In this document: positions 1 to 64,000 of the stretch, piece after piece
How positions within the stretch are numbered: the stretch's first letter is position 1
How the letters are laid out: each line of letters begins with the position of its first letter
DNA from: Bacteroidales bacterium
GTDB taxonomy: Bacteria; Bacteroidota; Bacteroidia; Bacteroidales; UBA932
Assembly: GCA_009777095.1 (NCBI GenBank)
Contig: WRMN01000003.1
Coordinates: 1-64,000 of the forward strand
DNA: 64,000 bases
Reading direction: 5' to 3'
Position numbers and translations under genes: made by a program
The notes under the pieces: generated by a model
Told to the model about the DNA's origin: nothing
The model's database searches: none
The model's input: only the letters and a program-made list of their open reading frames with translations

Positions 1-88
1 TCCACCTCTTCCCATCCCGAACAGAGAAGTTAAACCCAACCGCGCCGATGGTACTGCTATACCAAGTGGGAGAGTAGGTCGCCGCCTG
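1..88 (+). rRNA. rrf: 5S ribosomal RNA, 3' portion
   Basis: The first bases match the conserved second half of bacterial 5S rRNA: CCCATCCCGAACAGAGAAGT, then CGCCGATGGTACTGC and GGGAGAGTAGGTCGCCGCC. The 5' part lies outside the window, so the rest of an rRNA operon probably ends just upstream. The 3' end is placed by similarity and is uncertain by a few bases. Confidence 0.93.
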
Positions 89-94
89 TCTTTT

Positions 95-127
95 AAGCCC
101 TCGTGTTGAAAAATACGAGGGCTTTTT
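95..127 (+). terminator. Intrinsic terminator of the rRNA operon
   Basis: A perfect 10-bp stem (AAGCCCTCGT at 95-104 and ACGAGGGCTT at 115-124) with a 10-nt loop runs into a T tract. It follows the 5S gene directly and so should end the rRNA transcript. Confidence 0.9.
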
Positions 128-156
128 ATTTATTCTACATTGATAAAACTTCCTTC

Positions 157-1797
157 CTATTCCAGCACTACCTTCCTATCCTTCGGATATTTTACGGTAT
201 ATTTCACATTCATTGATTGCGATTCAGAGGGCTTTAACGCTAATTTCCACGACAACTTTCCCGTATCTTTGTCTAATTGCGCCTTGGATATGTTGACCGC
301 CTCTATCTTTATTTCTTTTTCCGTTGATACGGGAATTTGGTCTTCCACAGTAATGGTAATCGCTTGATTTTTCTTATTGTGTACCGTCAAATCCCATTCG
401 CGGGTCTCGGTAATGGAAGCGCCTAAGAATTGTTTTTCGGCAAAATCTTTCTTGCGGATACGGGTTACGGTAATGTTCTTATCGCGGCCTAAGGAGAGGG
501 TTAATTCCTCATCGGTTTGCCGCGTTTCAATATAGGATTCGCCCACATATTTACCTTCGAAGAATAAGTTGGCAGCGCCCGAAAGCAAATTCAATTTTTC
601 CCAACCGGCAACCTTGGCTATTAAGAATACATCTTTTTCTAATTTACGCACAGCATAATATTCATACACGGCCGGCAGCGAATGCTTGGCTAATTCTACC
701 ACATGCGATTGCCCATCGCTTGGAACAGTATAAGGCACGTCCACTACAAACTCAACGCTGGTTTGGCTTTCCTGAACGGTAGTATAAACACTGGCGCTTG
801 GCGCAGGCGCTTCTAATTTGGCATCTTCCACAATCATTTCACTCGCATATTCAAGATAATCTGCTGCTACTCTACTTTCTGCCATAGGCATTGCATTAAA
901 TTGAAATTGAGAACGGGACAACGGCGGCTGATAAAACGACAAGTACCAAGGATTCAACACCGGGCGGGTACTGTTTATCGTTGGATTGGCTGTGGAAAAT
1001 ATCGGTTTCACATTTTTCCATTCTTCGCCGGTTGATTGACGAACATTGGCTTTGTAGGTCAATTCCACCGGATTGTTAATATCAGAAGAACGCAAATCGT
1101 AAGAAGGCGACCAGTCCGCATCATATACCATGTAGGTTAGCGACAACTTCGCCTCTCCGACTGCCGGAGCCGTAACTTCTACCAGCACTTCACTTGTAGG
1201 TTGCTGCGGTTTATTTTGTATAATCGACAATTGTTCTTTCGCTTGCCGCAATTCTTCCTTCCATTCGGTAAGTTCCTTTGTAATTTTTAGAGACTCTTGA
1301 TTCAGCGCTTGCAGGCGCGAGCGGAAATAATCGGCAAACTCCTTTAATTCCGCAACTTTAACGCCAGTTTGCGCGCCGCCGATATATTGATTTTTCTTCA
1401 ACATTTCTTCTTCGGACTTTAACACCTCTTGCGCAGCTGTTTGTTGGTTAATTTTCTCATTCAAGGATTTAACTAATTGCTCCAACCGCTCCGCCTCTTT
1501 TGTCTTTTCGGCAGGTTTTAAATAATTCGTTCGATGGCTTACGCCCAATATCGTAAAATTGCCTGCACCGCTGACTTGAATGCTTTGCGGGTTCAGCCGT
1601 ACGGGCAAATTTTCAAAAATTACCTGTTGCGCTCCGACTTTCACGGCAACGCGGCCTTCGCGTTGCACCTCCGCTCCGGAAAGAAATACCGTAACATTAC
1701 TAATTGAGGAGGTTACCGAAGTAGGCTTATCCTGTGCTTGAAGTTCCATAAATATACCAATTAAAAGGATTAAACTGAGGGTTATAATTTTTTTCAT
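157..1797 (-). CDS. DUF4139 domain-containing protein (MuiA family), secreted
   Basis: The protein starts with a signal peptide (MKKIITLSLILLIG, cleavage near AQ-DKP). It then has an N-terminal DUF4140-like beta domain (VTVFLSGAEVQREG), a coiled coil at roughly residues 95-190, and a C-terminal DUF4139 region with the typical TYKANVRQSTGEEWKNVKP and EWDLTVHNKKNQAITI segments. Families of this type are called mucoidy inhibitor A, but the biochemical role is unknown. I chose the ATG at 1797, not an in-frame one at 1818, because a TATATTTG -7 box lies at 1816-1823 on this strand and because the signal peptide begins here. It lies downstream of the vWA gene on the same strand, with its own promoter. 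Confidence 0.85.
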   Translation of the reverse strand: MKKIITLSLILLIGIFMELQAQDKPTSVTSSISNVTVFLSGAEVQREGRVAVKVGAQQVIFENLPVRLNPQSIQVSGAGNFTILGVSHRTNYLKPAEKTKEAERLEQLVKSLNEKINQQTAAQEVLKSEEEMLKKNQYIGGAQTGVKVAELKEFADYFRSRLQALNQESLKITKELTEWKEELRQAKEQLSIIQNKPQQPTSEVLVEVTAPAVGEAKLSLTYMVYDADWSPSYDLRSSDINNPVELTYKANVRQSTGEEWKNVKPIFSTANPTINSTRPVLNPWYLSFYQPPLSRSQFQFNAMPMAESRVAADYLEYASEMIVEDAKLEAPAPSASVYTTVQESQTSVEFVVDVPYTVPSDGQSHVVELAKHSLPAVYEYYAVRKLEKDVFLIAKVAGWEKLNLLSGAANLFFEGKYVGESYIETRQTDEELTLSLGRDKNITVTRIRKKDFAEKQFLGASITETREWDLTVHNKKNQAITITVEDQIPVSTEKEIKIEAVNISKAQLDKDTGKLSWKLALKPSESQSMNVKYTVKYPKDRKVVLE

Positions 1798-1815
1798 AAT
1801 CATATAATTTTTCAA

Positions 1816-1823
1816 CAAATATA
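1816..1823 (-). promoter_or_regulatory. Promoter -7 element for the DUF4139 gene
   Basis: TATATTTG on the minus strand matches the Bacteroidota -7 consensus TAnnTTTG. It is 18 bases upstream of the chosen ATG and fixes that start. Confidence 0.6.
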
Positions 1824-1857
1824 CTATATTTTTTTGACTATTTTGTTATTTTTCTAA

Positions 1858-3693
1858 TTATTTCGCCATTCCTTCGGCTGTTTTGACCAAGCGTACAAAT
1901 TCGTGTCGGTAGCCTAACTTGTCATTGCCCAAGCCTGACTCCGCCAGAGTGATTACCTTTTTGTAAGAAGCATTGCCCTTATAATCGGAATCGCGCAATA
2001 ATTGTCCGAACATGGCCACGGCAGCGGCAAAGCGGAAATCGTCAGATGCCTTGGCGCTATTATTGTCCACCAAGGGTACTTCAATTCTTTGACTGGTATC
2101 TTCATTCGGATTTTTATAGCGCACTTTCACCGTTAACAGTTCGGGAGAAAAGTTCAGTATGGTTTTTGGCGCTTCGGTTTTCTGGTACTTCAAATCATCG
2201 ACACTGCCAAAAGAACCTTGTACCCCTATCGGCGCTACCTCATATAAAGCGGTTACCGTATGCCCTGCGCCCATCTCGCCTGCGTCTTTGGTGTCGTCGT
2301 TAAAGTCTTCCTTATTCAGCAAGCGGGTTTCGTAACCTACCAAACGATAAGCCTGTACCTTTGTCGGATTAAATTCTACCTGCAGTTTCACATCTTTGGC
2401 TACTGTGTACATCGTACCGCCAAATTCTTCTACCAATACTTTATTAGCTTCCTGTAAATTATCAATATAAGCATGATTACCGTTACCTTTTTGGGCTAAG
2501 ACCTGTAATTTTTTATCTTTATAGTTGCCCATGCCATAACCTAAAACTGTGAGGAAAATGCCGCTTTTACGCTCCTGTTCGATTAAATTTTCCAATTCTT
2601 TTTCGTTCGAAACGCCTACGTTAAAATCGCCGTCGGTGCAAAGAATAACGCGGTTATTTCCTTTTTCAATAAAATTCTTTTTGGCTATTTTATACGCCAA
2701 TTGAATGCCTGCGCCGCCTGCAGTAGAACCGCCTGCCGTCAGTTTATCCAATGCTTCTTTGATTTTCTGTTTGTCGCTGCCCGAAGTTGAGGGCAATACC
2801 TCGCCTGCGCTACCGGCATACACTACAATCGCTACACGGTCTTTATCCCGCAGATTATTCACTAAGAGTTTCAACGAAGCTTTCACCAAGTCAAGTCTGG
2901 TAGGGCCATACATAGAGCCTGACACATCAATCAGAAACACTAAATTAGAGGCAGGCAATTTTTCATCTGCTATTTCTTTCGCTTTTAAGCCTATGCGCAC
3001 CAAGCGATGTTGCTCATTCCATGGACAGGCACTCACCTCGGCCGTAATGGAAACAGGACGACCGTTTTTGGGTTTCGGATAGTTGTAAGAAAAATAATTC
3101 ACCAATTCTTCTACACGGATAGCATCTTTAGGCGGCATTTGTCCCTGATTGATAAAGCGCCGCATATTGCCGTAAGCCGCACAATCAACATCGGCCGAAA
3201 AGGTGGATAATGGCTCATCTCTCACCAATTTAAACCGATTATCTTGCACTGATTCGTATTCTTCCGTATTATAATCGGCTACCATCGCATAGGCGGGAGT
3301 CGGAGAATGGGAATATTCTGCACTGACAAGGCTGACTGCACCAGTAAAAACTTGTTTACTTTGTGTCCTATAAGCTACTATCACCACATCTTCTAATATT
3401 GTAACCTCTGATTCCATAACTACATCTATAGTTGTACGGTTATTCACGGCTACTTCTCTACTCTTCATTCCTAAGAAAGAAAAGACAAGGGTTGCCGAAG
3501 GTTTAGCAGTAATCGTATAATTACCGTTAACATCTGTGATAGTAGCTGTTTTACCACCTTTTACAAGTACTGAAACTCCCGATAGAGGAGTAGAAGATTC
3601 ATCGGTTACATGTCCGGAAATTTGAATGGTTTGCGAACATAACATACTCATGGATAATACCATGCACATCATAAGGGAAATAAACTTTTTCAT
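1858..3693 (-). CDS. Secreted von Willebrand factor A protein with carboxypeptidase-regulatory-like N-terminus
   Basis: Signal peptide (residues 1-20), then a CarboxypepD_reg-like beta sandwich (about 22-95: ISGHVTDESSTPLSGVSVLV, DVNGNYTI). A short stretch at 100-121 (EDVVIVAYRTQSKQVFTGAV) resembles the segment that follows this domain in SusC-type TonB receptors. A YfbK-like region leads to a vWA domain with an intact MIDAS (DVSGS at 256-260, later TAGGAG and CTDGDFN). The C-terminus matches the DUF3520-type end of this family. vWA domains bind ligands through a divalent metal. The protein is probably periplasmic or on the cell surface. It is divergent from the ECF sigma factor gene, so co-regulation is possible. 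Function unknown. Confidence 0.88.
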   Translation of the reverse strand: MKKFISLMMCMVLSMSMLCSQTIQISGHVTDESSTPLSGVSVLVKGGKTATITDVNGNYTITAKPSATLVFSFLGMKSREVAVNNRTTIDVVMESEVTILEDVVIVAYRTQSKQVFTGAVSLVSAEYSHSPTPAYAMVADYNTEEYESVQDNRFKLVRDEPLSTFSADVDCAAYGNMRRFINQGQMPPKDAIRVEELVNYFSYNYPKPKNGRPVSITAEVSACPWNEQHRLVRIGLKAKEIADEKLPASNLVFLIDVSGSMYGPTRLDLVKASLKLLVNNLRDKDRVAIVVYAGSAGEVLPSTSGSDKQKIKEALDKLTAGGSTAGGAGIQLAYKIAKKNFIEKGNNRVILCTDGDFNVGVSNEKELENLIEQERKSGIFLTVLGYGMGNYKDKKLQVLAQKGNGNHAYIDNLQEANKVLVEEFGGTMYTVAKDVKLQVEFNPTKVQAYRLVGYETRLLNKEDFNDDTKDAGEMGAGHTVTALYEVAPIGVQGSFGSVDDLKYQKTEAPKTILNFSPELLTVKVRYKNPNEDTSQRIEVPLVDNNSAKASDDFRFAAAVAMFGQLLRDSDYKGNASYKKVITLAESGLGNDKLGYRHEFVRLVKTAEGMAK

Positions 3694-3778
3694 ATCAAAT
3701 TATTTTAAAATTGTTATCGTTTTACAGTATAGAGCGCAACAAAAGCCTGATTCCATAAAATAATTTAAAAAAAATGCG

Positions 3779-3786
3779 TATATTTG
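3779..3786 (+). promoter_or_regulatory. Promoter -7 element for the ECF sigma operon
   Basis: TATATTTG matches TAnnTTTG. It overlaps the most upstream in-frame TTG (3784), so translation must start further downstream. No clear -33 element was seen. Confidence 0.5.
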
Positions 3787-3807
3787 CATAAATATCAGAT
3801 AACCAAT

Positions 3808-4365
3808 TTGTTTTTCACAAACAAAATAACGCAGCATAGCGACGAGGAGTTGTTATCCCTGTTCTGCAAGAAAGGGAAGCAGGATTATTATACCGCTCTT
3901 TACAGCAGATATATACCTCTGATATATGGACTTTGTTTGAATTACTTAAAAACGAAAGAAGAGGCGCAGGACGCAGTAATGGAGCTTTTTGCTGATATAC
4001 AGGAAAAGATATTGAAGTATGAAATAAAAACCTTTCGCACTTGGGTGTATAGTGTAGCTAAAAATCATTGTTTGAAAATTTTACGTAACAATCAAGCTAT
4101 AAATTCCGTAGAAATTAATCCGAATTTTATGGAATTTGCCGATTTTCCGACTCTATACAATGAAAACAATAAGGAAGAAAATTTCCGTTTGCTGCAACAT
4201 TGTTTGGAACAACTGCCCGAACCGCAACAGAAAAGTATAAGGCTCTTTTTTATGAATGACCAATCGTATGTCGACATTGCGACGGCTACCGGTTATCACC
4301 TTAAGAGCGTAAAAAGTTATATCCAAAATGGTAAACGGAACTTGAAAATATGCATGGAACAATGA
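3808..4365 (+). CDS. ECF-family RNA polymerase sigma factor
   Basis: A sigma-70 family protein of about 185 residues. Region 2 is recognisable (LYSRYIPLIYGLCLNYLKTKEEAQDAVMEL, middle of the first half) and region 4 ends the protein (LPEPQQKSIRLFF, then IATATGYHLKSVKSYIQNGK, an HTH). It should direct RNA polymerase to a small regulon, held in check by a membrane partner. The start is uncertain: no ATG is available, TTG at 3784 sits inside the predicted -7 element, and TTG at 3808 gives a short leader, so I use 3808. Its stop overlaps the next start as ATGA, which indicates translational coupling to the membrane protein downstream. Confidence 0.85.
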   Translation: MFFTNKITQHSDEELLSLFCKKGKQDYYTALYSRYIPLIYGLCLNYLKTKEEAQDAVMELFADIQEKILKYEIKTFRTWVYSVAKNHCLKILRNNQAINSVEINPNFMEFADFPTLYNENNKEENFRLLQHCLEQLPEPQQKSIRLFFMNDQSYVDIATATGYHLKSVKSYIQNGKRNLKICMEQ

Positions 4366-5306
4366 GTAATTACAGGTATATTATTGATTATTTGAAGGGA
4401 AATAGGAGGGGGCGCAGGGCTAATCGTGTGGAGCGGGAAGCCATGCGAAACCACTTTTTGTCCGAAGCGTTAGAAGGCTACGACAAGCATGAGGGAGAGC
4501 ATGCCGAGGATATTCTCCGACTACAACATGAAGTAGCCTTGTCGGCGCAGCGACACAGGAATACCTTATGGTGGGCAGCGGCTGCTTGTGTTATTACACT
4601 GCTTGGCCTTAGTACCTTTTTCTTTTTACGTCCCACAGGCGAAAAGCTATTCCCTACACCGATAATAGCCGAAAGCGTTGACAGTACGATGAAAATAGTG
4701 GATACTGTTCAGACCCCTACGCTTCTTGCGGTTACAGAGGAGCGGAAACCTGTCCAACAACAAAAACAACCACCAAAAGCCGAAGTTGCAACAAGGACAC
4801 AAGTTGCTCCATTACCAACGCTTGTAGATGAAATACTCGCCGAAGTTGAGGTTGAAGCAACATTGACGACAGAGCCAAGCGCAGCAACTGTCGCCGATAA
4901 GATAGCAGCACATTCGGAAGCAGCTAAGGAAGATGCTATTATTTTAAATGAAGTTGTAATAACTGCTTATACTACAAAAAATAGACAATCTATTAGCGCT
5001 TCAGCGTCCGTAGTTAGAATTAGCTATCCTTCCGCCAAGCCGAAAAAAGGCAATGCAGCTTACCTTAAATACATTGAAAAAAATCTCCGTTACCCCGCCG
5101 ATTCCACTTGTGGTTCCGAACTGACCGGGCGTGTAATATTGAAATTTTCTGTCGATAAATCAGGCTACCCTTATGACATTGAGGTTGTGCAAAGCCTGTG
5201 CGAATCCTACGACAACGAAGCCATTCGCCTGATTAAGGAAGGCGGTAAGTGGCAACGCAGCGCCGAATCGGTTGAATACAGTATTGAGTTTAAGGATAGA
5301 CAATAA
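4362..5306 (+). CDS. Single-pass membrane protein with C-terminal TonB-like domain, probable sigma partner
   Basis: The cytoplasmic N-terminus (YRYIIDYLKGNRRGRRANR) is basic. One membrane helix follows (about residues 68-89, LWWAAAACVITLLGLSTFFF), then a low-complexity periplasmic linker rich in Thr, Glu and Ala, and a TonB C-terminal fold (YLKYIEKNLRYPADS, GRVILKFSVDKSGYPYDIEV). The linker contains ILNEVVITAYTTKNRQSISA, which resembles the SusC-like segment in the vWA protein encoded just upstream. Position and ATGA overlap with the ECF gene suggest an anti-sigma or signal-relay role, although no classic anti-sigma domain is visible. The periplasmic TonB fold could contact an outer-membrane protein. 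Start chosen at the overlapping ATG. Confidence 0.75.
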   Translation: MSNYRYIIDYLKGNRRGRRANRVEREAMRNHFLSEALEGYDKHEGEHAEDILRLQHEVALSAQRHRNTLWWAAAACVITLLGLSTFFFLRPTGEKLFPTPIIAESVDSTMKIVDTVQTPTLLAVTEERKPVQQQKQPPKAEVATRTQVAPLPTLVDEILAEVEVEATLTTEPSAATVADKIAAHSEAAKEDAIILNEVVITAYTTKNRQSISASASVVRISYPSAKPKKGNAAYLKYIEKNLRYPADSTCGSELTGRVILKFSVDKSGYPYDIEVVQSLCESYDNEAIRLIKEGGKWQRSAESVEYSIEFKDRQ

Positions 5307-5318
5307 TTCGCCTCGTGC

Positions 5319-6560
5319 TTAACTCAACTTATGAATCGTCAGTCCGCTGCGGAGCTTAGGTTCAAACCAGGTAGTTTTCGGAGGCATGATATTGCCCGTG
5401 TCGGCAATGTCAATCAGTTGCTTCATTGACACAGGGTAGAGCGCAAAGGCAGCCGCCATCTCGCCGCTGTCAACCCGCTTCTTCAACTCGTTTAAACCCC
5501 GAATGCCGCCCACAAAATCAATGCGTTTCGATACGCGCAAATCGCCCAAGTTCAGGATTTGGTCAAACACTAAATTCGACAACACGGTTACGTCCAATAC
5601 GCCGATAGGGTCATTATCATTATAAGTACCTTGCTTGGCGGTTAAGGAATACCACTTGCCGACAATGTACATCGCAAAATTATGCAAGCCGACAGGGTGG
5701 TAAATTTCCGCACCCTTTTCTTCTACCTCAAATGATATTTTCAATTTCTCAATAAACTGTTCGGACGTAAGGCCGTTCAAATCTTTTACCACGCGGTTGT
5801 AGTCTATAATTTTCAAATGGCTTTCAGGGAAAATCACCGCCATAAAATAATTATATTCTTCGTTGCCGCTGTGGTTCGGGTTTTGCTTGCGTTTTTCTAA
5901 TCCTACCAAGGCAGCGGCGGCGGAGCGGTGGTGGCCGTCGGCTACGTACATGGCCGGAATGTTTGCGAAAATTTCAGTGATGCGTTGGTTTACCGCCTCA
6001 TCTTCAATTACCCAGAAATGGTGTCCGAAGCCGTCTTCAGCTACAAAATCGTATTCGGCCGACTTGCTTTTTACGATATTTTCTACAATATCGTTCATTT
6101 CTTTTACATCGGGATAGGCAAAGAATACGGGTTCTACGTTAGCGTTTTGAATACGCACATGAATCATGCGGTCTTCTTCCTTATCCTTACGGGTAAGTTC
6201 GTGTTTTTTGATGCGGCCTTCAAGATAGTCGTCCACATTAGCGCAGGCCACTAAACCGTATTGTGTACGGCCGTCCATAGTTTGCGCATAAATGTAGTAC
6301 ATCTCTTTGGCGTCTTGTTTCAACCACCCCCGCTCCTGCCACAGTTTCAGGTTTTCCACGGCCTTATCGTAAGCCTGCTGCGAGTGCTCATCAATGATGG
6401 GTTGAAAGTCGATTTCGGGTTTGATAATGTGCAGCAATGATTTTTCGCCTGCCTCATTTTGGGCTTCCTGCGAATTGAGCACATCGTAAGGGCGCGAAGC
6501 CACTTCTTTAGCTATTTCTTTAGGCGGACGTATCGCCGCGAAGGGTTTGATTTTTACCAT
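5319..6560 (-). CDS. DUF1015 family protein
   Basis: 413 residues over the full family length. The N-terminus has KIKPFAAIRPPKEIAKEVASRPYDVLNSQE and the centre carries the strongly conserved YVADGHHRSAAA segment. It is the third enzyme-like gene of a serC-serA-DUF1015 operon that is conserved in Bacteroidales, which suggests a link to serine or phosphoserine metabolism; the reaction is not stated here because I do not know it with confidence. The start codon lies three bases from an 88-bp array of 8-bp repeats, so its leader consists entirely of repeat DNA. Confidence 0.85.
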   Translation of the reverse strand: MVKIKPFAAIRPPKEIAKEVASRPYDVLNSQEAQNEAGEKSLLHIIKPEIDFQPIIDEHSQQAYDKAVENLKLWQERGWLKQDAKEMYYIYAQTMDGRTQYGLVACANVDDYLEGRIKKHELTRKDKEEDRMIHVRIQNANVEPVFFAYPDVKEMNDIVENIVKSKSAEYDFVAEDGFGHHFWVIEDEAVNQRITEIFANIPAMYVADGHHRSAAAALVGLEKRKQNPNHSGNEEYNYFMAVIFPESHLKIIDYNRVVKDLNGLTSEQFIEKLKISFEVEEKGAEIYHPVGLHNFAMYIVGKWYSLTAKQGTYNDNDPIGVLDVTVLSNLVFDQILNLGDLRVSKRIDFVGGIRGLNELKKRVDSGEMAAAFALYPVSMKQLIDIADTGNIMPPKTTWFEPKLRSGLTIHKLS

Positions 6561-6562
6561 AT

Positions 6563-6650
6563 TGTTAATGTGTTAATGTGTTAATGTGTTAATGTGTTAA
6601 TGTGTTAATGTGATAATGTGATAATGTGATAATGTGATAATGTGATAATG
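6563..6650. repeat. 8-bp tandem repeat array, 11 units
   Basis: Six copies of TGTTAATG (6563-6610) are followed by five copies of TGATAATG (6611-6650), all exactly 8 bp apart. The block change from one version to the other indicates expansion of two variants by slippage. It lies between the four-helix-bundle gene and the DUF1015 start, in the leader of the latter. Confidence 0.97.
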
Positions 6651-6661
6651 AGTTGAGTTGA

Positions 6662-7018
6662 TTAATTTTTCTTTGCCGATGAGATAATCTTATTTAATAT
6701 TTTCTCCAATTCTATAACTTTTCCCAATAATGCATCACTTGTTGGATAACTGGGAGCAAACTTACACAGCAGCAGCCAATATTCTGTTTCTTCAGCTTCC
6801 TTGGCGGCAATTTTCATTTTATGAATAAAATCTGCTTTACTTTCACTGTTTTGAGCCTCTTTGATATTTGCTCCGATTGACGTCCCCGACTTTAAAAGCT
6901 GATTGGCTATGACAAATTTATTTATGCTGGTCAATATGTCTGTAAACTCAATAATGTCCAATGCAAATTGAAATGATAAACGAACAATTACATTGTCGGC
7001 TTGTTTACGCTTTTCCAT
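6662..7018 (-). CDS. Four-helix bundle protein (23S rRNA intervening-sequence family)
   Basis: 118 residues, almost all helical. It contains the family signature: LSFQFALDIIEFTD, then LLKSGTSIGANIKEAQNSESKADFIHKMKIAAKEAEETEYWL. Relatives are known from 23S rRNA intervening sequences and as stand-alone genes; the function is unknown. Here it sits inside a metabolic operon between serA and the DUF1015 gene, with 8-bp repeat arrays on both sides, so it looks inserted. Another family member lies two genes upstream. Confidence 0.87.
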   Translation of the reverse strand: MEKRKQADNVIVRLSFQFALDIIEFTDILTSINKFVIANQLLKSGTSIGANIKEAQNSESKADFIHKMKIAAKEAEETEYWLLLCKFAPSYPTSDALLGKVIELEKILNKIISSAKKN

Positions 7019-7043
7019 AAAATTACCACCTTAAAGCATATTA

Positions 7044-7083
7044 CTCATTGGCTCATTGACTCATTGACTCATTGGCTCATTAC
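7044..7083. repeat. 8-bp tandem repeat array, 5 units
   Basis: CTCATTGG, CTCATTGA, CTCATTGA, CTCATTGG and CTCATTAC follow one another without gaps and end directly at the serA stop codon. It forms the second border of the four-helix-bundle gene at 6662-7018. Confidence 0.95.
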
Positions 7084-8001
7084 TTAGTTCACCTGAAACG
7101 TCTTATCGCCTGCTTGCAGGAATTTTACAATTTGATTGGCAGAGGCGAGGCCGGCGTTGATGTTGGCTTCGGCGGTTTCGGCGCCCATTTTCTTAGGCGT
7201 AGCGAATACTCGCGTGCCGAATTTTTCATTTAATACGGCCTGATTGTCAGCGGCAATATCGGTAACATATTTCAGGTCGGTGCGTTCTTCCAAAACTTTC
7301 AACAGTTCTTCTTCGTGAATTACTTCCTTACGGGCAGTATTCACCAAGCAGCCGCCCTTCGGCATCTTTGACAAGAGGTCGTAGCCGATAGACTTTTTCG
7401 TTTTGTCATTGGCGGGAATATGCAGCGACACATAATGGCAGGTACTGTACAGTTCCTCAACGGTAGCGCATACTTTTACGCCGTCTTTTTCGATGGCTTC
7501 CTTAGTTACGAAGGGGTCGAAAGCATAGACTTCCATGCCGAAACCTTTGGCAATACCGGCTACTAAACGACCTACGTTGCCATAAGCGTGAATACCTACT
7601 TTTTTACCTTTCAACTCGGCACCTGTGCCGGATTGGAAGGTGTTACGCGCCATATACACCATCATGCCTAAGGCCAATTCGGCTACGGCGTTGGAGTTTT
7701 GTCCGGGGGTGTTCATGGCCACGATTCCGCGGGCAGTGCAGGCAGCCAAATCAAGGTTGTCGTAGCCTGCGCCTGCGCGCACAACGATTTTCAGGTTCTT
7801 AGCCGCATCAACCACTTCTTTGGTTACCTTGTCGGAGCGCACAATCAGCGCATCTGCATCGGCAACGGCTATATAGAAGTCATTAACGTCAGTGTATTTT
7901 TCGAGCAGGGCTAATTCGTAGCCTGCTGCTTCTACGATTTTACGTATTCCGTCAACAGCCACTTTGGCGAACGGTTTGTCGGTTGCTACTAATATTTTCA
8001 T
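7084..8001 (-). CDS. serA: D-3-phosphoglycerate dehydrogenase-like protein (short form)
   Basis: 305 residues, a D-2-hydroxyacid dehydrogenase without an ACT domain. It should oxidise 3-phosphoglycerate with NAD+, the first step of serine synthesis, consistent with its partner serC. Visible elements are VVRAGAGYDNLDLAA, a Rossmann segment GKKVGIHAYGNVGR where a canonical protein has GxGxxGR, and LVNTARKEVIHEEEL with the substrate-binding Arg. The motif that normally carries the catalytic His (TPHIGA) reads TPKKMGAETAEA, so the His appears to be Lys. This may be a feature of Bacteroidales homologues rather than a defect, but it deserves checking. A four-helix-bundle gene separates it from serC. 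Confidence 0.85.
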   Translation of the reverse strand: MKILVATDKPFAKVAVDGIRKIVEAAGYELALLEKYTDVNDFYIAVADADALIVRSDKVTKEVVDAAKNLKIVVRAGAGYDNLDLAACTARGIVAMNTPGQNSNAVAELALGMMVYMARNTFQSGTGAELKGKKVGIHAYGNVGRLVAGIAKGFGMEVYAFDPFVTKEAIEKDGVKVCATVEELYSTCHYVSLHIPANDKTKKSIGYDLLSKMPKGGCLVNTARKEVIHEEELLKVLEERTDLKYVTDIAADNQAVLNEKFGTRVFATPKKMGAETAEANINAGLASANQIVKFLQAGDKTFQVN

Positions 8002-8003
8002 GA

Positions 8004-8043
8004 TGTTTAATTGTTTATTCGTTTAGTTGTTTAATTGTTGTAA
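8004..8043. repeat. 8-bp tandem repeat array (TGTTTAAT type)
   Basis: TGTTTAAT, TGTTTATT, CGTTTAGT, TGTTTAAT and TGTTGTAA at 8-bp spacing. The array begins three bases from the serA start and encodes the last residues and stop of the four-helix-bundle protein at 8023-8409. Its units are the reverse complement of those at 8423-8462. Confidence 0.88.
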
Positions 8044-8409
8044 GCGTTTTAATTGAGAATTGCGTAAAGCATTTAATTGATTAGAAATTAGACTTATATA
8101 TTGTTTAACTGTTTCTAATTGTTCTTCGTTGATATAATTTAGATCTTTCGCTATGATGAGTTGACAATAGACTTCCATTAACGAGCCATAAGCAACTTCA
8201 GTGAATCGGCATTGTTCTTTCAGTGAGGAACGAGATGTTCCCTCGGCGATGTTTGACACAATGGATATCGCAGCTCTTTGCAATTGTTGTGCCAACGCAT
8301 AACGTTCTTGTTGAGGGAAAAAATTAGTAGTAATGTTATAAATTTCCCTTACAAACGAACGAGCCTTTTGCCATACGTCTAATCTCTCGAAAGCAAAAAT
8401 ATGCACCAT
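8023..8409 (-). CDS. Four-helix bundle protein (23S rRNA intervening-sequence family)
   Basis: 128 residues beginning MVHIFAFERLDVWQKARSF, the typical FexLxVWqkA start of this family. The core motif LAQQLQRAAISIVSNIAEGTSR is intact and C-terminal helices follow. The function is unknown. It is a different subgroup from the copy at 6662-7018. It lies between serC and serA in what is normally a continuous operon, and is bracketed by inverted copies of one 8-bp repeat type. Its C-terminal residues (QQLNN) are encoded by the repeat itself. Confidence 0.88.
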   Translation of the reverse strand: MVHIFAFERLDVWQKARSFVREIYNITTNFFPQQERYALAQQLQRAAISIVSNIAEGTSRSSLKEQCRFTEVAYGSLMEVYCQLIIAKDLNYINEEQLETVKQYISLISNQLNALRNSQLKRLQQLNN

Positions 8410-8422
8410 GCTTAATTAAACA

Positions 8423-8462
8423 CAAATCAACAACTAAACAGTTAAACAATTAAACAGTTAAA
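8423..8462. repeat. 8-bp tandem repeat array (CAATTAAA type), inverted partner
   Basis: CAAATCAA, CAACTAAA, CAGTTAAA, CAATTAAA and CAGTTAAA follow at exact 8-bp spacing. The array runs through the serC stop codon. CAATTAAA is the reverse complement of the TTTAATTG phase of the array at 8004-8043, so the gene between them is bordered by inverted arrays. Confidence 0.93.
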
Positions 8463-9534
8463 CTGCTTTTTCAAATTCCTGCATACAAGCTACCAAAGCC
8501 TGAACACTTTCGATTGGGCAGGCATTGTAAGTAGAAGCACGGAACCCGCCTACGGAACGGTGTCCCTTAATACCCACCATGCCGCGTTCTTTAGCGAAAG
8601 CCATAAAGGCTTCTTCCTTATCTTCGTGGCCTTTGTTCATTACGAAACAGATGTTCATCAACGAACGGTCTTCCTTAGCGGCAGTTCCTACAAACAAAGG
8701 ATTGCGGTCGATTTCATTGTACAATAAAGCAGCTTTTTCTACATTCTTCTTATACATGCTTGCTACGCCGCCTTGCGCTTTCACCCACTTCAGGGTTTCA
8801 TTCATTATTAAAATAGGAAATACGGGAGGCGTATTAAACATAGAGTCTTCTTTGATGTGCGTACGATAGTCAACCATAGTAGGAATAACGCGGCTTACCT
8901 TACCCAGTATATCTTCGCGAACTATAATAAAGGTAACGCCAGCTGTACCAACGTTCTTTTGCGCACCGCCGTAAATCAGGCCGTACTTGCTAACATCTAT
9001 CGGGCGGCTCATAATGTCGGACGACATGTCGGCTACCAGGGTTACCGGAGAATCCATATCTGTGTGAATTTCTGTGCCATAGATGGTATTATTGGTAGTA
9101 ATATGGAAATAATCGGCATCTTTAGGAATTTCATATCCTTTGGGGATATAGGTGAAATTCAGGTCGGCAGAAGAAGCTACTTTTACCGCCTTGTCGCCAT
9201 AAAGTAATTTGGCTTCGGCGAAAGCTTTCTTAGCCCACACACCGGTTTCCAAGTAAGCGGCTTTGTTTTCAAGCAAGTTGAAAGGCACGGCCATAAACTG
9301 TGTGCTGGCGCCGCCGCCCACAAAGAGAACTTTGTAATTGTCGGGGATATTCAACAATTCACGGAATAAGGCTACTGTTTCAGCCATAGTTGACTCCCAG
9401 TCTTTAGTACGGTGAGAGATTTCGATTACGGACATGCCGCTGCCTTTAAAATCTTTCAAAGCTTCAATGCCTGCATTAATAGCATCTTTCGGAAGTACGC
9501 AGGGACCTGCATTAAAATTGTGTACGATTTTCAT
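8458..9534 (-). CDS. serC: Phosphoserine aminotransferase
   Basis: 358 residues, full length for SerC. It converts 3-phosphohydroxypyruvate and glutamate to phosphoserine and 2-oxoglutarate, using PLP. Key segments are [15 protein letters not shown] at the N-terminus, [19 protein letters not shown], the PLP-lysine region [19 protein letters not shown] (K in AQKN), and the C-terminal [18 protein letters not shown]. It is first in the minus-strand serine operon and has its own promoter 50 bases upstream. Confidence 0.96.
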
Positions 9535-9584
9535 GATAAGTAAGATTTATAATGTTTTTGAATATTGTACAATTAATTTCGCCT

Positions 9585-9592
9585 CAAAAATA
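9585..9592 (-). promoter_or_regulatory. Promoter -7 element of the serC operon
   Basis: TATTTTTG on the minus strand fits TAnnTTTG and lies 51 bases upstream of the serC ATG. It should drive serC, serA, the DUF1015 gene and the two inserted genes. Confidence 0.5.
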
Positions 9593-9751
9593 CGAATTTA
9601 TTATCATAAAATCAAAAAAACGAGCAATATTTTATCATTTTTCGTTTTAAAACTTCAATTTGCAACTAATAATTTGAAATTACAACTTAAATGCCCTAGA
9701 GCAAACTTTATCGGGTTAAACGCCTTAGAAAGATTTCAGTACTATTGTTAA

Positions 9752-10801
9752 TTAGCCGATACTCAACTTATAGCCAAGTCCTTTAATGGTAATAATCTGC
9801 ACTGTAGGGTCGTCTTTCAGGTATTTTCTTAAAGTGGTAATGTAAGTATCAAGGCTGCGAGAGTAAATAAAGCCGGTGCTACCCCAGTTATCTTCCAGCA
9901 GCTTAACTCTTTCCACCACATTACCATGCCCTATGCATAGCGCTTCGAGAATGGCTTGTTCTTTCTTATTCAGATTGATACACTGTCCGAAGCCGGCCAG
10001 TTCATTTTTATCTACATTAAAACTATACTTACCTATAGTATATATCTTATGATGATGTATGCCTTCTACTACCGGATAAGGCGCCAACTTAGCAAGTCTG
10101 TACTTAGCTGCCTGCCTGCGTAGTAATTGTTGCCGCAAAATGAGACAAAGGAATATTAGGAGCAGCAAAAATAAAGAACCTATTAGCAGGCCGCCCATCT
10201 GACGGAAGACTTCTGAACGGCTAAATTGTAGCCTCGCCCTGACGCCGTCGGTTTCAGAGACATTCATCATTGTAACATGGGTTTCCAAAGAGGAAAAAAA
10301 CTCATCTCCCGGAAGAGAACTTTCCAAAACTTCATTAGTAGTTGGGTTAAAACGCTCTATTACAAAAGAAAGCCGTATTCCCTTTTCATGTAAGGCGCCG
10401 GCAAATAAATCGGACAAACAATGGATATTCATCGGCAAGGTTCGCTCCCGTAACTCATAGAAAGCTTTATTCATAAAGACTTCCATTGATAGGCCATATA
10501 CATTATCATATACTAAGGTATCGCTGGGCTCGCAATCGCGGATAATCATAATTTTCTCTTTACCACAACTTTGAATTGTCAAATTACCATCATTGAACAA
10601 ATTACCCAAAGGCATTCTATATACCTGCTCATTCCGGCAGGCATGCTCAAAAGCATTATCTATATCTATAATAAGCTGATTGTATGTTAGTTTATAAGCA
10701 TTATATAACCACAGCGCCTGTAGCGCCAAAAGCGAAACGGTTGCTACAATAGCAAGCAGGTTAAACCATGCAAGAGAGGTATTTTTTTTTCTTAAAAGCA
10801 T
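9752..10801 (-). CDS. Membrane-anchored one-component regulator with OmpR-type winged helix
   Basis: Layout: membrane helix 1 (about residues 13-34), a periplasmic sensor region of about 160 residues resembling the sensor part of a histidine kinase, membrane helix 2 (about 200-222, LLIGSLFLLLLIFLCLILRQ), and a C-terminal cytoplasmic winged-helix DNA-binding domain (about 250-349: LNKKEQAILEALCIGHGNVV, SRSLDTYITTLRKYLKDDPT, IITIKGLGYKLSIG). No kinase or receiver domain is present, so the sensor appears to act directly on DNA binding, a ToxR/CadC-like principle with the domain order reversed. Four direct repeats at 11-bp spacing upstream suggest autoregulation. The signal is unknown. Confidence 0.85.
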   Translation of the reverse strand: MLLRKKNTSLAWFNLLAIVATVSLLALQALWLYNAYKLTYNQLIIDIDNAFEHACRNEQVYRMPLGNLFNDGNLTIQSCGKEKIMIIRDCEPSDTLVYDNVYGLSMEVFMNKAFYELRERTLPMNIHCLSDLFAGALHEKGIRLSFVIERFNPTTNEVLESSLPGDEFFSSLETHVTMMNVSETDGVRARLQFSRSEVFRQMGGLLIGSLFLLLLIFLCLILRQQLLRRQAAKYRLAKLAPYPVVEGIHHHKIYTIGKYSFNVDKNELAGFGQCINLNKKEQAILEALCIGHGNVVERVKLLEDNWGSTGFIYSRSLDTYITTLRKYLKDDPTVQIITIKGLGYKLSIG

Positions 10802-10805
10802 AGTG

Positions 10806-10813
10806 CAAATATA
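10806..10813 (-). promoter_or_regulatory. Promoter -7 element of the winged-helix regulator gene
   Basis: TATATTTG on the minus strand ends only five bases before the start codon at 10801. Transcription would begin at or next to the ATG, so the mRNA may be leaderless. No other Met is available nearby. Confidence 0.55.
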
Positions 10814-10842
10814 AGTCTAACAATGATACAATCAAAATTTTT

Positions 10843-10880
10843 GACATAAAAACGACATTTTTTTGACATTTTTTGGACAT
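10843..10880 (+). promoter_or_regulatory. Operator candidate: four GACAT direct repeats, 11-bp spacing
   Basis: GACAT begins at 10843, 10854, 10865 and 10876, exactly 11 bases apart, in the gap between the divergent winged-helix regulator and DUF1573 genes. OmpR/PhoB-type winged helices bind direct repeats with about one helical turn between half-sites (the pho box has 11 bp), so this is the natural binding site for the neighbouring regulator. The same architecture, in the opposite orientation, is found at 38948-38985. Confidence 0.65.
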
Positions 10881-10952
10881 TTCGATTAAAATTTGATATT
10901 TTAGCTACATTTATTTGTAGTCAAAAACTTGCAAATCCATAACTTGGCGACT

Positions 10953-10960
10953 TACCTTTG
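10953..10960 (+). promoter_or_regulatory. Promoter -7 element of the DUF1573 gene
   Basis: TACCTTTG with a TTG at 10929-10931 (21-bp spacer) fits the Bacteroidota promoter. It lies 42 bases upstream of the ATG and about 75 bases downstream of the four-repeat operator. Confidence 0.6.
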
Positions 10961-11001
10961 TATTCTGAAATTTTAAATTAATTATTAAAATATTACTCAT
11001 T

Positions 11002-11409
11002 ATGAAAAAGTTTTTTTTATTTGCTCTTGGGTGTTTAGTTTTCAGCTTTTCTGCTTCGGCACAATCGACAGACACAACTATTGTATTCACATCATTGGTA
11101 CATGATTACGGTCAAATCGTACAGGGCAGCGGTCCGCAAACCTGTAAATTTGAATTTACTAATACCGGAACTGAGGCTATTGTTATTCAGACAGTTCAGG
11201 CTTCTTGCGGTTGTACATCTCCCAGCTACACCAGAGAACCGGTAGCTCCCGGAGGAACAGGCGAAATATTGGCCACTTATAGTCCCGGCGCTGCAATGCC
11301 TTTCGAAAAAACAATAACCGTACGTTCCAACGCCCAGCCTTCTGCTATAATGTTGCGCATTAAAGGGGTGGTGGTAGCTCCGCAGCAACCCTCAGCCTCC
11401 GATTTGTAA
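11002..11409 (+). CDS. Secreted DUF1573 domain protein
   Basis: 135 residues: a signal peptide (cleavage near ASA-QSTDT) and a single DUF1573 immunoglobulin-like domain with the hallmark HDYGQIVQGSGPQTCKFEF, then VQASCGCTSPSYTREPVAPG and IMLRIKGVV. These short proteins are abundant in Bacteroidota and are exported; the role is unknown. It is divergent from the winged-helix regulator and may be controlled by the repeats between them. Confidence 0.88.
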   Translation: MKKFFLFALGCLVFSFSASAQSTDTTIVFTSLVHDYGQIVQGSGPQTCKFEFTNTGTEAIVIQTVQASCGCTSPSYTREPVAPGGTGEILATYSPGAAMPFEKTITVRSNAQPSAIMLRIKGVVVAPQQPSASDL

Positions 11410-11442
11410 CAACCCTTTAAATTAATGATTTATCGGGTTTTA

Positions 11443-11799
11443 TTATTTTCGTTTTTCAATAAGATAGGCAACTATCAGCCCGATGCCGCCGAAAGTAAGG
11501 ACACAAGCAATAGACAGGGTTCCACGCAGGTGAAACGAATTGTCTATAGCGTATTGGAAGGCTATATTCAGTATAAAAGTCGTTAAAAACCCCAATCCCA
11601 AACCACAAAGCAGGCAGCCTATTTTTAATCCCGAAAAAATTCCGTCAGACCCTTGGAATGAGTTTAATTTACTAAGGTCAAATGACTGATTTTGTGAAAG
11701 TTTATCAATAAGCATCAAACGCTCACGACGATGTACGAAAAGTTCAATAATACAATAAAAGGTAATCAAAACCGCTGGTAGAATAATAATAGCTTCCAT
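11443..11799 (-). CDS. Small membrane protein, DUF6249-like
   Basis: 118 residues with a membrane helix at the N-terminus, then the positively charged FVHRRERLMLIDKLSQ segment, and two helices in the second half (SGLKIGCLLCGLGLGFLTTF and GTLSIACVLTFGGIGLIVAY). This order is typical of the DUF6249 proteins that often sit beside an ECF sigma factor in Bacteroidota. Here it is divergent from such a gene and shares with it a nested palindrome. It may be part of the signal input to that sigma factor. Confidence 0.7.
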   Translation of the reverse strand: MEAIIILPAVLITFYCIIELFVHRRERLMLIDKLSQNQSFDLSKLNSFQGSDGIFSGLKIGCLLCGLGLGFLTTFILNIAFQYAIDNSFHLRGTLSIACVLTFGGIGLIVAYLIEKRK

Positions 11800-11820
11800 A
11801 ATAAATATTTTTTAAATGTT

Positions 11821-11828
11821 TAACTTTG
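11821..11828 (+). promoter_or_regulatory. Possible -7 element for the second ECF sigma gene
   Basis: TAACTTTG fits TAnnTTTG. If used, transcription would begin close to 11835, exactly where the nested palindrome begins, so the leader RNA would open with that hairpin. No good -33 element was seen. Confidence 0.35.
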
Positions 11829-11835
11829 TTTTGCC

Positions 11836-11908
11836 CTTTTGACGCAGTTAAGCGAAAAAGGTTACAAAAATACAGACTGTAACCTTTTCTAAATTTTAGC
11901 GTCAAAAG
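11836..11908. promoter_or_regulatory. Nested 73-bp palindrome between divergent genes
   Basis: Outer arms CTTTTGACGC (11836-11845) and GCGTCAAAAG (11899-11908) are perfect over 10 bp. Inner arms AAAAGGTTACA (11856-11866) and TGTAACCTTTT (11878-11888) are perfect over 11 bp. They are separated symmetrically by 10 nt on each side around an 11-nt loop. It lies 7 bases before the sigma factor ATG. A minus-strand TATTTTTG box (11865-11872) sits in its centre. It may be an operator pair or a leader RNA structure. Confidence 0.7.
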
Positions 11909-11915
11909 AAACGAA

Positions 11916-12455
11916 ATGAAAGCACAAGGCGAAAAAGAACTCATTCAACAAGTACTGCAGGGCGACACCAGCGCCTTTGCCCTTTTAGTCGATGCCCACA
12001 AAGACAGGGTGTTTAATTTAGTGTTTCGTGTGATACGACAACGCGCATGGGCGGAGGAACTGTGTCAGGACGTGTTTATCAAAGTTTACCAACAGTTAGC
12101 GCAGTTCAAACACAAGGCCCGCTTTTCTACCTGGCTCTTCCGCATAGCTTATAACACGGCTATCTCGGCATTACGTAAACATCAACTATCTGTACACAGC
12201 ATCAACGAAAGCCATAGCTATGTTGAAGAGGATAATCAAGGAGAAAAAGAAGCATTAATTTCATTATTAGAAAAAGCTATTGCACAGTTGTCCACTGAAG
12301 AAGCCGCCCTGATAACCTTATGTTATACTGAAGAAAAAACCATAGAAGAAATAGCCCAAATTACCGGATTAAGCAAGGCCAATGTCAAAGTAAAGCTACA
12401 CCGTGTGCGGGTTAAATTAAAAATGATAATAGAACGTTCAACGAATAAAAATTAG
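11916..12455 (+). CDS. ECF-family RNA polymerase sigma factor
   Basis: 179 residues. Region 2 is clear (FALLVDAHKDRVFNLVFRVI, then AEELCQDVFIKVYQQLAQFK and ARFSTWLFRIAYNTAISALR). Region 4 is LSTEEAALITLCYTEEKTIE followed by the HTH IAQITGLSKANVKVKLHRVR. This is the RpoE-like ECF type. The gene is followed after four bases by a small membrane protein, the usual place for an anti-sigma factor. The leader contains the nested palindrome, which may control it. Confidence 0.93.
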   Translation: MKAQGEKELIQQVLQGDTSAFALLVDAHKDRVFNLVFRVIRQRAWAEELCQDVFIKVYQQLAQFKHKARFSTWLFRIAYNTAISALRKHQLSVHSINESHSYVEEDNQGEKEALISLLEKAIAQLSTEEAALITLCYTEEKTIEEIAQITGLSKANVKVKLHRVRVKLKMIIERSTNKN

Positions 12456-12459
12456 AACT

Positions 12460-12855
12460 ATGATGAATACAAAAATTGACATAGAAGGTTTATTAAAACA
12501 GTTACCGATTGAAAAAACCGACAGTAATTTCACTGCACAGTTAATATCCTCCATCGCCAGCTTACCTGCGCCCCAACCGAAGCAACTCAGCAAGCCTATC
12601 ATCATTTGCGCCTGCATCGGACTGATAGGGCTAATGGTCGGCGCCTGGTTGATTAGCGACTATTTTTTCGGGTGGACAGAACTGTATGTACAGCCGCTGC
12701 TCAGCAATATCGTTGCAAGCTTTAAGGGAATACTTCCACGAATTTCGCAGATTGAATGTCCGCCTATCATCATCGAAGGGCTTTTGGTCGGTGCGGTATT
12801 GTTAGTAATTGATGCGGTAGTGCGACACAAGGTCGTTACCGGTAAGCCGTTGTAG
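12460..12855 (+). CDS. Small membrane protein downstream of ECF sigma, probable anti-sigma partner
   Basis: 131 residues. A soluble N-terminus of about 45 residues (IDIEGLLKQLPIEKTDSNFT) precedes a first membrane helix (IIICACIGLIGLMVGAWLIS) and a second near the C-terminus (IIEGLLVGAVLLVIDAVV). It lacks a recognisable zinc-type anti-sigma motif. Gene order and size support an anti-sigma-like role by inference only. Confidence 0.6.
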   Translation: MMNTKIDIEGLLKQLPIEKTDSNFTAQLISSIASLPAPQPKQLSKPIIICACIGLIGLMVGAWLISDYFFGWTELYVQPLLSNIVASFKGILPRISQIECPPIIIEGLLVGAVLLVIDAVVRHKVVTGKPL

Positions 12856-12898
12856 AGTTATTAAAATTTGGTGGCCTAAATTGTTTTGGGATCTTCGT

Positions 12899-13087
12899 TC
12901 ATGTTTTTAAACATTTAGTTTTCTTGCTTTTAGGAGCTCTCTCGGCCTTTTTCAATGCTTGATCCAGAATATATTGTATCTGCCCATTTACGCTTCGAAA
13001 TTCGTCTGCCGCCCATTGTTCAACGGCTTCCATCATTTCCGTATCAATACGAAGCACAAAATTCTTTATTTTGCTCTCTTTCTGCAT
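12899..13087 (-). CDS. Arc-like ribbon-helix-helix DNA-binding protein
   Basis: 62 residues. KNFVLRIDTEMMEAVEQWAA provides the beta strand and first helix, and FRSVNGQIQYILDQALKKAE the second helix of an Arc/MetJ-type fold, with a basic tail. Such small proteins are often encoded next to SPFH genes in Bacteroidota, as here (SPFH at 13161-14135 on the same strand, upstream). The target is unknown; it may regulate the SPFH gene. Confidence 0.75.
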   Translation of the reverse strand: MQKESKIKNFVLRIDTEMMEAVEQWAADEFRSVNGQIQYILDQALKKAERAPKSKKTKCLKT

Positions 13088-13097
13088 TTATGTCGCT

Positions 13098-13157
13098 CTT
13101 AAACTTTAAACTTGAATAAAACTAAGATGTCTCGACTTCGCTTCACTCTACATGACG
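13098..13157. repeat. Repeat-type intergenic sequence
   Basis: The short repeat TTAAACTTTAAACTTG, with a 7-bp period as in other gaps of this window, is followed at 13124-13157 by a self-complementary element: GTCTCGACTTCG with CGAAG-like and CATGACGAC ends. It resembles an interspersed palindromic element different from the GTCATTGCGAGG type. Confidence 0.4.
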
Positions 13158-13160
13158 ACT

Positions 13161-14135
13161 TTAATTGTATAAGGTGCCCGAATTGATAATCGGCTGCGCA
13201 TTTTCTTCGCTGCAAAGAACCACCAACAAGTTAGATACCATAGCAGCTTTCTTGGCGTCGTCTAACTCAATAATATTTTCTGCGGAAAGTTTTTCCAAAG
13301 CATGTTTCACCATGCCCACCGCTCCTTCTACAATTTTTTCACGGGCCGAAATAATAGCGTCGGCCTGTTGGCGGCGAAGCATCACAGCGGCAATTTCGGG
13401 AGCATAAGCTAAATAATTGATGCGCGCTTCCACTATTTCGATACCTGCCAAAGCCAAACGCTCATTCAATTGTTTTTCCAATATTTCATTCAGTTCTTCG
13501 CCGCCCGAACGCAGGGTTAGCTTTTCGTCCATACCCTCCATATTGTCGTATGCATACATTCCGGCAACAAAGCGCAAGGCTGCGTCGCTTTGCACCTTGA
13601 CAAAATGCTCGAAAGCCTTCATCTTATCCTGTACAATGGCCTTAGCCCCTACCTGCACCGCCCCTGTTGTTAATTTGGAGTCATTATCAATATCAAACGA
13701 GGCTTTATAGGTGTCTTTAACACGCCATACCACCACCTGGCCAATCATAATGGGATTACCGCTTTTATCGTTTACCTTGATGGGTGTTGCGTCTAAGTTA
13801 CGGGCACGTAATATCAAAGGTTTTCTGGCATAAAAAGGATTTACCCAAAAAAAGCCATTCTCTTTCATTGTGCCCTCATATTTACCGAAAAAGACCATCA
13901 CTCGCGCCTCATTCGGATCAATTTTCGTAAATCCGGTCCAGACAATTATATTAATGATGAATAGTACCACATCAGTAATTAACAGCACAGCCAGAAGCCT
14001 GTCTCCAAGAGAGCCTCCGTTGCGAAGAATCCAAACCAAAAACCAAGCAATAGCTATGGTAAATAATAAATTAAAAATTACCATCGGGATACCCAGTAAT
14101 TTTACGCCTGAAAAATTTTCTTCTTTAGTTTTCAT
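13161..14135 (-). CDS. SPFH (stomatin/prohibitin-like) membrane protein
   Basis: 324 residues. Two membrane helices near the N-terminus (about residues 16-37 and 50-68) precede a band-7/SPFH domain: GFTKIDPNEARVMVFFGKYE, then FWVNPFYARKPLILRARNLD and an alpha-helical part with LNERLALAGIEIVEARINYL. SPFH proteins form membrane-bound oligomers that organise membranes or protease complexes. It is encoded with an Arc-like protein and has a TATCTTTG box at 14180-14187 on its own strand. Confidence 0.9.
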   Translation of the reverse strand: MKTKEENFSGVKLLGIPMVIFNLLFTIAIAWFLVWILRNGGSLGDRLLAVLLITDVVLFIINIIVWTGFTKIDPNEARVMVFFGKYEGTMKENGFFWVNPFYARKPLILRARNLDATPIKVNDKSGNPIMIGQVVVWRVKDTYKASFDIDNDSKLTTGAVQVGAKAIVQDKMKAFEHFVKVQSDAALRFVAGMYAYDNMEGMDEKLTLRSGGEELNEILEKQLNERLALAGIEIVEARINYLAYAPEIAAVMLRRQQADAIISAREKIVEGAVGMVKHALEKLSAENIIELDDAKKAAMVSNLLVVLCSEENAQPIINSGTLYN

Positions 14136-14179
14136 ACTTATTCCTTTTAAAAATTTGTTTTAATATTATTTTAATATCA

Positions 14180-14187
14180 CAAAGATA
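14180..14187 (-). promoter_or_regulatory. Promoter -7 element of the SPFH gene
   Basis: TATCTTTG on the minus strand fits TAnnTTTG, 45 bases upstream of the SPFH start codon. Confidence 0.5.
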
Positions 14188-14252
14188 TGACATTTATTTT
14201 AAACCGCCAAATATTTTTTGAAAAATTTATCTCTATTACCTATTACACCTTG

Positions 14253-16169
14253 CTACAGCGTTTCTATTTCCTCTAACCACAAATGGGCTACGGCGTCGGA
14301 GGGCATGCGCCAGGCGCCGCGGGGCGAGAGGCTGAGAGCGCCTGTCTTGGGGCCATCGGGCAGGCAGGAGCGCTTAAACTGTTGCGTAATGAAGCGGCGG
14401 AAGAATAAATGCAGCCATTTCTTTATTTCCGTTTCGGTATATTTACCGACAAAGGCGCGTTGCGCCATAAAATAGATTTTTGCAGGACGGAAGCCGAAAC
14501 CTAAGGTATAATAGAGGAAGAAATCATGCAATTCATAAGGCCCTACCAAATCTTCCGTTTTCTGCATAGTCTCGCCTTTTGCATTGGCAGGCAGCAACTC
14601 GGGGCTTATCGGCGTTGCTAAAATATCCTGCAACACCGCTTGCACTTCGGGTGCTTGTTGCTTAGCCGCCCATCGGATAAGATGAGGAATAAGGGTCTTG
14701 GGAACAGAAGCATTCAGGCCGTACATGGATATATGGTCGCCATTGTAGGTAGCCCAGCCCAAGGCCAATTCCGACAAGTCACCGGTGCCAATTACTATAG
14801 CGTTTTCTTTATTAGCTATGTCCATGAGCAGTTGCATGCGTTCGCGCGCCTGCGAGTTTTCATAGCAGGCATCAAGCACTGCCGCATCGTGGCCTATATC
14901 TTTAAAATGTTGCAGACAGGCCGTTTTTATGTCTATCTCGCGGAACTCCACACCCAAGGATTTGCACAAGATTAACGCATTTTTGCGGGTACGATCGGTG
15001 GTGCCGAAGCCGGGCATGGAAATACCCGCTATTTGTGCCAAGGGAATGTTTAATATTCCAAATGTTTTAACACAAACCAATAAGGCTAAGGTAGAATCCA
15101 AGCCGCCGGAAACGCCTAAAAGCACTTTCTCTATTCCAAGATGTAATAGGCGCTTGGCTAATCCGACCGATTGAATGGATAGAATTTCTTCACAGTCGGC
15201 ATTTAAGGTAGCCTCATTGATAAAAGGGTGAGGGTTGAACTTCCGCGTCAGGACCGATTTCTTGCAAGGCGCTAAAGTAAAGGGAATCCGACGGTAATTA
15301 TTTACTCCTACAGCTAATGTTGCAGTAAAACCTGCATGCCGTTTACGTTCCATAGCTAATAGCTCAAGGTCAATATCTTCAACAATGAGTTGATTTTCTA
15401 AGGTGAAACGCCGATTCTCGGCCAGCATTTCGCCCATTTCGGCAATATAACCGCTGCCCGCAAACACCAAATCGGTAGTTGATTCTCCGAAGCCCGCCGA
15501 GGTATAAAGGTAAGCGGCTTTACAGCGTAAGGACTGCTGCGCCACCAATTCGCGACACAAAGCATTTTTGCCCATCTCATCGTTATCAGCCGAGAGGTTT
15601 AACAAAATATTAGCGCCATGTTGAGCATGCTGTATGGACAGAGATTGAGGTATCTTCAAATCTTCGCCAATAGTAATGCCTACGCAGGCAGCGCCGCTTT
15701 GCAACAAAATATCGGATCCGAAGGGTACGGTTTGTTCGCATAGTGTGATAGTGTTTTCAAGCGCTGAGGAAGCCGGAGCAAACCATCGCTTCTCGTCATA
15801 TTCACTATAATCCGTAAAAACAGTTTTAGGCGCTACAGCCAAAATTTTGCCGCTTTGAAAAGCTACTGCGGCATTGAAAATATGCGTTCCATCAGTTATC
15901 GGCATTCCTGCCACTGCAAGCAGATTATACTTTTTCGTGCTTTCCAATAAACGCGACAAGGTATGCTCTGCCTCATCTATCAAGACTTTTTGAAAAAAGA
16001 GGTCGCCACAGGTATAAGCGGTAATACAGAGTTCCGGAAAACAAATAATCTGCACTTGCCGCTCGGCAGCTTCCTTAATCAGGTTTTCTATTTGCAAACC
16101 GTTGCACCCGCAATCAGCTACCCGTACGGTGGGAGTGGCTATGGCTAACTTGACAAAACCAAAGTCCAT
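14253..16169 (-). CDS. nadE: Glutamine-dependent NAD+ synthetase
   Basis: 638 residues in two domains. The N-terminal nitrilase-type glutaminase contains IICFPELCITAYTCGDLFF (Glu), the lysine region and AACVGITIGEDLKIPQ (Cys). The C-terminal synthetase has the ATP-pyrophosphatase P-loop VLLGVSGGLDSTLALLV and IGTGDLSELALGWATYNGDH. It amidates deamido-NAD with glutamine-derived ammonia and ATP, the last step of NAD synthesis. One base separates it from the upstream aminotransferase gene, so the two are co-transcribed. Confidence 0.96.
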   Translation of the reverse strand: MDFGFVKLAIATPTVRVADCGCNGLQIENLIKEAAERQVQIICFPELCITAYTCGDLFFQKVLIDEAEHTLSRLLESTKKYNLLAVAGMPITDGTHIFNAAVAFQSGKILAVAPKTVFTDYSEYDEKRWFAPASSALENTITLCEQTVPFGSDILLQSGAACVGITIGEDLKIPQSLSIQHAQHGANILLNLSADNDEMGKNALCRELVAQQSLRCKAAYLYTSAGFGESTTDLVFAGSGYIAEMGEMLAENRRFTLENQLIVEDIDLELLAMERKRHAGFTATLAVGVNNYRRIPFTLAPCKKSVLTRKFNPHPFINEATLNADCEEILSIQSVGLAKRLLHLGIEKVLLGVSGGLDSTLALLVCVKTFGILNIPLAQIAGISMPGFGTTDRTRKNALILCKSLGVEFREIDIKTACLQHFKDIGHDAAVLDACYENSQARERMQLLMDIANKENAIVIGTGDLSELALGWATYNGDHISMYGLNASVPKTLIPHLIRWAAKQQAPEVQAVLQDILATPISPELLPANAKGETMQKTEDLVGPYELHDFFLYYTLGFGFRPAKIYFMAQRAFVGKYTETEIKKWLHLFFRRFITQQFKRSCLPDGPKTGALSLSPRGAWRMPSDAVAHLWLEEIETL

Positions 16170-16170
16170 T

Positions 16171-17325
16171 TTATAATTTTTCTACAAATTGTTTAATGCG
16201 GTTCAGCGCTTCTTTCAACACAGGCATATCCACGGGGTATGAGAGGCGAACATAATTATCGTAGGCTTCGCCAAAAGCATTTCCGGGGATAAGCGCTACG
16301 CCGTTTTCTTCCACTAAACGCGAGGCAAAAGTATCGCCGTTCATACCGAAGGGTTCCGTTGAGAGGTACAAATAAAAAGCACCTTGTGGTTTGTGGCAAA
16401 CAAATCCTAATTTCGTCAGGAAATCATAAGCATACTCCATATTTGCGCGGTAATTATCTGTCATTGCAGCTATTTCCTTTTCGGTTTGCGGGTCTAAAAT
16501 GGCCAACAAGCCGTATTGCCCTACCGAGCAGGCTGCCGTAACATAGTATTGATGCACCTTTGCCATTTCGTTGGCAAATTCCTTGGTAGTCATAGCCCAG
16601 CCCAAGCGCCAGCCGGTCATGCTATGCGACTTGGAGAAGGAGTTCACTACTATCAACTGTTTGCGCAGGTCGGGATATTTTCCGAACGATTGATAATCAT
16701 CGGCATATAATATTCTGTTATAGACCTCGTCGGCAATCAGGTAGATGTCCGTAGTGGCAAGGAAAGCAGCCAATTCATCGCGGTTTTTGCGATTTAACGC
16801 CATTCCTGTGGGGTTACTGGGGTCGGTAATAATGATGCATCTTGTTTTGGGTGTAATATGTTTCTTCAAATTTTCAACCGTCAATTGAAAACCGTCGGCT
16901 GCAGTGTCCACGTATTTCGGCGTACAATTATTCATTAAAATTAAAGGCTCGTAGCCCGGATAGGCCGGCGCAGGAATCAACACTTCATCGCCATCGTTCA
17001 AAATAGTACGCAGGGAAGAGGCTAATACCTCGGTAGTTCCTATGCCAACAATAATTTCGTCGGCGCTATAGTCAACGCCAAGGTGCTGCGCACAATATTT
17101 TCTGATAGCTTCCACAGTGTCCGCTGTGCCGCGGTTAGGCGTGTAGGTGGTAATGTTCTTATGAATGCCTTCTATGGCCTTTTCTTTGATAGGCGTAGGC
17201 GTGGGCGACATTGGCTGTCCCAAGGTTAATTTAATATGCCCCGGAAATTGGTTACAATAGCCGTCAAACTGCCGAATCTTGGAAGTTTGAATTTTGCTTA
17301 GATTTTTGTTGTATTTTTGTTCCAT
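16171..17325 (-). CDS. PLP-dependent class I aminotransferase (aspartate aminotransferase-like)
   Basis: 384 residues, fold type I. The PLP-binding lysine lies in VVNSFSKSHSMTGWRLGWAM, the conserved Asn in IIITDPSNPTGMALN, and a C-terminal Arg in YDNYVRLSYPVD binds the substrate carboxylate. This subgroup covers aspartate and aromatic substrates, so the specificity is not fixed. It is first in a two-gene operon with nadE; aspartate is the entry point of NAD synthesis, so a functional link is possible. Confidence 0.88.
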   Translation of the reverse strand: MEQKYNKNLSKIQTSKIRQFDGYCNQFPGHIKLTLGQPMSPTPTPIKEKAIEGIHKNITTYTPNRGTADTVEAIRKYCAQHLGVDYSADEIIVGIGTTEVLASSLRTILNDGDEVLIPAPAYPGYEPLILMNNCTPKYVDTAADGFQLTVENLKKHITPKTRCIIITDPSNPTGMALNRKNRDELAAFLATTDIYLIADEVYNRILYADDYQSFGKYPDLRKQLIVVNSFSKSHSMTGWRLGWAMTTKEFANEMAKVHQYYVTAACSVGQYGLLAILDPQTEKEIAAMTDNYRANMEYAYDFLTKLGFVCHKPQGAFYLYLSTEPFGMNGDTFASRLVEENGVALIPGNAFGEAYDNYVRLSYPVDMPVLKEALNRIKQFVEKL

Positions 17326-17484
17326 AAATTAAGATTTATAACTTATTTAAGGCGCAATTTACGAAATTTTTAAGAAAAAACCAAAAAAAACATTAAGAAA
17401 TTGTTTAAATGTAATTTCTATTTACCTGAATATCTTGATGCCTAAGTTTGCGTACAAATTTTCACCCTGTACTTAAACTTTAAA

Positions 17485-17703
17485 CTATTCTACATCTACA
17501 ATATCTATAAGTCTGACATTTAATGCGGTACATATTTTTAGCAAAGTGTCAATGGTTAGGTTGCTTCTTCCGGCTTCAATCCTGCTCATATTGGATTTTT
17601 CGAAATTGCAAGCAGCGGCCAAATCCTGTTGGGGAATGTGTTGATTCACTCTTATTTCTTTGATTTTCAACCCTATTTTTATAAGAGCCGCTTCCTTTTT
17701 CAC
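17485..17703 (-). CDS. XRE-family transcriptional regulator of the Hsp70/kinase island
   Basis: 72 residues, a single Cro/C1-type helix-turn-helix: IGLKIKEIRVNQHIPQQDLA, then CNFEKSNMSRIEAGRSNLTI and DTLLKICTALNVRL. It starts with GTG at 17703. It has no sensor domain, so it acts as a simple repressor or activator. It is divergent from the five-gene operon beginning at 17834. The gap holds two TTATC-N6-GATAA sites, one next to its own start, so it probably represses both itself and the operon. Confidence 0.85.
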   Translation of the reverse strand: MKKEAALIKIGLKIKEIRVNQHIPQQDLAAACNFEKSNMSRIEAGRSNLTIDTLLKICTALNVRLIDIVDVE

Positions 17704-17714
17704 AATTTTTTATG

Positions 17715-17730
17715 TTATCATTTGTGATAA
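17715..17730. promoter_or_regulatory. Operator 1 for the XRE regulator
   Basis: TTATC-N6-GATAA, within a 7-bp inverted repeat GTTATCA/TGATAAC (17714-17731). It contains the TTTG (17721-17724) that serves as the -33 element of the operon promoter, so binding here would block RNA polymerase. It is 12 bases from the XRE start codon, allowing autoregulation. Confidence 0.6.
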
Positions 17731-17752
17731 CAAAGAAAAGGTTTTATCTTTG
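17721..17752 (+). promoter_or_regulatory. Promoter of the Hsp70/kinase operon
   Basis: The -33 element TTTG (17721-17724) and the -7 element TATCTTTG (17745-17752) are separated by 20 bp, an ideal Bacteroidota promoter. Operator sites overlap its upstream element and lie just downstream of its predicted start site. Confidence 0.65.
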
Positions 17753-17759
17753 CTATTGG

Positions 17760-17775
17760 TTATCATATAAGATAA
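17760..17775. promoter_or_regulatory. Operator 2 for the XRE regulator
   Basis: A second TTATC-N6-GATAA, 45 bp (about four helical turns) downstream of the first. It covers the region just after the predicted transcription start. Two identical half-site patterns around one promoter strongly suggest cooperative repression. Confidence 0.58.
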
Positions 17776-17833
17776 TTGCAAATTTTAAACCAAAGGAATA
17801 GGTAAAACGGAAGAAATGTTATAATAGTGATTT

Positions 17834-19555
17834 ATGAACCCGATTAAAAATAATCCTTACCGCACACTTGGACTGCTTGCAGGGGCAAGTGCAAAAGAAA
17901 TCATCCGACAAACAAATCGTCTGCAAAAAATTATTGCTACCGGGCAAAAGCCACCAACAGACGATTTTAGTTTTCCTGCACTTGGAAATTTGAAACGAAC
18001 AACAGAGAGTATTGAAGAAACCATTGCAAAACTCAACCTCGACCGCGACAAAATGAATGCCGCTCTTTTTTGGTTTTGGAACGGAAATCCCATAACTGAC
18101 GAAGTGGCTTTTGAGGCATTGAAAGAGGGCGATATTGATAAGGCCTACCAAATTTGGGATAAATTAATTGTGGAAACCAAAGAAGACGGCAAACGATTTT
18201 GGCGACAGGTAACAGAAAAAAATTGCTCGGCTTTTCACAACTGTTTTGTTCTTGAAATGTTACGAGAGAACGGAAACAAACACACAGCGATTGTAGCAAA
18301 TCTTTATTTTTTAGAAAGCGAGTTTTCCCAAAAATTTATATCAACGATTGCGGACAAGATATACAGAACAAATTCAAAAGAGTTACAAATCAATTTTTTG
18401 AGTGAAATTTTACAGGAAACGGTACAAATACATACAAATCTAACATTAAGCAAATTTGTATCAATTCTCAACAATATAGATTTTATTGCCAAAGTCGATT
18501 TTTTCAAAAGCATTTCTCAAAAATTTGCAAATAATATTTCAGCACAAATAGAAACTTCAAAAAGGAAACGCACAACCAACAAAGCCAACGCTGCAAAAAC
18601 AGGCGAAGAATTGTATCAACAGGCAAAAAATGACTTGGAGCAATTGAAGTCTATCGTTGGTGTGCAGGATTTTACATTTTCTAATATTGCGGATAAAGCG
18701 GCAAACGAGATTTTGCAATGCGGAGTAGATTATTTTTTGCATTATCGTGACACAAATATCGACCCAAGTACCGTTTCTATGGCGTTATTCAAAAAAGCAA
18801 AATTAATTGTTGTTGGAAATCTACATAAACAAAGAATAGAAGAAAATATTGAAAATTTACAGGAATGGATAGACGATAAACCCAAAAGAGAAAGAGAGAA
18901 TAGAATTGCGGTTGATTTACAATTTATCACCAGCAAACTTGAAAGGTTTCAAAGTTCTTCCGATACTATTTTTAATGCCAAAGACCTTGCAGTTTCCTGT
19001 AAACCAAAATTAGATAATGTAAAAACTATTTTAGGTGCTTATGACGATTTATATTTGAAACTTTCAAGTGCCGTTGTCGGCAATACGCAGGGGATGTTGG
19101 TGTCTGTCGTAAATACAGCACAGGAAAATCTTAAAGTACAGATGTATATTAATGGTACTACTGCATTGAATTCGCTAAAAACTATAATTCAAGAGGCATT
19201 GGAAGTTATCAATTATTTAGGTTCTTTTGATATGGATAGTGCTTTAAGAGCGAGATATGACTCAAACAAAAGTACCTTACAAGGAATTTCAAATCAAGTA
19301 AATGCACTAACACAACCTACTAGTAGTGGAGGTTGTTATATTGCAACAATGGCTTATGGCAGTTATGAACACCCACAAGTAATGATTTTACGGCAATTCA
19401 GAGATGATGTGTTAGATAAGTCTGTACTTGGAAGGTGGTTTATCAAATTCTATTATCATTATTCACCCAAATTGGTGGAAGCACTTAAAGACAAACAATT
19501 CATAAATAAATCAATTCGCAATATGTTAAATCAATTTATAAAAGTAATAAAATGA
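17834..19555 (+). CDS. J-like domain protein with C-terminal CFI-box
   Basis: 573 residues. The N-terminus (NPYRTLGLLAGASAKEIIRQTNRLQ, residues 7-31) has the YxxLGl...A...EI pattern of a J domain, but no HPD tripeptide follows, so it is a divergent J-like domain at best. The middle is a long helical region with tryptophan-rich and coiled-coil parts. The last 77 residues (from about 497) are a CFI-box C-terminal domain: GGCYIATMAYGSYEHPQV, LRQFRDDVL and GRWFIKFYYHYSPKL. This domain often ends proteins linked to chaperones. First gene of the operon; it probably works with the Hsp70 encoded two genes later. AT-rich codon use differs from the flanking genes. Confidence 0.72.
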   Translation: MNPIKNNPYRTLGLLAGASAKEIIRQTNRLQKIIATGQKPPTDDFSFPALGNLKRTTESIEETIAKLNLDRDKMNAALFWFWNGNPITDEVAFEALKEGDIDKAYQIWDKLIVETKEDGKRFWRQVTEKNCSAFHNCFVLEMLRENGNKHTAIVANLYFLESEFSQKFISTIADKIYRTNSKELQINFLSEILQETVQIHTNLTLSKFVSILNNIDFIAKVDFFKSISQKFANNISAQIETSKRKRTTNKANAAKTGEELYQQAKNDLEQLKSIVGVQDFTFSNIADKAANEILQCGVDYFLHYRDTNIDPSTVSMALFKKAKLIVVGNLHKQRIEENIENLQEWIDDKPKRERENRIAVDLQFITSKLERFQSSSDTIFNAKDLAVSCKPKLDNVKTILGAYDDLYLKLSSAVVGNTQGMLVSVVNTAQENLKVQMYINGTTALNSLKTIIQEALEVINYLGSFDMDSALRARYDSNKSTLQGISNQVNALTQPTSSGGCYIATMAYGSYEHPQVMILRQFRDDVLDKSVLGRWFIKFYYHYSPKLVEALKDKQFINKSIRNMLNQFIKVIK

Positions 19556-20418
19556 AGAAGACAATCATTTTTCCAATTCTAATGCTTTTTTCATTAATAG
19601 CATTTTCGCAAACGTCCGACAGCCTCGCTTTTGTGCAACTGCAACAAAACGTAGAACAATTACAAACCGAGTTGAGAAATCAAAAATCCGATTTTTCAAA
19701 ACAAATATCAGCTGCCAATAGCGAAATCGACAGCTTGAAAAAACAAGTTCAAAATAACAGCAATGCTATAAGTCAAACCACACAAGAGTTAGACGTAAAA
19801 ATAACAACGGCTGAAACTTCTACCAATCAAAAAATTTCGGAAGTAGGCGATTCGTTGAGCAAAACCACATTTTGGGTAATTATCGGTTTGCTTTTTGCCG
19901 TTATCATTTCGGGTATTGTGTATTTGCTACTTCGCAAAAAACAGCAAGCGGACAAAACGGATATTGTCGCACAGTTAAGCCAAACAAAACAAGCGATAGA
20001 CGAAAAATTGGTTAATGAATTTGCAAAAAACACAGAAGCGTTAGAGGCATTATCTAAAATCTCGAAACCAACTCAGAGCGTTGAGCCTGACCATTCGTTG
20101 GCATTAAAAGTAGCAGATGAAATCACTTTGATTGAAAGAAATATCAGCCATATGAATAAAGAAACAAAAGGATTAAAACCGTTAATTCGTGCTATTGAAA
20201 GGCTAAAAGACAATTTGTTTTCAAAAGGATACGAAATGCCCGAATTGCTCGAAAAGCCTTTTGTAGAAGGAATGAAAATAACAATAATCACTTCTATTCC
20301 CGATGAAAATTTAGAGAAAGGCAATGATGTTATTACTAAAATTATCAAGCCACAAGTTAATTTCAACGAAAAATTAATTCAGATGGCACAAGTAGAAGTT
20401 ACAGTCGGAATAAATTAA
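19552..20418 (+). CDS. Membrane-anchored coiled-coil protein with possible GrpE-like C-terminus
   Basis: 288 residues: signal peptide or anchor (1-19, ending FSQ), a coiled coil (about 25-100), a membrane helix (106-127, TFWVIIGLLFAVIISGIVYLLL) and a cytoplasmic part (130-288). The last 90 residues (LIRAIERLKDNLFSKGYEMP, then PQVNFNEKLIQMAQVEVTVG) recall the beta domain of GrpE in pattern, with the final IIKPQV...AQVEV strand similar to VLRPAMVKV. That would make it a membrane-bound nucleotide exchange factor for the Hsp70 encoded next, but the similarity is by eye only. It overlaps the previous stop by four bases (ATGA). Confidence 0.6.
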   Translation: MKKTIIFPILMLFSLIAFSQTSDSLAFVQLQQNVEQLQTELRNQKSDFSKQISAANSEIDSLKKQVQNNSNAISQTTQELDVKITTAETSTNQKISEVGDSLSKTTFWVIIGLLFAVIISGIVYLLLRKKQQADKTDIVAQLSQTKQAIDEKLVNEFAKNTEALEALSKISKPTQSVEPDHSLALKVADEITLIERNISHMNKETKGLKPLIRAIERLKDNLFSKGYEMPELLEKPFVEGMKITIITSIPDENLEKGNDVITKIIKPQVNFNEKLIQMAQVEVTVGIN

Positions 20419-20430
20419 AAAAATAAAAAT

Positions 20431-22944
20431 ATGCGAAATAAAATAGATTACGGAATTGACTTGGGAACGACTAATTCCGCCATTGCAAGAATGGAAAACG
20501 GTGTTCCAACAATTATTAAGGCAGATACTTCAAAGGATATACTTCCGTCTTGTGTGAGGTTTACTCCTAAAAAAACAGTAATGGTAGGAGAACTTGCCGT
20601 TAGCGCAATGCAAACCGAAATAACAAGAGCGTTAAACACTTTTGATAATGAGAAAATGAACTCATTTATTGAGTTTAAGCGTACAATGGGAACAACCCAC
20701 AAATACGAAAGTACAAATATGGGTCGAGAGTTTTCTTCGGAAGAACTTTCGGCAGAAATATTAAAAACGCTCAAATCCTTTGTTCAAGACGAAAATATTT
20801 CGTCTATTGTAATTACTGTTCCTGCCAAGTTTACCAATCAACAAACAGAGGCAACTATACAAGCGGCAAAATTAGCGGGGTTCAAACATATTAAATTGTT
20901 GCAAGAGCCTGTTGCCGCTGCTACCGCCTACGGATTAACAGCAAAAGACAAAGACAGTTATTGGCTCGTGTTCGACTTTGGTGGTGGTACTTTCGATGCC
21001 GCTATTATCAAATCAGAAAAAGGAATTTTGACCGTAAAAGATACTGACGGCGATAATTGGCTTGGCGGTAAAAATTTGGACGAGGCAATTGTTGACCAAA
21101 TCATTATTCCGTATCTGCAAGAAAATTACACACTTGATTTAAAAAATGAAAAGAAAAAACAAATATGGCGAGACGCATTAAAACGCTATGCTGAAACTGC
21201 AAAAAACCAAATATCATTCAAAGACAAATGGGCTATTTCAGTTGAATTAGGTATGTTGCGCAATGATGATAATGATGAGGAAATAGAGATTGATATAGAA
21301 GTTACAGGTAAAGATATTGCAGCCGTCTTATGCCCAATTTTCCAAAAAGCGATTGATATAACCAAAAATTTGTTGAAGCGAAACAACCTAAAAGGCTCGG
21401 ATTTAGGTGCATTAATTTTAGTCGGAGGTCCTACTCACTCGCCTATTCTTCGCCAAATGTTGAAAGAGCAAATTACAGAAAATGTGGATACTTCGGTTGA
21501 CCCAATGACTGTTGTTGCCAAAGGCGCGGCGTTGGTCGCTTCCACAATTTCTATTTCGGAGGAAGTGAAAGAGGAAAGTCGCGATAAAACTAAGTTGCAA
21601 TTAGAAATTGGTTACGAGGCTGCAACTGTTGAAATGGATACTATGGTCAATATCAAAATATTGAGGGACAAAACAGAAGGAACAATCCCCGAAAAAGTTT
21701 TTGCCGATGTGCTGCGTGGCGATGGTGCGTGGAATAGTGGCAAAAAACAAATTGGAAAACCAAAAGGAGACTTGATTGATGTACATTTGCTTGATGGCTC
21801 TAATATTTTTACAGTGAATGTATATGACGAACAAGGGAATAAATTAGAATGTCAGCCTAACCAATTTACAATCATAGGAGGTATTGAACCTCCTATTGAT
21901 ACATTATCTTATAACATAGGTATTGTAAAATGGTTTGATGAATATGAAGAAGACCGTTTTGCCTATGTAAAAGGTTTGGATAAAAATAAAAGATTGCCTG
22001 CAAGAGGTGCTCGTAACGGATTGAAAACTCGTTCAGAAATTCGTCCCGGAATGGCAAATGATATTATCAGCATACCTATTTACGAGGGCGATTACAACGC
22101 CGAAGGTACAAATCCCCTATTAAACAATTGGGTTGGCGAAGTAATTATTTCAGGAGAAAGTCTGCCAGCGTTATTGCCCACAGGCAGCGATGTGGACATT
22201 ACAATCAAGGTTGACAGTTCAAGACAAATGCAATTTTCAGCATACTTCCCGTTGATTGACCACACCGAAGAATTGAAAATACAAATCAAACAAACCGAGC
22301 CGCCAACAGAGGAAAAATTAAAACGAGATATTGCCGATGCTAAACGAACCGCAAAGCGAGTAAACGATACGGTAATTTTTGAGAAGTTGAAAGATTTTGA
22401 AAATCAGTTGGAAAACGAAAAGGGAAGTGCAGACGGGAAAATGAAAATTTTAGACAGTTTGCGCAAAGAACTTTTAAAATTGGACGAAGCCGACAAAGCA
22501 ACTCTTTTTCCGAAAATTGAGAAAGAATTGAAAGAAACGTTTTACGAGTTGGAAGATTTAGTCGAAAAAATCAAGCGAAACGGCGACACAAAGGATTTGA
22601 ATATGGGCAAAGTTGAAGCAACGCTTGCTGATATGAAGCAAAAAGTAGATGTCATTATTCGCGAGAAAAGTATAAAAGAGGCAAAGGAGTTGATAAAGGA
22701 AATTGGCGGATTGGATTTTGAACTTCGCAATGCCGTTACAGGAAATGCAATGGACTTGCAATTTTTGCAAGATTTTAATCAAAATTTCAATTCATTCCAT
22801 TGGATAAATCCGACAAAAGCACGCCAACTTATCAACCAAGCAATGCAACAGGTAGCAAATGGAAATAAAAATATCCGTCCGCTTTTGGTGGAGATTGTGC
22901 AACTTTTGCCGAGAGATGAACAAGCGGGTGATACTTTGAGATAA
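20431..22944 (+). CDS. Large divergent Hsp70 family chaperone
   Basis: 837 residues, about 200 longer than DnaK. The ATPase domain is intact: phosphate loop 1 DYGIDLGTTNSAIARMENG (from residue 6), phosphate loop 2 FDFGGGTFDAAI (about 181-192), and the adenosine loop LILVGGPTHSPILRQML (328-344). The proline switch segment LLQEPVAAATAYGL is present. The substrate-binding half is diverged, with extra beta segments (about 390-630) and a long charged helical tail (about 630-760). It lacks the EEVD-like or C-terminal DnaK end. It should hydrolyse ATP to fold, disaggregate or recruit clients with the neighbouring J-like and kinase-AAA proteins. Confidence 0.9.
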   Translation: MRNKIDYGIDLGTTNSAIARMENGVPTIIKADTSKDILPSCVRFTPKKTVMVGELAVSAMQTEITRALNTFDNEKMNSFIEFKRTMGTTHKYESTNMGREFSSEELSAEILKTLKSFVQDENISSIVITVPAKFTNQQTEATIQAAKLAGFKHIKLLQEPVAAATAYGLTAKDKDSYWLVFDFGGGTFDAAIIKSEKGILTVKDTDGDNWLGGKNLDEAIVDQIIIPYLQENYTLDLKNEKKKQIWRDALKRYAETAKNQISFKDKWAISVELGMLRNDDNDEEIEIDIEVTGKDIAAVLCPIFQKAIDITKNLLKRNNLKGSDLGALILVGGPTHSPILRQMLKEQITENVDTSVDPMTVVAKGAALVASTISISEEVKEESRDKTKLQLEIGYEAATVEMDTMVNIKILRDKTEGTIPEKVFADVLRGDGAWNSGKKQIGKPKGDLIDVHLLDGSNIFTVNVYDEQGNKLECQPNQFTIIGGIEPPIDTLSYNIGIVKWFDEYEEDRFAYVKGLDKNKRLPARGARNGLKTRSEIRPGMANDIISIPIYEGDYNAEGTNPLLNNWVGEVIISGESLPALLPTGSDVDITIKVDSSRQMQFSAYFPLIDHTEELKIQIKQTEPPTEEKLKRDIADAKRTAKRVNDTVIFEKLKDFENQLENEKGSADGKMKILDSLRKELLKLDEADKATLFPKIEKELKETFYELEDLVEKIKRNGDTKDLNMGKVEATLADMKQKVDVIIREKSIKEAKELIKEIGGLDFELRNAVTGNAMDLQFLQDFNQNFNSFHWINPTKARQLINQAMQQVANGNKNIRPLLVEIVQLLPRDEQAGDTLR

Positions 22945-22945
22945 T

Positions 22946-24739
22946 ATGCAAACATTACAAAAAAATACAATTTTAGAAAAAAAATACACCGTTCTACTTT
23001 TCATAAAGAAAGGAGGCAATGCCGAAACCTATCGAGTGAAAGGCACGGACGGAAAACTGTATTTCCTAAAACTGTTCAATCCTGCCAAATTGCATCACAC
23101 GGCATTTGACAAAAACGGCAATTTGCTCGAAATTGAATTTTTGAAAAAAACGAAACACGAAAATATTGCTTCGTATAAAGACTGCGGCGAGGTAATTGTC
23201 GAAGGTAAAAAGTTTCTGTATTTGGTATTGAATTTCATTGCAGGCGAAACATTGGCGGAGCGAATGACACGCGAGCCGATTTCTACGGTTTACGACATTC
23301 GACAAATTCTTTCGGGAGTGTTGAATGGGTTACAATATTTACATTCATTGCCCGAACCGATTATTCACAACGAAATTACGCCACAAAACATTATGCTTGA
23401 TTTGTCGGGCGGCACGCCAAAAGCAAAAATTATTGATTTCGGCTACGCCCGCTCATTTTTGCAGTCGTCTAAAACATACAATCGTGAAGGGTTGAATTTA
23501 CATTTTGTATCCTCGGAATGTATTACGGCAGGTACATGTTCGCCGCAAAGCGATTTATTTTCTGTTGGTGCTGTAATGTATCAAATGTTGTTTGGCACCC
23601 AAGCGTGGAATGTTGCAATTTCAAACTATGAAACACAAATGTCGGGCGACACAGCCGTAATCGAAAAATTATTGCAACAGCGAGAAAAGCCCTTGCTATT
23701 TCCCAATGTTGCAGACAGAATTGTTGATTTTGACAATTTGGTTTTAAAAATAATCACAAAAGCACTGCAAACCGACACAGAAAAACGTTTCCAATCAGCA
23801 CAAGAATTTTTGCAAACATTAAACGGCGAAATAGAAATTGCCGATGCCGTAGGGGCGAACCTGCGTGTTCGCCTCGAACAAAAAACCGACAAACCAAAAA
23901 TGCAAAAGAAAAGTGGAGGTGGTTTTTCTGCCATTGCAGGAATGCAAGCGTTGAAAAATATGTTACAGACCGATGTGATAGACATTATTCGCCACCCCGA
24001 AGAATACAAAAAACACGGTTTGGGGCTGCCTAATGGAATGTTGCTTTATGGTCCTCCGGGTTGCGGAAAAACATTTTTTGCCGAACGATTTGCCGAAGAA
24101 ACAGATTATAATTTTCGTAAAATAATTGCTTCCGACCTTGCAAGTATTTATGTACACGGAACACAGGAAAAAATCGGAAAAATCTTTGACGAAGCAAGAC
24201 AAAACGCACCTGCAATCTTGTATTTTGATGAATTAGACGCGATGACACCCGACAGAGAAAACGCACAACATAGTTACGGCTCGGAAGTGAACGAATTTCT
24301 TTCACAATTAGACAATAGCGGCGATTCGGGAGTGTTTGTTATTGGCTCAACCAACAAACCGCAACTGATTGATAAAGCAATTTTACGAGCAGGACGATTA
24401 GAAAAGCATTTTTACGTTCCGCCACCCGATTTTGAGGCACGGCAAGCAATGTTTGAAATTTACCTAAAAAATCGTCCGCTTGACTTCGGTATTGACTACG
24501 AAAAGTTGGCAATTTTGACCGAAAACTATGTTTCGGGCGACATAAAACTGATTGTAGATGAATGTTCTCGCAAAGTCATTCGAGAAAAAACAAAACGAAT
24601 TACAATGGAAACATTGGAAATTGTCATTAAAAATCAACGTCCAACTATTTCGCTTGATATTCTTCAAAAATACGAAAAAATCAAAAACGAAATGGAAGGT
24701 AAAAAAGAAGAACGACGCAGAATCGGGTTTAAACCATAA
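22946..24739 (+). CDS. Protein kinase-like domain fused to AAA+ ATPase
   Basis: 597 residues. Residues 1-295 form a protein kinase fold with Lys42 (LYFLKLF) and DFG at 164-166. The catalytic loop reads HNEITPQNIM (141-150), so the HRD aspartate is Glu143; Asn148 is kept, and the glycine loop is poor (KKGGNAETYRV). It is either an atypical kinase or a pseudokinase. A linker leads to a classical AAA domain: Walker A GPPGCGKT (369-376), Walker B LYFDELD (D428, E429), sensor 1 Asn470, and arginine fingers RAGR (481-484). The AAA part resembles FtsH/Cdc48-type remodelers. One base separates it from the Hsp70 gene. It probably remodels or disassembles clients in response to a signal. Confidence 0.9.
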   Translation: MQTLQKNTILEKKYTVLLFIKKGGNAETYRVKGTDGKLYFLKLFNPAKLHHTAFDKNGNLLEIEFLKKTKHENIASYKDCGEVIVEGKKFLYLVLNFIAGETLAERMTREPISTVYDIRQILSGVLNGLQYLHSLPEPIIHNEITPQNIMLDLSGGTPKAKIIDFGYARSFLQSSKTYNREGLNLHFVSSECITAGTCSPQSDLFSVGAVMYQMLFGTQAWNVAISNYETQMSGDTAVIEKLLQQREKPLLFPNVADRIVDFDNLVLKIITKALQTDTEKRFQSAQEFLQTLNGEIEIADAVGANLRVRLEQKTDKPKMQKKSGGGFSAIAGMQALKNMLQTDVIDIIRHPEEYKKHGLGLPNGMLLYGPPGCGKTFFAERFAEETDYNFRKIIASDLASIYVHGTQEKIGKIFDEARQNAPAILYFDELDAMTPDRENAQHSYGSEVNEFLSQLDNSGDSGVFVIGSTNKPQLIDKAILRAGRLEKHFYVPPPDFEARQAMFEIYLKNRPLDFGIDYEKLAILTENYVSGDIKLIVDECSRKVIREKTKRITMETLEIVIKNQRPTISLDILQKYEKIKNEMEGKKEERRRIGFKP

Positions 24740-24766
24740 AGTATAAACATTTAAAATTCAAAAGAT

Positions 24767-25288
24767 ATGGATGTGCCAAACTTAAATAAATTACTTTTTC
24801 AGACAGCCTTTTGCTGTATGGCTTCTGACGGCGATATTGACAACAGAGAAGTTGCAAAAATCAAATCAATGTGTGAGAAATTACCTTTGTTCGAGAATAT
24901 TGATATTCAAGCAGAATTAAATCTTCTTGTTAGTAAAATCAATGTTGAAGGCAAAAAATTTATCACTGATTATTTTGAATTGCTGAAAAACACTTCGTTA
25001 CCGGAGGAGGAGAAATTAACCCTTCTTGATTTTGCCATTCAGACCATTTGGGCGGATGGAGAACTTAAATATCCGGAACTCAAGTTTTTCAAAAATATTC
25101 GTTATCGCTTAAAAGTTAGTGATGAAAAGATTTTGGAGCGTTTTGCCGATGTTCCCGATATTGAATTGTTTTTAGAACAAGACATTGTAACCGAATCGTT
25201 TTTTGACAAAATATTAAGTCAATATTTTGAAACGGTAGAATTACCACAATTTGAACTTATTTGTATTGATACGACAAAAAAAGAATAA
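24767..25288 (+). CDS. TerB-like protein
   Basis: 173 residues, all helical. It carries the duplicated acidic motif of TerB-like proteins: MASDGDIDNREV (residues 18-29) and IWADGELKYPELKFF (94-108). In TerB these residues bind metal. TerB-type proteins occur in stress, tellurite-resistance and phage-defence gene sets that also contain kinases and vWA or AAA proteins. It closes the island operon, 27 bases after the kinase-AAA gene. Confidence 0.78.
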   Translation: MDVPNLNKLLFQTAFCCMASDGDIDNREVAKIKSMCEKLPLFENIDIQAELNLLVSKINVEGKKFITDYFELLKNTSLPEEEKLTLLDFAIQTIWADGELKYPELKFFKNIRYRLKVSDEKILERFADVPDIELFLEQDIVTESFFDKILSQYFETVELPQFELICIDTTKKE

Positions 25289-25313
25289 GATTGTAATTTT
25301 TTACCCCTAAAAT

Positions 25314-25344
25314 TTTGAACTTTAAACTTTTTTTCCTACCTTTG
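25314..25344 (+). promoter_or_regulatory. Promoter of the B12 uptake operon
   Basis: TTTG at 25314-25317 and TACCTTTG at 25337-25344 with a 19-bp spacer. It directly precedes the cobalamin riboswitch. Confidence 0.6.
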
Positions 25345-25356
25345 TAACATTATATA

Positions 25357-25510
25357 TCAGTGTAGGGAATCTCGTGCAAATCGAGAACAGTACCCGCTGC
25401 TGTAACTCTGTCCGCCTGTGGGCGGATGTTCGCCACAGCCACTGTCCGTCAATCGGCGGATGGGAAGGTTTTGAACGAAAAAGAGAAGTCAGAAAACCTG
25501 CTGCTATATA
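25357..25510 (+). ncRNA. Cobalamin riboswitch
   Basis: The conserved elements appear in order: GGGAAtctcGTGcAAaTCgagaAC with GtaCCCGCtgCTGTAA, then the B12 box GCCACTGTC at about 25437-25446, GGGAAGG (from 25461), and AAGTCAGAAAACCTGC (from 25486). The variable stem has a strong hairpin (CCGCCTGTGGGCGG). It precedes the TonB-dependent receptor, so vitamin B12 should repress receptor production. Confidence 0.93.
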
Positions 25511-25551
25511 AAGTAAAATATTAATCGAAAACTTTCGGGAGAAAAAGTACG

Positions 25552-27480
25552 ATGACAAGAGGACAGTCAACTATTTTTTTATTAATGATGTTTTGTGTTC
25601 AACCATATATGGGTAGAGCAGTTGATGATTTTGTTGCGTCCGATACCCTTCGTCAATTAGAAGAAGTGCGGGTATTGGGACACAAATCGCCCGGACCATC
25701 AGCGAATAAAATGTACAGCGCCGGTTCCGGCTTTATACGGTTTAATGCAGAGCAATTATCCTCGGTTCAGCACCTTGATTTAGGCAGCTACTTAGGAAAG
25801 CGAACAGCTCTGCTTATTAAAGAAAGGGGCAGAGGCATGTTATCTTCTGTTTCTATCAGGGGAACGGCTGCTGCGCATACTGCAGTGAAATGGAACGGTT
25901 TAGACCTGTCTATGCCAACTATGGGACAAACGGATTTCAGCCATTTACCCCTGTCATTTTTCGATGAAGTGTCGGTACATTTGGGTGGGGAAAGCGCCCT
26001 CTACGGCAATGGAGCGATGGGCGGCAGCATTATGCTGACTACCTCGCCGAAGTTTGAGCAGGGCGTACATGGCAGCCTACATCAGTGTATAGGCAGTTAC
26101 GGATATACTTTTTCAGGCTTGTTATTGCGTATTGCGGGGAAAGACTGGGAAAGCCGTACCAATGTGTTCTACACGCAGGCAGCTAATGATTACACCTTTA
26201 CTAATAATACTACCTACGACTTTCGGCGCGATACCTTAAAAAATGCAGCCTTTAAAAATTGGGGTGTGTTACAGGAATTATACTACAAGCCGGAGGATTA
26301 TTTTCAACTTACCGCCCGTGTTTGGTACATGGATTTCTATCGTGAAATACAACCGCCGGTATCTATGAATGAAGATCAACGCAGATATGAAAATATTACC
26401 GACCGTAATTTTCGGGCGCTCTTGAATTATCAGGGCGAACAGGGCGCCTTTAAAATTAATGCACAGATGGGTTATGCCTATGATTATGAATTGTTCCAAA
26501 CGGATATTATTGCTGCCGATAAATTACCGCTATTGTTGGAAATGGAGTTTAAGCAAACTCAATGGTCGCTGAAAGCCGGTATCAATAGCGAATATATAAA
26601 GCCGAAGGTATATGCTTACGCTGTCGGTACTGATGAATGGCGAACCGAAGTATATCTGTTTGCACTTTGGAAGCCTTTGGAGCGATGGGTGTTCACTGCC
26701 GGGTTGCGGCAACTTCGGGTAAGCGATGTGGCTGTGCCGATAACACCCTCGCTGGGAGTCTCCTGTGTTTTATGGAACAATACGGAGCACACCCTAAAAT
26801 GGCGGGCGGCTTTTTCTCGAAATATAAAAATTCCTACCTTGAACGACCGTTATTGGGGTGGTTTGAAAAATACTTATTTAAAACCGGAAATTGGCCTGTC
26901 GGGCGAAACAGGTTTTAACTATAATTATGCGTTTTCAGATATTAATTTGAAAGCCGATTTCACGGCTTACTACAGCCGTATTGCCGACTGGATACATTGG
27001 ACTCCCAGAGGCAACAGGTCATATCCGGAAAACATGAATTTGGTCGATGCATACGGCATAGAGTGCCTACTGCAACTTACGAAACAATGGGAAGAATGGA
27101 AATTGGAAGGAACGGCTAATTATGCTTACACGCCTGTAATTAAACGCGAAGGAACCCATGAGTGGGATACGGGAGTGGGCAAACAGGTTCCTCATCAGCC
27201 CCAACATGTAGTTAATGCTATGCTTGAAGCGGGCTACAGGAAATTTATCGGACAGGCGGGCTTTCATTTAGTCGGCTCTCGGCATAGTTCCGACATCTTT
27301 GATGTGATGAGGCCTTATGCCTTGTTAGATATATCGGTCGGTTATGTGTTTTCAATAAAAAACGTATCTTTGTTATTTTTACTGCAAGCCAATAATGTTA
27401 CAGGTACCGATTATCAAAACATGAAAAACTATGCAATGCCCGGACGGAATTATGCTATAACCCTGCGATATTCTTTTTAA
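25552..27480 (+). CDS. TonB-dependent outer membrane receptor for cobalamin (BtuB-like)
   Basis: 642 residues. Signal peptide (cleavage near GRA-VDD), TonB box (RQLEEVRVLG), plug domain (QHLDLGSYLGKRTALLIKER and VSIRGTAAAHTAVKWNGLDL) and a beta barrel ending in aromatic F (AITLRYSF). Such receptors take up vitamin B12 or precursors across the outer membrane with TonB energy. The substrate follows from the cobalamin riboswitch in its leader and the BtuG-like lipoprotein gene just downstream. No BtuCDF transporter is in the window. Confidence 0.9.
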   Translation: MTRGQSTIFLLMMFCVQPYMGRAVDDFVASDTLRQLEEVRVLGHKSPGPSANKMYSAGSGFIRFNAEQLSSVQHLDLGSYLGKRTALLIKERGRGMLSSVSIRGTAAAHTAVKWNGLDLSMPTMGQTDFSHLPLSFFDEVSVHLGGESALYGNGAMGGSIMLTTSPKFEQGVHGSLHQCIGSYGYTFSGLLLRIAGKDWESRTNVFYTQAANDYTFTNNTTYDFRRDTLKNAAFKNWGVLQELYYKPEDYFQLTARVWYMDFYREIQPPVSMNEDQRRYENITDRNFRALLNYQGEQGAFKINAQMGYAYDYELFQTDIIAADKLPLLLEMEFKQTQWSLKAGINSEYIKPKVYAYAVGTDEWRTEVYLFALWKPLERWVFTAGLRQLRVSDVAVPITPSLGVSCVLWNNTEHTLKWRAAFSRNIKIPTLNDRYWGGLKNTYLKPEIGLSGETGFNYNYAFSDINLKADFTAYYSRIADWIHWTPRGNRSYPENMNLVDAYGIECLLQLTKQWEEWKLEGTANYAYTPVIKREGTHEWDTGVGKQVPHQPQHVVNAMLEAGYRKFIGQAGFHLVGSRHSSDIFDVMRPYALLDISVGYVFSIKNVSLLFLLQANNVTGTDYQNMKNYAMPGRNYAITLRYSF

Positions 27481-27504
27481 ACAACAACTCTAAAAATTAT
27501 AATT

Positions 27505-28572
27505 ATGGAAACAATTAAAAGATTTTTTTTATTAGCCTTTGTGGCTGTGACTTTAAATGCATGCTTGGGAGATCCTCCTGTTTATCGCTATGATAATATA
27601 GTGATCGTGATCAACCAGGGTAATTTTACCGACCAAAACGGATCTATCAGTTACTATTATGAAGACACCAAAGAAGTAAAAGAGAATGTTTTGAATATAG
27701 CTAACGGCACTACCCTTGGGGCCAGTATTCAGTCGGCGGAAGTATCTAATACCGGAGCGCTTTATTTAGTATGCAACTATGCGGATAAAATAGAGGTTTT
27801 TGACATATCTACCGGCAGGGCAGTGGCCTCGCCTTTTACCGGCTCCGATTTGTCGTCGCCTCGTTATATAGCCGGCGGCAACAGTTTGTATATTACCAAT
27901 TGGGGTGAAGGCGTAGATAATGGTAGTGGCTGGCAAATTTTCCCCGATTCTTATGTTTTGGCGCTCAGTTATTATAACAACAACTGGGTTGCAGGTCGTA
28001 AAATTCCTTGCGGAACCAGTGCGGAAGACATTCGTAATATAAACAATAAATTGTATGTTGCAACCGAAGAAGGTATTGCTGTTATTGATGTAAATAATGG
28101 TGATGCAATAGATCTCATTATTCCTCCGGCAGGAACGTTCGGCGGCGCTAAATCGTTCGTGCAGTCTAAAAACAATCTCTTATGGGCCTCCTATCCCGAT
28201 GCGCAGAAATTGGTAGCGATTGATTTGACAAATAATTCAGTGCAGGGCGCTTATGATATGCCGCTTGATTGGATGGGACCAATTGCCTGTAATTATGCAG
28301 GAACAAAAATTTATTCTTGTAAAGATAATAGCATTTTTGAACTTGATGTAGATACCAAAGCCTTCGAAACGTTTTTTACCGGCGTATCCGGCGCTTATTT
28401 CTACAGCATAGGCGTGAGCCCTTTTACGGGTAATGTATATACAGCCAATACTAAATTTGATGGCAACAGTACTTTGTTGGTACTCAGTGCTGAGGGTAAT
28501 TTAATTGACCAAAAAACAGTAGGCGTAGGAACCTGCGGCTTCCGTTTCTTACAAAAAGTAGAAGAGCAGTAA
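27505..28572 (+). CDS. btuG: Surface beta-propeller lipoprotein, BtuG-like
   Basis: 355 residues. Lipoprotein signal with lipobox TLNAC (Cys20), followed by LGDPPVYRYDN. The rest is a seven-bladed propeller of YncE/DUF5074 type with repeated units (GALYLVCNYADKIEVFDIST, LYVATEEGIAVIDVNNGD, GNVYTANTKF). In Bacteroidales, BtuG is a surface lipoprotein that binds B12 with high affinity and caps the BtuB receptor. Gene order after a riboswitch-controlled receptor supports this role. The symbol is assigned on context and architecture, not on sequence identity. Confidence 0.78.
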   Translation: METIKRFFLLAFVAVTLNACLGDPPVYRYDNIVIVINQGNFTDQNGSISYYYEDTKEVKENVLNIANGTTLGASIQSAEVSNTGALYLVCNYADKIEVFDISTGRAVASPFTGSDLSSPRYIAGGNSLYITNWGEGVDNGSGWQIFPDSYVLALSYYNNNWVAGRKIPCGTSAEDIRNINNKLYVATEEGIAVIDVNNGDAIDLIIPPAGTFGGAKSFVQSKNNLLWASYPDAQKLVAIDLTNNSVQGAYDMPLDWMGPIACNYAGTKIYSCKDNSIFELDVDTKAFETFFTGVSGAYFYSIGVSPFTGNVYTANTKFDGNSTLLVLSAEGNLIDQKTVGVGTCGFRFLQKVEEQ

Positions 28573-28576
28573 TAGT

Positions 28577-28601
28577 AAAGGCGGAGTTTACCTCCGCCTT
28601 T
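28577..28601. terminator. Convergent bidirectional terminator
   Basis: A perfect 10-bp stem AAAGGCGGAG / CTCCGCCTTT with a 5-nt loop lies between two converging genes (BtuG-like and OmpH). T-rich sequence follows it on the plus strand, so it can end both transcripts. Confidence 0.82.
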
Positions 28602-28610
28602 CGCTTTTCA

Positions 28611-29216
28611 TTATTTCTTATATTCCGCATTCAGGCCATGCAGCACATCATTAGTGATGTCAAGCGATGGCGAGCCTTGCAGTATGAGATTGGTGCTTCC
28701 GCTGGTGCTGAGAATAAGTGAGTAGTTATACTCTTGGTTATATTTTACCAGAAAGGTTTGGACGGCATCGAAAATACGGCGAAACATTACGGCTTGTTCT
28801 TCAGCCATGTCGTTTTGCACCTTTTGGACATATTGCTGCAAATCTACTTGTTCCCGCTCTAACTGTACCTGTTGCTGTTCCGCCTGCGAACGGGTAATCA
28901 ACCCTTTCTGTACCTTTTCCTGAAAATCTTTAACTTTAAATTCAAAAGCATTGCCCTTGTTGTCTATATCCTTTTTAATCTTATCGGATTTCTTTTCCAA
29001 CTCACCCATAAGGTCAATGTACATATCATATCCCTGTACCAGAGAATCGATTTGAATATATACTACGCTACCGTCGGCAGCTACCGCTTCGTCCGATTTG
29101 ACAATAGAGCGATAGGACTGCTTACTGCCGTCGGCGTTAAGAAAATAAAGAACATACAGTCCGATGACAGCTGCTGCCAATACTGCATTTACGATGATAA
29201 AAATGTTTTTTTTCAT
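28611..29216 (-). CDS. OmpH/Skp family periplasmic chaperone
   Basis: 201 residues. An N-terminal membrane segment or uncleaved signal (IFIIVNAVLAAAVIGLYVLY), then VVYIQIDSLVQGYDMYIDLM, which is the Skp core start, and long charged helices (KIKKDIDNKGNAFEFKVKDF, RSQAEQQQVQLEREQVDLQQ). The C-terminal strands (YSLILSTSGSTNLILQ) close the body. Skp-like proteins hold unfolded outer membrane proteins in the periplasm. The same strand carries an acyltransferase gene upstream, both part of envelope assembly. Confidence 0.88.
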   Translation of the reverse strand: MKKNIFIIVNAVLAAAVIGLYVLYFLNADGSKQSYRSIVKSDEAVAADGSVVYIQIDSLVQGYDMYIDLMGELEKKSDKIKKDIDNKGNAFEFKVKDFQEKVQKGLITRSQAEQQQVQLEREQVDLQQYVQKVQNDMAEEQAVMFRRIFDAVQTFLVKYNQEYNYSLILSTSGSTNLILQGSPSLDITNDVLHGLNAEYKK

Positions 29217-29228
29217 AATTATATTTAA

Positions 29229-29297
29229 TGTTTATTTGTTTATTTGCTTATTTGTTTGTCATTGCGAGGGACGAAGCAATCATTAATCATTAATCAT
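29229..29297. repeat. Composite repeat: 8-bp array, palindromic element, ATTAATC heptamers
   Basis: TGTTTATT, TGTTTATT, TGCTTATT and TGTTTGTC (29229-29260) run into GTCATTGCGAGGGACGAAGCAATC (29258-29281), then into ATTAATC-type heptamers up to the 3' end of the acyltransferase gene. It is a full copy of the composite element seen in several gaps of this window. Confidence 0.75.
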
Positions 29298-30158
29298 TGT
29301 TTTTCTGTGTTTCCACCGCTTATGCGACCACAGCCAATATTGCGGCTGTCGTTTAATGGCGTCTTCCAACAGTCGAACAAACCTAAGGGTGATTTCATGC
29401 TCAGGCAGTTCCTTAGGGTGTTCGCAGATAGAAGTAAAAGAAAAGTGATAGCTTGCGCGCTTTTTGCGCGTCAACTCTAAATAAACTACGGGTAAATTAA
29501 GACGGGTAGCCATAGTTTCAGCTCCGCCGAAGAAATTGGTGTCTTGATGTAGAAAAGTAGTCCAGCATTTTGCTTTGTCGGAGGGCGACTGATCGGCTAT
29601 AAAACCGTAAACATGCTGCTCTTCCTTATGAGTTAGTATATAACGCATAAGGTGCTGCATAGGAATAATGATCTCGCTGCCGCTAAAACGGGTGCGGAGG
29701 CGTTTCATCAATCGGTCGAAGGCTCCTTTTTGTTCTTTATAAGCTATTTTGAAGTTGAAAAACTTAGTAATTAGCGCAATATATTCCCAATTACAATAAT
29801 GTCCCGTTAATATGATCACGCTTTTTCCCTCTTTGGCATATTTTTCTAACAGCTCCACATTACTAAAGCTGACGGTTTTTAGTGTTTTTTTAGTAGAAGT
29901 GCCTAACATGTAGATATTTTCGAAAAATAAATCGGCAAAATAACGATAATACCGTTTTACTAACTGCTTGATCTCGGCATAGCTTTTTTCGGGAAAAGAA
30001 CGACTTAAATTAGTGAATACGACCGATTTACGGTACTTTAGCAGGTAATAGATTAAAAAATAGGAGATATCGGCAAAGAGGAACAATACCCTTTTCGGCA
30101 GCCATGCTAAAGGATATATAATACTCAGTAACAACCAATAAGCTATATTTTTCATCAT
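29283..30158 (-). CDS. Lipid A biosynthesis-type acyltransferase (LpxL/HtrB family)
   Basis: About 290 residues. An N-terminal membrane anchor (IAYWLLLSIIYPLAWLPKRV) precedes the acyltransferase block with H-x4-D/E-like ILTGHYCNWEYIALI, then GFIADQSPSDKAKCW and FFGGAETMATRLNLPVVYLE. This family adds secondary acyl chains to lipid A at the inner membrane. The start is at 30158 or 30155 (adjacent ATGs); longer in-frame extensions would run through the TATCTTTG promoter at 30180-30187 on this strand and are rejected. The last codons overlap repeat DNA. Confidence 0.87.
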   Translation of the reverse strand: MMKNIAYWLLLSIIYPLAWLPKRVLFLFADISYFLIYYLLKYRKSVVFTNLSRSFPEKSYAEIKQLVKRYYRYFADLFFENIYMLGTSTKKTLKTVSFSNVELLEKYAKEGKSVIILTGHYCNWEYIALITKFFNFKIAYKEQKGAFDRLMKRLRTRFSGSEIIIPMQHLMRYILTHKEEQHVYGFIADQSPSDKAKCWTTFLHQDTNFFGGAETMATRLNLPVVYLELTRKKRASYHFSFTSICEHPKELPEHEITLRFVRLLEDAIKRQPQYWLWSHKRWKHRKTMIND

Positions 30159-30179
30159 TAATCTTGATAAATAATTGTG

Positions 30180-30187
30180 CAAAGATA
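30180..30187 (-). promoter_or_regulatory. Promoter -7 element of the acyltransferase gene
   Basis: TATCTTTG on the minus strand, 21 bases from the start codon. Back to back with a plus-strand TATCTTTG (30210-30217) for the peptide transporter. Confidence 0.6.
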
Positions 30188-30209
30188 TAAAATTTCGTTT
30201 TTTTATTAC

Positions 30210-30217
30210 TATCTTTG
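30210..30217 (+). promoter_or_regulatory. Promoter -7 element of the peptide transporter gene
   Basis: TATCTTTG, 29 bases upstream of the ATG at 30247. It excludes the longer in-frame start at 30175. Confidence 0.6.
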
Positions 30218-30246
30218 CTCTATCATTAACCTTAAATTTTAAATAT

Positions 30247-31779
30247 ATGTTCAAGAATCACCCAAAAGGACTACTCGGAGCAGCTTTGTCAAACATGGGC
30301 GAGCGTTTCGGTTTTTACATCATGATGGCTATTTTGTCGTTATTTTTAATGTCAAAATTCGGATTAGGAGAAACACAGGCCACAATTATTTACTCTATCT
30401 TCTACGCTTTAATCTACCTGCTTGCTCTTGCCGGCGGATTTATTGCCGATAGAACTAAGAAGTACAAAGGTACTATCTTTATTGGCTTGATTTTAATGGC
30501 TATAGGTTATTTCCTGATAGCCATACCGACGCCGACACCTGTACCTAATTTGCCCCTGTACTTAGCCATGACTTGCGTTGGTCTGTTTGTTATTGCCTTT
30601 GGTAATGGCTTGTTCAAAGGTAATCTTCAGGCTGTAGTTGGCCAAATGTATGACCATCCGGAGTATTCGAAAAGAAGAGATACCGGATTCCAGTTGTTTT
30701 ACATGTTTATTAATGTTGGCGCTTTGTTTGCTCCTCTGTTTGCGGTAGGTATTCGTAACTGGTGGGTACAGCATAACGGTTTTTTGTATGACTCAGGTCT
30801 TCCCTCGCTTTGTCACGGATTTCTGAAAGGAACAAATACGCCTGAGGCTGCAGAACGTTTGAACGAACTTGCTGTTAAGGTCAGCGGAAGCCTTCCTGCC
30901 GATATGACTACTTTTGCTAATAGCTACCTTGATGTTTTCAACACAGGATTTCATTATGCGTTTGGAATAGCCATTCTTGCCATGCTTATTTCGATAACAA
31001 TATTTATGCTCAACAAGAGAAAATTCCCCAATCCTGCATTAAAAACACGTTCTGCTTCTGCTGAAGCCGGTACGGTAACAATGGATATTAAAGAAATAAA
31101 ACAACGTTTCTACGCTTTGTTCGCTGTATTTGCAGTGGTTATTTTCTTCTGGTTCTCTTTCCATCAAAACGGGGTTACGTTGACCTACTTTGCCAGAGAC
31201 TACACTAACTTGAGTATGATTAACATCGACCTTGGATTTACCACTATAAAAGGAGCCGAGATATTCCAGTTCTTTAATCCTTTCTTTGTGGTATTCCTTA
31301 CTCCGATTATAATAGGATTTTTCGGTTGGCTGAGGGCGCGCGGTAAAGAACCATCTACGCCCAGAAAGATAGCTATTGGTATGGGTATTGCTACTGTTGC
31401 ATTTGCCGTTATGTCAATCGGCTCTATGGGTCTTCCTACTTTGAAAGAAGTAACTGCGGTTGGCGGATTGCCTGATGTTATGCGTGTTACTCCATTCTTG
31501 CTTATAGGCACCTACTTTATACTTACTGTAGCCGAATTGTTTATCAGTCCGTTGGGCTTATCATTTGTGTCAAAGGTAGCGCCTCCGCAACATCAGGGTA
31601 TTATGCAGGGCTGCTGGCTGGGAGCCACTGCGATTGGTAATCAACTGCTGATATTCGGCGCCATTTTCTATGAAAATATTCCTATTTGGGCTACATGGAG
31701 CGTCTTTGTTATAGCCTGCTTAATATCCATGTTTACCATGCTTGCCATGGTGAAATGGTTAGAGCGCGTAGCTAAATAA
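30247..31779 (+). CDS. POT/PTR family peptide:H+ symporter
   Basis: About 510 residues with 12 or more membrane helices. The N-terminus contains SNMGERFGFYIMMAILSLFL (the ExxER-type region of POT proteins), then AGGFIADRTKKYKGTIFIG and NGLFKGNLQAVVGQMYD. Large loops around residues 185-225 are typical of bacterial members. It should import di- and tripeptides with protons. It has its own promoter and terminator, so it is probably transcribed alone. Confidence 0.92.
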   Translation: MFKNHPKGLLGAALSNMGERFGFYIMMAILSLFLMSKFGLGETQATIIYSIFYALIYLLALAGGFIADRTKKYKGTIFIGLILMAIGYFLIAIPTPTPVPNLPLYLAMTCVGLFVIAFGNGLFKGNLQAVVGQMYDHPEYSKRRDTGFQLFYMFINVGALFAPLFAVGIRNWWVQHNGFLYDSGLPSLCHGFLKGTNTPEAAERLNELAVKVSGSLPADMTTFANSYLDVFNTGFHYAFGIAILAMLISITIFMLNKRKFPNPALKTRSASAEAGTVTMDIKEIKQRFYALFAVFAVVIFFWFSFHQNGVTLTYFARDYTNLSMINIDLGFTTIKGAEIFQFFNPFFVVFLTPIIIGFFGWLRARGKEPSTPRKIAIGMGIATVAFAVMSIGSMGLPTLKEVTAVGGLPDVMRVTPFLLIGTYFILTVAELFISPLGLSFVSKVAPPQHQGIMQGCWLGATAIGNQLLIFGAIFYENIPIWATWSVFVIACLISMFTMLAMVKWLERVAK

Positions 31780-31799
31780 TCAATGGCATATACTTGAGA

Positions 31800-31827
31800 G
31801 GCGGAGCAATTTTGTTCCGCCTTTTTT
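31800..31827 (+). terminator. Intrinsic terminator after the peptide transporter gene
   Basis: GGCGGA (31800-31805) and TCCGCC (31816-31821) with a 10-nt loop and a T run. Confidence 0.82.
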
Positions 31828-31848
31828 GTTTTTACAAAAAATCTTTTC

Positions 31849-31856
31849 TATCTTTG
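31849..31856 (+). promoter_or_regulatory. Promoter -7 element upstream of the small helical protein and glgB
   Basis: TATCTTTG, 41 bases before the ATG at 31898. It rules out an upstream in-frame start at 31826. Confidence 0.55.
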
Positions 31857-31897
31857 CTTCGCTACTTAAAAATAAGTATCCACTTAATCTTAATTTT

Positions 31898-32308
31898 ATG
31901 TCAACAACAGAACAAGAACAACTGAAAAAAAAGTACTATAACGAGGCTATTCGTTATATGGACAATGCCAAAGAAAGCTTGAAAAAAGCAGGTAAAAGCA
32001 ACGATTTTTATGCGGACGATAAGTACGTGAAGGTCGCTTGTGGAACGGCTTATAGCGGTGTGCTGAAAGCACTTGATGGTTATCTGTACCTGAAAGGTGT
32101 GGAAAAAAGAAAAGGTCGTAAATCCATAGATTTTTATTATGAGAATTTGGGAAAGTTAGATAAATCTTTATTGAAATATTTTCATAGCGTATATGAGACA
32201 TTGCATTTGTCGGGCTACTACGATGGTTTATGTGATGCAAAGGTGATACAATCAGGCTTTCTTAGGGCCTATGAAATTATTAACAAGATAAAACCTGCAA
32301 CGGCATGA
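31898..32308 (+). CDS. DUF5618-like small helical protein
   Basis: 136 residues, all alpha. It starts MSTTEQEQLKKKYYNEAIRY and has ACGTAYSGVLKALDGYLYLK and FHSVYETLHLSGYYDGLCDA. The arrangement recalls HEPN-like helical bundles, without an RxxxxH nuclease motif, so no catalytic role is claimed. The stop overlaps the glgB start (ATGA), so the two are translationally coupled. Confidence 0.65.
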   Translation: MSTTEQEQLKKKYYNEAIRYMDNAKESLKKAGKSNDFYADDKYVKVACGTAYSGVLKALDGYLYLKGVEKRKGRKSIDFYYENLGKLDKSLLKYFHSVYETLHLSGYYDGLCDAKVIQSGFLRAYEIINKIKPATA

Positions 32309-34290
32309 CCAATCTTCTTCTTTGGCAAAACGACCCATGGCTCGAACCTTTTAAACAGGTGATTTTCCGCCGTCATGAGCAAGCACTGATTCGCAAACAG
32401 GAGCTGATGTACGGCCATAAGCGCTTGTCTGATGCTGTTAACGGACATTTATACTATGGCCTGCATCTTACCGCCGAAGGGTGGGTGTTCCGCGAGTGGG
32501 CGCCTGATGCTGCGGCTATTTATATTGTCGGAGAATGCAACAACTGGGAAAAATCGCCGGACTATGCGCTGCAAGCTATAGGCAACGGCAATTGGGAAAT
32601 ACATTTGCCAACAGAAACTTTTCACCACTTGTCGTTCTACAAATTGCTGATAGAGTGGGAGGGAGGCAGCGGCCTGCGAATACCGGCTTACGCAACCCGC
32701 GTGGTGCAAAACGAAACAACAAAACTTTTTTCGGCGCAGGTTTGGAATCCGAAGAAAAAATATATATGGAAAAATGCTTCGCCTTTAAAGGTGAAAAACC
32801 CGCTTATTTATGAGGCGCACATAGGAATGAGCGGAGAGGAAGAGCGGGTGGCCACTTATACGGAATTTCGTAAAAATGTGTTGCCGCGGATTGTTGACCT
32901 TGGTTATAACATGATTCAATTGATGGCTATTCAGGAGCACCCTTACTACGGCTCTTTCGGCTATCAGGTATCGAATTTTTTTGCTGCCAGTTCGCGCTTC
33001 GGAACTCCCGACGAGTTAAAGCAGTTGATTGATGAGGCCCACAGCTATGGTATTGCTGTAATTTTAGACATTGTGCATTCTCATGCCGTGCGTAACGAGG
33101 AAGAAGGATTGAGCCGTTTCGACGGTACATATAACCAATACTTTCACGACGGAGAGCGGGGAGAACATCGCCTGTGGAATTCGCGCTGTTTTAACTACGG
33201 CCGCTCCGAAGTGCTGCACTTCCTCTTGTCGAATTGCAAGTATTGGACGGAAGAATACCGTTTCGACGGCTTCCGCTTCGACGGCGTAACCAGCATGATT
33301 TATTTCGACCATGGACTTGGACGCAGTTTTACCGATTACAGCATGTATTTCGACGGCGGTCAAGATGAAGACGCGCTCACCTATCTATCCTTGGCCAATA
33401 CGCTTATTCATGAAATAAATCCCCAAGCGGTAAGCATTGCCGAAGAGGTGAGCGGAATGCCCGGATTGGCCGCCCCTCTTGCTGTCGGAGGCGCAGGTTT
33501 CGACTTTCGCATGAGCATGGGCGTAGCTGATTATTGGATAAAAATTATTAAAGAACAAAAAGACGAGGAATGGAATGTAGGCGAGCTTTTCCACGAGTTA
33601 ACCAACAAACGCGCCGACGAGCGCACCATTAGCTATGCAGAATGCCACGATCAGGCGATGGTGGGCGATAAAACCATTATCTTCCGTTTGATGGATAAGG
33701 AGATGTACGCCGACATGAGCGTGTTGCGCCCTAATCTTATAGTAGAACGCGGCATGGCGCTGCATAAGATGATACGCCTGCTTTCGCTCAGCACGTCCGG
33801 AGACGGCTACCTGAACTTTATGGGCAATGAGTTCGGCCACCCCGAGTGGATTGACTTTCCGCGCGAAGGGAACAACTGGAGCTATCAATATGCGCGGCGC
33901 CAATGGCATTTGCTTGATGATAAAACCCTGCGTTATCAATACCTTTGGGCTTTCGACAAGGCGATGATTGCTTTGGCGCAAAGGGAACAATTCCTTGCGC
34001 AGCGGCCGCAACTGCTTTTACAGCACATTGTCGATCAGGTGCTGGCCTTCAAGCGGGGCGATTTGTTATTTGTTTTTAACTTTCACCCTGAAAAATCATA
34101 TACCGATTACAGGGTTGAAACAGCGCCCGGAAAGTACCTTACGGCTTTAGACAGCGATGCTGTCTCATTCAACGGACTTGCGCGCTTGGATAGCGATGTA
34201 GCGCATTTTACCATCAACGAAAAGGAGAAAAATTACCTGCAATTATACCTCCCGAATAGAACTGCGCAGGTGTTGAAATATTATCCGTAA
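32305..34290 (+). CDS. glgB: 1,4-alpha-glucan branching enzyme
   Basis: 661 residues: N-terminal CBM48 (GWVFREWAPDAAAIYIVGEC), a GH13 barrel and a C-terminal beta domain. The catalytic regions are visible: VILDIVHSHA, DGFRFDGVTSMIYFDHG with the nucleophile Asp, SIAEEVSGMP with the general acid Glu, and YAECHDQAMVGDKT with the third acid. The sequence type is closer to the GH13_8 (eukaryote-like) branching enzymes than to E. coli GlgB, as usual in Bacteroidota. It introduces alpha-1,6 branches in glycogen. Other glycogen genes are not in the window. Confidence 0.94.
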   Translation: MTNLLLWQNDPWLEPFKQVIFRRHEQALIRKQELMYGHKRLSDAVNGHLYYGLHLTAEGWVFREWAPDAAAIYIVGECNNWEKSPDYALQAIGNGNWEIHLPTETFHHLSFYKLLIEWEGGSGLRIPAYATRVVQNETTKLFSAQVWNPKKKYIWKNASPLKVKNPLIYEAHIGMSGEEERVATYTEFRKNVLPRIVDLGYNMIQLMAIQEHPYYGSFGYQVSNFFAASSRFGTPDELKQLIDEAHSYGIAVILDIVHSHAVRNEEEGLSRFDGTYNQYFHDGERGEHRLWNSRCFNYGRSEVLHFLLSNCKYWTEEYRFDGFRFDGVTSMIYFDHGLGRSFTDYSMYFDGGQDEDALTYLSLANTLIHEINPQAVSIAEEVSGMPGLAAPLAVGGAGFDFRMSMGVADYWIKIIKEQKDEEWNVGELFHELTNKRADERTISYAECHDQAMVGDKTIIFRLMDKEMYADMSVLRPNLIVERGMALHKMIRLLSLSTSGDGYLNFMGNEFGHPEWIDFPREGNNWSYQYARRQWHLLDDKTLRYQYLWAFDKAMIALAQREQFLAQRPQLLLQHIVDQVLAFKRGDLLFVFNFHPEKSYTDYRVETAPGKYLTALDSDAVSFNGLARLDSDVAHFTINEKEKNYLQLYLPNRTAQVLKYYP

Positions 34291-34339
34291 TCTCACTCTT
34301 CTCCAATCGTCATTGTGATATGCGACCATTACCCACTAA

Positions 34340-35890
34340 TCATTGGTTTGTCTGGCCTTTTTTGATTTGGGTCAGCATAATTTTAATTTCGGCAATCAAA
34401 AGTATTCCGAATAATACGGAGAACATAATGAAAGTAGTTTGCACTGCGCCTGTTTTCACGCCGGAAATAGCTGCCGACACCGGCATCAAATCCTGTATAG
34501 CCCATGGTTGGCGTCCTACTTCTGCCACAATCCAACCTGCGTAAGTGGCTATGTAGGCTAAGAAAATGCTCCAAATACCGATATGCAGGAACCAGCGGCG
34601 TTTTTCCAATTGATTCCTATGTTGCCACCACCAGGCTAACAGGAACAGCAATATAAAATACCCGCCCAGCATCACCATAACATGAAAACTGTAAAATACC
34701 AAGGGAACATTGGGTATCAACTCTTTCGGATCGCTCAGGTAGCCATAGCCGAAATATTGAAAATGCTGCTCCAAAACAGATTTATGAACCGCCATGAGCG
34801 TATCATTGCCTGCTTCTTTGGCTATCATATAGCCGGCGAATGCTTCTCTTGCCGTTTCGCCTCTGCGCGCTTTTTCTTCAAAGGACAAGGCAGGCAAGGC
34901 TGTTGCCTCCTTTGCGTAAGGAATATATTCTCCTTCAATAATATTTTTTATACCGGGGACATAAGCGTCGGTGGAGCCGAAACTCAACCACGACAGCATT
35001 CCCGGCATTGAAATCTTAAACAGGTAAGGATCTTGGTTATCGTCATACTTTTTATTATGATTTAAGACGCCGAACAAGACTAAAGGAGCATTGGTTTGCC
35101 CCTCGTACAAACCTTCCATGGCGGCTAATTTCATAGGTTGTGTTTTTGCCACCTGCTGCGCCGAGCCATCGCCGGTCCAAATCAATGCGCAAAGTCCCAT
35201 CAAGCCGAAGACCGAGGCTAATTTAATGCTTTTCATAGCCATCTGCGTTTCGCGTTTACGCAAGAGGAGCCAGCAACTCACGCCAATCACAAAGGCGGCC
35301 GACAACACAAAACCCGAAGTAACAGTATGGAAAAATTTATTTATTGCCACAGGCGAAAAGAGTATATCCCAGAAATTGACCATTTCATTGCGGGCTGTGT
35401 CGGGATTGAAAGCTACACCTATAGGATATTGCATCCAGGCATTGGCTACCAAAATCCATAGCGCCGAGAGATTGGCTCCAATAGCTACTAACCACGTGGA
35501 AGTAAGGTGAAAACGCTTGCTTACCTTATTCCATCCAAAAAACATTACGGCCAAAAAAGTCGTTTCTAAAAAGAAAGCAACAATGCCTTCAATAGCTAAA
35601 GGCGCACCGAAAATATCGCCTACAAACCAAGAGTAATTACTCCAGTTCGTTCCGAACTGAAACTCCAAAATCAAGCCGGTAGCCACGCCCATAGCGAAAT
35701 TAATACCGAAAAGTTTCATCCAGAATTTCTCTGTGCGTTTCCAAAATTCGTTGCCTGTACGCACGTACATCGTTTCCATAATGGCCAGCATGATGCCCAG
35801 CCCAAGGGTCAACGGTACAAAGGTCCAATGGAACAAGGCAGTTAAAGCAAACTGCGCCCGCGACCACTCAACTAAAGCAGATAAAAACAT
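34340..35890 (-). CDS. cydA: Cytochrome bd ubiquinol oxidase subunit I
   Basis: 516 residues with about nine membrane helices. Subunit I hallmarks: WSRAQFALTALFHWTFVPLT (His for heme b595 side), FGINFAMGVATGLILEFQFG, and GMLSWLSFGSTDAYVPGIKN with the Q-loop region. It oxidises quinol and reduces O2 at low oxygen together with subunit II. The gene for subunit II (cydB) would normally follow, but the next 50 bases end at the glgB gene, so it is absent here. A DUF4492 gene precedes it, as in other Bacteroidales. Confidence 0.94.
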   Translation of the reverse strand: MFLSALVEWSRAQFALTALFHWTFVPLTLGLGIMLAIMETMYVRTGNEFWKRTEKFWMKLFGINFAMGVATGLILEFQFGTNWSNYSWFVGDIFGAPLAIEGIVAFFLETTFLAVMFFGWNKVSKRFHLTSTWLVAIGANLSALWILVANAWMQYPIGVAFNPDTARNEMVNFWDILFSPVAINKFFHTVTSGFVLSAAFVIGVSCWLLLRKRETQMAMKSIKLASVFGLMGLCALIWTGDGSAQQVAKTQPMKLAAMEGLYEGQTNAPLVLFGVLNHNKKYDDNQDPYLFKISMPGMLSWLSFGSTDAYVPGIKNIIEGEYIPYAKEATALPALSFEEKARRGETAREAFAGYMIAKEAGNDTLMAVHKSVLEQHFQYFGYGYLSDPKELIPNVPLVFYSFHVMVMLGGYFILLFLLAWWWQHRNQLEKRRWFLHIGIWSIFLAYIATYAGWIVAEVGRQPWAIQDLMPVSAAISGVKTGAVQTTFIMFSVLFGILLIAEIKIMLTQIKKGQTNQ

Positions 35891-35891
35891 A

Positions 35892-35927
35892 TAGTTTAAA
35901 GTTTAAAGTTCAAGGTTCAAAGTTTAA
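35892..35927. repeat. 7-bp tandem repeat array (AGTTTAA/AGTTCAA)
   Basis: About five 7-bp units lie between the DUF4492 stop and the cydA start. Reverse-complement units (TTTGAAC, TTTAAAC) lie at 36156-36184 on the other side of the DUF4492 gene. Confidence 0.8.
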
Positions 35928-36076
35928 GGGCGGTTAATGAGGTGAAAGACAAGAATAATGAGCAGAAAAAACAAAATTTTAAGCCCTATTATCCGCCAAA
36001 GCGTTTTACCGACAGTCATGCTGCGGAAACCATCGTAATAAAAACGATAAACGCGATATAAGACAGTATCTTTCAC
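35924..36076 (-). CDS. DUF4492 small membrane protein, cydA partner
   Basis: 50 residues, read from GTG at 36076: VKDTVLYRVYRFYYDGFRSM followed by TVGKTLWRIIGLKILFFLLI and a short tail. One membrane helix fills the second half. The FYYDGFRxMTxGKTLW pattern is typical of DUF4492 proteins that precede cydA in Bacteroidales, which supports the call despite the small size. It may be an accessory subunit of cytochrome bd. Its promoter, TACTTTTG at 36101-36108 with TTG at 36129-36131 (20-bp spacer), also fits. Confidence 0.85.
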   Translation of the reverse strand: MKDTVLYRVYRFYYDGFRSMTVGKTLWRIIGLKILFFLLIILVFHLINRP

Positions 36077-36100
36077 AGGTGCAGGATTAAGATTTCATCG

Positions 36101-36131
36101 CAAAAGTACAAAAAATAATTTATTTAAACAA
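36101..36131 (-). promoter_or_regulatory. Promoter of the DUF4492-cydA operon
   Basis: Minus-strand TTG (36129-36131) and TACTTTTG (36101-36108) with a 20-bp spacer. Confidence 0.6.
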
Positions 36132-36150
36132 GAATAATTAAAATTATTTC

Positions 36151-36158
36151 TACCTTTG
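36151..36158 (+). promoter_or_regulatory. Promoter -7 element of the DUF362 gene
   Basis: TACCTTTG, 34 bases upstream of the DUF362 ATG; the leader is formed by TTTGAAC/TTTAAAC heptamers. Confidence 0.5.
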
Positions 36159-36192
36159 AACCTTAAACTTTGAACTTTAAACTTAATATTGT

Positions 36193-37128
36193 ATGGAACG
36201 TCGTAATTTTCTCAAAACTGCTATTTTAGGCAGCTTAACAGCCGGTCTTTCACTAAAAAACAACCTGTTATCCGCACAGGATAAAAGCTCAAATTTCGGC
36301 AATGAATACGATTTGGCAGCGGTAATGGGCGGCGAGCCCGACGCCATGTATGCCAAAGCTATTGAGGCGCTTGGCGGTATAAAGAAATTTGTAAAACAGG
36401 GGCAGAAGGTAGTAGTCAAACCCAACATAGGCTGGAATAAAACGCCGGAATTGGCCGCCAACACCAATCCAATATTGGTGGGAGCCATTATCAGAGATTG
36501 TCTCAAAGCAGGCGCTAAGGAAGTAGTTGTATTTGACCACACCTGCAACAATTGGCAGGACTGCTACAAAAACAGCGGCATAGAAGAGGCGGTAAAAGCG
36601 GCAGGTGGAAAAATGGCTTTCGGCCATGAAGAAAAATATTACCGCGAAGTTAAAATACCCGGAGCTAAACGGCTGAATATCGCAAAGATACACGAAGCTA
36701 TACTTGATTGCGATGTATGGATTAATGTTCCTGTCTTAAAACATCATAGCGGCGCCAAAATGACTATTGCTTTGAAAAATTATATGGGTATTGTTTGGGA
36801 TCGCCGTTTCTTTCATGCCAACGATTTGCAGCAATGTATTGCCGATAGCGCCCTGTTCAGTAAAAAGCCGATATTGAATATTGTTGACGCTTACCGCATT
36901 GTAACGGCCAACGGGCCTCAGAATCACACTTTGGCCGATGTGCAAACGCCAAAGGCACTGTTCATGTCCGCCGATATAGTAGCTGTGGACGCGGCCTCCG
37001 CAAAATTCTTCAACCAATTCACCGACATATCCTTAGCCGACGTAGGGCACATAAACATCGCCAACAGCCTGAAGATAGGCACGAGTGATATTGATAAGTT
37101 GAGGGTGAGTAGGATAATGATGAATTGA
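36193..37128 (+). CDS. DUF362 protein with Tat-like signal
   Basis: 311 residues. The N-terminus MERRNFLKTAILGSLTAGLS is a twin-arginine-like signal, pointing to export of a folded protein. The DUF362 body contains VVVKPNIGWNKTPELAANTN, then VVVFDHTCNNWQDCYKNSG, VLKHHSGAKMTIALKNYMGI and a late DAASAKFF. Proteins of this family are found next to polyferredoxins, as here (next gene), so a redox or cofactor-related role in the periplasm is likely. The stop codon lies inside a 7-bp tandem array. Confidence 0.85.
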   Translation: MERRNFLKTAILGSLTAGLSLKNNLLSAQDKSSNFGNEYDLAAVMGGEPDAMYAKAIEALGGIKKFVKQGQKVVVKPNIGWNKTPELAANTNPILVGAIIRDCLKAGAKEVVVFDHTCNNWQDCYKNSGIEEAVKAAGGKMAFGHEEKYYREVKIPGAKRLNIAKIHEAILDCDVWINVPVLKHHSGAKMTIALKNYMGIVWDRRFFHANDLQQCIADSALFSKKPILNIVDAYRIVTANGPQNHTLADVQTPKALFMSADIVAVDAASAKFFNQFTDISLADVGHINIANSLKIGTSDIDKLRVSRIMMN

Positions 37129-37379
37129 GAATTGAGAGTTGAGAATTGAGAGTTTTGCTTCGCCGCTAAGGTGGCTCGCAATTTTTATCAACCTTTATTC
37201 GTCATTGCGAGGAACGAAGCAGGAAACAACCCACAATGACAAACAAATCAACAGTTAAACAAATAATCGCAAATCGCATATCAAATAAACAGTTAAACGC
37301 TAAACATTGATTGCTTCGTACCTCGCAATGACAAACAAATAACCAAATCAACACATAAATCATAATTCATAACTCCTAA
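37122..37379. repeat. Composite repeat region between DUF362 and polyferredoxin genes
   Basis: It begins with heptamers GAATTGA x2, GAGTTGA, GAATTGA and GAGTTTT (37122-37156). A degenerate palindromic copy follows (37157-37181), then GTCATTGCGAGGAACGAAGCA (37201-37221) and its inverse GATTGCTTCGTACCTCGCAATGAC (37309-37332). ACAAATCAACAGTTAAAC-type low-complexity sequence lies between and after them. The inverted copies could pair into a long hairpin. No gene is visible here. Confidence 0.85.
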
Positions 37380-38882
37380 ATGTACAAATTCTTACGTCGC
37401 CTGAGAGTGGTAGTTTCGCTCTTGTTTTTTTTCCTTATTCTCTTTTGTTTCATCAATGTTTATCAGTTTGCGGGACAATGGCAGGCTTTGCCTTTGGGCT
37501 GGCAGTTGATTCCGGCTATATTGGCCGGCAGTTTTGCGGTGATAATCGTTCTGCTGCTGCTCACCTTATTATTCGGACGTATCTACTGCTCCACGCTGTG
37601 CCCGTTGGGAACCTATCAGGATATTGTGCGCCGAATAGCCAACCTCTTTAAAAGCAAAAAAGCGCGCCGATTAAATTACAGCAAACCCCGCAATATGCTA
37701 CGCTATGCAATATTAATTGTTATGGTGATGGTAGCGCTCCTTGGCAGCAGCCTGCTGTTGTTATGGCTCGACCCGTACAGCAATTTTGGCCGTATAGCCG
37801 CTAATCTTTTCAATCCCGCAGTCATCTTTCTCGGCAACAACTTATCCTACATTATCGACACTATACCGGCACATGGTTACCACACTTTTACCCTTTCCGC
37901 TACTATTGCCGCTATGGCCGTCTTTATCATCATTACCGTATTTGCGGCCTTGCGTGGAAGGTTATACTGCAATTTAATTTGTCCTGTAGGAGCGCTTTTG
38001 GGACTTATTGCCAAATACGCATTGTTTAAACTACAGATTAATGCGGAACATTGCACCCGCTGCTCCCTTTGCACCAGCCAATGCAAAGCGCAATGTATAG
38101 ATGTGGAAAAACAAGCAATAGACAACAGCCGCTGTGTGCAGTGTTTAAATTGCACCCTAAGTTGTAAACTCAAGGGCATCAGTTACAAAAACAGCTATAA
38201 AGCTAAACAAAGCACAGAGATCAAGGGCGTAAATACCAATCGACGGCTCTTTCTGGGCGCTATGGGCGGCATAGCCTTCTCCGGAGTTGCCCATAAAGCG
38301 CTTCCCCTTCGCAGTGTCGCCGACAATGAGAAAGCCCTTTGCCCAGCGGGATCATTAGGCCTGGAACATTTCAAAGCCCATTGTACTGCCTGCCATGCCT
38401 GCATTGCCAACTGTCCTTCGCGCGTGCTTCGACCAGCCGTAACCGAATACGGACTTGACGGCTTCCTGCTGCCCGTACTTGATTTTAACCGCTCGTATTG
38501 CAGCTACGCATGTACGCGTTGTTCGGAAATTTGCCCCAATAATGCCATTAAGCCCATTACTAAAGAAGAAAAGGCCGCCATACAAATCGGCAAGGTAAGA
38601 TTTGTACCTAAGCGCTGCGTTGTGATTACCGATGAAACCGACTGCGGCGCCTGTCAGGAACATTGCCCCGCTCATGCTATTAAGATGGTAAAAATTCGAA
38701 ATGGTTTAATGCTTCCTCAAATAAATCGTGAGCTTTGCATTGGCTGCGGGGGCTGCGAATATATTTGTCCGGCAAGACCCAAAAAGGCTATTTTTGTGGT
38801 AGCCAATACCGTACACGAAACTGCAGCCTTGTATCAAGAGGAAGAAAGGACGGATATTAAGGTGGAGGGGTTTGGGTTTTGA
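37380..38882 (+). CDS. Membrane polyferredoxin, NapH/NapG-like fusion
   Basis: 500 residues. The N-terminal half is a NapH-like membrane domain with YCSTLCPLGTYQDI (about 69-82) and YCNLICPVGALLGL (197-210). Ferredoxin motifs follow (CTRCSLCTSQCKAQC at 225-239, CVQCLNCTLSCK at 252-263). Then TNRRLFLGAMGGIAFSG (286-302) resembles a NapG Tat signal, followed by four more 4Fe-4S motifs (CTACHACIANCP, CTRCSEICP, CGACQEHCP, CIGCGGCEYICP). It looks like a NapH-NapG fusion carrying electrons from quinol to a periplasmic acceptor. It is encoded next to the DUF362 gene. No nitrate reductase gene is near. Confidence 0.87.
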   Translation: MYKFLRRLRVVVSLLFFFLILFCFINVYQFAGQWQALPLGWQLIPAILAGSFAVIIVLLLLTLLFGRIYCSTLCPLGTYQDIVRRIANLFKSKKARRLNYSKPRNMLRYAILIVMVMVALLGSSLLLLWLDPYSNFGRIAANLFNPAVIFLGNNLSYIIDTIPAHGYHTFTLSATIAAMAVFIIITVFAALRGRLYCNLICPVGALLGLIAKYALFKLQINAEHCTRCSLCTSQCKAQCIDVEKQAIDNSRCVQCLNCTLSCKLKGISYKNSYKAKQSTEIKGVNTNRRLFLGAMGGIAFSGVAHKALPLRSVADNEKALCPAGSLGLEHFKAHCTACHACIANCPSRVLRPAVTEYGLDGFLLPVLDFNRSYCSYACTRCSEICPNNAIKPITKEEKAAIQIGKVRFVPKRCVVITDETDCGACQEHCPAHAIKMVKIRNGLMLPQINRELCIGCGGCEYICPARPKKAIFVVANTVHETAALYQEEERTDIKVEGFGF

Positions 38883-39216
38883 AGTTATAAAGTTATAAAG
38901 TATAAAGTTTATAAAGTATAAAGTTATAAAGTTTATAATTGTGGGGATTGTCAAAAAAATGTCGATAAAATATCAATAAAATGTCAAAAAGTTGTTACAA
39001 AGCTTGTGGAAATTTGTTGAAAGTTGGTTAAAATAGGGAAAACTTGTCGAAAATTGAGTTGAAAATTGGTTGAAAACCTGTTAAAAATCACCGAATAGAT
39101 TGTTAAAAAACTGTTAAAAATCATCAAAAACTGTTAAGAATTGTTAAAATTGTCGGTAAATTGTTAAAATGTGTTAAATAAATGTTAATAAAGTGTTGAA
39201 ATATATAAAAGATTAA
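38883..39216. repeat. Intergenic region with 7-9-bp array and ~11-bp-phased repeat array
   Basis: 38883-38940 holds AAAGTTAT/AAAGTAT/AAAGTTTAT units. From 38948 to about 39190, short motifs recur at about 11-bp steps: first TGTC-type (38948, 38959, 38970, 38981), later GTTGAAAA and GTTAAAAA-type (39058, 39069, 39080, 39102, 39113, then about 10-11 bp). The plus strand is poor in C. No gene of 30 codons or more is supported. The array precedes the promoter of the T9SS adhesin gene. Confidence 0.7.
38948..38985 (-). promoter_or_regulatory. Operator candidate: four half-sites at 11-bp spacing
   Basis: TTGTC (38948), ATGTC (38959), ATATC (38970) and ATGTC (38981), all 11 bp apart. On the minus strand these read GACAT, GATAT, GACAT, GACAA, the same motif and spacing as the array beside the winged-helix regulator (10843-10880). 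It lies about 270 bp upstream of the T9SS gene promoter. Confidence 0.55.
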
Positions 39217-39224
39217 TACCTTTG
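39217..39224 (+). promoter_or_regulatory. Promoter -7 element of the T9SS adhesin gene
   Basis: TACCTTTG, 30 bases upstream of the start codon. Confidence 0.6.
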
Positions 39225-39254
39225 CGGTTAGGAATTTGTTAACATAATTTCATC

Positions 39255-42200
39255 ATGCTGAGACGCGGTTTATGTTATTTCTTAGTGCTCTTATTTGTCT
39301 GTTCGGCGATTAAGGCACACAGCCAACCTCCACTTTCAGTTGATTTTACTGTTTCCGGCGACCTTTGCACAGGTGGGCTTGTTAGCTTTAGCTCTACCCC
39401 AACAGGCGGAACACCACCTTATTCGTATCAATGGAATTTTGATGGACAAGGAACCTCTGTCTCTCAAAATCCTTTTTTTGTTTTTACCACAACCGGCACC
39501 GGCTGCGGAGATCAAACCTTTAACGTAAGTTTAACTGTTACCGACCAAACAAGCCAATCCGTTACCGTTACCAACCCTGTCTATATAGGGCGTCCGCTTG
39601 AGGTGGAATTTACGGATACCAAACGTATGTTTAACCCTTTTAATAATTGTAATTCTTTCAGCAGTACTTTTACTGTAGGTTTAGCGCTCATTAATGCTCC
39701 CCCTGCCTGTATAGATTATTATGAAATTGATTGGGGCGACGCCACTCCTATCGAGACTGTGGCAACTATGCCTGTAATCGCAGGCGATAACGGAATCCCA
39801 CATACCTATGCCAATAGAGGAATATATACCTTAACTATTACTATTGTAGGAAGCAATGGCTGCAGGGTTACAAAAGAATACCAAGTCGTACACATGACCA
39901 ATGCTTCAGGCGGAATAGATATCCCTGAAAATGCGATGGGTTTATGCATTCCTGCCGACATACTGGATTTCAGGATTACTCCGGCATGGTTTGGGAATCA
40001 TATAGCGACTACATATACGATTGATTATGGCGACGGAACTGTTGTCACTCTTACTCAGGCGCAAATGCTGCTTGTCCAGCCGGACAGCGGCGCATATTAT
40101 CCTGTACCTCACATCTATACCGAACCAAGTTGCCCCAACGAGTACATCATAAGATTGACCCTCAGCAATATCTGCGGCGATATTCATTTATCAATGGGGG
40201 TCAAAGTGGCCATTAGGCCCGTAAGCGAGTTTACAGGCCCCGATGCGGCCTGTATAAATACGCTTGTAACCTTTATTAATGACGCCAATCCGGGATATGC
40301 GCCCGACTGTAACCGTGCAGCTCATTACACATGGAATTTTGGCGACGGCACAACGGTTTCCACACTGGCAGCCACACCACCGCCCGGGACCCATACCTAC
40401 ACCTCGCCCGGAACTTATGAGGTAACGCTCGTCGTTGGCAACGATTGCGGAGCAGATACTTCAAGCCGCGTTATATGCATAGAGCCTCACAACACGCTTT
40501 TGTTTACTCCGAGTCCTCATGCCATAGGCTGCGCCCCAATGACCATCAGCCCTGAAAATAATACTGCCTACACCTCATTATGCACAACGGAAGCTTATAC
40601 ATGGCTTATCAGCTATACGGCAGGGGAGTGCGGCACAGGAAGTTCTTACACCTACCTTGGCTCTAATCAAAACAGCAAGGAGCCTACCATACAATTTTTC
40701 ACACCCGGCAGTTATCATATCCGCTTAGCTACCGACAATGTTTGTATGGACACCAGCGGTATTCAAACAATAACCGTAGTCGATAAGCCTACAGTAAGCA
40801 TTACGCCTGTTACAACTTGCCAAACCTACCCCGCTACCAGTGTTTCGTTAAATGCAACAGTACTGAACTGTGCAGGAAGCATAAGCTATACATGGATTGC
40901 TCCCGGCGGGCTGCTCAGTTCTTCTACCGTCGTTTCGCCCACTGTAGAATATAGCACTATAGGCGTTTATCCTGTAAACCTGACAGTAGAAAATACTTGC
41001 GGCTCAGCATCAAGCGTTGGAACTATGACCATTAATCCTACGCCTTCCACCTTTTCCATACCGGATATGGTATTGTGCAATGGGGACGATGTGGCGGCTA
41101 TCATCAGCGAAAGTTTGGCACCCGACACACCTATCTATAGCTGGTATAACTCTAACACAGCCATTGGTTTAGGCGCCGCAGGGTTAAATGGCATACCGGG
41201 ATTTACGGCTACCAACACAAGCGCTGCTCCCATTAGCGGTACTGTTACCGTAACCCCCAGAATTAACTTTTGTACCGGATCTACCTTCAGTTTTACCATT
41301 ACCGTTCTTCCTGCGCCCAAAGGAACAGTTAGCGGTGCCGATACGGTGTGTATGAACGCTCCTCCTGTGGTAATCACTTTTACCGGCAGCAACGGAACGC
41401 CTCCCTATACATTTTACTATACCTTCAACGGCGGTAGTCCGCAAAGTATCTCTTCAGGCATCGGTAATACCGCTACCTTAACCGTTCCCACTACCGTCCC
41501 CGGCACCTTTATTTATGCCTTGGACAGTATAGCCGACCTCAGTGTCAACGGCTGTGTCAATCTGATGAATGATACGGCAACAGTGTTAGTAGTTACCCAT
41601 GCTATTACAGTTCACCCTTTAGTTCACCAAAAAATATGCGCCGGAAGGCATGCTGACACCTTAAGAGTAAGTTACAGCGGACCGGGAACTCCTACTTATC
41701 AATGGTATAAAAACACGATTAACAGTAATATCGGAGGAACTCCTATTCCGAGCAGCAACACAGCCAATTATGTTCCGCCGAGCAGCGATTTTTTATCCAT
41801 AGGATTCTATTATTATTATGTAGTCCTCACCTTTCAATACGGCAATTGCCATGAGTCGCTCATCAGTGATGTGGCGGAAGTGGAAGTGATTGAGATGCCG
41901 CCTATCGACCTGAGGCCGCAATCACAAGCGGTATGCCACAACACAGCGGCCGAAACATTAGAAGTGATTGATAATAGCGGAAATCTAAGCTTTACATACA
42001 CATGGTACGATGGATACGGCACCTTGGTCGGCACAGGCGCTACTTATCACCCGCCGACTAATGTGGTAGGTACGCAATATTACTATTACATTGTAAACGA
42101 ATTATATCCTGTGTGCTCCATTTCCTCAGATACGGCAAGCGTAGAGGTGGCGGCCTTGCCCTCATTCAGCCTGCAACCGCAGTCTCAGGAGTTATGCGAA

Positions 42201-44549
42201 GGAGAAGCAGCGCCGACCTTATCAATAGCTTATCAAGACGGCACAGGTACGCCCAATATTCAGTGGTACGAAAACAGCATTAATTTCCATAGCGGAACAG
42301 CTATTTCGGGAGCTGAGTCCGGCACGTATGAGCCGCCCGTAGCCGAACCCGGAACTACCTATTACTATTGCGTGGTAAGTTTCCCCGATGGAAATTGCGG
42401 GGACATAACATCTGATATAGCTTATGTTACGGTCCACCCCACCCCTGCCAATACTGACATACATATAACCGATGTCTTGTGCTATGGATACGCCACAGGA
42501 GCCATAGCGCTACAAAACAACCCTGCCCATACTTATACGTGGACAGGCCACAACGACTACGCCAGCAACCAACAAAACATCAACAGCCTATATGCAGGCA
42601 CCTATGAACTCTTGATACGCAGCAGCGAGGGCTGTACCTATACCGATCTTTATACCATAACGCAACCTACCGATATTAATATTTCGGCAGGCATAACTCC
42701 TATCAGCTGTTATAATGCCAACGACGGCATAGTCGATATTACAATAAGCGGTGGCGTAGCGCCGTACACAGTTTACTGGAGCGACCTGACAGTTTATTGG
42801 TGTGACCTGACAACGAGCGCGTACAAGGATAATGTTATTCCGGGAAGTTATACCGTTACTATAGTTGACTTCAATGATTGTTCCAAAACAATAAGCGTAA
42901 ACATGGTCTCGCCTCCCCTATTCGACATTAGTCCGCAAATTGTACCCATAAGTTGTTATGGCGAAAACGATGCGGGAATCTATCTCAATTATGCAGGAGG
43001 CACTGCTCCTATCAGTTGCGTATGGAATGATGACGCCACAGCGGGCGCTAACAGAATTGACCTTGCTCCGGGCACCTACTCGGTTACCCTCACCGACAGC
43101 CGCCTCTGCTCCATACAGGCTGATTTTGAAATACAGGAGCCAATGCCCCTCTCTGTTTCTGCAATTGTTGAGAATGCTATTGATTGCATAGTAGATAACA
43201 GCGGCTACATAACCCTTTCCGTAAACGGCGGAACGGCCCCTTACAGCTATACATGGTCGAACGGAGCTACTACCCAAAACCTGACTGACCTCAATGCCGG
43301 CAATTACTGGGTTGATGTGGTTGATTCCCACGGTTGCACAGCAAGGGGAAGCTATGTCGTTACCCGACCGCCAAGCATAACCATAGAACTAACAGCGCGT
43401 GCAAGCGTCGATTGCTTTGATAATGCGCCTGCACAAGCAATTATTGCCAGTGTTTCCGGCGGCACTTTACCCTACACCTACAACTGGTCGGCAGGAACGG
43501 TTATAAACGCTCAAGGCGATTCCATAGTTATAGGCCAGAACGGAGGGGTGATACTCACCGTTACCGACTCGCGCGGCTGCAGCGCTCAACAAACATTTGA
43601 GGTAACTATTCCTCAATACGAAATAGTGATGACCATGAGAGACTGCCAAAGCCGAACGTATGATTTTGATGTTACTGTTGATGGAGAAGATTTGTTTATC
43701 GGCGGTTACCATTGGGATTTCGGAGATGGCCAAACAAACACGGGGCAAAGTCAGACACACCAATATGATCACCCCGGAGTATATACTGTTACACTGGAAC
43801 AAATCGTACCCGGGTGTGTGGTTACCCATACTCGGCAATTACTCGTACACGGCCCTCCCAATGTCAATATTCTTCCGGAGGATCCGCGCTTCTGCGAAGG
43901 CGAGTCGCTTGAATTAACCGCTGCGGGCGCCCATAGGTATGTATGGAATAACGGCATAGAGGAGCAGAATTTAACTGTTTACAGCATAGGTACCTACAGC
44001 GTAGTAGGCTACTCTATTTACGGTTGCTATAGAGAAATGGAAGTAGAAGTCGGCCACTTCCCCTTCTATGATTATCGCATTCAAAGTGATAAGAAAGAAG
44101 TAACCCGCTTAGCCCCTTCTATCAACTTTTGGACGAGCGATATTTTCGGTTCTCAATACACATGGATTTTTGACGACCAGACAAGTAGTGAGCAATTCTT
44201 TAACGTACGGCATACTTATAATGTTACTCAAGACCGAACACATAAAATAAATTTATCGGTCATTAACCCCCATGGCTGTTTAGAAGAAGACGAAATGATT
44301 ATACATGCCAATGTAGTACTCATTAATACATTCACGCCTAATGGCGATGGCAAAAACGATGTGTTCAAGCAGGGCTGGGCAATTGAAGTATATAACCGTA
44401 ATGGAAAATTGCTTTATAAGGGATTGGACGGCTGGGACGGCACTTACGGCGGAAAACCGGCGGCAAAAGACACCTATTTCTATATTTTATATGACGAAGT
44501 TGAAACAGGCAACGTAAAACATAAAGGCTATGTAACACTTCTACGTTAA
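39255..44549 (+). CDS. Giant PKD/SprB-repeat surface protein with gliding-type T9SS C-terminal domain
   Basis: 1764 residues. Signal peptide (ending AHSQ-PPL), several PKD domains (for example YEIDWGDATPIETV, YTWNFGDGTTVST, YHWDFGDGQTNTGQ) and a middle section of SprB-type repeats (GGTAPYSYTWSNGATTQNLT, LAPGTYSVTLTDSR, LNAGNYWVDVVDSHGC). The C-terminus is the gliding motility-associated type B CTD (INTFTPNGDGKNDVFKQGW, then EVYNRNGKLLYKG and KDTYFYILYDE). Such proteins are exported by type IX secretion and anchored on the cell surface, acting in adhesion or gliding. The partner gene for a PorP/SprF protein follows without a gap. Confidence 0.93.
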   Translation: MLRRGLCYFLVLLFVCSAIKAHSQPPLSVDFTVSGDLCTGGLVSFSSTPTGGTPPYSYQWNFDGQGTSVSQNPFFVFTTTGTGCGDQTFNVSLTVTDQTSQSVTVTNPVYIGRPLEVEFTDTKRMFNPFNNCNSFSSTFTVGLALINAPPACIDYYEIDWGDATPIETVATMPVIAGDNGIPHTYANRGIYTLTITIVGSNGCRVTKEYQVVHMTNASGGIDIPENAMGLCIPADILDFRITPAWFGNHIATTYTIDYGDGTVVTLTQAQMLLVQPDSGAYYPVPHIYTEPSCPNEYIIRLTLSNICGDIHLSMGVKVAIRPVSEFTGPDAACINTLVTFINDANPGYAPDCNRAAHYTWNFGDGTTVSTLAATPPPGTHTYTSPGTYEVTLVVGNDCGADTSSRVICIEPHNTLLFTPSPHAIGCAPMTISPENNTAYTSLCTTEAYTWLISYTAGECGTGSSYTYLGSNQNSKEPTIQFFTPGSYHIRLATDNVCMDTSGIQTITVVDKPTVSITPVTTCQTYPATSVSLNATVLNCAGSISYTWIAPGGLLSSSTVVSPTVEYSTIGVYPVNLTVENTCGSASSVGTMTINPTPSTFSIPDMVLCNGDDVAAIISESLAPDTPIYSWYNSNTAIGLGAAGLNGIPGFTATNTSAAPISGTVTVTPRINFCTGSTFSFTITVLPAPKGTVSGADTVCMNAPPVVITFTGSNGTPPYTFYYTFNGGSPQSISSGIGNTATLTVPTTVPGTFIYALDSIADLSVNGCVNLMNDTATVLVVTHAITVHPLVHQKICAGRHADTLRVSYSGPGTPTYQWYKNTINSNIGGTPIPSSNTANYVPPSSDFLSIGFYYYYVVLTFQYGNCHESLISDVAEVEVIEMPPIDLRPQSQAVCHNTAAETLEVIDNSGNLSFTYTWYDGYGTLVGTGATYHPPTNVVGTQYYYYIVNELYPVCSISSDTASVEVAALPSFSLQPQSQELCEGEAAPTLSIAYQDGTGTPNIQWYENSINFHSGTAISGAESGTYEPPVAEPGTTYYYCVVSFPDGNCGDITSDIAYVTVHPTPANTDIHITDVLCYGYATGAIALQNNPAHTYTWTGHNDYASNQQNINSLYAGTYELLIRSSEGCTYTDLYTITQPTDINISAGITPISCYNANDGIVDITISGGVAPYTVYWSDLTVYWCDLTTSAYKDNVIPGSYTVTIVDFNDCSKTISVNMVSPPLFDISPQIVPISCYGENDAGIYLNYAGGTAPISCVWNDDATAGANRIDLAPGTYSVTLTDSRLCSIQADFEIQEPMPLSVSAIVENAIDCIVDNSGYITLSVNGGTAPYSYTWSNGATTQNLTDLNAGNYWVDVVDSHGCTARGSYVVTRPPSITIELTARASVDCFDNAPAQAIIASVSGGTLPYTYNWSAGTVINAQGDSIVIGQNGGVILTVTDSRGCSAQQTFEVTIPQYEIVMTMRDCQSRTYDFDVTVDGEDLFIGGYHWDFGDGQTNTGQSQTHQYDHPGVYTVTLEQIVPGCVVTHTRQLLVHGPPNVNILPEDPRFCEGESLELTAAGAHRYVWNNGIEEQNLTVYSIGTYSVVGYSIYGCYREMEVEVGHFPFYDYRIQSDKKEVTRLAPSINFWTSDIFGSQYTWIFDDQTSSEQFFNVRHTYNVTQDRTHKINLSVINPHGCLEEDEMIIHANVVLINTFTPNGDGKNDVFKQGWAIEVYNRNGKLLYKGLDGWDGTYGGKPAAKDTYFYILYDEVETGNVKHKGYVTLLR

Positions 44550-45572
44550 ATGAAGAGATTTATCCTCATATTACTCGGTATAAGCGTCGGCCTTACAACA
44601 AAAGCACAGTCAAACCTGTATTTCAATAATTACTGGCAAGAAACATACTTGATTAATCCGGCCTCTATTGACCCTTTGGGATCCGACTGGAGATTAGGAT
44701 TAGGCAGCAGAACGCAGTGGCTGTTAATGCCCGGTGCTCCCATTACCGGACAACTCGCGGCTATGTACTGTAATGAAGCCTATAATCTGCAAACAGGCTT
44801 CAGTATAATAACCGATAAGATAGGCTACACCTACTCTATGGACATAGCGCTCTCTTACGCTTACATCATTTTCATGGGTAATGCGCAGTTAAATCTCGGT
44901 ACGAGTCTGCACTGGCAAAATTTATTTTATGATAAATCGCAAATTATAACAGAAGATGAGCACGATCCATACATCATAGACCTCTATAGTGATAATTGGT
45001 GGAAGCAGGGAAGAATTAATTCCGACTTCGGCATAGAATATAGTTGGAACAGTTCAGGGTATGGTACAGTATTATTAGGCGCTGTATCCAAAAACTTTAT
45101 TCCTTCGAGCGTATTTTCCAGCGATCTTGACATATTCCCTAATACTAACTACTTATACGGACGGTTCAATTCTGACAACAGGAACGCCCTGCGACAAAGT
45201 CGTAATATATACAACTTCGATTACTCTGTTGCTTTAATCGGCATTCATACCTCTTTGCCGCAGAAGCCTAACTTTTTGCAAGGTATAGCCAACGTTAATG
45301 TTCATTGGAATTACGAGGATTATATTTTCACCACAGGCTTATTGTACAGCACTAAATCAGACTTAGGTTTTATATTAGGATTAGATATAGTGTACAATTT
45401 CAGCGCCTCATTAATTTATCAGTATAATTGGAGGGTAAGGACAGACATTTTCAATCCTGTCGGTACTATTGAATTGGTATTAACCTATAGAATAAAGCCT
45501 AAAGGAGCAGATAAGCCCTGCAAAAAAGGCGGGATCTGCCTTCCTGCACGGAAAGTGCCAAGAGCGCCTTAA
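44550..45572 (+). CDS. PorP/SprF family T9SS outer membrane protein
   Basis: 340 residues. Signal peptide (KRFILILLGISVGLTTKAQS), then FNNYWQETYLINPASIDPLG, the usual start of PorP/SprF barrels, and many amphipathic beta strands (YGTVLLGAVSKNFIPSSVFS, DLGFILGLDIVYNFSASLIY). SprF-type partners serve as anchors or exporters for one particular T9SS type B substrate, here the protein encoded directly upstream. The start codon follows the previous stop immediately. Confidence 0.93.
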   Translation: MKRFILILLGISVGLTTKAQSNLYFNNYWQETYLINPASIDPLGSDWRLGLGSRTQWLLMPGAPITGQLAAMYCNEAYNLQTGFSIITDKIGYTYSMDIALSYAYIIFMGNAQLNLGTSLHWQNLFYDKSQIITEDEHDPYIIDLYSDNWWKQGRINSDFGIEYSWNSSGYGTVLLGAVSKNFIPSSVFSSDLDIFPNTNYLYGRFNSDNRNALRQSRNIYNFDYSVALIGIHTSLPQKPNFLQGIANVNVHWNYEDYIFTTGLLYSTKSDLGFILGLDIVYNFSASLIYQYNWRVRTDIFNPVGTIELVLTYRIKPKGADKPCKKGGICLPARKVPRAP

Positions 45573-45594
45573 GAATTCATATAAATGATATTTT

Positions 45595-45626
45595 TTTGAA
45601 ATTTTAAAAAAATCATATTAAATTTG
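45595..45626 (+). promoter_or_regulatory. Promoter of the M28 peptidase gene
   Basis: TTTG (45595-45598) and TAAATTTG (45619-45626) with a 20-bp spacer. A 7-bp hairpin (TTCGCAA/TTGCGAA, 45636-45655) follows in the leader. Confidence 0.55.
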
Positions 45627-45685
45627 TAGATTATATTCGCAATTATGGTTGCGAAGGATAATGCTGAATTCTAATAATAAAAAAC

Positions 45686-47332
45686 ATGAAACAAATCCTT
45701 ACTACCCTGACATTTGTGTTGGTACTATCTTTACCGACAAGCGCACAAATGCTGCCCGCCTCTACAGGCATAGATTACGCTTCCCTGCAAGAGTTGAACG
45801 ACGAAGCCCTTTTCCGCGTCATTACCCGCGAACTGTCGGACGATGCCTTTGGCGGAAGAAAGCCCCTAACGCCTTATGAGGCGCCCACAGTAGAGTATAT
45901 TTCTGCCCGATTTAAAGAGGCAGGCATGGAGCCGTTGAATGGCAGTTACCTGCAAAAAGTACCGTTGTTGGGAGTAACAACGCACCTCACGAGTAATGAG
46001 GTGGTGATGAGCGGAGCTAAGGGCATCGTAAAATTACGCTATTGGGACGACATTGTTATTTGGACCCTGCGTGCAGAAAAACAATTAAAGATTAATAAGG
46101 CCGATTTTGTATTTGTGGGCTTCGGCATTCATGCGCCGGAGTATGGCTGGGACGACTATGCCGGTATTGATGTAAAAGGAAAGGTGGTAGTCATATTGGT
46201 AAACGACCCCGGATATTATGACGATAATCTCTTCAGAGGCAAGAATATGACCTATTACGGCCGATGGATATATAAATTTGAAGAGGCTGCGCGGCAAGGA
46301 GCCGCTGCCGCTTTGATTATTCACGACACAGCCCCTGCCTCCTACGACTGGAGCGTGGTACAGAACAGTCGTTCCAGCGCCTGCCTCACGCTTTATTCCG
46401 AAGAGGAGAACAAAAAGCTGCTCCCATATCAAGGGTGGGTAACAGGCGAATCGGCTAAAAAGTTGTTTAACGCTGCGGGAGTTCCATTTGATGAATCAAT
46501 GGCCGCCGCCAAAAAGAAAGGGTTCAAAAGTTTTCCTCTAAAATTAAAAACCACGATAGCATCAACCAACGAGATAGAATTTGGCGAATCGGCTAATGTG
46601 GTCGGCATAATTCCCGGAACAACGCTTAAAGATGAATATATTGTCTATTCCGCACATTGGGACCATTTGGGCATTGGCCAAGCGGTGAATGGCGATTCTA
46701 TTTACAACGGAGCAAGCGACAACGCCACAGGTGTTGCTGCCTTAACACTGATTGGCAGGCGCTTTGCCAACTTGCCCGAACCGCCCAAGCGCTCTATCCT
46801 TTTCTTTGCTCCTACTGCCGAGGAATCCGGTTTGTTAGGCTCTCAATATTACGCTGAGAATCCTCTTGTTCCTTTTGAGAAGACCGTAATATGCCTCAAT
46901 ATGGACTGCTATGCCGATTATATGCGTACCGGCGACCTGATTCTCTCGGCGGCCGGACACTCCGAAACCGACAACTACGTGATGGAAGCTGCAGCCGTTC
47001 AAGGACGTACAGTGGTCATTAACAACGACAATTCAAACGGATGGTATTACCGCTCCGACCATTATAATTTTGCAAAAGCAGGCGTCCCCGTCGTAATAGC
47101 CAAGGGCGGAAGAGACTACCTTGACCCCGAGGCCGCCCGCGCCTACCACGAAAAATACCACAAAGGAAAATATACCTATCATCAGCCTTCCGACGAATAT
47201 AATGAATGGTGGGATTTGTCGGGTACGCTTGAAGACATCTACCTCTTTTACGGCATCGGCTTACGCTTGGCCAATGACGGCTATTTTCCCCAATGGTACG
47301 ACGGCGTTGAATTTAAGGCGGCGAGGAAATGA
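45686..47332 (+). CDS. Secreted M28 family zinc aminopeptidase
   Basis: 548 residues. Signal peptide (TTLTFVLVLSLPTSAQ), a PA domain inserted early (FVGFGIHAPEYGWDDYAGID, VVVILVNDPGYYDDNLF), and an M28 catalytic domain with all metal ligands visible: SAHWDHLG (His), NGASDNATG (Asp), PTAEESGLLGS (Glu pair), LNMDCYADY (Asp) and YRSDHYNF (His). It should remove N-terminal amino acids from peptides outside the inner membrane. A short ORF overlapping its start in another frame was rejected. Confidence 0.93.
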   Translation: MKQILTTLTFVLVLSLPTSAQMLPASTGIDYASLQELNDEALFRVITRELSDDAFGGRKPLTPYEAPTVEYISARFKEAGMEPLNGSYLQKVPLLGVTTHLTSNEVVMSGAKGIVKLRYWDDIVIWTLRAEKQLKINKADFVFVGFGIHAPEYGWDDYAGIDVKGKVVVILVNDPGYYDDNLFRGKNMTYYGRWIYKFEEAARQGAAAALIIHDTAPASYDWSVVQNSRSSACLTLYSEEENKKLLPYQGWVTGESAKKLFNAAGVPFDESMAAAKKKGFKSFPLKLKTTIASTNEIEFGESANVVGIIPGTTLKDEYIVYSAHWDHLGIGQAVNGDSIYNGASDNATGVAALTLIGRRFANLPEPPKRSILFFAPTAEESGLLGSQYYAENPLVPFEKTVICLNMDCYADYMRTGDLILSAAGHSETDNYVMEAAAVQGRTVVINNDNSNGWYYRSDHYNFAKAGVPVVIAKGGRDYLDPEAARAYHEKYHKGKYTYHQPSDEYNEWWDLSGTLEDIYLFYGIGLRLANDGYFPQWYDGVEFKAARK

Positions 47333-47415
47333 GCTATGCGTGTTGATTGTTAATAACTTTTTCTACAAAAAGTATAAATAAATTTTAAACAGTTTCTTAA
47401 ACCATTTTTTATTTC

Positions 47416-47423
47416 TACCTTTG
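47416..47423 (+). promoter_or_regulatory. Promoter -7 element of the thiamine uptake operon
   Basis: TACCTTTG, ending 13 bases before the TPP riboswitch. Confidence 0.6.
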
Positions 47424-47435
47424 TACTATAAACGT

Positions 47436-47515
47436 ACTTAGGGGTGCCCGCTATGGCGAGCTGAGAGTTATACCCTTGAACCTGAACCGGATAATGCCGG
47501 CGTAGGAAAAGAGTG
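47436..47515 (+). ncRNA. TPP riboswitch (THI element)
   Basis: Canonical elements in order: ACTTAGGGGTGCCCGC, GCTGAGAGTTATACCC, then TTGAACCTGAACCGGATAAT and GCCGGCGTAGGAAAAGAGTG. The CTGAGA and GAACCTGA boxes are exact. It should lower expression of the receptor and PnuT genes when thiamine pyrophosphate is plentiful. Confidence 0.96.
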
Positions 47516-47582
47516 ATTGTCCTTATATTTTCCCCAACCGTATTGTTTGTATATAGTTGTTTTAAAGTGAAAACCTTTTGAT

Positions 47583-49793
47583 ATGAAAAAACGAACTTTC
47601 TTATTACTTACGCTGTGCATCGCGGGGCAAAGCCTGTTGGCGCAACGACAATTAGACAGCGTGCTGATTAAGGCAAACCTTCCGGCAGCCAAACAAGACT
47701 TGTCTATCAACCTTATTTATCCTACAGAAGAGGATAGGCAACCCGCCAAGGAAATCCCATACCTGCTGGAACTTATGCCCTCCATTGTGTCCTACTCCGA
47801 TAACGGCACCGGCATGGGCAGCAGCAGTTTCCGTATCCGCGGCACCGACCCGAGCCGCACCAACATCAGCATCGACGGTATTCCTCTTAATGATGCGGAA
47901 AGCCAAACGGTATTTTGGGTGAATATTCCGAGCCTGGGCGCTATGGCGAAACGCATCACCATACAGCGCGGAGCAGGCAGCGCAGCTTTTGGCACCGCCG
48001 CTTTCGGAGGAGCTATGGATATAGGCACAGGCCTTGCGAGTGCAAAACCATTTGTAGCGTTTAACGGCTATTACGGCTCTTTCAATTCGTGGAATACCGC
48101 TGTAAGTCTGGGTAGCGGCGATATTTTTCATGGTCTGAGCATGGAAGCCGACTATAGTCGCACAGGCAGCGATGGCTACCTTGAGCGCAGCAGCGCCAAT
48201 CAGCAAAGCGCTCGTTTAGCCGCTTCGTGGAGAGGAAAAACACAGGCACTGAAAGCCACCCTGCTCTACGGAGAACAGCATACCATGCTCACTTTCGAGG
48301 GCGTACCTTACGATTCCTTAGCTACTAACCGCCGCTATAATGCTTCGGGATTGTACTACGACAGCGATGGCCGCGAGCAGTTTTACGATAACGAAACCGA
48401 TAACTACACGCAGACCCACCTGCATTTACATTATTTACAGGAATTGGGGAATTATTGGAACCTGAACAGCGCTATTTTCTATACCAAAGGTTTAGGCTAT
48501 TACGAGCAATATAAAGGCAACGCAAGCTTGTCGAGGTACGGCATTCCTGATCAAGTAATCAACGGAACAAACTACAGAAGAAGCGATATTATTCGCCGCA
48601 AGGGGCTTGACAATGATTACTACGGTATCAACTTGTCAACCGATTATAACAACAGCAAATGGCAGTTTAATCTTTCGGCAGGCGCCAGCCGCTACATCGG
48701 CGACCATATCGGCAAAATACTGTGGGTAAAACATAACGCAGGCGGAATTGAATACAACCGCCATTGGTATGAAAATACCGGCACAAAAAGCGAGCTAAAC
48801 AGTTATGCAAAAATAGCCTATAATATCAACAAAAATTTTTCGATATACGGTAATTTGCAGTACAAATATATTAATTTCAAACTTTACGGCGAAGATGACG
48901 ACCATTATGAAAGGCCTTTGGCAGGCTTCCTCGACACTACTTTTCACTGGCATTTTCTGAACCCTCAGCTTGGCTTACAATTTACTTCCGACAATCATCG
49001 CGCATACGCATCTTTTGCTTTGGTCAACCGTGAGCCTAACCGCAGCGATTTGAAGGACGCCGACAAAAACGGTATCCGCATACCTCCGCAGGCCGAAAGG
49101 CTCTATGATTGGGAGGTCGGTTACGCCAACTATGGCGAGTTCGCTTCCATAGGCCTCAACTTGTACTACATGAATTACCGTAATCAAATTGTGGCTACGG
49201 GGCAGGTGAATGATGCCTACCGCGCAATCATGACCAATATCCCTGAAAGTTACCGCATGGGCATTGAGCTTTTTGCAACGGCGCGCCTGTCGTCTGCCAT
49301 TGAATTGGAAGGTAATCTTACCCTAAGCCGTAACAAACTCAAGGATTACACCAACTATGTGGACGAATACGCCGACGACACGCAAAGCACTTGGTTAGGG
49401 CAGCGGGAAGAGCATTTTTCTGATGTGGATATTGCCTATTCGCCCAACATCATCGGAGCTGTTACCCTTCGCCTAAAACCTTTCAGCGGCCTCAGACTAA
49501 GCGTTACCGGCAAGTATGTCAGCGACCAGTATTACGACAATACAGCCTCTGAGGAGCGCAAGATTGATGCCTATTTTCCTTTCAATTTCAATGCCGACTA
49601 TAATTTTACTTTTAATAATGTTAACTGCTTTATACAATTAGCCGTCAACAATATTTTCAATCTCTATTATTCCTCTTCGGCCTTTGTGAATTACCGCGCT
49701 GTTTTTGCCGATGGTTCGCCCGATTTTCAGGATAGAAGGTTCTTCCCGCAAGCCACAACCAACATTGCATTAAAATTAGGCATTAAACTATAA
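47583..49793 (+). CDS. TonB-dependent outer membrane receptor for thiamine
   Basis: 736 residues. Signal peptide (LTLCIAGQSLLAQ), TonB box-like QLDSVLIKANLPAAKQ, plug (SSSFRIRGTDPSRTNISIDG, then IPLNDAESQTVFWVNIPSLG and ITIQRGAGSAAFGTAAFGGA), and a barrel ending with ALKLGIKL. Its substrate follows from the TPP riboswitch in its leader and the PnuT-like gene three bases downstream. It should bring thiamine or a derivative through the outer membrane. Confidence 0.92.
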   Translation: MKKRTFLLLTLCIAGQSLLAQRQLDSVLIKANLPAAKQDLSINLIYPTEEDRQPAKEIPYLLELMPSIVSYSDNGTGMGSSSFRIRGTDPSRTNISIDGIPLNDAESQTVFWVNIPSLGAMAKRITIQRGAGSAAFGTAAFGGAMDIGTGLASAKPFVAFNGYYGSFNSWNTAVSLGSGDIFHGLSMEADYSRTGSDGYLERSSANQQSARLAASWRGKTQALKATLLYGEQHTMLTFEGVPYDSLATNRRYNASGLYYDSDGREQFYDNETDNYTQTHLHLHYLQELGNYWNLNSAIFYTKGLGYYEQYKGNASLSRYGIPDQVINGTNYRRSDIIRRKGLDNDYYGINLSTDYNNSKWQFNLSAGASRYIGDHIGKILWVKHNAGGIEYNRHWYENTGTKSELNSYAKIAYNINKNFSIYGNLQYKYINFKLYGEDDDHYERPLAGFLDTTFHWHFLNPQLGLQFTSDNHRAYASFALVNREPNRSDLKDADKNGIRIPPQAERLYDWEVGYANYGEFASIGLNLYYMNYRNQIVATGQVNDAYRAIMTNIPESYRMGIELFATARLSSAIELEGNLTLSRNKLKDYTNYVDEYADDTQSTWLGQREEHFSDVDIAYSPNIIGAVTLRLKPFSGLRLSVTGKYVSDQYYDNTASEERKIDAYFPFNFNADYNFTFNNVNCFIQLAVNNIFNLYYSSSAFVNYRAVFADGSPDFQDRRFFPQATTNIALKLGIKL

Positions 49794-49796
49794 ATT

Positions 49797-50447
49797 ATGC
49801 TTAGCGAACTTACCATCGAAATTATAGGCGCAATCTTCGCACTGTTTTACCTGTTTTTGGAAATCAAGCAAAAGCGTATGATGTGGGTAGTGGGCTTTAT
49901 TTCATCGGCTTTTTACGTTTACATTTTTTTTCAAGCAAAGTTTTACGCCTATATGGGTTTATATAGCTATTATATACTCGCCTCAGTGTATGGCTGGGTT
50001 CTTTGGAGCAAGCAGAGATTGCTTCCTGCTTCGCAAACTCGCAGTCGCAATGACGGGCAGTTGACAGTAAGCAGTTTGTTTTTCAACAAATCAACAAATC
50101 AGCAAATCACTCATAAATCATCATTCATAAATCATAAACTAATAACCTTTTTACTGCTAATATCCGCCCTCCTCTTCGCCTTGTTCACTTTCATTCTCCG
50201 CGCATATACCGACTCGTCCGCACCTGTTGGCGAAGCATTAGCCACTGCGCTCAGCATTGTGGCAACCTGGATGTTGGCGAAGAAAATTCTGGAACAATGG
50301 TGGGTTTGGCTCTTTGTCAACCTGCTGACCATGGCTTTAGCCCTGCAGCAAGGGCTGTATCCTACCGCTATCCTGTTCTGCTGCTATGCTGCGGCCTCGG
50401 TTGTCGGGTATTATAAGTGGAAGAAAGATGTTCAGCGTACTGCTTAG
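49797..50447 (+). CDS. pnuT: PnuC-family transporter, likely thiamine transporter PnuT, with repeat-derived insert
   Basis: 216 residues with about seven membrane helices. The core PnuC elements are ASVYGWVLWSKQ and later VATWMLAKKILEQWWVWLFV and AILFCCYAAASVVGYYKWKK. The TPP riboswitch and thiamine receptor upstream point to thiamine rather than nicotinamide riboside as substrate. Residues about 74-114 (from LLPASQTRSRNDGQL to INHK) are not PnuC-like and are encoded by an interspersed intergenic repeat inserted in frame; they fall in the loop before KLITFLLLISALLF. The protein could still fold because the insert is between helices. Confidence 0.85.
   Translation: MLSELTIEIIGAIFALFYLFLEIKQKRMMWVVGFISSAFYVYIFFQAKFYAYMGLYSYYILASVYGWVLWSKQRLLPASQTRSRNDGQLTVSSLFFNKSTNQQITHKSSFINHKLITFLLLISALLFALFTFILRAYTDSSAPVGEALATALSIVATWMLAKKILEQWWVWLFVNLLTMALALQQGLYPTAILFCCYAAASVVGYYKWKKDVQRTA
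50017..50140. repeat. Interspersed palindromic repeat plus AACAAATC-type tract inside the pnuT gene
   Basis: GATTGCTTCC (50017) to GTCGCAATGAC (50054) matches the GATTGCTTCGTACCTCGCAATGAC family. It is followed by CAACAAATCAACAAATCAGC and CATAAATCATCATTCATAAATC, which closely match the sequence after the palindrome at 37309-37378 in a true gap. So a complete intergenic element lies within a coding gene without breaking the frame. Confidence 0.8.
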
Positions 50448-50515
50448 ATATTTGCGAATTATACACATATTAGTCATTCAGCATTAATCATTTTTGCAGA
50501 TACGCCTCTTTTTAG

Positions 50516-50523
50516 TACCTTTG
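50516..50523 (+). promoter_or_regulatory. Promoter -7 element of the UpxY-like gene
   Basis: TACCTTTG, 20 bases upstream of the ATG. Confidence 0.5.
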
Positions 50524-50543
50524 TAGCTTGTTATTATTAAGTT

Positions 50544-51068
50544 ATGATGAACATTATTGTTAAAGAGGCGAAACGCTGGAGGGTATTATATACCAAGCCA
50601 CGGTCTGAAAAACGTGCATTTGAGCTACTTGAATGTCAGGATTATCATGTATATCTTCCTTGCACAACGGTAGTCAGGCAATGGACCGATCGGAAAAAGA
50701 AAGTAATAGAGCCTGTTTTTAAATCTTATCTTTTTATTAATTGTTTTGAAAAAGAAATACATACAGCTGTTCAGTGTCCTCATATCATTGGTGTCGTCAA
50801 ATTTGAAAATAAACCGGCCATTGTGCGGGAAGAAGAAATAGAAGCTATTCGTCAAATTGTTGCAGGAAAAGAGGATATTACGGTTGTCAACAATCATGAG
50901 CATTTCGTTACCGGGCAACGGGTACATATCATCTCAGGAAATTTAAAAGGCTTAAGCGGTATTTTAACCGAATTTCGCGGCGCCAGAAAATTAGCCATAG
51001 CTATTGACAGTTTAGGCTGCAACCTGTTCGTGGAAGTAGCCGCACATCATACAGAGCCGGTACCCTAA
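50544..51068 (+). CDS. UpxY-type transcription antiterminator (NusG family), orphan
   Basis: 174 residues. The NusG N-terminal domain (RWRVLYTKPRSEKRAFELLE, then YHVYLPCTTVVRQWTDRKKK and VFKSYLFINC) is followed by a KOW domain (VHIISGNLKGLSGILTEFRG). In Bacteroidales, UpxY proteins are encoded first in capsular polysaccharide operons and let RNA polymerase read through the leader. Here the next gene is on the opposite strand and no polysaccharide genes follow, so it acts in trans or is left over from a lost locus. The second of two adjacent ATGs (50547) is also possible. Confidence 0.87.
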   Translation: MMNIIVKEAKRWRVLYTKPRSEKRAFELLECQDYHVYLPCTTVVRQWTDRKKKVIEPVFKSYLFINCFEKEIHTAVQCPHIIGVVKFENKPAIVREEEIEAIRQIVAGKEDITVVNNHEHFVTGQRVHIISGNLKGLSGILTEFRGARKLAIAIDSLGCNLFVEVAAHHTEPVP

Positions 51069-51121
51069 GTATAACCTTGAACTTTGAACACTTCGACTTG
51101 TTTAGTGCATCGCATTAAACG

Positions 51122-54100
51122 CTACAGCACAACAACCTGCTGCACATGCTTCATGCCGTCGGGCAGTTGTATTTCTATGATATACATACCTGATTGATGC
51201 GGCATGATTACTGCATTATATATCGCTTTTTGCTGCCGTACTAAGTTTCCGTTAAGGTCGTATATGTTTACAGTAAGATTGTTTAGTTCTTCCGGTAAAC
51301 TAAGGTTTAAGATTCCGCCTGCATTCACAGGGTTGGGATATACCGTAATTGCGGTTTGGACTTGACTTCTTACATTAGGGCATAATTTATGCCATTCGCC
51401 TGTTCTTGTACTGTGTGCCTCGGCAGCATATTCATTTGCCTGATAGTCGTTCAGCAGGATATAACCACCGGTGCTGCCCGGCAATAAAGCACCATGGAGA
51501 TACCAGCGGTAATTCTCGAAGGTATGTCCGCCGTTATTAGCCGGATTATTCACTACGGCTAAGGTTTTGTCCCATCGTTGTACATATACCGGCATAGAAG
51601 GACTTCCTAAGGCTTTCGATACGGTTAAGATATAAGTTATAGTGCTATGCGTAGTAACTTTGATAGTAATAACCGCCTTATCGTTAATAAAAGCAACACT
51701 CATTCCATCGGTGTAGGCACTGTCGTTTACTTCGATAGCTCCGTCGGAAGTAAGATGTAATGTTACATCGTTTACGCCGCAATCGGCCATATAGAACATG
51801 TTATCTTCAACAGTAAATGTACTTCCGTTTATCTTTATTTCGTTAAGTGCAGGGTTAACCGTTTTAACTAATGTATTGGTTAATTGAGCTGCGGATAAAT
51901 TATTGCCTGAATATTTAGATTTTACGGCATATTGATAGCTACCTGCGGGCAATACCGGCCAATTATTATCAGTATAAGCAGTTGCTGTAATATTATTGGC
52001 TAATTCTGTCCATTCAGTATCAGCCTGTCCTTCCATTAACCGATAAAGCACATAAGCTTCAAGCGATCCGGAGCTACAGGGCGCTTCCCATGTGATAACA
52101 GCATTGTTTTCCTGTATTTCCGCTACCGGATCAATGGGTGGATTATGATATGCTTTAGGAGTAAGGATAAAATCAACAAAAACTGCATTTTGCCCTCCAC
52201 CCATATACGGGTCGCGCGAAAAGACCCATTTGAGGGTATGAGTTCCGGCTCCGACAGCAAAAGTATATTCTTTCCATGGAATTTCGCCATACCATGTTCC
52301 CTTGGATACATTGTCGATGAAAAACTCCAGATAGTCATACAGTCCGCCTGTTTCCGTAGATATTTTGGCATAATAGGTAATTTCACCGGCGGTTTCGCAA
52401 TTCAATGTATATTGCAAGGTCGAGGATTGGTTGTCTGAAATAGCGCCCGAACGGATAGATCTCGCTCCATGATAGGCTTCGGTATTAGTAATAAACCATG
52501 ACTGATTTCCGGAGGTGGTAAATCCGGGCGGAAGAACGCCGTCTTCAAAGGATATGCCGTCCGGCACATTTAATGCGACACATATACTCATATTGTCGTT
52601 GACCGTTATTGTCATTATTTTCTTTTGGTAGCCTGCTTTTTCAAATGAAAATTGATTTTCGCCTTCGGTTACATTCGGAATGGTAAAATTCCCCGATGCA
52701 TCGGTGCTAACAGGAGGATTAAGCGAATTGAGAAGGGATACGGTTACGCCGCTCAAGGGTAATCCGCTGTGTACGTCGAGAACAGTACCCGATACGGTAA
52801 ATATTTGCGCCTGCTGCATAACCACATTCAAATAGACGGTAGAGGTTTGGTTAGCCACTACTACATTGGGAATTGTTTGCGTAATATAACCGTGTGATTC
52901 AAATTTAAGCGTATAAGTACCCGGGGAGAGCATCCGGTAATAATTACCATATTCGGGATTGGTTGCTACATGCGTGTTGTACTGGTCGTGCCCTACCGCC
53001 GTAATGGTTGCCGAAAGCGGATTTCCTTGATTATTGGTTACTTTTCCCTTGACCCCATAGTAAGCGTTCTCAATAAAGGCCAGCATTGCTTCGCGGTTGT
53101 AGTTCCAAAATGAGGGTAGTTGTTCGGTCTGCACCATTTTAGCATTGGAAACCTCCAAAGTAATTTCCCTGCAATTATGCCAATAGCCCATATAATCTTG
53201 TCGTCCGCCATACACTACATACCAGTCGCCACCGTTGGTAATACCATTGTTAAGGTCGTTAAAATAACTGTAAGGCCCGTATGTTTGGGCAAACGTAGCA
53301 TATTGCCGACAGATTTGCATGTACCAATCGTTGTCGGGGTGTTTTCTCTGCGCAGTAGTAAAACCGTCCCATGGGTAATTGGCTACCTCGGCCCCACCGT
53401 GATAATTAGCAGCCAGAACGAAGTTTCGAGTACCCGCATAATCCATCATTACGGTTGTTTCTTTTTGGGTTGGTCCACCCGGAGTCTGGCCTGCCCAAGG
53501 GTCGGGAAAATTTCGGTTAAGGTCATAATTATTGTAATTATTTCTTCTTGCGCCTGCAACGTTATTGTCGCTTCCATAATAAGTGCCATCAGGGTTTGTA
53601 TTGGGAGCAATGAAAATCGAAACAGAATCCAGCATTGTAGTAATCCGATTATTTGTTCCATAGTTCGACATCAGGTACTCGGCCAATCGCATACATAAGA
53701 TCCAACCGGTAGTTTCATCACCGTGCATAGTGCTGGACATCAATACTTCGGGTTTCGCCTTGCCAAGATTAATATCGCTCGTAACATTTAAAACAAGCAT
53801 GTTTTTACCTCTGACACTTGTTCCCACCGTATCGAGTTTACAGAGGTCGGGATAGTTAAGGGTGAAATTTTTCATTAACTGATTATAAACATCATAAGTA
53901 GGGTACCTGTCCCAGTTAGCCATCTGAGCTACTGTTGTTGCCATGGTAATTGCCCTGCCTGCTTTTACGGAAGGATGTTCCAGTTCGATAAATTGAAATT
54001 TTGCAGTTTTCAATTTATCAAACTCTCTTTCACTGGCATAGGCTATAACATCAAGTCCGTCAACCTTATCAATAGATACAATTCGGGTAAGGTAGTTTAA

Positions 54101-54205
54101 ATCAGAGCGGTCATTAATTTTTATTTGCAGATAATATTCTGTAGTTTGAGAAAACAGGTTCAGATGTACAAACAAAAATAGGAAGAAAAAGAATAATCTT
54201 TGCAT
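51122..54205 (-). CDS. Secreted M14 zinc carboxypeptidase with T9SS type A sorting domain
   Basis: 1027 residues. Signal peptide (FFFLFLFVHLNLFSQ), M14 catalytic domain with ligands MHGDETTG (His, Glu) and AANYHGGAEVANYPWDG (His), NPDGTYYGSDNN, the Arg/Asn region ARRNNYNNYDLNRNFPD, and the catalytic Glu in EITLEVSNAK. CarboxypepD_reg domains follow (GVKGKVTNNQGNPLSATI; TVSGTVLDVHSGLPLSGVTV), then a jelly-roll-like and a fibronectin-like part, and a type A sorting domain (ITVYPNPVNAGGILNLSLPE, GMYIIEIQLPDG). It is secreted by T9SS and cleaves C-terminal amino acids. A TACATTTG box lies at 54237-54244 on this strand. Confidence 0.94.
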   Translation of the reverse strand: MQRLFFFFLFLFVHLNLFSQTTEYYLQIKINDRSDLNYLTRIVSIDKVDGLDVIAYASEREFDKLKTAKFQFIELEHPSVKAGRAITMATTVAQMANWDRYPTYDVYNQLMKNFTLNYPDLCKLDTVGTSVRGKNMLVLNVTSDINLGKAKPEVLMSSTMHGDETTGWILCMRLAEYLMSNYGTNNRITTMLDSVSIFIAPNTNPDGTYYGSDNNVAGARRNNYNNYDLNRNFPDPWAGQTPGGPTQKETTVMMDYAGTRNFVLAANYHGGAEVANYPWDGFTTAQRKHPDNDWYMQICRQYATFAQTYGPYSYFNDLNNGITNGGDWYVVYGGRQDYMGYWHNCREITLEVSNAKMVQTEQLPSFWNYNREAMLAFIENAYYGVKGKVTNNQGNPLSATITAVGHDQYNTHVATNPEYGNYYRMLSPGTYTLKFESHGYITQTIPNVVVANQTSTVYLNVVMQQAQIFTVSGTVLDVHSGLPLSGVTVSLLNSLNPPVSTDASGNFTIPNVTEGENQFSFEKAGYQKKIMTITVNDNMSICVALNVPDGISFEDGVLPPGFTTSGNQSWFITNTEAYHGARSIRSGAISDNQSSTLQYTLNCETAGEITYYAKISTETGGLYDYLEFFIDNVSKGTWYGEIPWKEYTFAVGAGTHTLKWVFSRDPYMGGGQNAVFVDFILTPKAYHNPPIDPVAEIQENNAVITWEAPCSSGSLEAYVLYRLMEGQADTEWTELANNITATAYTDNNWPVLPAGSYQYAVKSKYSGNNLSAAQLTNTLVKTVNPALNEIKINGSTFTVEDNMFYMADCGVNDVTLHLTSDGAIEVNDSAYTDGMSVAFINDKAVITIKVTTHSTITYILTVSKALGSPSMPVYVQRWDKTLAVVNNPANNGGHTFENYRWYLHGALLPGSTGGYILLNDYQANEYAAEAHSTRTGEWHKLCPNVRSQVQTAITVYPNPVNAGGILNLSLPEELNNLTVNIYDLNGNLVRQQKAIYNAVIMPHQSGMYIIEIQLPDGMKHVQQVVVL

Positions 54206-54236
54206 GGTTTTATTGCATTAAACAAAATAATGGTTA

Positions 54237-54244
54237 CAAATGTA
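54237..54244 (-). promoter_or_regulatory. Promoter -7 element of the M14 carboxypeptidase gene
   Basis: TACATTTG on the minus strand, 31 bases from the ATG. Confidence 0.5.
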
Positions 54245-54345
54245 CGCAATATTTTTCTTTAAAACATAAAAACAAGAAGAAAAAATTATTTGTTGCTGTA
54301 AGATTTTAGGGGTACTTACATACAAGGTAATATAGACAGCAAAAC

Positions 54346-56583
54346 TCACCCGATGTTCTTTGACTGCGAGGTGTTGACAAACAGAATGTCGCCGATGGCG
54401 TGCAAATCGGTAAACAGCTTAACGGTATCGTGGCGTATCGCTTCTTCGCGGAAGCCTATCAGGGTCAAGCCTGCATGTTTGGAATGCTCGTTAACCGCAT
54501 CGCTGAAACGCTCCCCTTCTTTTAAAACTATGATTTCAATGTTGGCCATGGTTATCGGCAGCCTGCCCTCGGCAATACGCTCCTGAAGTTCCTCTTTGAT
54601 TTCTTCTTTCCGCCCTTCATCGCAAACATTGAATATTTTCACGTAAGACTTATGCCAGTCGGGGTGCGACATAATAATATAACCCAGTAGAATCATCAGA
54701 TTGGTATTTTCTTCATCTGTAGTCCGAATCCACACATGTATGCCGTTTTTATAGTTAATAGCAGCATTTGATCCTGCAAAAATACACACGTCGAAATTAC
54801 CTGCCTTAATCATGCCGACATTCTCCAATATTCGTTCCAACTCTTCAGGTCGCCCCTTATCAAACTCAAGAACTACCATATTGTTCTCCATTCCCGATAT
54901 AGAGGGGGTCTGTATGGCCTGCGCAATAGCCGAAGTGTAGGAAGGGGAAATCATGGTATCGATATACAGGGTGCTTCCGTTGTCCTGCTGATTACCGATA
55001 AGCTCTTTCAGTATTTTATGCGCTTCTATATGGGTATGTTTACCGAAATAGCCCTCTATGTAATGAAAGTAAGTACCAAAGCCGTGCCTGTGGCTAAGCC
55101 ACTGCATCAGGTCGAGTACCTTATAACGGTCGAGCGAGTTAGGCGACAGGCAGACAACTGCAGGACGCCATTCTTCCGTTTCCATATTCGTTTGACGCTT
55201 CTGCATAAATACCTGCAACCTTCGGTTAAGTTGGAACAAGGCTCCTTTGAAAATATTTACCAATCCCTTCTGGTCTTTGTTATAACTTTCAAGCGCCAAG
55301 TAGAGCAGCACAATAATGATGTAGGAGATAATGGAATACAGCGCATTAATCATAAACATGACCCATACCGAAAGGATAAAACCGCCAAGCGAGAAGTACC
55401 ATTTCGATCTGAAACGCGGCCGATAAGAAGGCGGAGCGCCAAAATGGTTAAGGAAGGAAATCAAGCACAGCGAACCGTAGGTAATAAGGAAAAACATAGA
55501 TATGATACCAGCTACAGTGTTAATGTCGCCCATAAACACAAAGAACAGCGCAATGGCAAAGGCTACCAACATGGCATTGTAGGGCTCTTTCGTTTTGCCC
55601 TTTCCTTTCATCAGAAAATGATTAAGCCACTTGAAGGGGAAACTTTTATCATAAGCTAAGGCCTGCAAGGTGCGCGGAGCCACCATGATGGAGCCCATAG
55701 CAGAGGTAAATGTCGATGCCGCCAAACCCACAGGGATAGCAATAGCGCCCCAAAGCGCTATCCGCGCCATCGCAAACTGGTCGGACAGCAAGTCGGCCTG
55801 CGATGCCGATACCGAGAGTTTCCAAATAATAAGTATATAGATGACAAGCCCGGTAAGGGTAGCAGCCATTGTTCCCAGCGGGATAGATTTGCCCGGATTT
55901 TTAAGGTCGCCGCTAAGACCAACACCTGCGGTCATGCCGGTAAATGCAGGGAAACATATAGCAAATACGATAAAGAAACTGTCGCCGTTGAAGAAGAAAT
56001 TTTCGGTCAGGGACGTTTGAGCGCTTTCACCCGTACCCATTATGCCTCCCAGAAAGAAAAGGAGAAGCGATACGGCTAATATGGCATTTACGATGTACAG
56101 GGTTTTCAGCCCCGAACCTGTCCCTTTTTTCAGCATAATGTAAGCCAAAACGCCTAAGGCGGGAACGCTGATTACCTGTCGGGGCAGGTCGAGGCCATAG
56201 GAAGCGCACCAATTGAACAGTGGAGCAAAGGCTTCGGCAAAGGCAATGATGTAAAAGGCCACACTGATAGCCTGCGAGAAAAACAGCGCAATGCCGATAG
56301 TGGAACCGATTTTCAATCCGAACGAACGGGAGATGATGAAATACTCGCCCCCTCCCTCAACGCGCGTGTTGGTGGCTATTTCCGAAATGGCCAAAGCCGT
56401 AGGAATGGTAATAAGGTGGCCGATGACAATGAGCAGCAGCACACCCCAGAAGCCCAGCATACCGGTGGCAAAGCCGAACCGAAGGAATAAAATCGCACCC
56501 AATATGGTCGAAATGGCGGTAAAGTAGATAGGCGCAGTTCCTAAACCACTGTTACTCGCGCCCATAATTTTATTTTTTTTCAT
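54346..56583 (-). CDS. APC-superfamily permease, cation-chloride cotransporter-like
   Basis: 745 residues. About 12 membrane helices in the first 440 residues: TAISTILGAILFLRFGFATG (the unwound first helix region), VEGGGEYFIISRSFGLKIGS and CFPAFTGMTAGVGLSGDLKN are typical of SLC12-like proteins rather than plain amino acid permeases. A cytoplasmic C-terminal domain of about 280 residues (VVCLSPNSLDRYKVLDLMQW, MVVLEFDKGRPEELERILEN) is related to that of cation-chloride cotransporters. The substrates (Na+, K+, Cl- or amino acids) cannot be decided from sequence alone. It lies alone between a repeat and the M14 gene. Confidence 0.85.
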   Translation of the reverse strand: MKKNKIMGASNSGLGTAPIYFTAISTILGAILFLRFGFATGMLGFWGVLLLIVIGHLITIPTALAISEIATNTRVEGGGEYFIISRSFGLKIGSTIGIALFFSQAISVAFYIIAFAEAFAPLFNWCASYGLDLPRQVISVPALGVLAYIMLKKGTGSGLKTLYIVNAILAVSLLLFFLGGIMGTGESAQTSLTENFFFNGDSFFIVFAICFPAFTGMTAGVGLSGDLKNPGKSIPLGTMAATLTGLVIYILIIWKLSVSASQADLLSDQFAMARIALWGAIAIPVGLAASTFTSAMGSIMVAPRTLQALAYDKSFPFKWLNHFLMKGKGKTKEPYNAMLVAFAIALFFVFMGDINTVAGIISMFFLITYGSLCLISFLNHFGAPPSYRPRFRSKWYFSLGGFILSVWVMFMINALYSIISYIIIVLLYLALESYNKDQKGLVNIFKGALFQLNRRLQVFMQKRQTNMETEEWRPAVVCLSPNSLDRYKVLDLMQWLSHRHGFGTYFHYIEGYFGKHTHIEAHKILKELIGNQQDNGSTLYIDTMISPSYTSAIAQAIQTPSISGMENNMVVLEFDKGRPEELERILENVGMIKAGNFDVCIFAGSNAAINYKNGIHVWIRTTDEENTNLMILLGYIIMSHPDWHKSYVKIFNVCDEGRKEEIKEELQERIAEGRLPITMANIEIIVLKEGERFSDAVNEHSKHAGLTLIGFREEAIRHDTVKLFTDLHAIGDILFVNTSQSKNIG

Positions 56584-56600
56584 AATTCATATTGTTCATC

Positions 56601-56632
56601 GTCATTGCAAGCTGCGTTAACAGCGAAGCAAG
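56601..56632. repeat. Degenerate copy of the interspersed palindromic repeat
   Basis: GTCATTGCAAGCTGCGTTAACAGCGAAGCAAGC has the ends of the GTCATTGCGAGG...GAAGCAATC family around an altered middle, between the permease and DUF721 genes. Confidence 0.6.
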
Positions 56633-56649
56633 CTATTATTCATTTTTAA

Positions 56650-56940
56650 CTATTTCAACACCAATTCATCAATAAGGTTTTTGCCTAATTGTTTGTTGAG
56701 TTGGGCAACAATTTCCTGCCGCATCATAAACAGCTGATTGCGAACCACTGAGGAGTCGAGTTCTACAATCAGTTTACGGCCTGAAAGATATTTATTACGG
56801 GTATTTTTAGCCACCGTAGTCCCCAGCATCTCCCCCCATAAGTCGTATAAACGGCTGCGCAAGAAGCCTTCTTCCAAGCCCTCTGTTCGGATAAGCTCCT
56901 CTATGAGCTCTTTCAGTTTGACCGCATTTTGCCGTTTCAT
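56650..56940 (-). CDS. DUF721 (DciA-like) protein
   Basis: 96 residues. The DUF721 core is visible: LKELIEELIRTEGLEEGFLR, then LWGEMLGTTVAKNTRNKYLS and LIVELDSSVVRNQLFMMRQE. In many bacteria DUF721 proteins (DciA) load the replicative helicase; in Bacteroidota this role is not established to my knowledge. Four bases separate it from trmD, so they are co-transcribed. Confidence 0.85.
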   Translation of the reverse strand: MKRQNAVKLKELIEELIRTEGLEEGFLRSRLYDLWGEMLGTTVAKNTRNKYLSGRKLIVELDSSVVRNQLFMMRQEIVAQLNKQLGKNLIDELVLK

Positions 56941-56944
56941 AAGT

Positions 56945-57622
56945 CTATTCTTTTAGTAAATCGGGGCGTAATAATTTAGTACGTTCCAGCGCTTGCTCCT
57001 CTTCCCATTGTGCTATAAGTTTGTGATTACCTGACAATAAGACTTCTGGCACCCGCCAGTTGTTAAATTCTTCGGGACGCGAATATACGGGCGGGCTTAG
57101 CAGTCCATCTTGAAAAGAATCGGTGAGGGCCGAAGTTTCATCGGAAATCACGCCCGGCATCACCCGCACAATGGCATCGACCAATACGGCCGCAGCCAAC
57201 TCCCCTCCGCTCAACACATAATCGCCTATGGATATTTCCTTGGTTATCAAATGCTCTCTGATACGGTGGTCAATTCCCTTATAATGACCACATAAAACCA
57301 TCAAATTTGTATAATTCGACATACGATTTACCATCGGCTGATTTAAGCGCTCTCCGTCGGGCGTAAGAAAAATAATTTCGTCGTAGTCCCGCTCGGCCTT
57401 CAATTTTTCCATAAGGGTAAAAATAGGTTCAATCATCATTACCATACCTGCGCTTCCGCCAAAGGCATAATCATCGACCTGTCGGTAAGTTCCCTTCCCG
57501 CAGTCGCGGATATTATGCAGGCAAATGTCCACAAAACCTTTGGTTTGCGCTCTTTTTACTATAGAAAAACCAAGGGGGCTATCCAACAATTCGGGCAATA
57601 ATGTTAAAATATCTATCCGCAT
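56945..57622 (-). CDS. trmD: tRNA (guanosine-37-N1)-methyltransferase
   Basis: 225 residues, a SPOUT-fold enzyme that methylates G37 next to the anticodon using S-adenosylmethionine, and so prevents frameshifting. Signature segments: [59 protein letters not shown] and the trefoil-knot [20 protein letters not shown]. The C-terminal domain is complete. A TAACTTTG box (minus strand, 57630-57637) is only seven bases upstream of the ATG, giving a near-leaderless mRNA. Confidence 0.96.
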
Positions 57623-57629
57623 AATGCAA

Positions 57630-57656
57630 CAAAGTTATACATTTTTTTTATCTTTG
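57630..57656. promoter_or_regulatory. Back-to-back promoters of trmD and the DUF349 gene
   Basis: Minus-strand TAACTTTG (57630-57637) and plus-strand TATCTTTG (57649-57656) lie 11 bp apart between the two divergent genes. Confidence 0.5.
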
Positions 57657-57689
57657 TAGTTTGTATTAACTAATTTTGAACCTGTAGCT

Positions 57690-59888
57690 ATGAAAAAAGA
57701 ACTACAACCCCCTGCTCCGGAGGAGCAATTCATCAACGAAACACCCGTAGATGAAACTACCATGAATGAGGCAACGGAAGCAATTACTCATCATGAAGAC
57801 ACTGAGAAAGTGGAAGAAATTGAAGAAGTTGGAACAACTGAAGAGGTTGAAACAGTTGAAACCTTAGTAGTTGAAGAAGTGGAAAAAGTGGAAGAAATTG
57901 AGGAAATTGAGGAAGTTGAGGAAGTTGGAACAACTGAAGCTGCTGAAACAGTGGAAACCTTAGTAGTTGAAGAAGTGGAAAAAGTGGAAGAAATTGAGGA
58001 AATTGAAAAAGTTGAGGAAGTTGGAGCAACTGAAGCTGCTGAAACAGTGGAAACCTTAGTAGCTGAAGAAGTTGAAACAATTGAGAAAATTGAAAAAGTT
58101 GGAACAACTGAAGAGGTTGAAACCTTAGTGGAAGCTGCTCAGCATGAAGAAGAAATGAATGAAGAGCACAGCGCCCTGAAGTACATTCATCTTGAAAAAG
58201 AAGAATTATTAGATGTGTTCATTAAACTGTTAGAAAGCCAGCCTTTGGAGGTACTGCGCCGAGAAGCCGAGGCGATTAAATCGGCCTTCTACAAATTCGT
58301 CAATCAGGAAAAGCAAGTTGAAGAAGCATCGGAAGAAAATACCGCAGCCGAAAAGGAGACGGAAGTTGACTTGTTGGAAGAAAAATTCAAAGCCCTGTAT
58401 AATGAGTATCGGCGGCGCAGGACTGAATATTCTCAACATTTGGAAAGTCAAAAAGAACAAAACCTTGTAGTCAAGCAAGGCCTTATAGAAGAACTTAAGG
58501 CGCTGCTCGAAAAACAGGAAGACCTGCAACATACCTTCCCTGCTTTTCGCGACATTCAACAACGCTGGCGCGAGTCGGGCCCTGTTCCGTTAAACCATAC
58601 TAAGGATTTATGGAGTACTTATCATCATTACGTTGAATTATTTTACGATTATGTGAAAATCAACAATGAATTGCGTGATTTGGATTTCAAGAAAAACTTG
58701 GAGGCCAAAACTATTTTATGTGAGAAAGCAGAAAGATTGTTATTGGAATCAAGCATTATAACCGCCTTTAATAAATTACAAAAATACCATGAAGAATGGC
58801 GCGAATTAGGCCCTGTAGCAAGCGAATACCGCGATCAAATATGGGACCGCTTTAAAAACGCCACTGCCGCCATTAATAAGAAACATCAGGAATTTTTCGA
58901 GCAGCAAAAAGAAGAACAGAGGAAAAATTTAGAAACTAAAAAAGCCTTGTGCGAACAAGCAGAGGAAATAGCCAAGGCCGAACTCAAGGAAAACAAAGAC
59001 TGGAGCAAACGTTCTAAAGAAATGGAAGAACTCCAGAAACTATGGCGTACCGTGGGCTTCGCCACCAAGAAAGAAAATACCCGCATATTCGAGCGTTTTC
59101 GTGCTGCCTGCGATAAATTTTATACCACTAAGCGCGACTTTTACGGACAGTTTAAGTCGGACATGCAGGAAAACTTGAATAAGAAAATAGCCTTGTGTGA
59201 ACAAGCCGAAAGCGTTGCTAACAGCGAGGAGTGGAAGAAAAGTACCGATAAGCTGATCAATCTGCAAAAACAGTGGAAAGAAATCGGCGCTGTATCCCGC
59301 AAACATTCTAATGCTGTGTGGAAGCGTTTCCGTACTGCCTGCGACACGTTTTTTAACCGCAAGACTCAGCATTTCTCAGGCATAGAAAATGAGCATAACG
59401 AAAATCTGAAACAAAAACAAGCGATTATTGCCGAAATAGAAGCCTTTGTTTCCTCCGAAGACCCTGCTGAGAACCTGACCGCTCTTCAAAATTTTCAGCG
59501 GCGCTGGACAGAAATAGGTTTTGTTCCTTTTAAAGAAAAAGATAAACTTCAAACAGCCTACCGTACAGCCTTGGATAAGCAATTCCAAAGCTTTAAGATT
59601 TCCGATAGCGAAAAGAAATTAATACGTTTCAAAAACCGCGTAACGGAGATGCAGAACGCCTCCGATAGGGGCAATCGCGCCATGCGCTCGGAACGCGATA
59701 AGTTAGTCCTCAAACTCCGTCAATTAGAGGCCGACATTGCTTTGTGGGAAAACAACATTGGTTTCTTTGCCAAATCGAAGAACGCCGACAGCATGATAGC
59801 CGAGGTCAACAGTAAAATCAGTAAAGCTAAAGAAGAAATCAGATTAATTGAAGATAAGATTCAACTCATCGAAAAACAGTACAACTAA
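57690..59888 (+). CDS. DUF349 protein with acidic N-terminal repeat region
   Basis: 732 residues. The N-terminus up to about residue 150 is composed of Glu, Val and Thr repeats with a 32-residue period. The rest contains several DUF349 units, each with a W-x-LG or W-x-ESGPVP core: RDIQQRWRESGPVPLNHTKD, HEEWRELGPVASEYRDQIWD, LWRTVGFATKKENTRIFERF, QWKEIGAVSRKHSNAVWKRF and RWTEIGFVPFKEKDKLQTAY. It is helical and cytoplasmic with a C-terminal coiled coil. The function is unknown. It is transcribed with yidC (three bases downstream). Confidence 0.88.
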   Translation: MKKELQPPAPEEQFINETPVDETTMNEATEAITHHEDTEKVEEIEEVGTTEEVETVETLVVEEVEKVEEIEEIEEVEEVGTTEAAETVETLVVEEVEKVEEIEEIEKVEEVGATEAAETVETLVAEEVETIEKIEKVGTTEEVETLVEAAQHEEEMNEEHSALKYIHLEKEELLDVFIKLLESQPLEVLRREAEAIKSAFYKFVNQEKQVEEASEENTAAEKETEVDLLEEKFKALYNEYRRRRTEYSQHLESQKEQNLVVKQGLIEELKALLEKQEDLQHTFPAFRDIQQRWRESGPVPLNHTKDLWSTYHHYVELFYDYVKINNELRDLDFKKNLEAKTILCEKAERLLLESSIITAFNKLQKYHEEWRELGPVASEYRDQIWDRFKNATAAINKKHQEFFEQQKEEQRKNLETKKALCEQAEEIAKAELKENKDWSKRSKEMEELQKLWRTVGFATKKENTRIFERFRAACDKFYTTKRDFYGQFKSDMQENLNKKIALCEQAESVANSEEWKKSTDKLINLQKQWKEIGAVSRKHSNAVWKRFRTACDTFFNRKTQHFSGIENEHNENLKQKQAIIAEIEAFVSSEDPAENLTALQNFQRRWTEIGFVPFKEKDKLQTAYRTALDKQFQSFKISDSEKKLIRFKNRVTEMQNASDRGNRAMRSERDKLVLKLRQLEADIALWENNIGFFAKSKNADSMIAEVNSKISKAKEEIRLIEDKIQLIEKQYN
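57828..58130 (+). repeat. Coding tandem repeat, 96-bp unit
   Basis: GTTGGAACAACTG-type unit starts are at 57828, 57924 and 58020, exactly 96 bp (32 codons) apart, and a shortened unit starts at 58098 (78 bp). The near-identical copies indicate recent expansion. The frame is kept, so repeat number can vary without loss of the protein. Confidence 0.92.
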
Positions 59889-59891
59889 GCT

Positions 59892-61787
59892 ATGAATAAA
59901 AATAATATTACCGGCTTTGTTTTAATTGGCATCATTATTATCGGGTTCACCTGGTATAATGGAAAGCAAGCTGAAGAACAACGAAAACAGCAACATCAAC
60001 GCGACTCTATCGCCCATGTGGAACGAATGGCCTTACTGCGTGAACAGTATTTGCGCGACAGTATTGCCGCGCTTTCAGCCCCCGCTCCGATAGTTGTTAC
60101 TCCTGAACAACAACAAGAAGTTCTTGCTCAACAAATGGGCAGTGAATTAGCTGCGGCTATGGATAAGGAAGAAGAATTTTATTCCCTCGAAAATGAGTTA
60201 ATAAACCTCAGCTTTACCAATAAGGGCGGACGGATATATGCAGCCCAAATAAAAAATTTTCACACGCACGACAGTTTACCTATACTTTTGTTTGACGGAG
60301 CGGGTAATGATTTTTCCCTTCACCTCTTTACCAAACAACAAATTTCCACAGGCAATTTTTTCTTTGAAGCGGTAACGCTTCCCGATCCTGCCGACTCGCT
60401 TGCTTGTTTAACGCTGCGACTAACGGTATCGGAAGCGGCTTACATTGAATATGTTTACACATTGCCACGCAATAGCTACAAGTTGAATTTCGACATCAAT
60501 TTAGTAGGAATGAATAATGAAATTCCGCGCAATGTAAGCGGCATTGACCTGCATTGGCTGGCCAACCTCCGCACTCAGGAAAAGAATTTCAGCAACGAAA
60601 GCAATTACTCTACCGTTGCTTATAAATACCCCGGTACAGACGAAATAGAGACCTTGGCGATGCGTTCAGACGCGGGAAATGCAAAACTTACTACAAGAAT
60701 AGAATGGGTAGCCTTTAAACTTCAGTTCTTCTCGGCAATATTAGCGGCGCGCGACAACTTTGTTCAGGGAGAGGTAGCTTTTCAAAATTACCCTGATTTT
60801 CAAAAAAGACCCGACTTAAACCCCAACAAGCTATTAATGCAGTGCGAATCTACCTTGCAATTGGCATATAATAACAGCGAGATGCAAACTATCCCCTTAG
60901 CTTTCTATTTCATGCCCAACCAATACCGCACACTTAAAGCTGAAGAGCGCAGTTTCGAGAAATTAGTCTATTTGGGTTGGTGGATTATGGGTTACATCAA
61001 CCGATTGGTAATTATCCCTGTATTCAATCTCCTTAATAAATTTATCAGCAACTACGGTATTATTATTCTCTTGCTCACCATATTCATCAAATTGGTGCTT
61101 TTACCCTTGACCCATAAATCGCATGTGTCAATGGCCAAGATGAAGGTGCTGAAACCTGAGGTGGACAAAATCAACGAAAAATATCCAAAGAAAGAAGACG
61201 CCATGAAAAAGCAACAGGAAGTCATGGCCTTGTACAAAAGAACCGGCGTAAGCATGCTGGGCGGCTGTATTCCTATGTTGCTACAGATGCCCATTCTCAT
61301 CGCTATGTTCAATTTCTTCCCCGCCTCTTTCGAATTACGGCAAAAGGGCTTCCTTTGGGCCGATGACCTGAGTACCTACGACTCTGTTCTTTCTCTGCCT
61401 TTCGATATCCCTATGTACGGCAATCATGTAAGTTTATTTGTGCTGCTCATGGCCATATCTATGTTTTTCTATTCCCGTGTTACGCTTGCACAAACAGCTA
61501 CAAGTAACCAAATGCCGGGCATGAAATTCATGCAACTCTACTTTATGCCTATCTTCATGCTACTGATATTTAACAGCTATTCCAGTGGATTAAGCTATTA
61601 CTTCATGCTATCGAACTTTATTACTATCGGACAAACTTGGGTTATCCGCAAATGGTTTGTAGATGAAGACGAATTATTACGAAAGATGAAAGAACGCGCT
61701 GCACAACCGCAAAAGAAATCGAAATTCCAGCAACGCTTGGAAGATATGCAGCGGCAACAACAGCAGCAACGTCAAAAACGAAGATAG
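59892..61787 (+). CDS. yidC: Membrane protein insertase YidC
   Basis: 631 residues. An N-terminal membrane anchor (GFVLIGIIIIGFTWY), a large periplasmic beta domain (about 80-360) and the conserved C-terminal five-helix core, beginning at about residue 370 (LVIIPVFNLLNKFISNYGII, then THKSHVSMAKMKVLKPEVDK, GCIPMLLQMPILIAMFNFFP and NQMPGMKFMQLYFMPIFMLL). It inserts inner membrane proteins alone or with SecYEG. The Gln- and Lys-rich C-terminus may bind ribosomes. Co-transcribed with the DUF349 gene and followed by a strong hairpin. Confidence 0.96.
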   Translation: MNKNNITGFVLIGIIIIGFTWYNGKQAEEQRKQQHQRDSIAHVERMALLREQYLRDSIAALSAPAPIVVTPEQQQEVLAQQMGSELAAAMDKEEEFYSLENELINLSFTNKGGRIYAAQIKNFHTHDSLPILLFDGAGNDFSLHLFTKQQISTGNFFFEAVTLPDPADSLACLTLRLTVSEAAYIEYVYTLPRNSYKLNFDINLVGMNNEIPRNVSGIDLHWLANLRTQEKNFSNESNYSTVAYKYPGTDEIETLAMRSDAGNAKLTTRIEWVAFKLQFFSAILAARDNFVQGEVAFQNYPDFQKRPDLNPNKLLMQCESTLQLAYNNSEMQTIPLAFYFMPNQYRTLKAEERSFEKLVYLGWWIMGYINRLVIIPVFNLLNKFISNYGIIILLLTIFIKLVLLPLTHKSHVSMAKMKVLKPEVDKINEKYPKKEDAMKKQQEVMALYKRTGVSMLGGCIPMLLQMPILIAMFNFFPASFELRQKGFLWADDLSTYDSVLSLPFDIPMYGNHVSLFVLLMAISMFFYSRVTLAQTATSNQMPGMKFMQLYFMPIFMLLIFNSYSSGLSYYFMLSNFITIGQTWVIRKWFVDEDELLRKMKERAAQPQKKSKFQQRLEDMQRQQQQQRQKRR

Positions 61788-61829
61788 TGAGATATGAGGT
61801 GGTTATTTGTTATTTTGCTTATTTGATGA

Positions 61830-61867
61830 AGATTGCTTCGTACCTCGCAATGACGACGAAGCAATCT
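61830..61867. repeat. Interspersed palindromic repeat forming a perfect hairpin, possible terminator
   Basis: AGATTGCTTCGT (61830-61841) and ACGAAGCAATCT (61856-61867) pair over 12 bp around a 14-nt loop that carries CCTCGCAATGAC. It directly follows yidC and may end its transcript, although the T run is short. Octamer-like GTTATTTG/CTTATTTG sequence precedes it. Confidence 0.82.
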
Positions 61868-61890
61868 TTACCCTTTACCTTGATTAATTA

Positions 61891-62553
61891 ATGTCTATTG
61901 CCCTTCAAATACGCAGTGTTTTATCGGCCTTGCCGAAAGGAGTACGGCTTATTGCCGTTTCCAAGACACAGCCGATGGAAGTGATTATGGAGGCTTATAA
62001 TGCAGGACAGCGCTTATTTGGAGAGAATCGGCCGCAGGAATTAGCGCAAAAAGTCGGCCAACTTCCGAACGATATTGAATGGCATTTTATAGGCCACCTG
62101 CAAACCAATAAGGTGAATATGGTCGCAGGAAAGGCTCAACTTATCCATGCGGTGGATAGTGAACGCTTATTGAGAGCCATTGAGAAAGAAGCTGCGAAGC
62201 AGCATATCGCCGTCCGTTGCCTGCTGCAAGTCCACATTGCACAGGAAGAGGCCAAATTCGGTTTTTCACCTGATGAACTGGCGGACTTTCTACATTCGGG
62301 CGTTCTTTCCGCCATTTCTCATGTCAGGGTTGTCGGTCTAATGGGCATGGCTACTTTTACGGAAGACCTTGAGCAGGTGCGCAGGGAGTTTCGTTTTCTC
62401 AAACAACTATTCGACCAAGTAAAAAGCGACTATTTCCCTTTCGACAATAATTTTCGGGAATTGTCGATGGGCATGTCGGGCGATTACCCTATAGCCATTG
62501 AAGAAGGCGCAACCTTAGTGCGCCTCGGAACTACCATTTTCGGCTTCCGATAA
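61891..62553 (+). CDS. YggS family PLP-binding protein
   Basis: 220 residues, the usual length of the PLP homeostasis proteins (PLPBP). Visible are VRLIAVSKTQPMEVIMEAYN (PLP lysine in SKTQ), RLFGENRPQELAQKV, IEWHFIGHLQTNKV and the C-terminal MGMSGDYPIAIEEGATLVRLG. It binds PLP without known catalysis and helps PLP and amino acid balance. Repeat DNA separates it from yidC. Confidence 0.94.
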   Translation: MSIALQIRSVLSALPKGVRLIAVSKTQPMEVIMEAYNAGQRLFGENRPQELAQKVGQLPNDIEWHFIGHLQTNKVNMVAGKAQLIHAVDSERLLRAIEKEAAKQHIAVRCLLQVHIAQEEAKFGFSPDELADFLHSGVLSAISHVRVVGLMGMATFTEDLEQVRREFRFLKQLFDQVKSDYFPFDNNFRELSMGMSGDYPIAIEEGATLVRLGTTIFGFR

Positions 62554-62676
62554 TTTCAATGGATTTGGTAAATTCCGATAGATCTCGTATGTGTGCAGAA
62601 AAAAAATATGAAATGTTCCCAAAGGTCAATCAACTGTTCGAGTAATTCGAGCTTTTTAGGGTTGGGGTATTTTTAT

Positions 62677-62684
62677 TATATTTG
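62677..62684 (+). promoter_or_regulatory. Possible unassigned promoter -7 element
   Basis: TATATTTG fits TAnnTTTG, about 155 bases upstream of rpsU and before that gene's own promoter. It may add a longer leader to rpsU or start a small RNA. No -33 element at the right distance was seen. Confidence 0.25.
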
Positions 62685-62779
62685 TACTCATATATCAGTG
62701 TATCTGTGAATTAGAAAATTCTCAATTGCGGGTAATCATTTTGAAAATCATAAAAAACTTAAAAATTATTTATTATTCA

Positions 62780-62809
62780 TTGTTCATTATTCATTTTTTT
62801 GTACCTTTG
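62780..62809 (+). promoter_or_regulatory. Promoter of rpsU
   Basis: TTG (62780-62782) and TACCTTTG (62802-62809) with a 19-bp spacer. Confidence 0.62.
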
Positions 62810-62820
62810 CCGCCCAAATA

Positions 62821-62830
62821 AAAGGAGGTG
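62821..62830 (+). promoter_or_regulatory. Extended Shine-Dalgarno sequence of rpsU
   Basis: AAAGGAGGTG pairs with ten bases of the 16S rRNA 3' end (CACCTCCTTT). It lies eight bases before the ATG. Most other genes in the window have no such site. Confidence 0.85.
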
Positions 62831-62838
62831 GTTGCATT

Positions 62839-63036
62839 ATGATTATAGTACCTATCAAAGAAGGCGAAAACATCGAACGGGCTTTAAAGAAATTTAAACG
62901 TAAATTCGAGAAAACCGGCGCTGTACGCGAAATGCGTGCACGTAAGACATTTGTCAAAAAATCGGTAAAACGCCGCGACGAACGTAAAAGGGCTATTTAC
63001 CGCCAAGAAATGCAACGAATGGAAGAATCTTTATAA
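62839..63036 (+). CDS. rpsU: 30S ribosomal protein bS21
   Basis: 65 residues: IIVPIKEGENIERALKKFKR, then FEKTGAVREMRARKTFVKKS and a basic tail. It is a small-subunit protein near the 3' end of 16S rRNA. In Bacteroidia the anti-Shine-Dalgarno is held back on the ribosome in a pocket that includes bS21, and rpsU keeps a strong Shine-Dalgarno, which suggests autoregulation; this is established for the class, and the perfect site here fits. It precedes the recombinase gene. Confidence 0.95.
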   Translation: MIIVPIKEGENIERALKKFKRKFEKTGAVREMRARKTFVKKSVKRRDERKRAIYRQEMQRMEESL

Positions 63037-63057
63037 CTCTAAAGATAAGTCGCCTTT

Positions 63058-63933
63058 TTGTTAACAGCATACACTAATTACCTACAGTTCGAAAAACATT
63101 ATTCGGCCCGCACAGTGGAGTCGTATCTTGCTTGCATACAGCAGTTTTTCGACCATGTCGGGTTCAAAGAGCCCGACACTGACAGTGCATCGGTGCGGTC
63201 GGCCGATATTCGCAGTTGGATTGCCGATATGCTGAAAGACGGCCAGTCTGCCCGCACGGCTAACCTGAAACTCAGTGCACTCAACAGCTATTTTAAGTTT
63301 TTGCTGCGCGAAAAGCACATCAGTGCCAATCCCGCCCAAAATGTTGCTCGGCCCAAGACGAGCAAACGATTGCCTGAATTTTTCGAATCCACAGCCCTTA
63401 ACCGCGCTTTAGACCACACTATTGATAGCGATGAATTTGGAATTTTGCGCAATCGACTCATTACAGAAGTATTATACACTACAGGTATTCGCCGCGCCGA
63501 ATTAATTTCCCTGAAAATAGCGAATGTGTTTTTAGATGAAAAGGTTCTACGAGTTACCGGCAAGGGCGATAAGGAGCGGGAAATTCCTATTCCTATAGAA
63601 CTGATACAAAAGCTACAAGCCTACACTGTTCTCTTGAAAGAGCAATTTCCTGCCGCAAAATTTTTGTTTTTATCAAAAAAAGGCGTACCTTTATACCCTG
63701 CAGCGGTGAATAGGATTGTAACGAGCGTGTTGACGGAAGAAGGCATCAGCGGAAAAAGGAGTCCGCACACCCTACGTCATTCATTGGCTACACACCTGCT
63801 CAACAACGGCGCAGATTTGAACAGTATAAAAGAAGTATTAGGACATGCAAACTTAGCCGCAACACAAATATATACCCACAACTCATTCGAGCAATTGAAA
63901 AAAGTGTATAAAAAAGCTCATCCGAGAAAGTAA
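63058..63933 (+). CDS. xerC: Tyrosine recombinase XerC/XerD-like
   Basis: 291 residues. The SAM-like N-terminal domain (YLQFEKHYSARTVESYLACI) and the catalytic domain carry all six active residues: Arg in TTGIRRAELISLKI, Lys in VTGKGDKEREIPI, H-x-x-R in HTLRHSLATHLLNN, His in LGHANLAATQIYTH and Tyr near IYTH. It should resolve chromosome dimers at dif. It starts with TTG at 63058 without a clear ribosome site. Position after rpsU and before hpf is conserved in Bacteroidales. The symbol is provisional between XerC and XerD. Confidence 0.88.
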   Translation: MLTAYTNYLQFEKHYSARTVESYLACIQQFFDHVGFKEPDTDSASVRSADIRSWIADMLKDGQSARTANLKLSALNSYFKFLLREKHISANPAQNVARPKTSKRLPEFFESTALNRALDHTIDSDEFGILRNRLITEVLYTTGIRRAELISLKIANVFLDEKVLRVTGKGDKEREIPIPIELIQKLQAYTVLLKEQFPAAKFLFLSKKGVPLYPAAVNRIVTSVLTEEGISGKRSPHTLRHSLATHLLNNGADLNSIKEVLGHANLAATQIYTHNSFEQLKKVYKKAHPRK

Positions 63934-63965
63934 ATATAATTCAGTAACCTTTAAATGAATTTATC

Positions 63966-64000
63966 ATGGAAATCAGGATTCAATCGGTGAAATTCGATGC
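63966..64000 (+). CDS. hpf: Ribosome hibernation-promoting factor (HPF/RaiA), 5' end only
   Basis: The visible codons give MEIRIQSVKFDA, the typical start of an HPF/RaiA protein in Bacteroidales. The rest is beyond the window. Gene order after rpsU and the recombinase supports it. It would bind the 30S A and P sites in stationary phase. Confidence 0.7.
   Translation, partial: MEIRIQSVKFD

Follow-up and report, generated by a model that had tools for sequence, protein, structure and literature searches.

A compact five-gene operon in a Bacteroidales genome very probably encodes a private KJE-like chaperone machine together with a Cdc48-type unfoldase, judging from profile matches and structure models. 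Its genes, B to F, lie on the plus strand of a 64,000-nucleotide stretch of contig WRMN01000003.1, referred to below as the window. The assignment follows from a GrpE-like C, an Hsp70 (D) that keeps its SBD, a J-like B and a Cdc48-like E, and in hhalign comparisons B, C and D each scored higher with the corresponding KJE protein than in controls made by shuffling, reversal or cross-pairing. Our broader reading, to which we give a probability of about 0.5, is that the operon specifies a private, membrane-tethered machine for Hsp70-based remodelling, transferred between genomes as a unit and most likely engaged in conflict with phages or other mobile DNA. The role in phage conflict, itself about an even bet, is argued from the distribution of the operon and from its neighbours.

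Layout and probable regulation of the operon

Six open reading frames were found where the preliminary description had placed them, one on the minus strand (xre) and five on the plus strand. The operon, its domains and the start of the next transcription unit are as follows:

17834-25288, plus strand: five-gene operon B-C-D-E-F (ORF coordinates)
17834..19555, plus strand: gene B, 573 aa, with a J-like N-terminus, a long helical solenoid and a CFI-box C-terminus
17834..18073, plus strand: J-like domain of B (NPYRxLG...), no HPD (hhalign to J domains)
19334-19537, plus strand: CFI-box C-terminus of B (CFI-box-CTERM match, 1.2e-24)
19552..20418, plus strand: gene C, 288 aa (hydropathy, AlphaFold2 model, Foldseek, hhalign)
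19873..19929, plus strand: predicted transmembrane (TM) helix of C, residues 108-126 (hydropathy 2.69)
20095..20409, plus strand: GrpE-like helices and beta domain of C, residues 182-286 (Foldseek, hhalign)
20431..22944, plus strand: gene D, 837-aa Hsp70 (HSP70 match, 1.1e-71)
20452-21618, plus strand: NBD of D (HSP70 family match, residues 8-396 only)
about 21883-22350, plus strand: SBD-beta-like domain of D (hhalign to DnaK SBD profiles)
22946..24739, plus strand: gene E, 597 aa, predicted pseudokinase fused to a Cdc48-like AAA+ (Pkinase 1.6e-33, AAA 6.2e-33)
23366..23374, plus strand: HNE replacing the catalytic HRD in E
23924..24619, plus strand: AAA+ module of E, Walker A GPPGCGKT, closest to Cdc48/p97 D2
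24767..25288, plus strand: gene F, 173 aa, TerB-like (TerB 4.4e-5, 24.2 bits vs a cut-off of 24.4)
25314: Bacteroides-type promoter at the start of the next transcription unit, upstream of the riboswitch
25341-25519: cobalamin riboswitch ahead of a TonB-receptor gene, directly 3' of the operon

The distances between consecutive genes are -4, 12, 1 and 27 bases, the 4-base overlap being that of B and C, so the five co-directional genes are as tightly packed as had been claimed. Since the next unit has its own promoter (25314) and riboswitch, the operon ends at F. The nadE and aminotransferase genes flank the operon on one side and the TonB-receptor gene behind the cobalamin riboswitch on the other, which agrees with the earlier view that the island parts nadE-aminotransferase from B12 genes. 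It is also more AT-rich than its surroundings, as proposed, with GC of 0.32-0.39 in its genes vs 0.41-0.47 in the neighbours and GC3 of 0.29-0.37 vs 0.38-0.50. None of B to F encodes a nuclease, toxin or other killing effector.

Between xre and B is a gap of 130 bases that carries candidate regulatory sites:

17485..17703, minus strand: xre, divergent 72-aa HTH regulator (HTH_26/HTH_3 matches)
17714..17731, no strand assigned: perfect palindrome GTTATCA-N4-TGATAAC (GTTATCATTTGTGATAAC), probable operator, sole exact match in the 64 kb
17721..17752, plus strand: Bacteroides-type promoter TTTG-N20-TATCTTTG (pattern match)
17759..17776, no strand assigned: second operator-like palindrome, 2 mismatches, next best in the 64 kb and in the same gap

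We take TTTG-N20-TATCTTTG to be the Bacteroides promoter form, and sites of this form number 11 in the window vs 1.6 expected. The -33 TTTG sits at the centre of the first palindrome, and the second palindrome lies 45 bases beyond the first, 3' of the -7 box. Because the palindromes flank and overlap the promoter, repression by xre is plausible here, the two putative operators being its probable sites of action in this genome. No xre homologue adjoins any other copy of the operon, so xre is best regarded as a local regulator outside the conserved module, and its candidacy as a conserved operon part is ruled out. The set had been called self-contained and equipped with its own repressor. The first holds for the chaperone cycle, in that J-like, Hsp70 and GrpE-like proteins are all encoded in the operon, and the second, at this copy only, in that xre faces two operator-like palindromes.

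Domain evidence for the chaperones, the unfoldase and the TerB-like protein

The product of gene C starts with a signal-like N-terminus, followed by a predicted periplasmic coiled coil, a single TM helix and a cytoplasmic part that is GrpE-like. With the AlphaFold2 model of C (mean pLDDT 81.6, pTM 0.46) as query, Foldseek placed GrpE structures of the PDB at positions 1-13 (E 3e-6 to 0.02), and all non-GrpE matches lay above E 0.2. The hhalign score of C against GrpE was 32.8, with controls at 20.9 or less. TM-scores to GrpE structures were low and the rmsd high despite the good E-values, which we think is caused by a differing angle of the long helices; for that reason the GrpE claim is carried by the E-values and the profile match. 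The Pfam GrpE model did not match C, and PDB profile searches with the tail of C, the N-terminus of B and the C-terminus of D returned no significant match. Sequence and model evidence identify C as a GrpE homologue that has a predicted TM helix. The preliminary description had seen a membrane coiled-coil protein with a possibly GrpE-like tail, and the TM helix together with the GrpE fold and profile matches bears this out. A membrane-fixed GrpE was not found described in the open-access literature searched, and it would mean that Hsp70 nucleotide exchange can be tied to a place or signal at the envelope.

A GrpE-like head domain shared with the C-terminus of C also occurs in giant phage proteins of 2478 to at least 4126 aa:

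L265:8890-9222: GrpE-like head in a giant phage protein, 80 bits
L266, residues 1528-1599 of a 2478-aa ORF: GrpE-like head in a giant phage protein, 73 bits
L267, residues 469-538 of a 2552-aa ORF: GrpE-like head in a giant phage protein, 43 bits

This head is possibly a polyvalent-protein domain, or else a mimic or decoy of the Hsp70 partner.

The Hsp70 encoded by D consists of an NBD, an insert of ~95 aa with no match, an SBD-beta-like domain and a long helical C-terminus. Its ATPase motifs (GIDLGTTN, DFGGGTFD and GGPT) are kept in 33 homologues, in accord with the earlier claim of an 837-residue Hsp70 in which these motifs are intact. The SBD scored 27.5-29.7 against DnaK by hhalign over 129-190 columns (controls 20.5 or less), and residues 479-645 scored 27.5 against DnaK SBD profiles (controls 20.0 or less). 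By these profile comparisons the substrate-binding region is homologous to the DnaK SBD but divergent, and D as a whole scores 233 bits vs a DnaK cut-off of 823. At four loci (L037, L039, L048 and L064) a second Hsp70-like gene of ~690 aa stands between D and E, and that of L037 has no DFGGGTFD.

The J-like region of B scored 23.3 against J domains by hhalign, with controls at 12.1 or less. Foldseek with the whole B model gave generic helical-repeat matches only, all with E above 0.001, which leaves hhalign as the basis of the J-like claim. The HPD motif is missing, and replaced, in 29 of 29 aligned B rows. In the B of the window the CFI-box tail reaches 85.8 bits, but across the family this tail is variable. 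Thus the J-like/CFI-box protein proposed earlier is recognisable by its J-like profile match and its CFI-box, but it lacks HPD and its tail is variable. The B genes of L021 and L022 begin with an N-terminus of the form NPYRFLGIYSNS..., J-like and without HPD, a form that is common in unrelated Bacteroides proteins.

Gene E had been read as a kinase-AAA+ fusion, and both folds are present, but the kinase motifs point to a pseudokinase. At the HRD position, 39 of 41 homologues have HNE and one has HNA, one being unread by the pattern; the glycine-rich loop is replaced by NAETYRV in nearly all homologues, with Lys and DFG retained. An HRD together with a canonical GxGxxG loop occurs in the outlier L073 only. 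The kinase domain is accordingly a predicted pseudokinase. The AAA+ part, a single module with no N domain, has intact Walker A/B, sensor 1 and RxGR regions and is, by its motifs, an active-looking domain of Cdc48 type.

The fifth gene, F, had been called TerB-like; its match falls just under the Pfam cut-off, a PDB comparison gave no clear hit among TerB structures, and the gene was not found in some copies. TerB-like proteins are classically linked to stress. Several loci lack a detectable F although the flank is available, so F is not essential everywhere, and in L037 it is fused to E. A variable effector slot 3' of E where F is missing was considered and rejected, the genes there being mostly housekeeping.

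Distribution, neighbourhoods and mobile copies

When E was used to scan 84,980 species genomes, 41 loci came back, nearly all from Bacteroidota; the labels outside that phylum were one Ignavibacteriae record and one Ectomicrobium record. About 45 further copies of the operon were found, and tens of genomes share the gene order B-C-D-E-F, so the operon is not a chance arrangement. In the combined tally all five genes are together at 25 loci and B to E at 7, most of the others ending at contig ends. The five genes proposed as one set therefore do co-occur, in conserved order. When the phylum was sampled evenly, E was present in 6 of 395 Bacteroidota genomes (~1.5%), three of the six matches being 35-42% identical; these genomes also hold the neighbour genes, rearranged in L073. 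The gene histories are partly concordant (Spearman 0.13-0.82, lowest for D-F). A sister species (G001, about 80% complete) gave no E match, and the homology that it shares with the window breaks off at 17389 and starts again at 25310, points at which its contigs end.

Defence genes or mobility genes accompany a number of copies. Plasmid pHALHY02 carries the five genes with SIR2/nSTAND1/WD40 genes on one side and a BREX cluster on the other; when plasmids and phages were searched for the wider family, all further matches were generic AAA+ ones. HsdR is near the L036 copy, together with a McrB-like gene, it adjoins B in L049, and a homologue occurs in L063. A NACHT-FGE protein gene directly precedes B in L074, and relaxase and integrase genes are found at L044, L045, L034 and L063. 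Among flanking proteins scanned with PADLOC (sets of 134 and 89), R-M families recur, vs 0 in a control of 126 proteins taken from 15-16 random regions; since this control set is small and not genome-matched, the R-M neighbourhood counts as support rather than proof. Many copies, that of the window included, reside among housekeeping genes; around the window copy no element boundaries are visible, and the majority sit on chromosomal contigs where no phage structural genes can be seen. Several copies thus have a link to defence, but many are in housekeeping surroundings.

The genes B-C-D-E were also found on three viral-database contigs (L185, L186 and L187), of which the last has its copy adjoining a Baseplate_J gene of a phage tail region. 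On these contigs C is a short GrpE-like protein of 128-130 aa with no TM part, and the kinase region of E is unrecognisable in L186 and L187. Because the viral-contig C has no TM part, the membrane anchor appears, from these sequences, to be specific to the Bacteroidota branch of a wider family.

Accessory genes were seen as well. A DUF6804 small membrane protein is encoded after F or between D and E at 20 loci among L026-L063, a secreted SH3_3 protein gene precedes B at 8 loci, and in L048, L051 and L052 inserted KilA-N genes separate D from E.

Possible roles and relation to known systems

Since the operon encodes no effector enzyme, it is likely to act by remodelling or trapping proteins. 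The periplasmic coiled coil of C would sense or anchor at the envelope and set nucleotide exchange on D there, and B, doing without classical HPD stimulation, may scaffold or present clients. The pseudokinase of E could serve in binding or regulation and pass clients on to the AAA+ pore, with F as a possible adaptor. As a result, incoming phage proteins or assemblies would be unfolded or trapped locally at the inner membrane. More tentatively, the operon may represent a new, nuclease- and toxin-free class of anti-phage system, in which the TM GrpE turns an envelope event of phage entry into exchange on a dedicated Hsp70, the Hsp70 and a pseudokinase-gated Cdc48-like unfoldase dismantle phage proteins that are entering or being assembled, and the GrpE-like heads of giant phages (L265-L267) could be decoys or inhibitors. 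Should a defence role be true, the system would remodel proteins rather than cut nucleic acid or kill the cell, and bacteria would be found to pair an Hsp70 with a Cdc48-like unfoldase. The stress-response or anti-phage device first suggested is, on the latter side, in keeping with the defence genes beside several copies, its defensive function being argued from context.

No named system had been known for this gene set, and none was matched in the open-access literature (preprints excluded) or in PADLOC; nor did that literature yield a description of the CFI-box, DUF6804 or the combined features. In PADLOC-DB 2.0, B, D and F had no match, E matched by its kinase or AAA domain only, and C gave a weak coiled-coil match only. 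Three described systems come closest. The GTPase-centric conflict systems (eLife 52696, PMC7159879) are predicted to use HSP70, GrpE and DnaJ-fused proteins, one theme including a kinase. They are built on GAP1-N domains and DO-GTPases, which the operon lacks, a family search having found no GTPase domain among B to F; the text consulted mentions neither a TM GrpE nor a Cdc48-like AAA+, both of which the operon has. CoCoNuT type III-A (eLife 94800, PMC11090510) includes Hsp70-like units, SpoVK/Cdc48-like extensions and TerY-P kinases, and resembles the operon in its Hsp70-like unit, its p97/CDC48-like AAA+ and its type I RM and BREX neighbours. However, CoCoNuT needs a McrB-like GTPase, a McrC homologue and coiled-coil nuclease proteins, all three missing from the operon: no McrB-like or McrC domain was found in B to F, and McrB-like or McrC-like neighbours occur only at L036 and L184. 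Its Hsp70 has degenerate Walker-like motifs, whereas D is intact, and its TerY is a vWA protein, not a TerB. Finally, bNACHT25 needs DnaJ to sense phage (PMC12169576) and so offers a precedent for a chaperone partner in phage sensing, but it combines a host DnaJ with a NACHT effector, and the operon is unrelated.

The main rival to phage conflict, a less probable reading with perhaps half its weight, is an envelope proteostasis or stress-survival module that is horizontally shared and not anti-phage, whose tethered GrpE would recruit Hsp70 and the Cdc48-like AAA+ to damaged inner-membrane proteins for extraction or refolding. The TM anchor and signal-like N-terminus of C, the accessory genes that repeatedly encode secreted SH3 and DUF6804 proteins, the many copies in housekeeping surroundings and the stress link of TerB-like proteins would all suit such a module. 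The patchy distribution, the neighbouring defence genes, the phage-borne copies and the absence of the TM anchor from the wider family speak against it. It is rather unlikely that the module serves its carrier element, through superinfection exclusion or host takeover by prophages or plasmids, and not the cell: copies on viral-database contigs (one beside a baseplate J gene), the plasmid copy and those adjoining relaxases and integrases would fit, but most copies are chromosomal without visible phage structural genes and no element boundaries surround the window copy.

Compared with canonical KJE, the operon is alike in having an Hsp70 with NBD and SBD, a J-like partner and an exchange factor of GrpE fold. 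It differs in the J-like domain without HPD, the GrpE linked to a TM helix and a periplasmic coiled coil, the ~95-aa insert of the Hsp70, the pseudokinase-Cdc48-like neighbour and its mobile, rare occurrence. An ordinary duplicated heat-shock (dnaK-dnaJ-grpE) operon, although all three KJE components are represented, is very improbable and largely refuted already by anatomy: HPD is lost, GrpE is membrane-anchored, the Hsp70 has an insert and falls far below the DnaK cut-off, a Cdc48-like gene adjoins, and the host genome carries separate DnaK, DnaJ and GrpE of its own.

The operon also hints at what the CFI-box, DUF6804 and the NPYR J-like domain may do. Culturable strains of Flavobacterium, Chryseobacterium, Pedobacter and Chitinophaga carry it, making a direct test possible.
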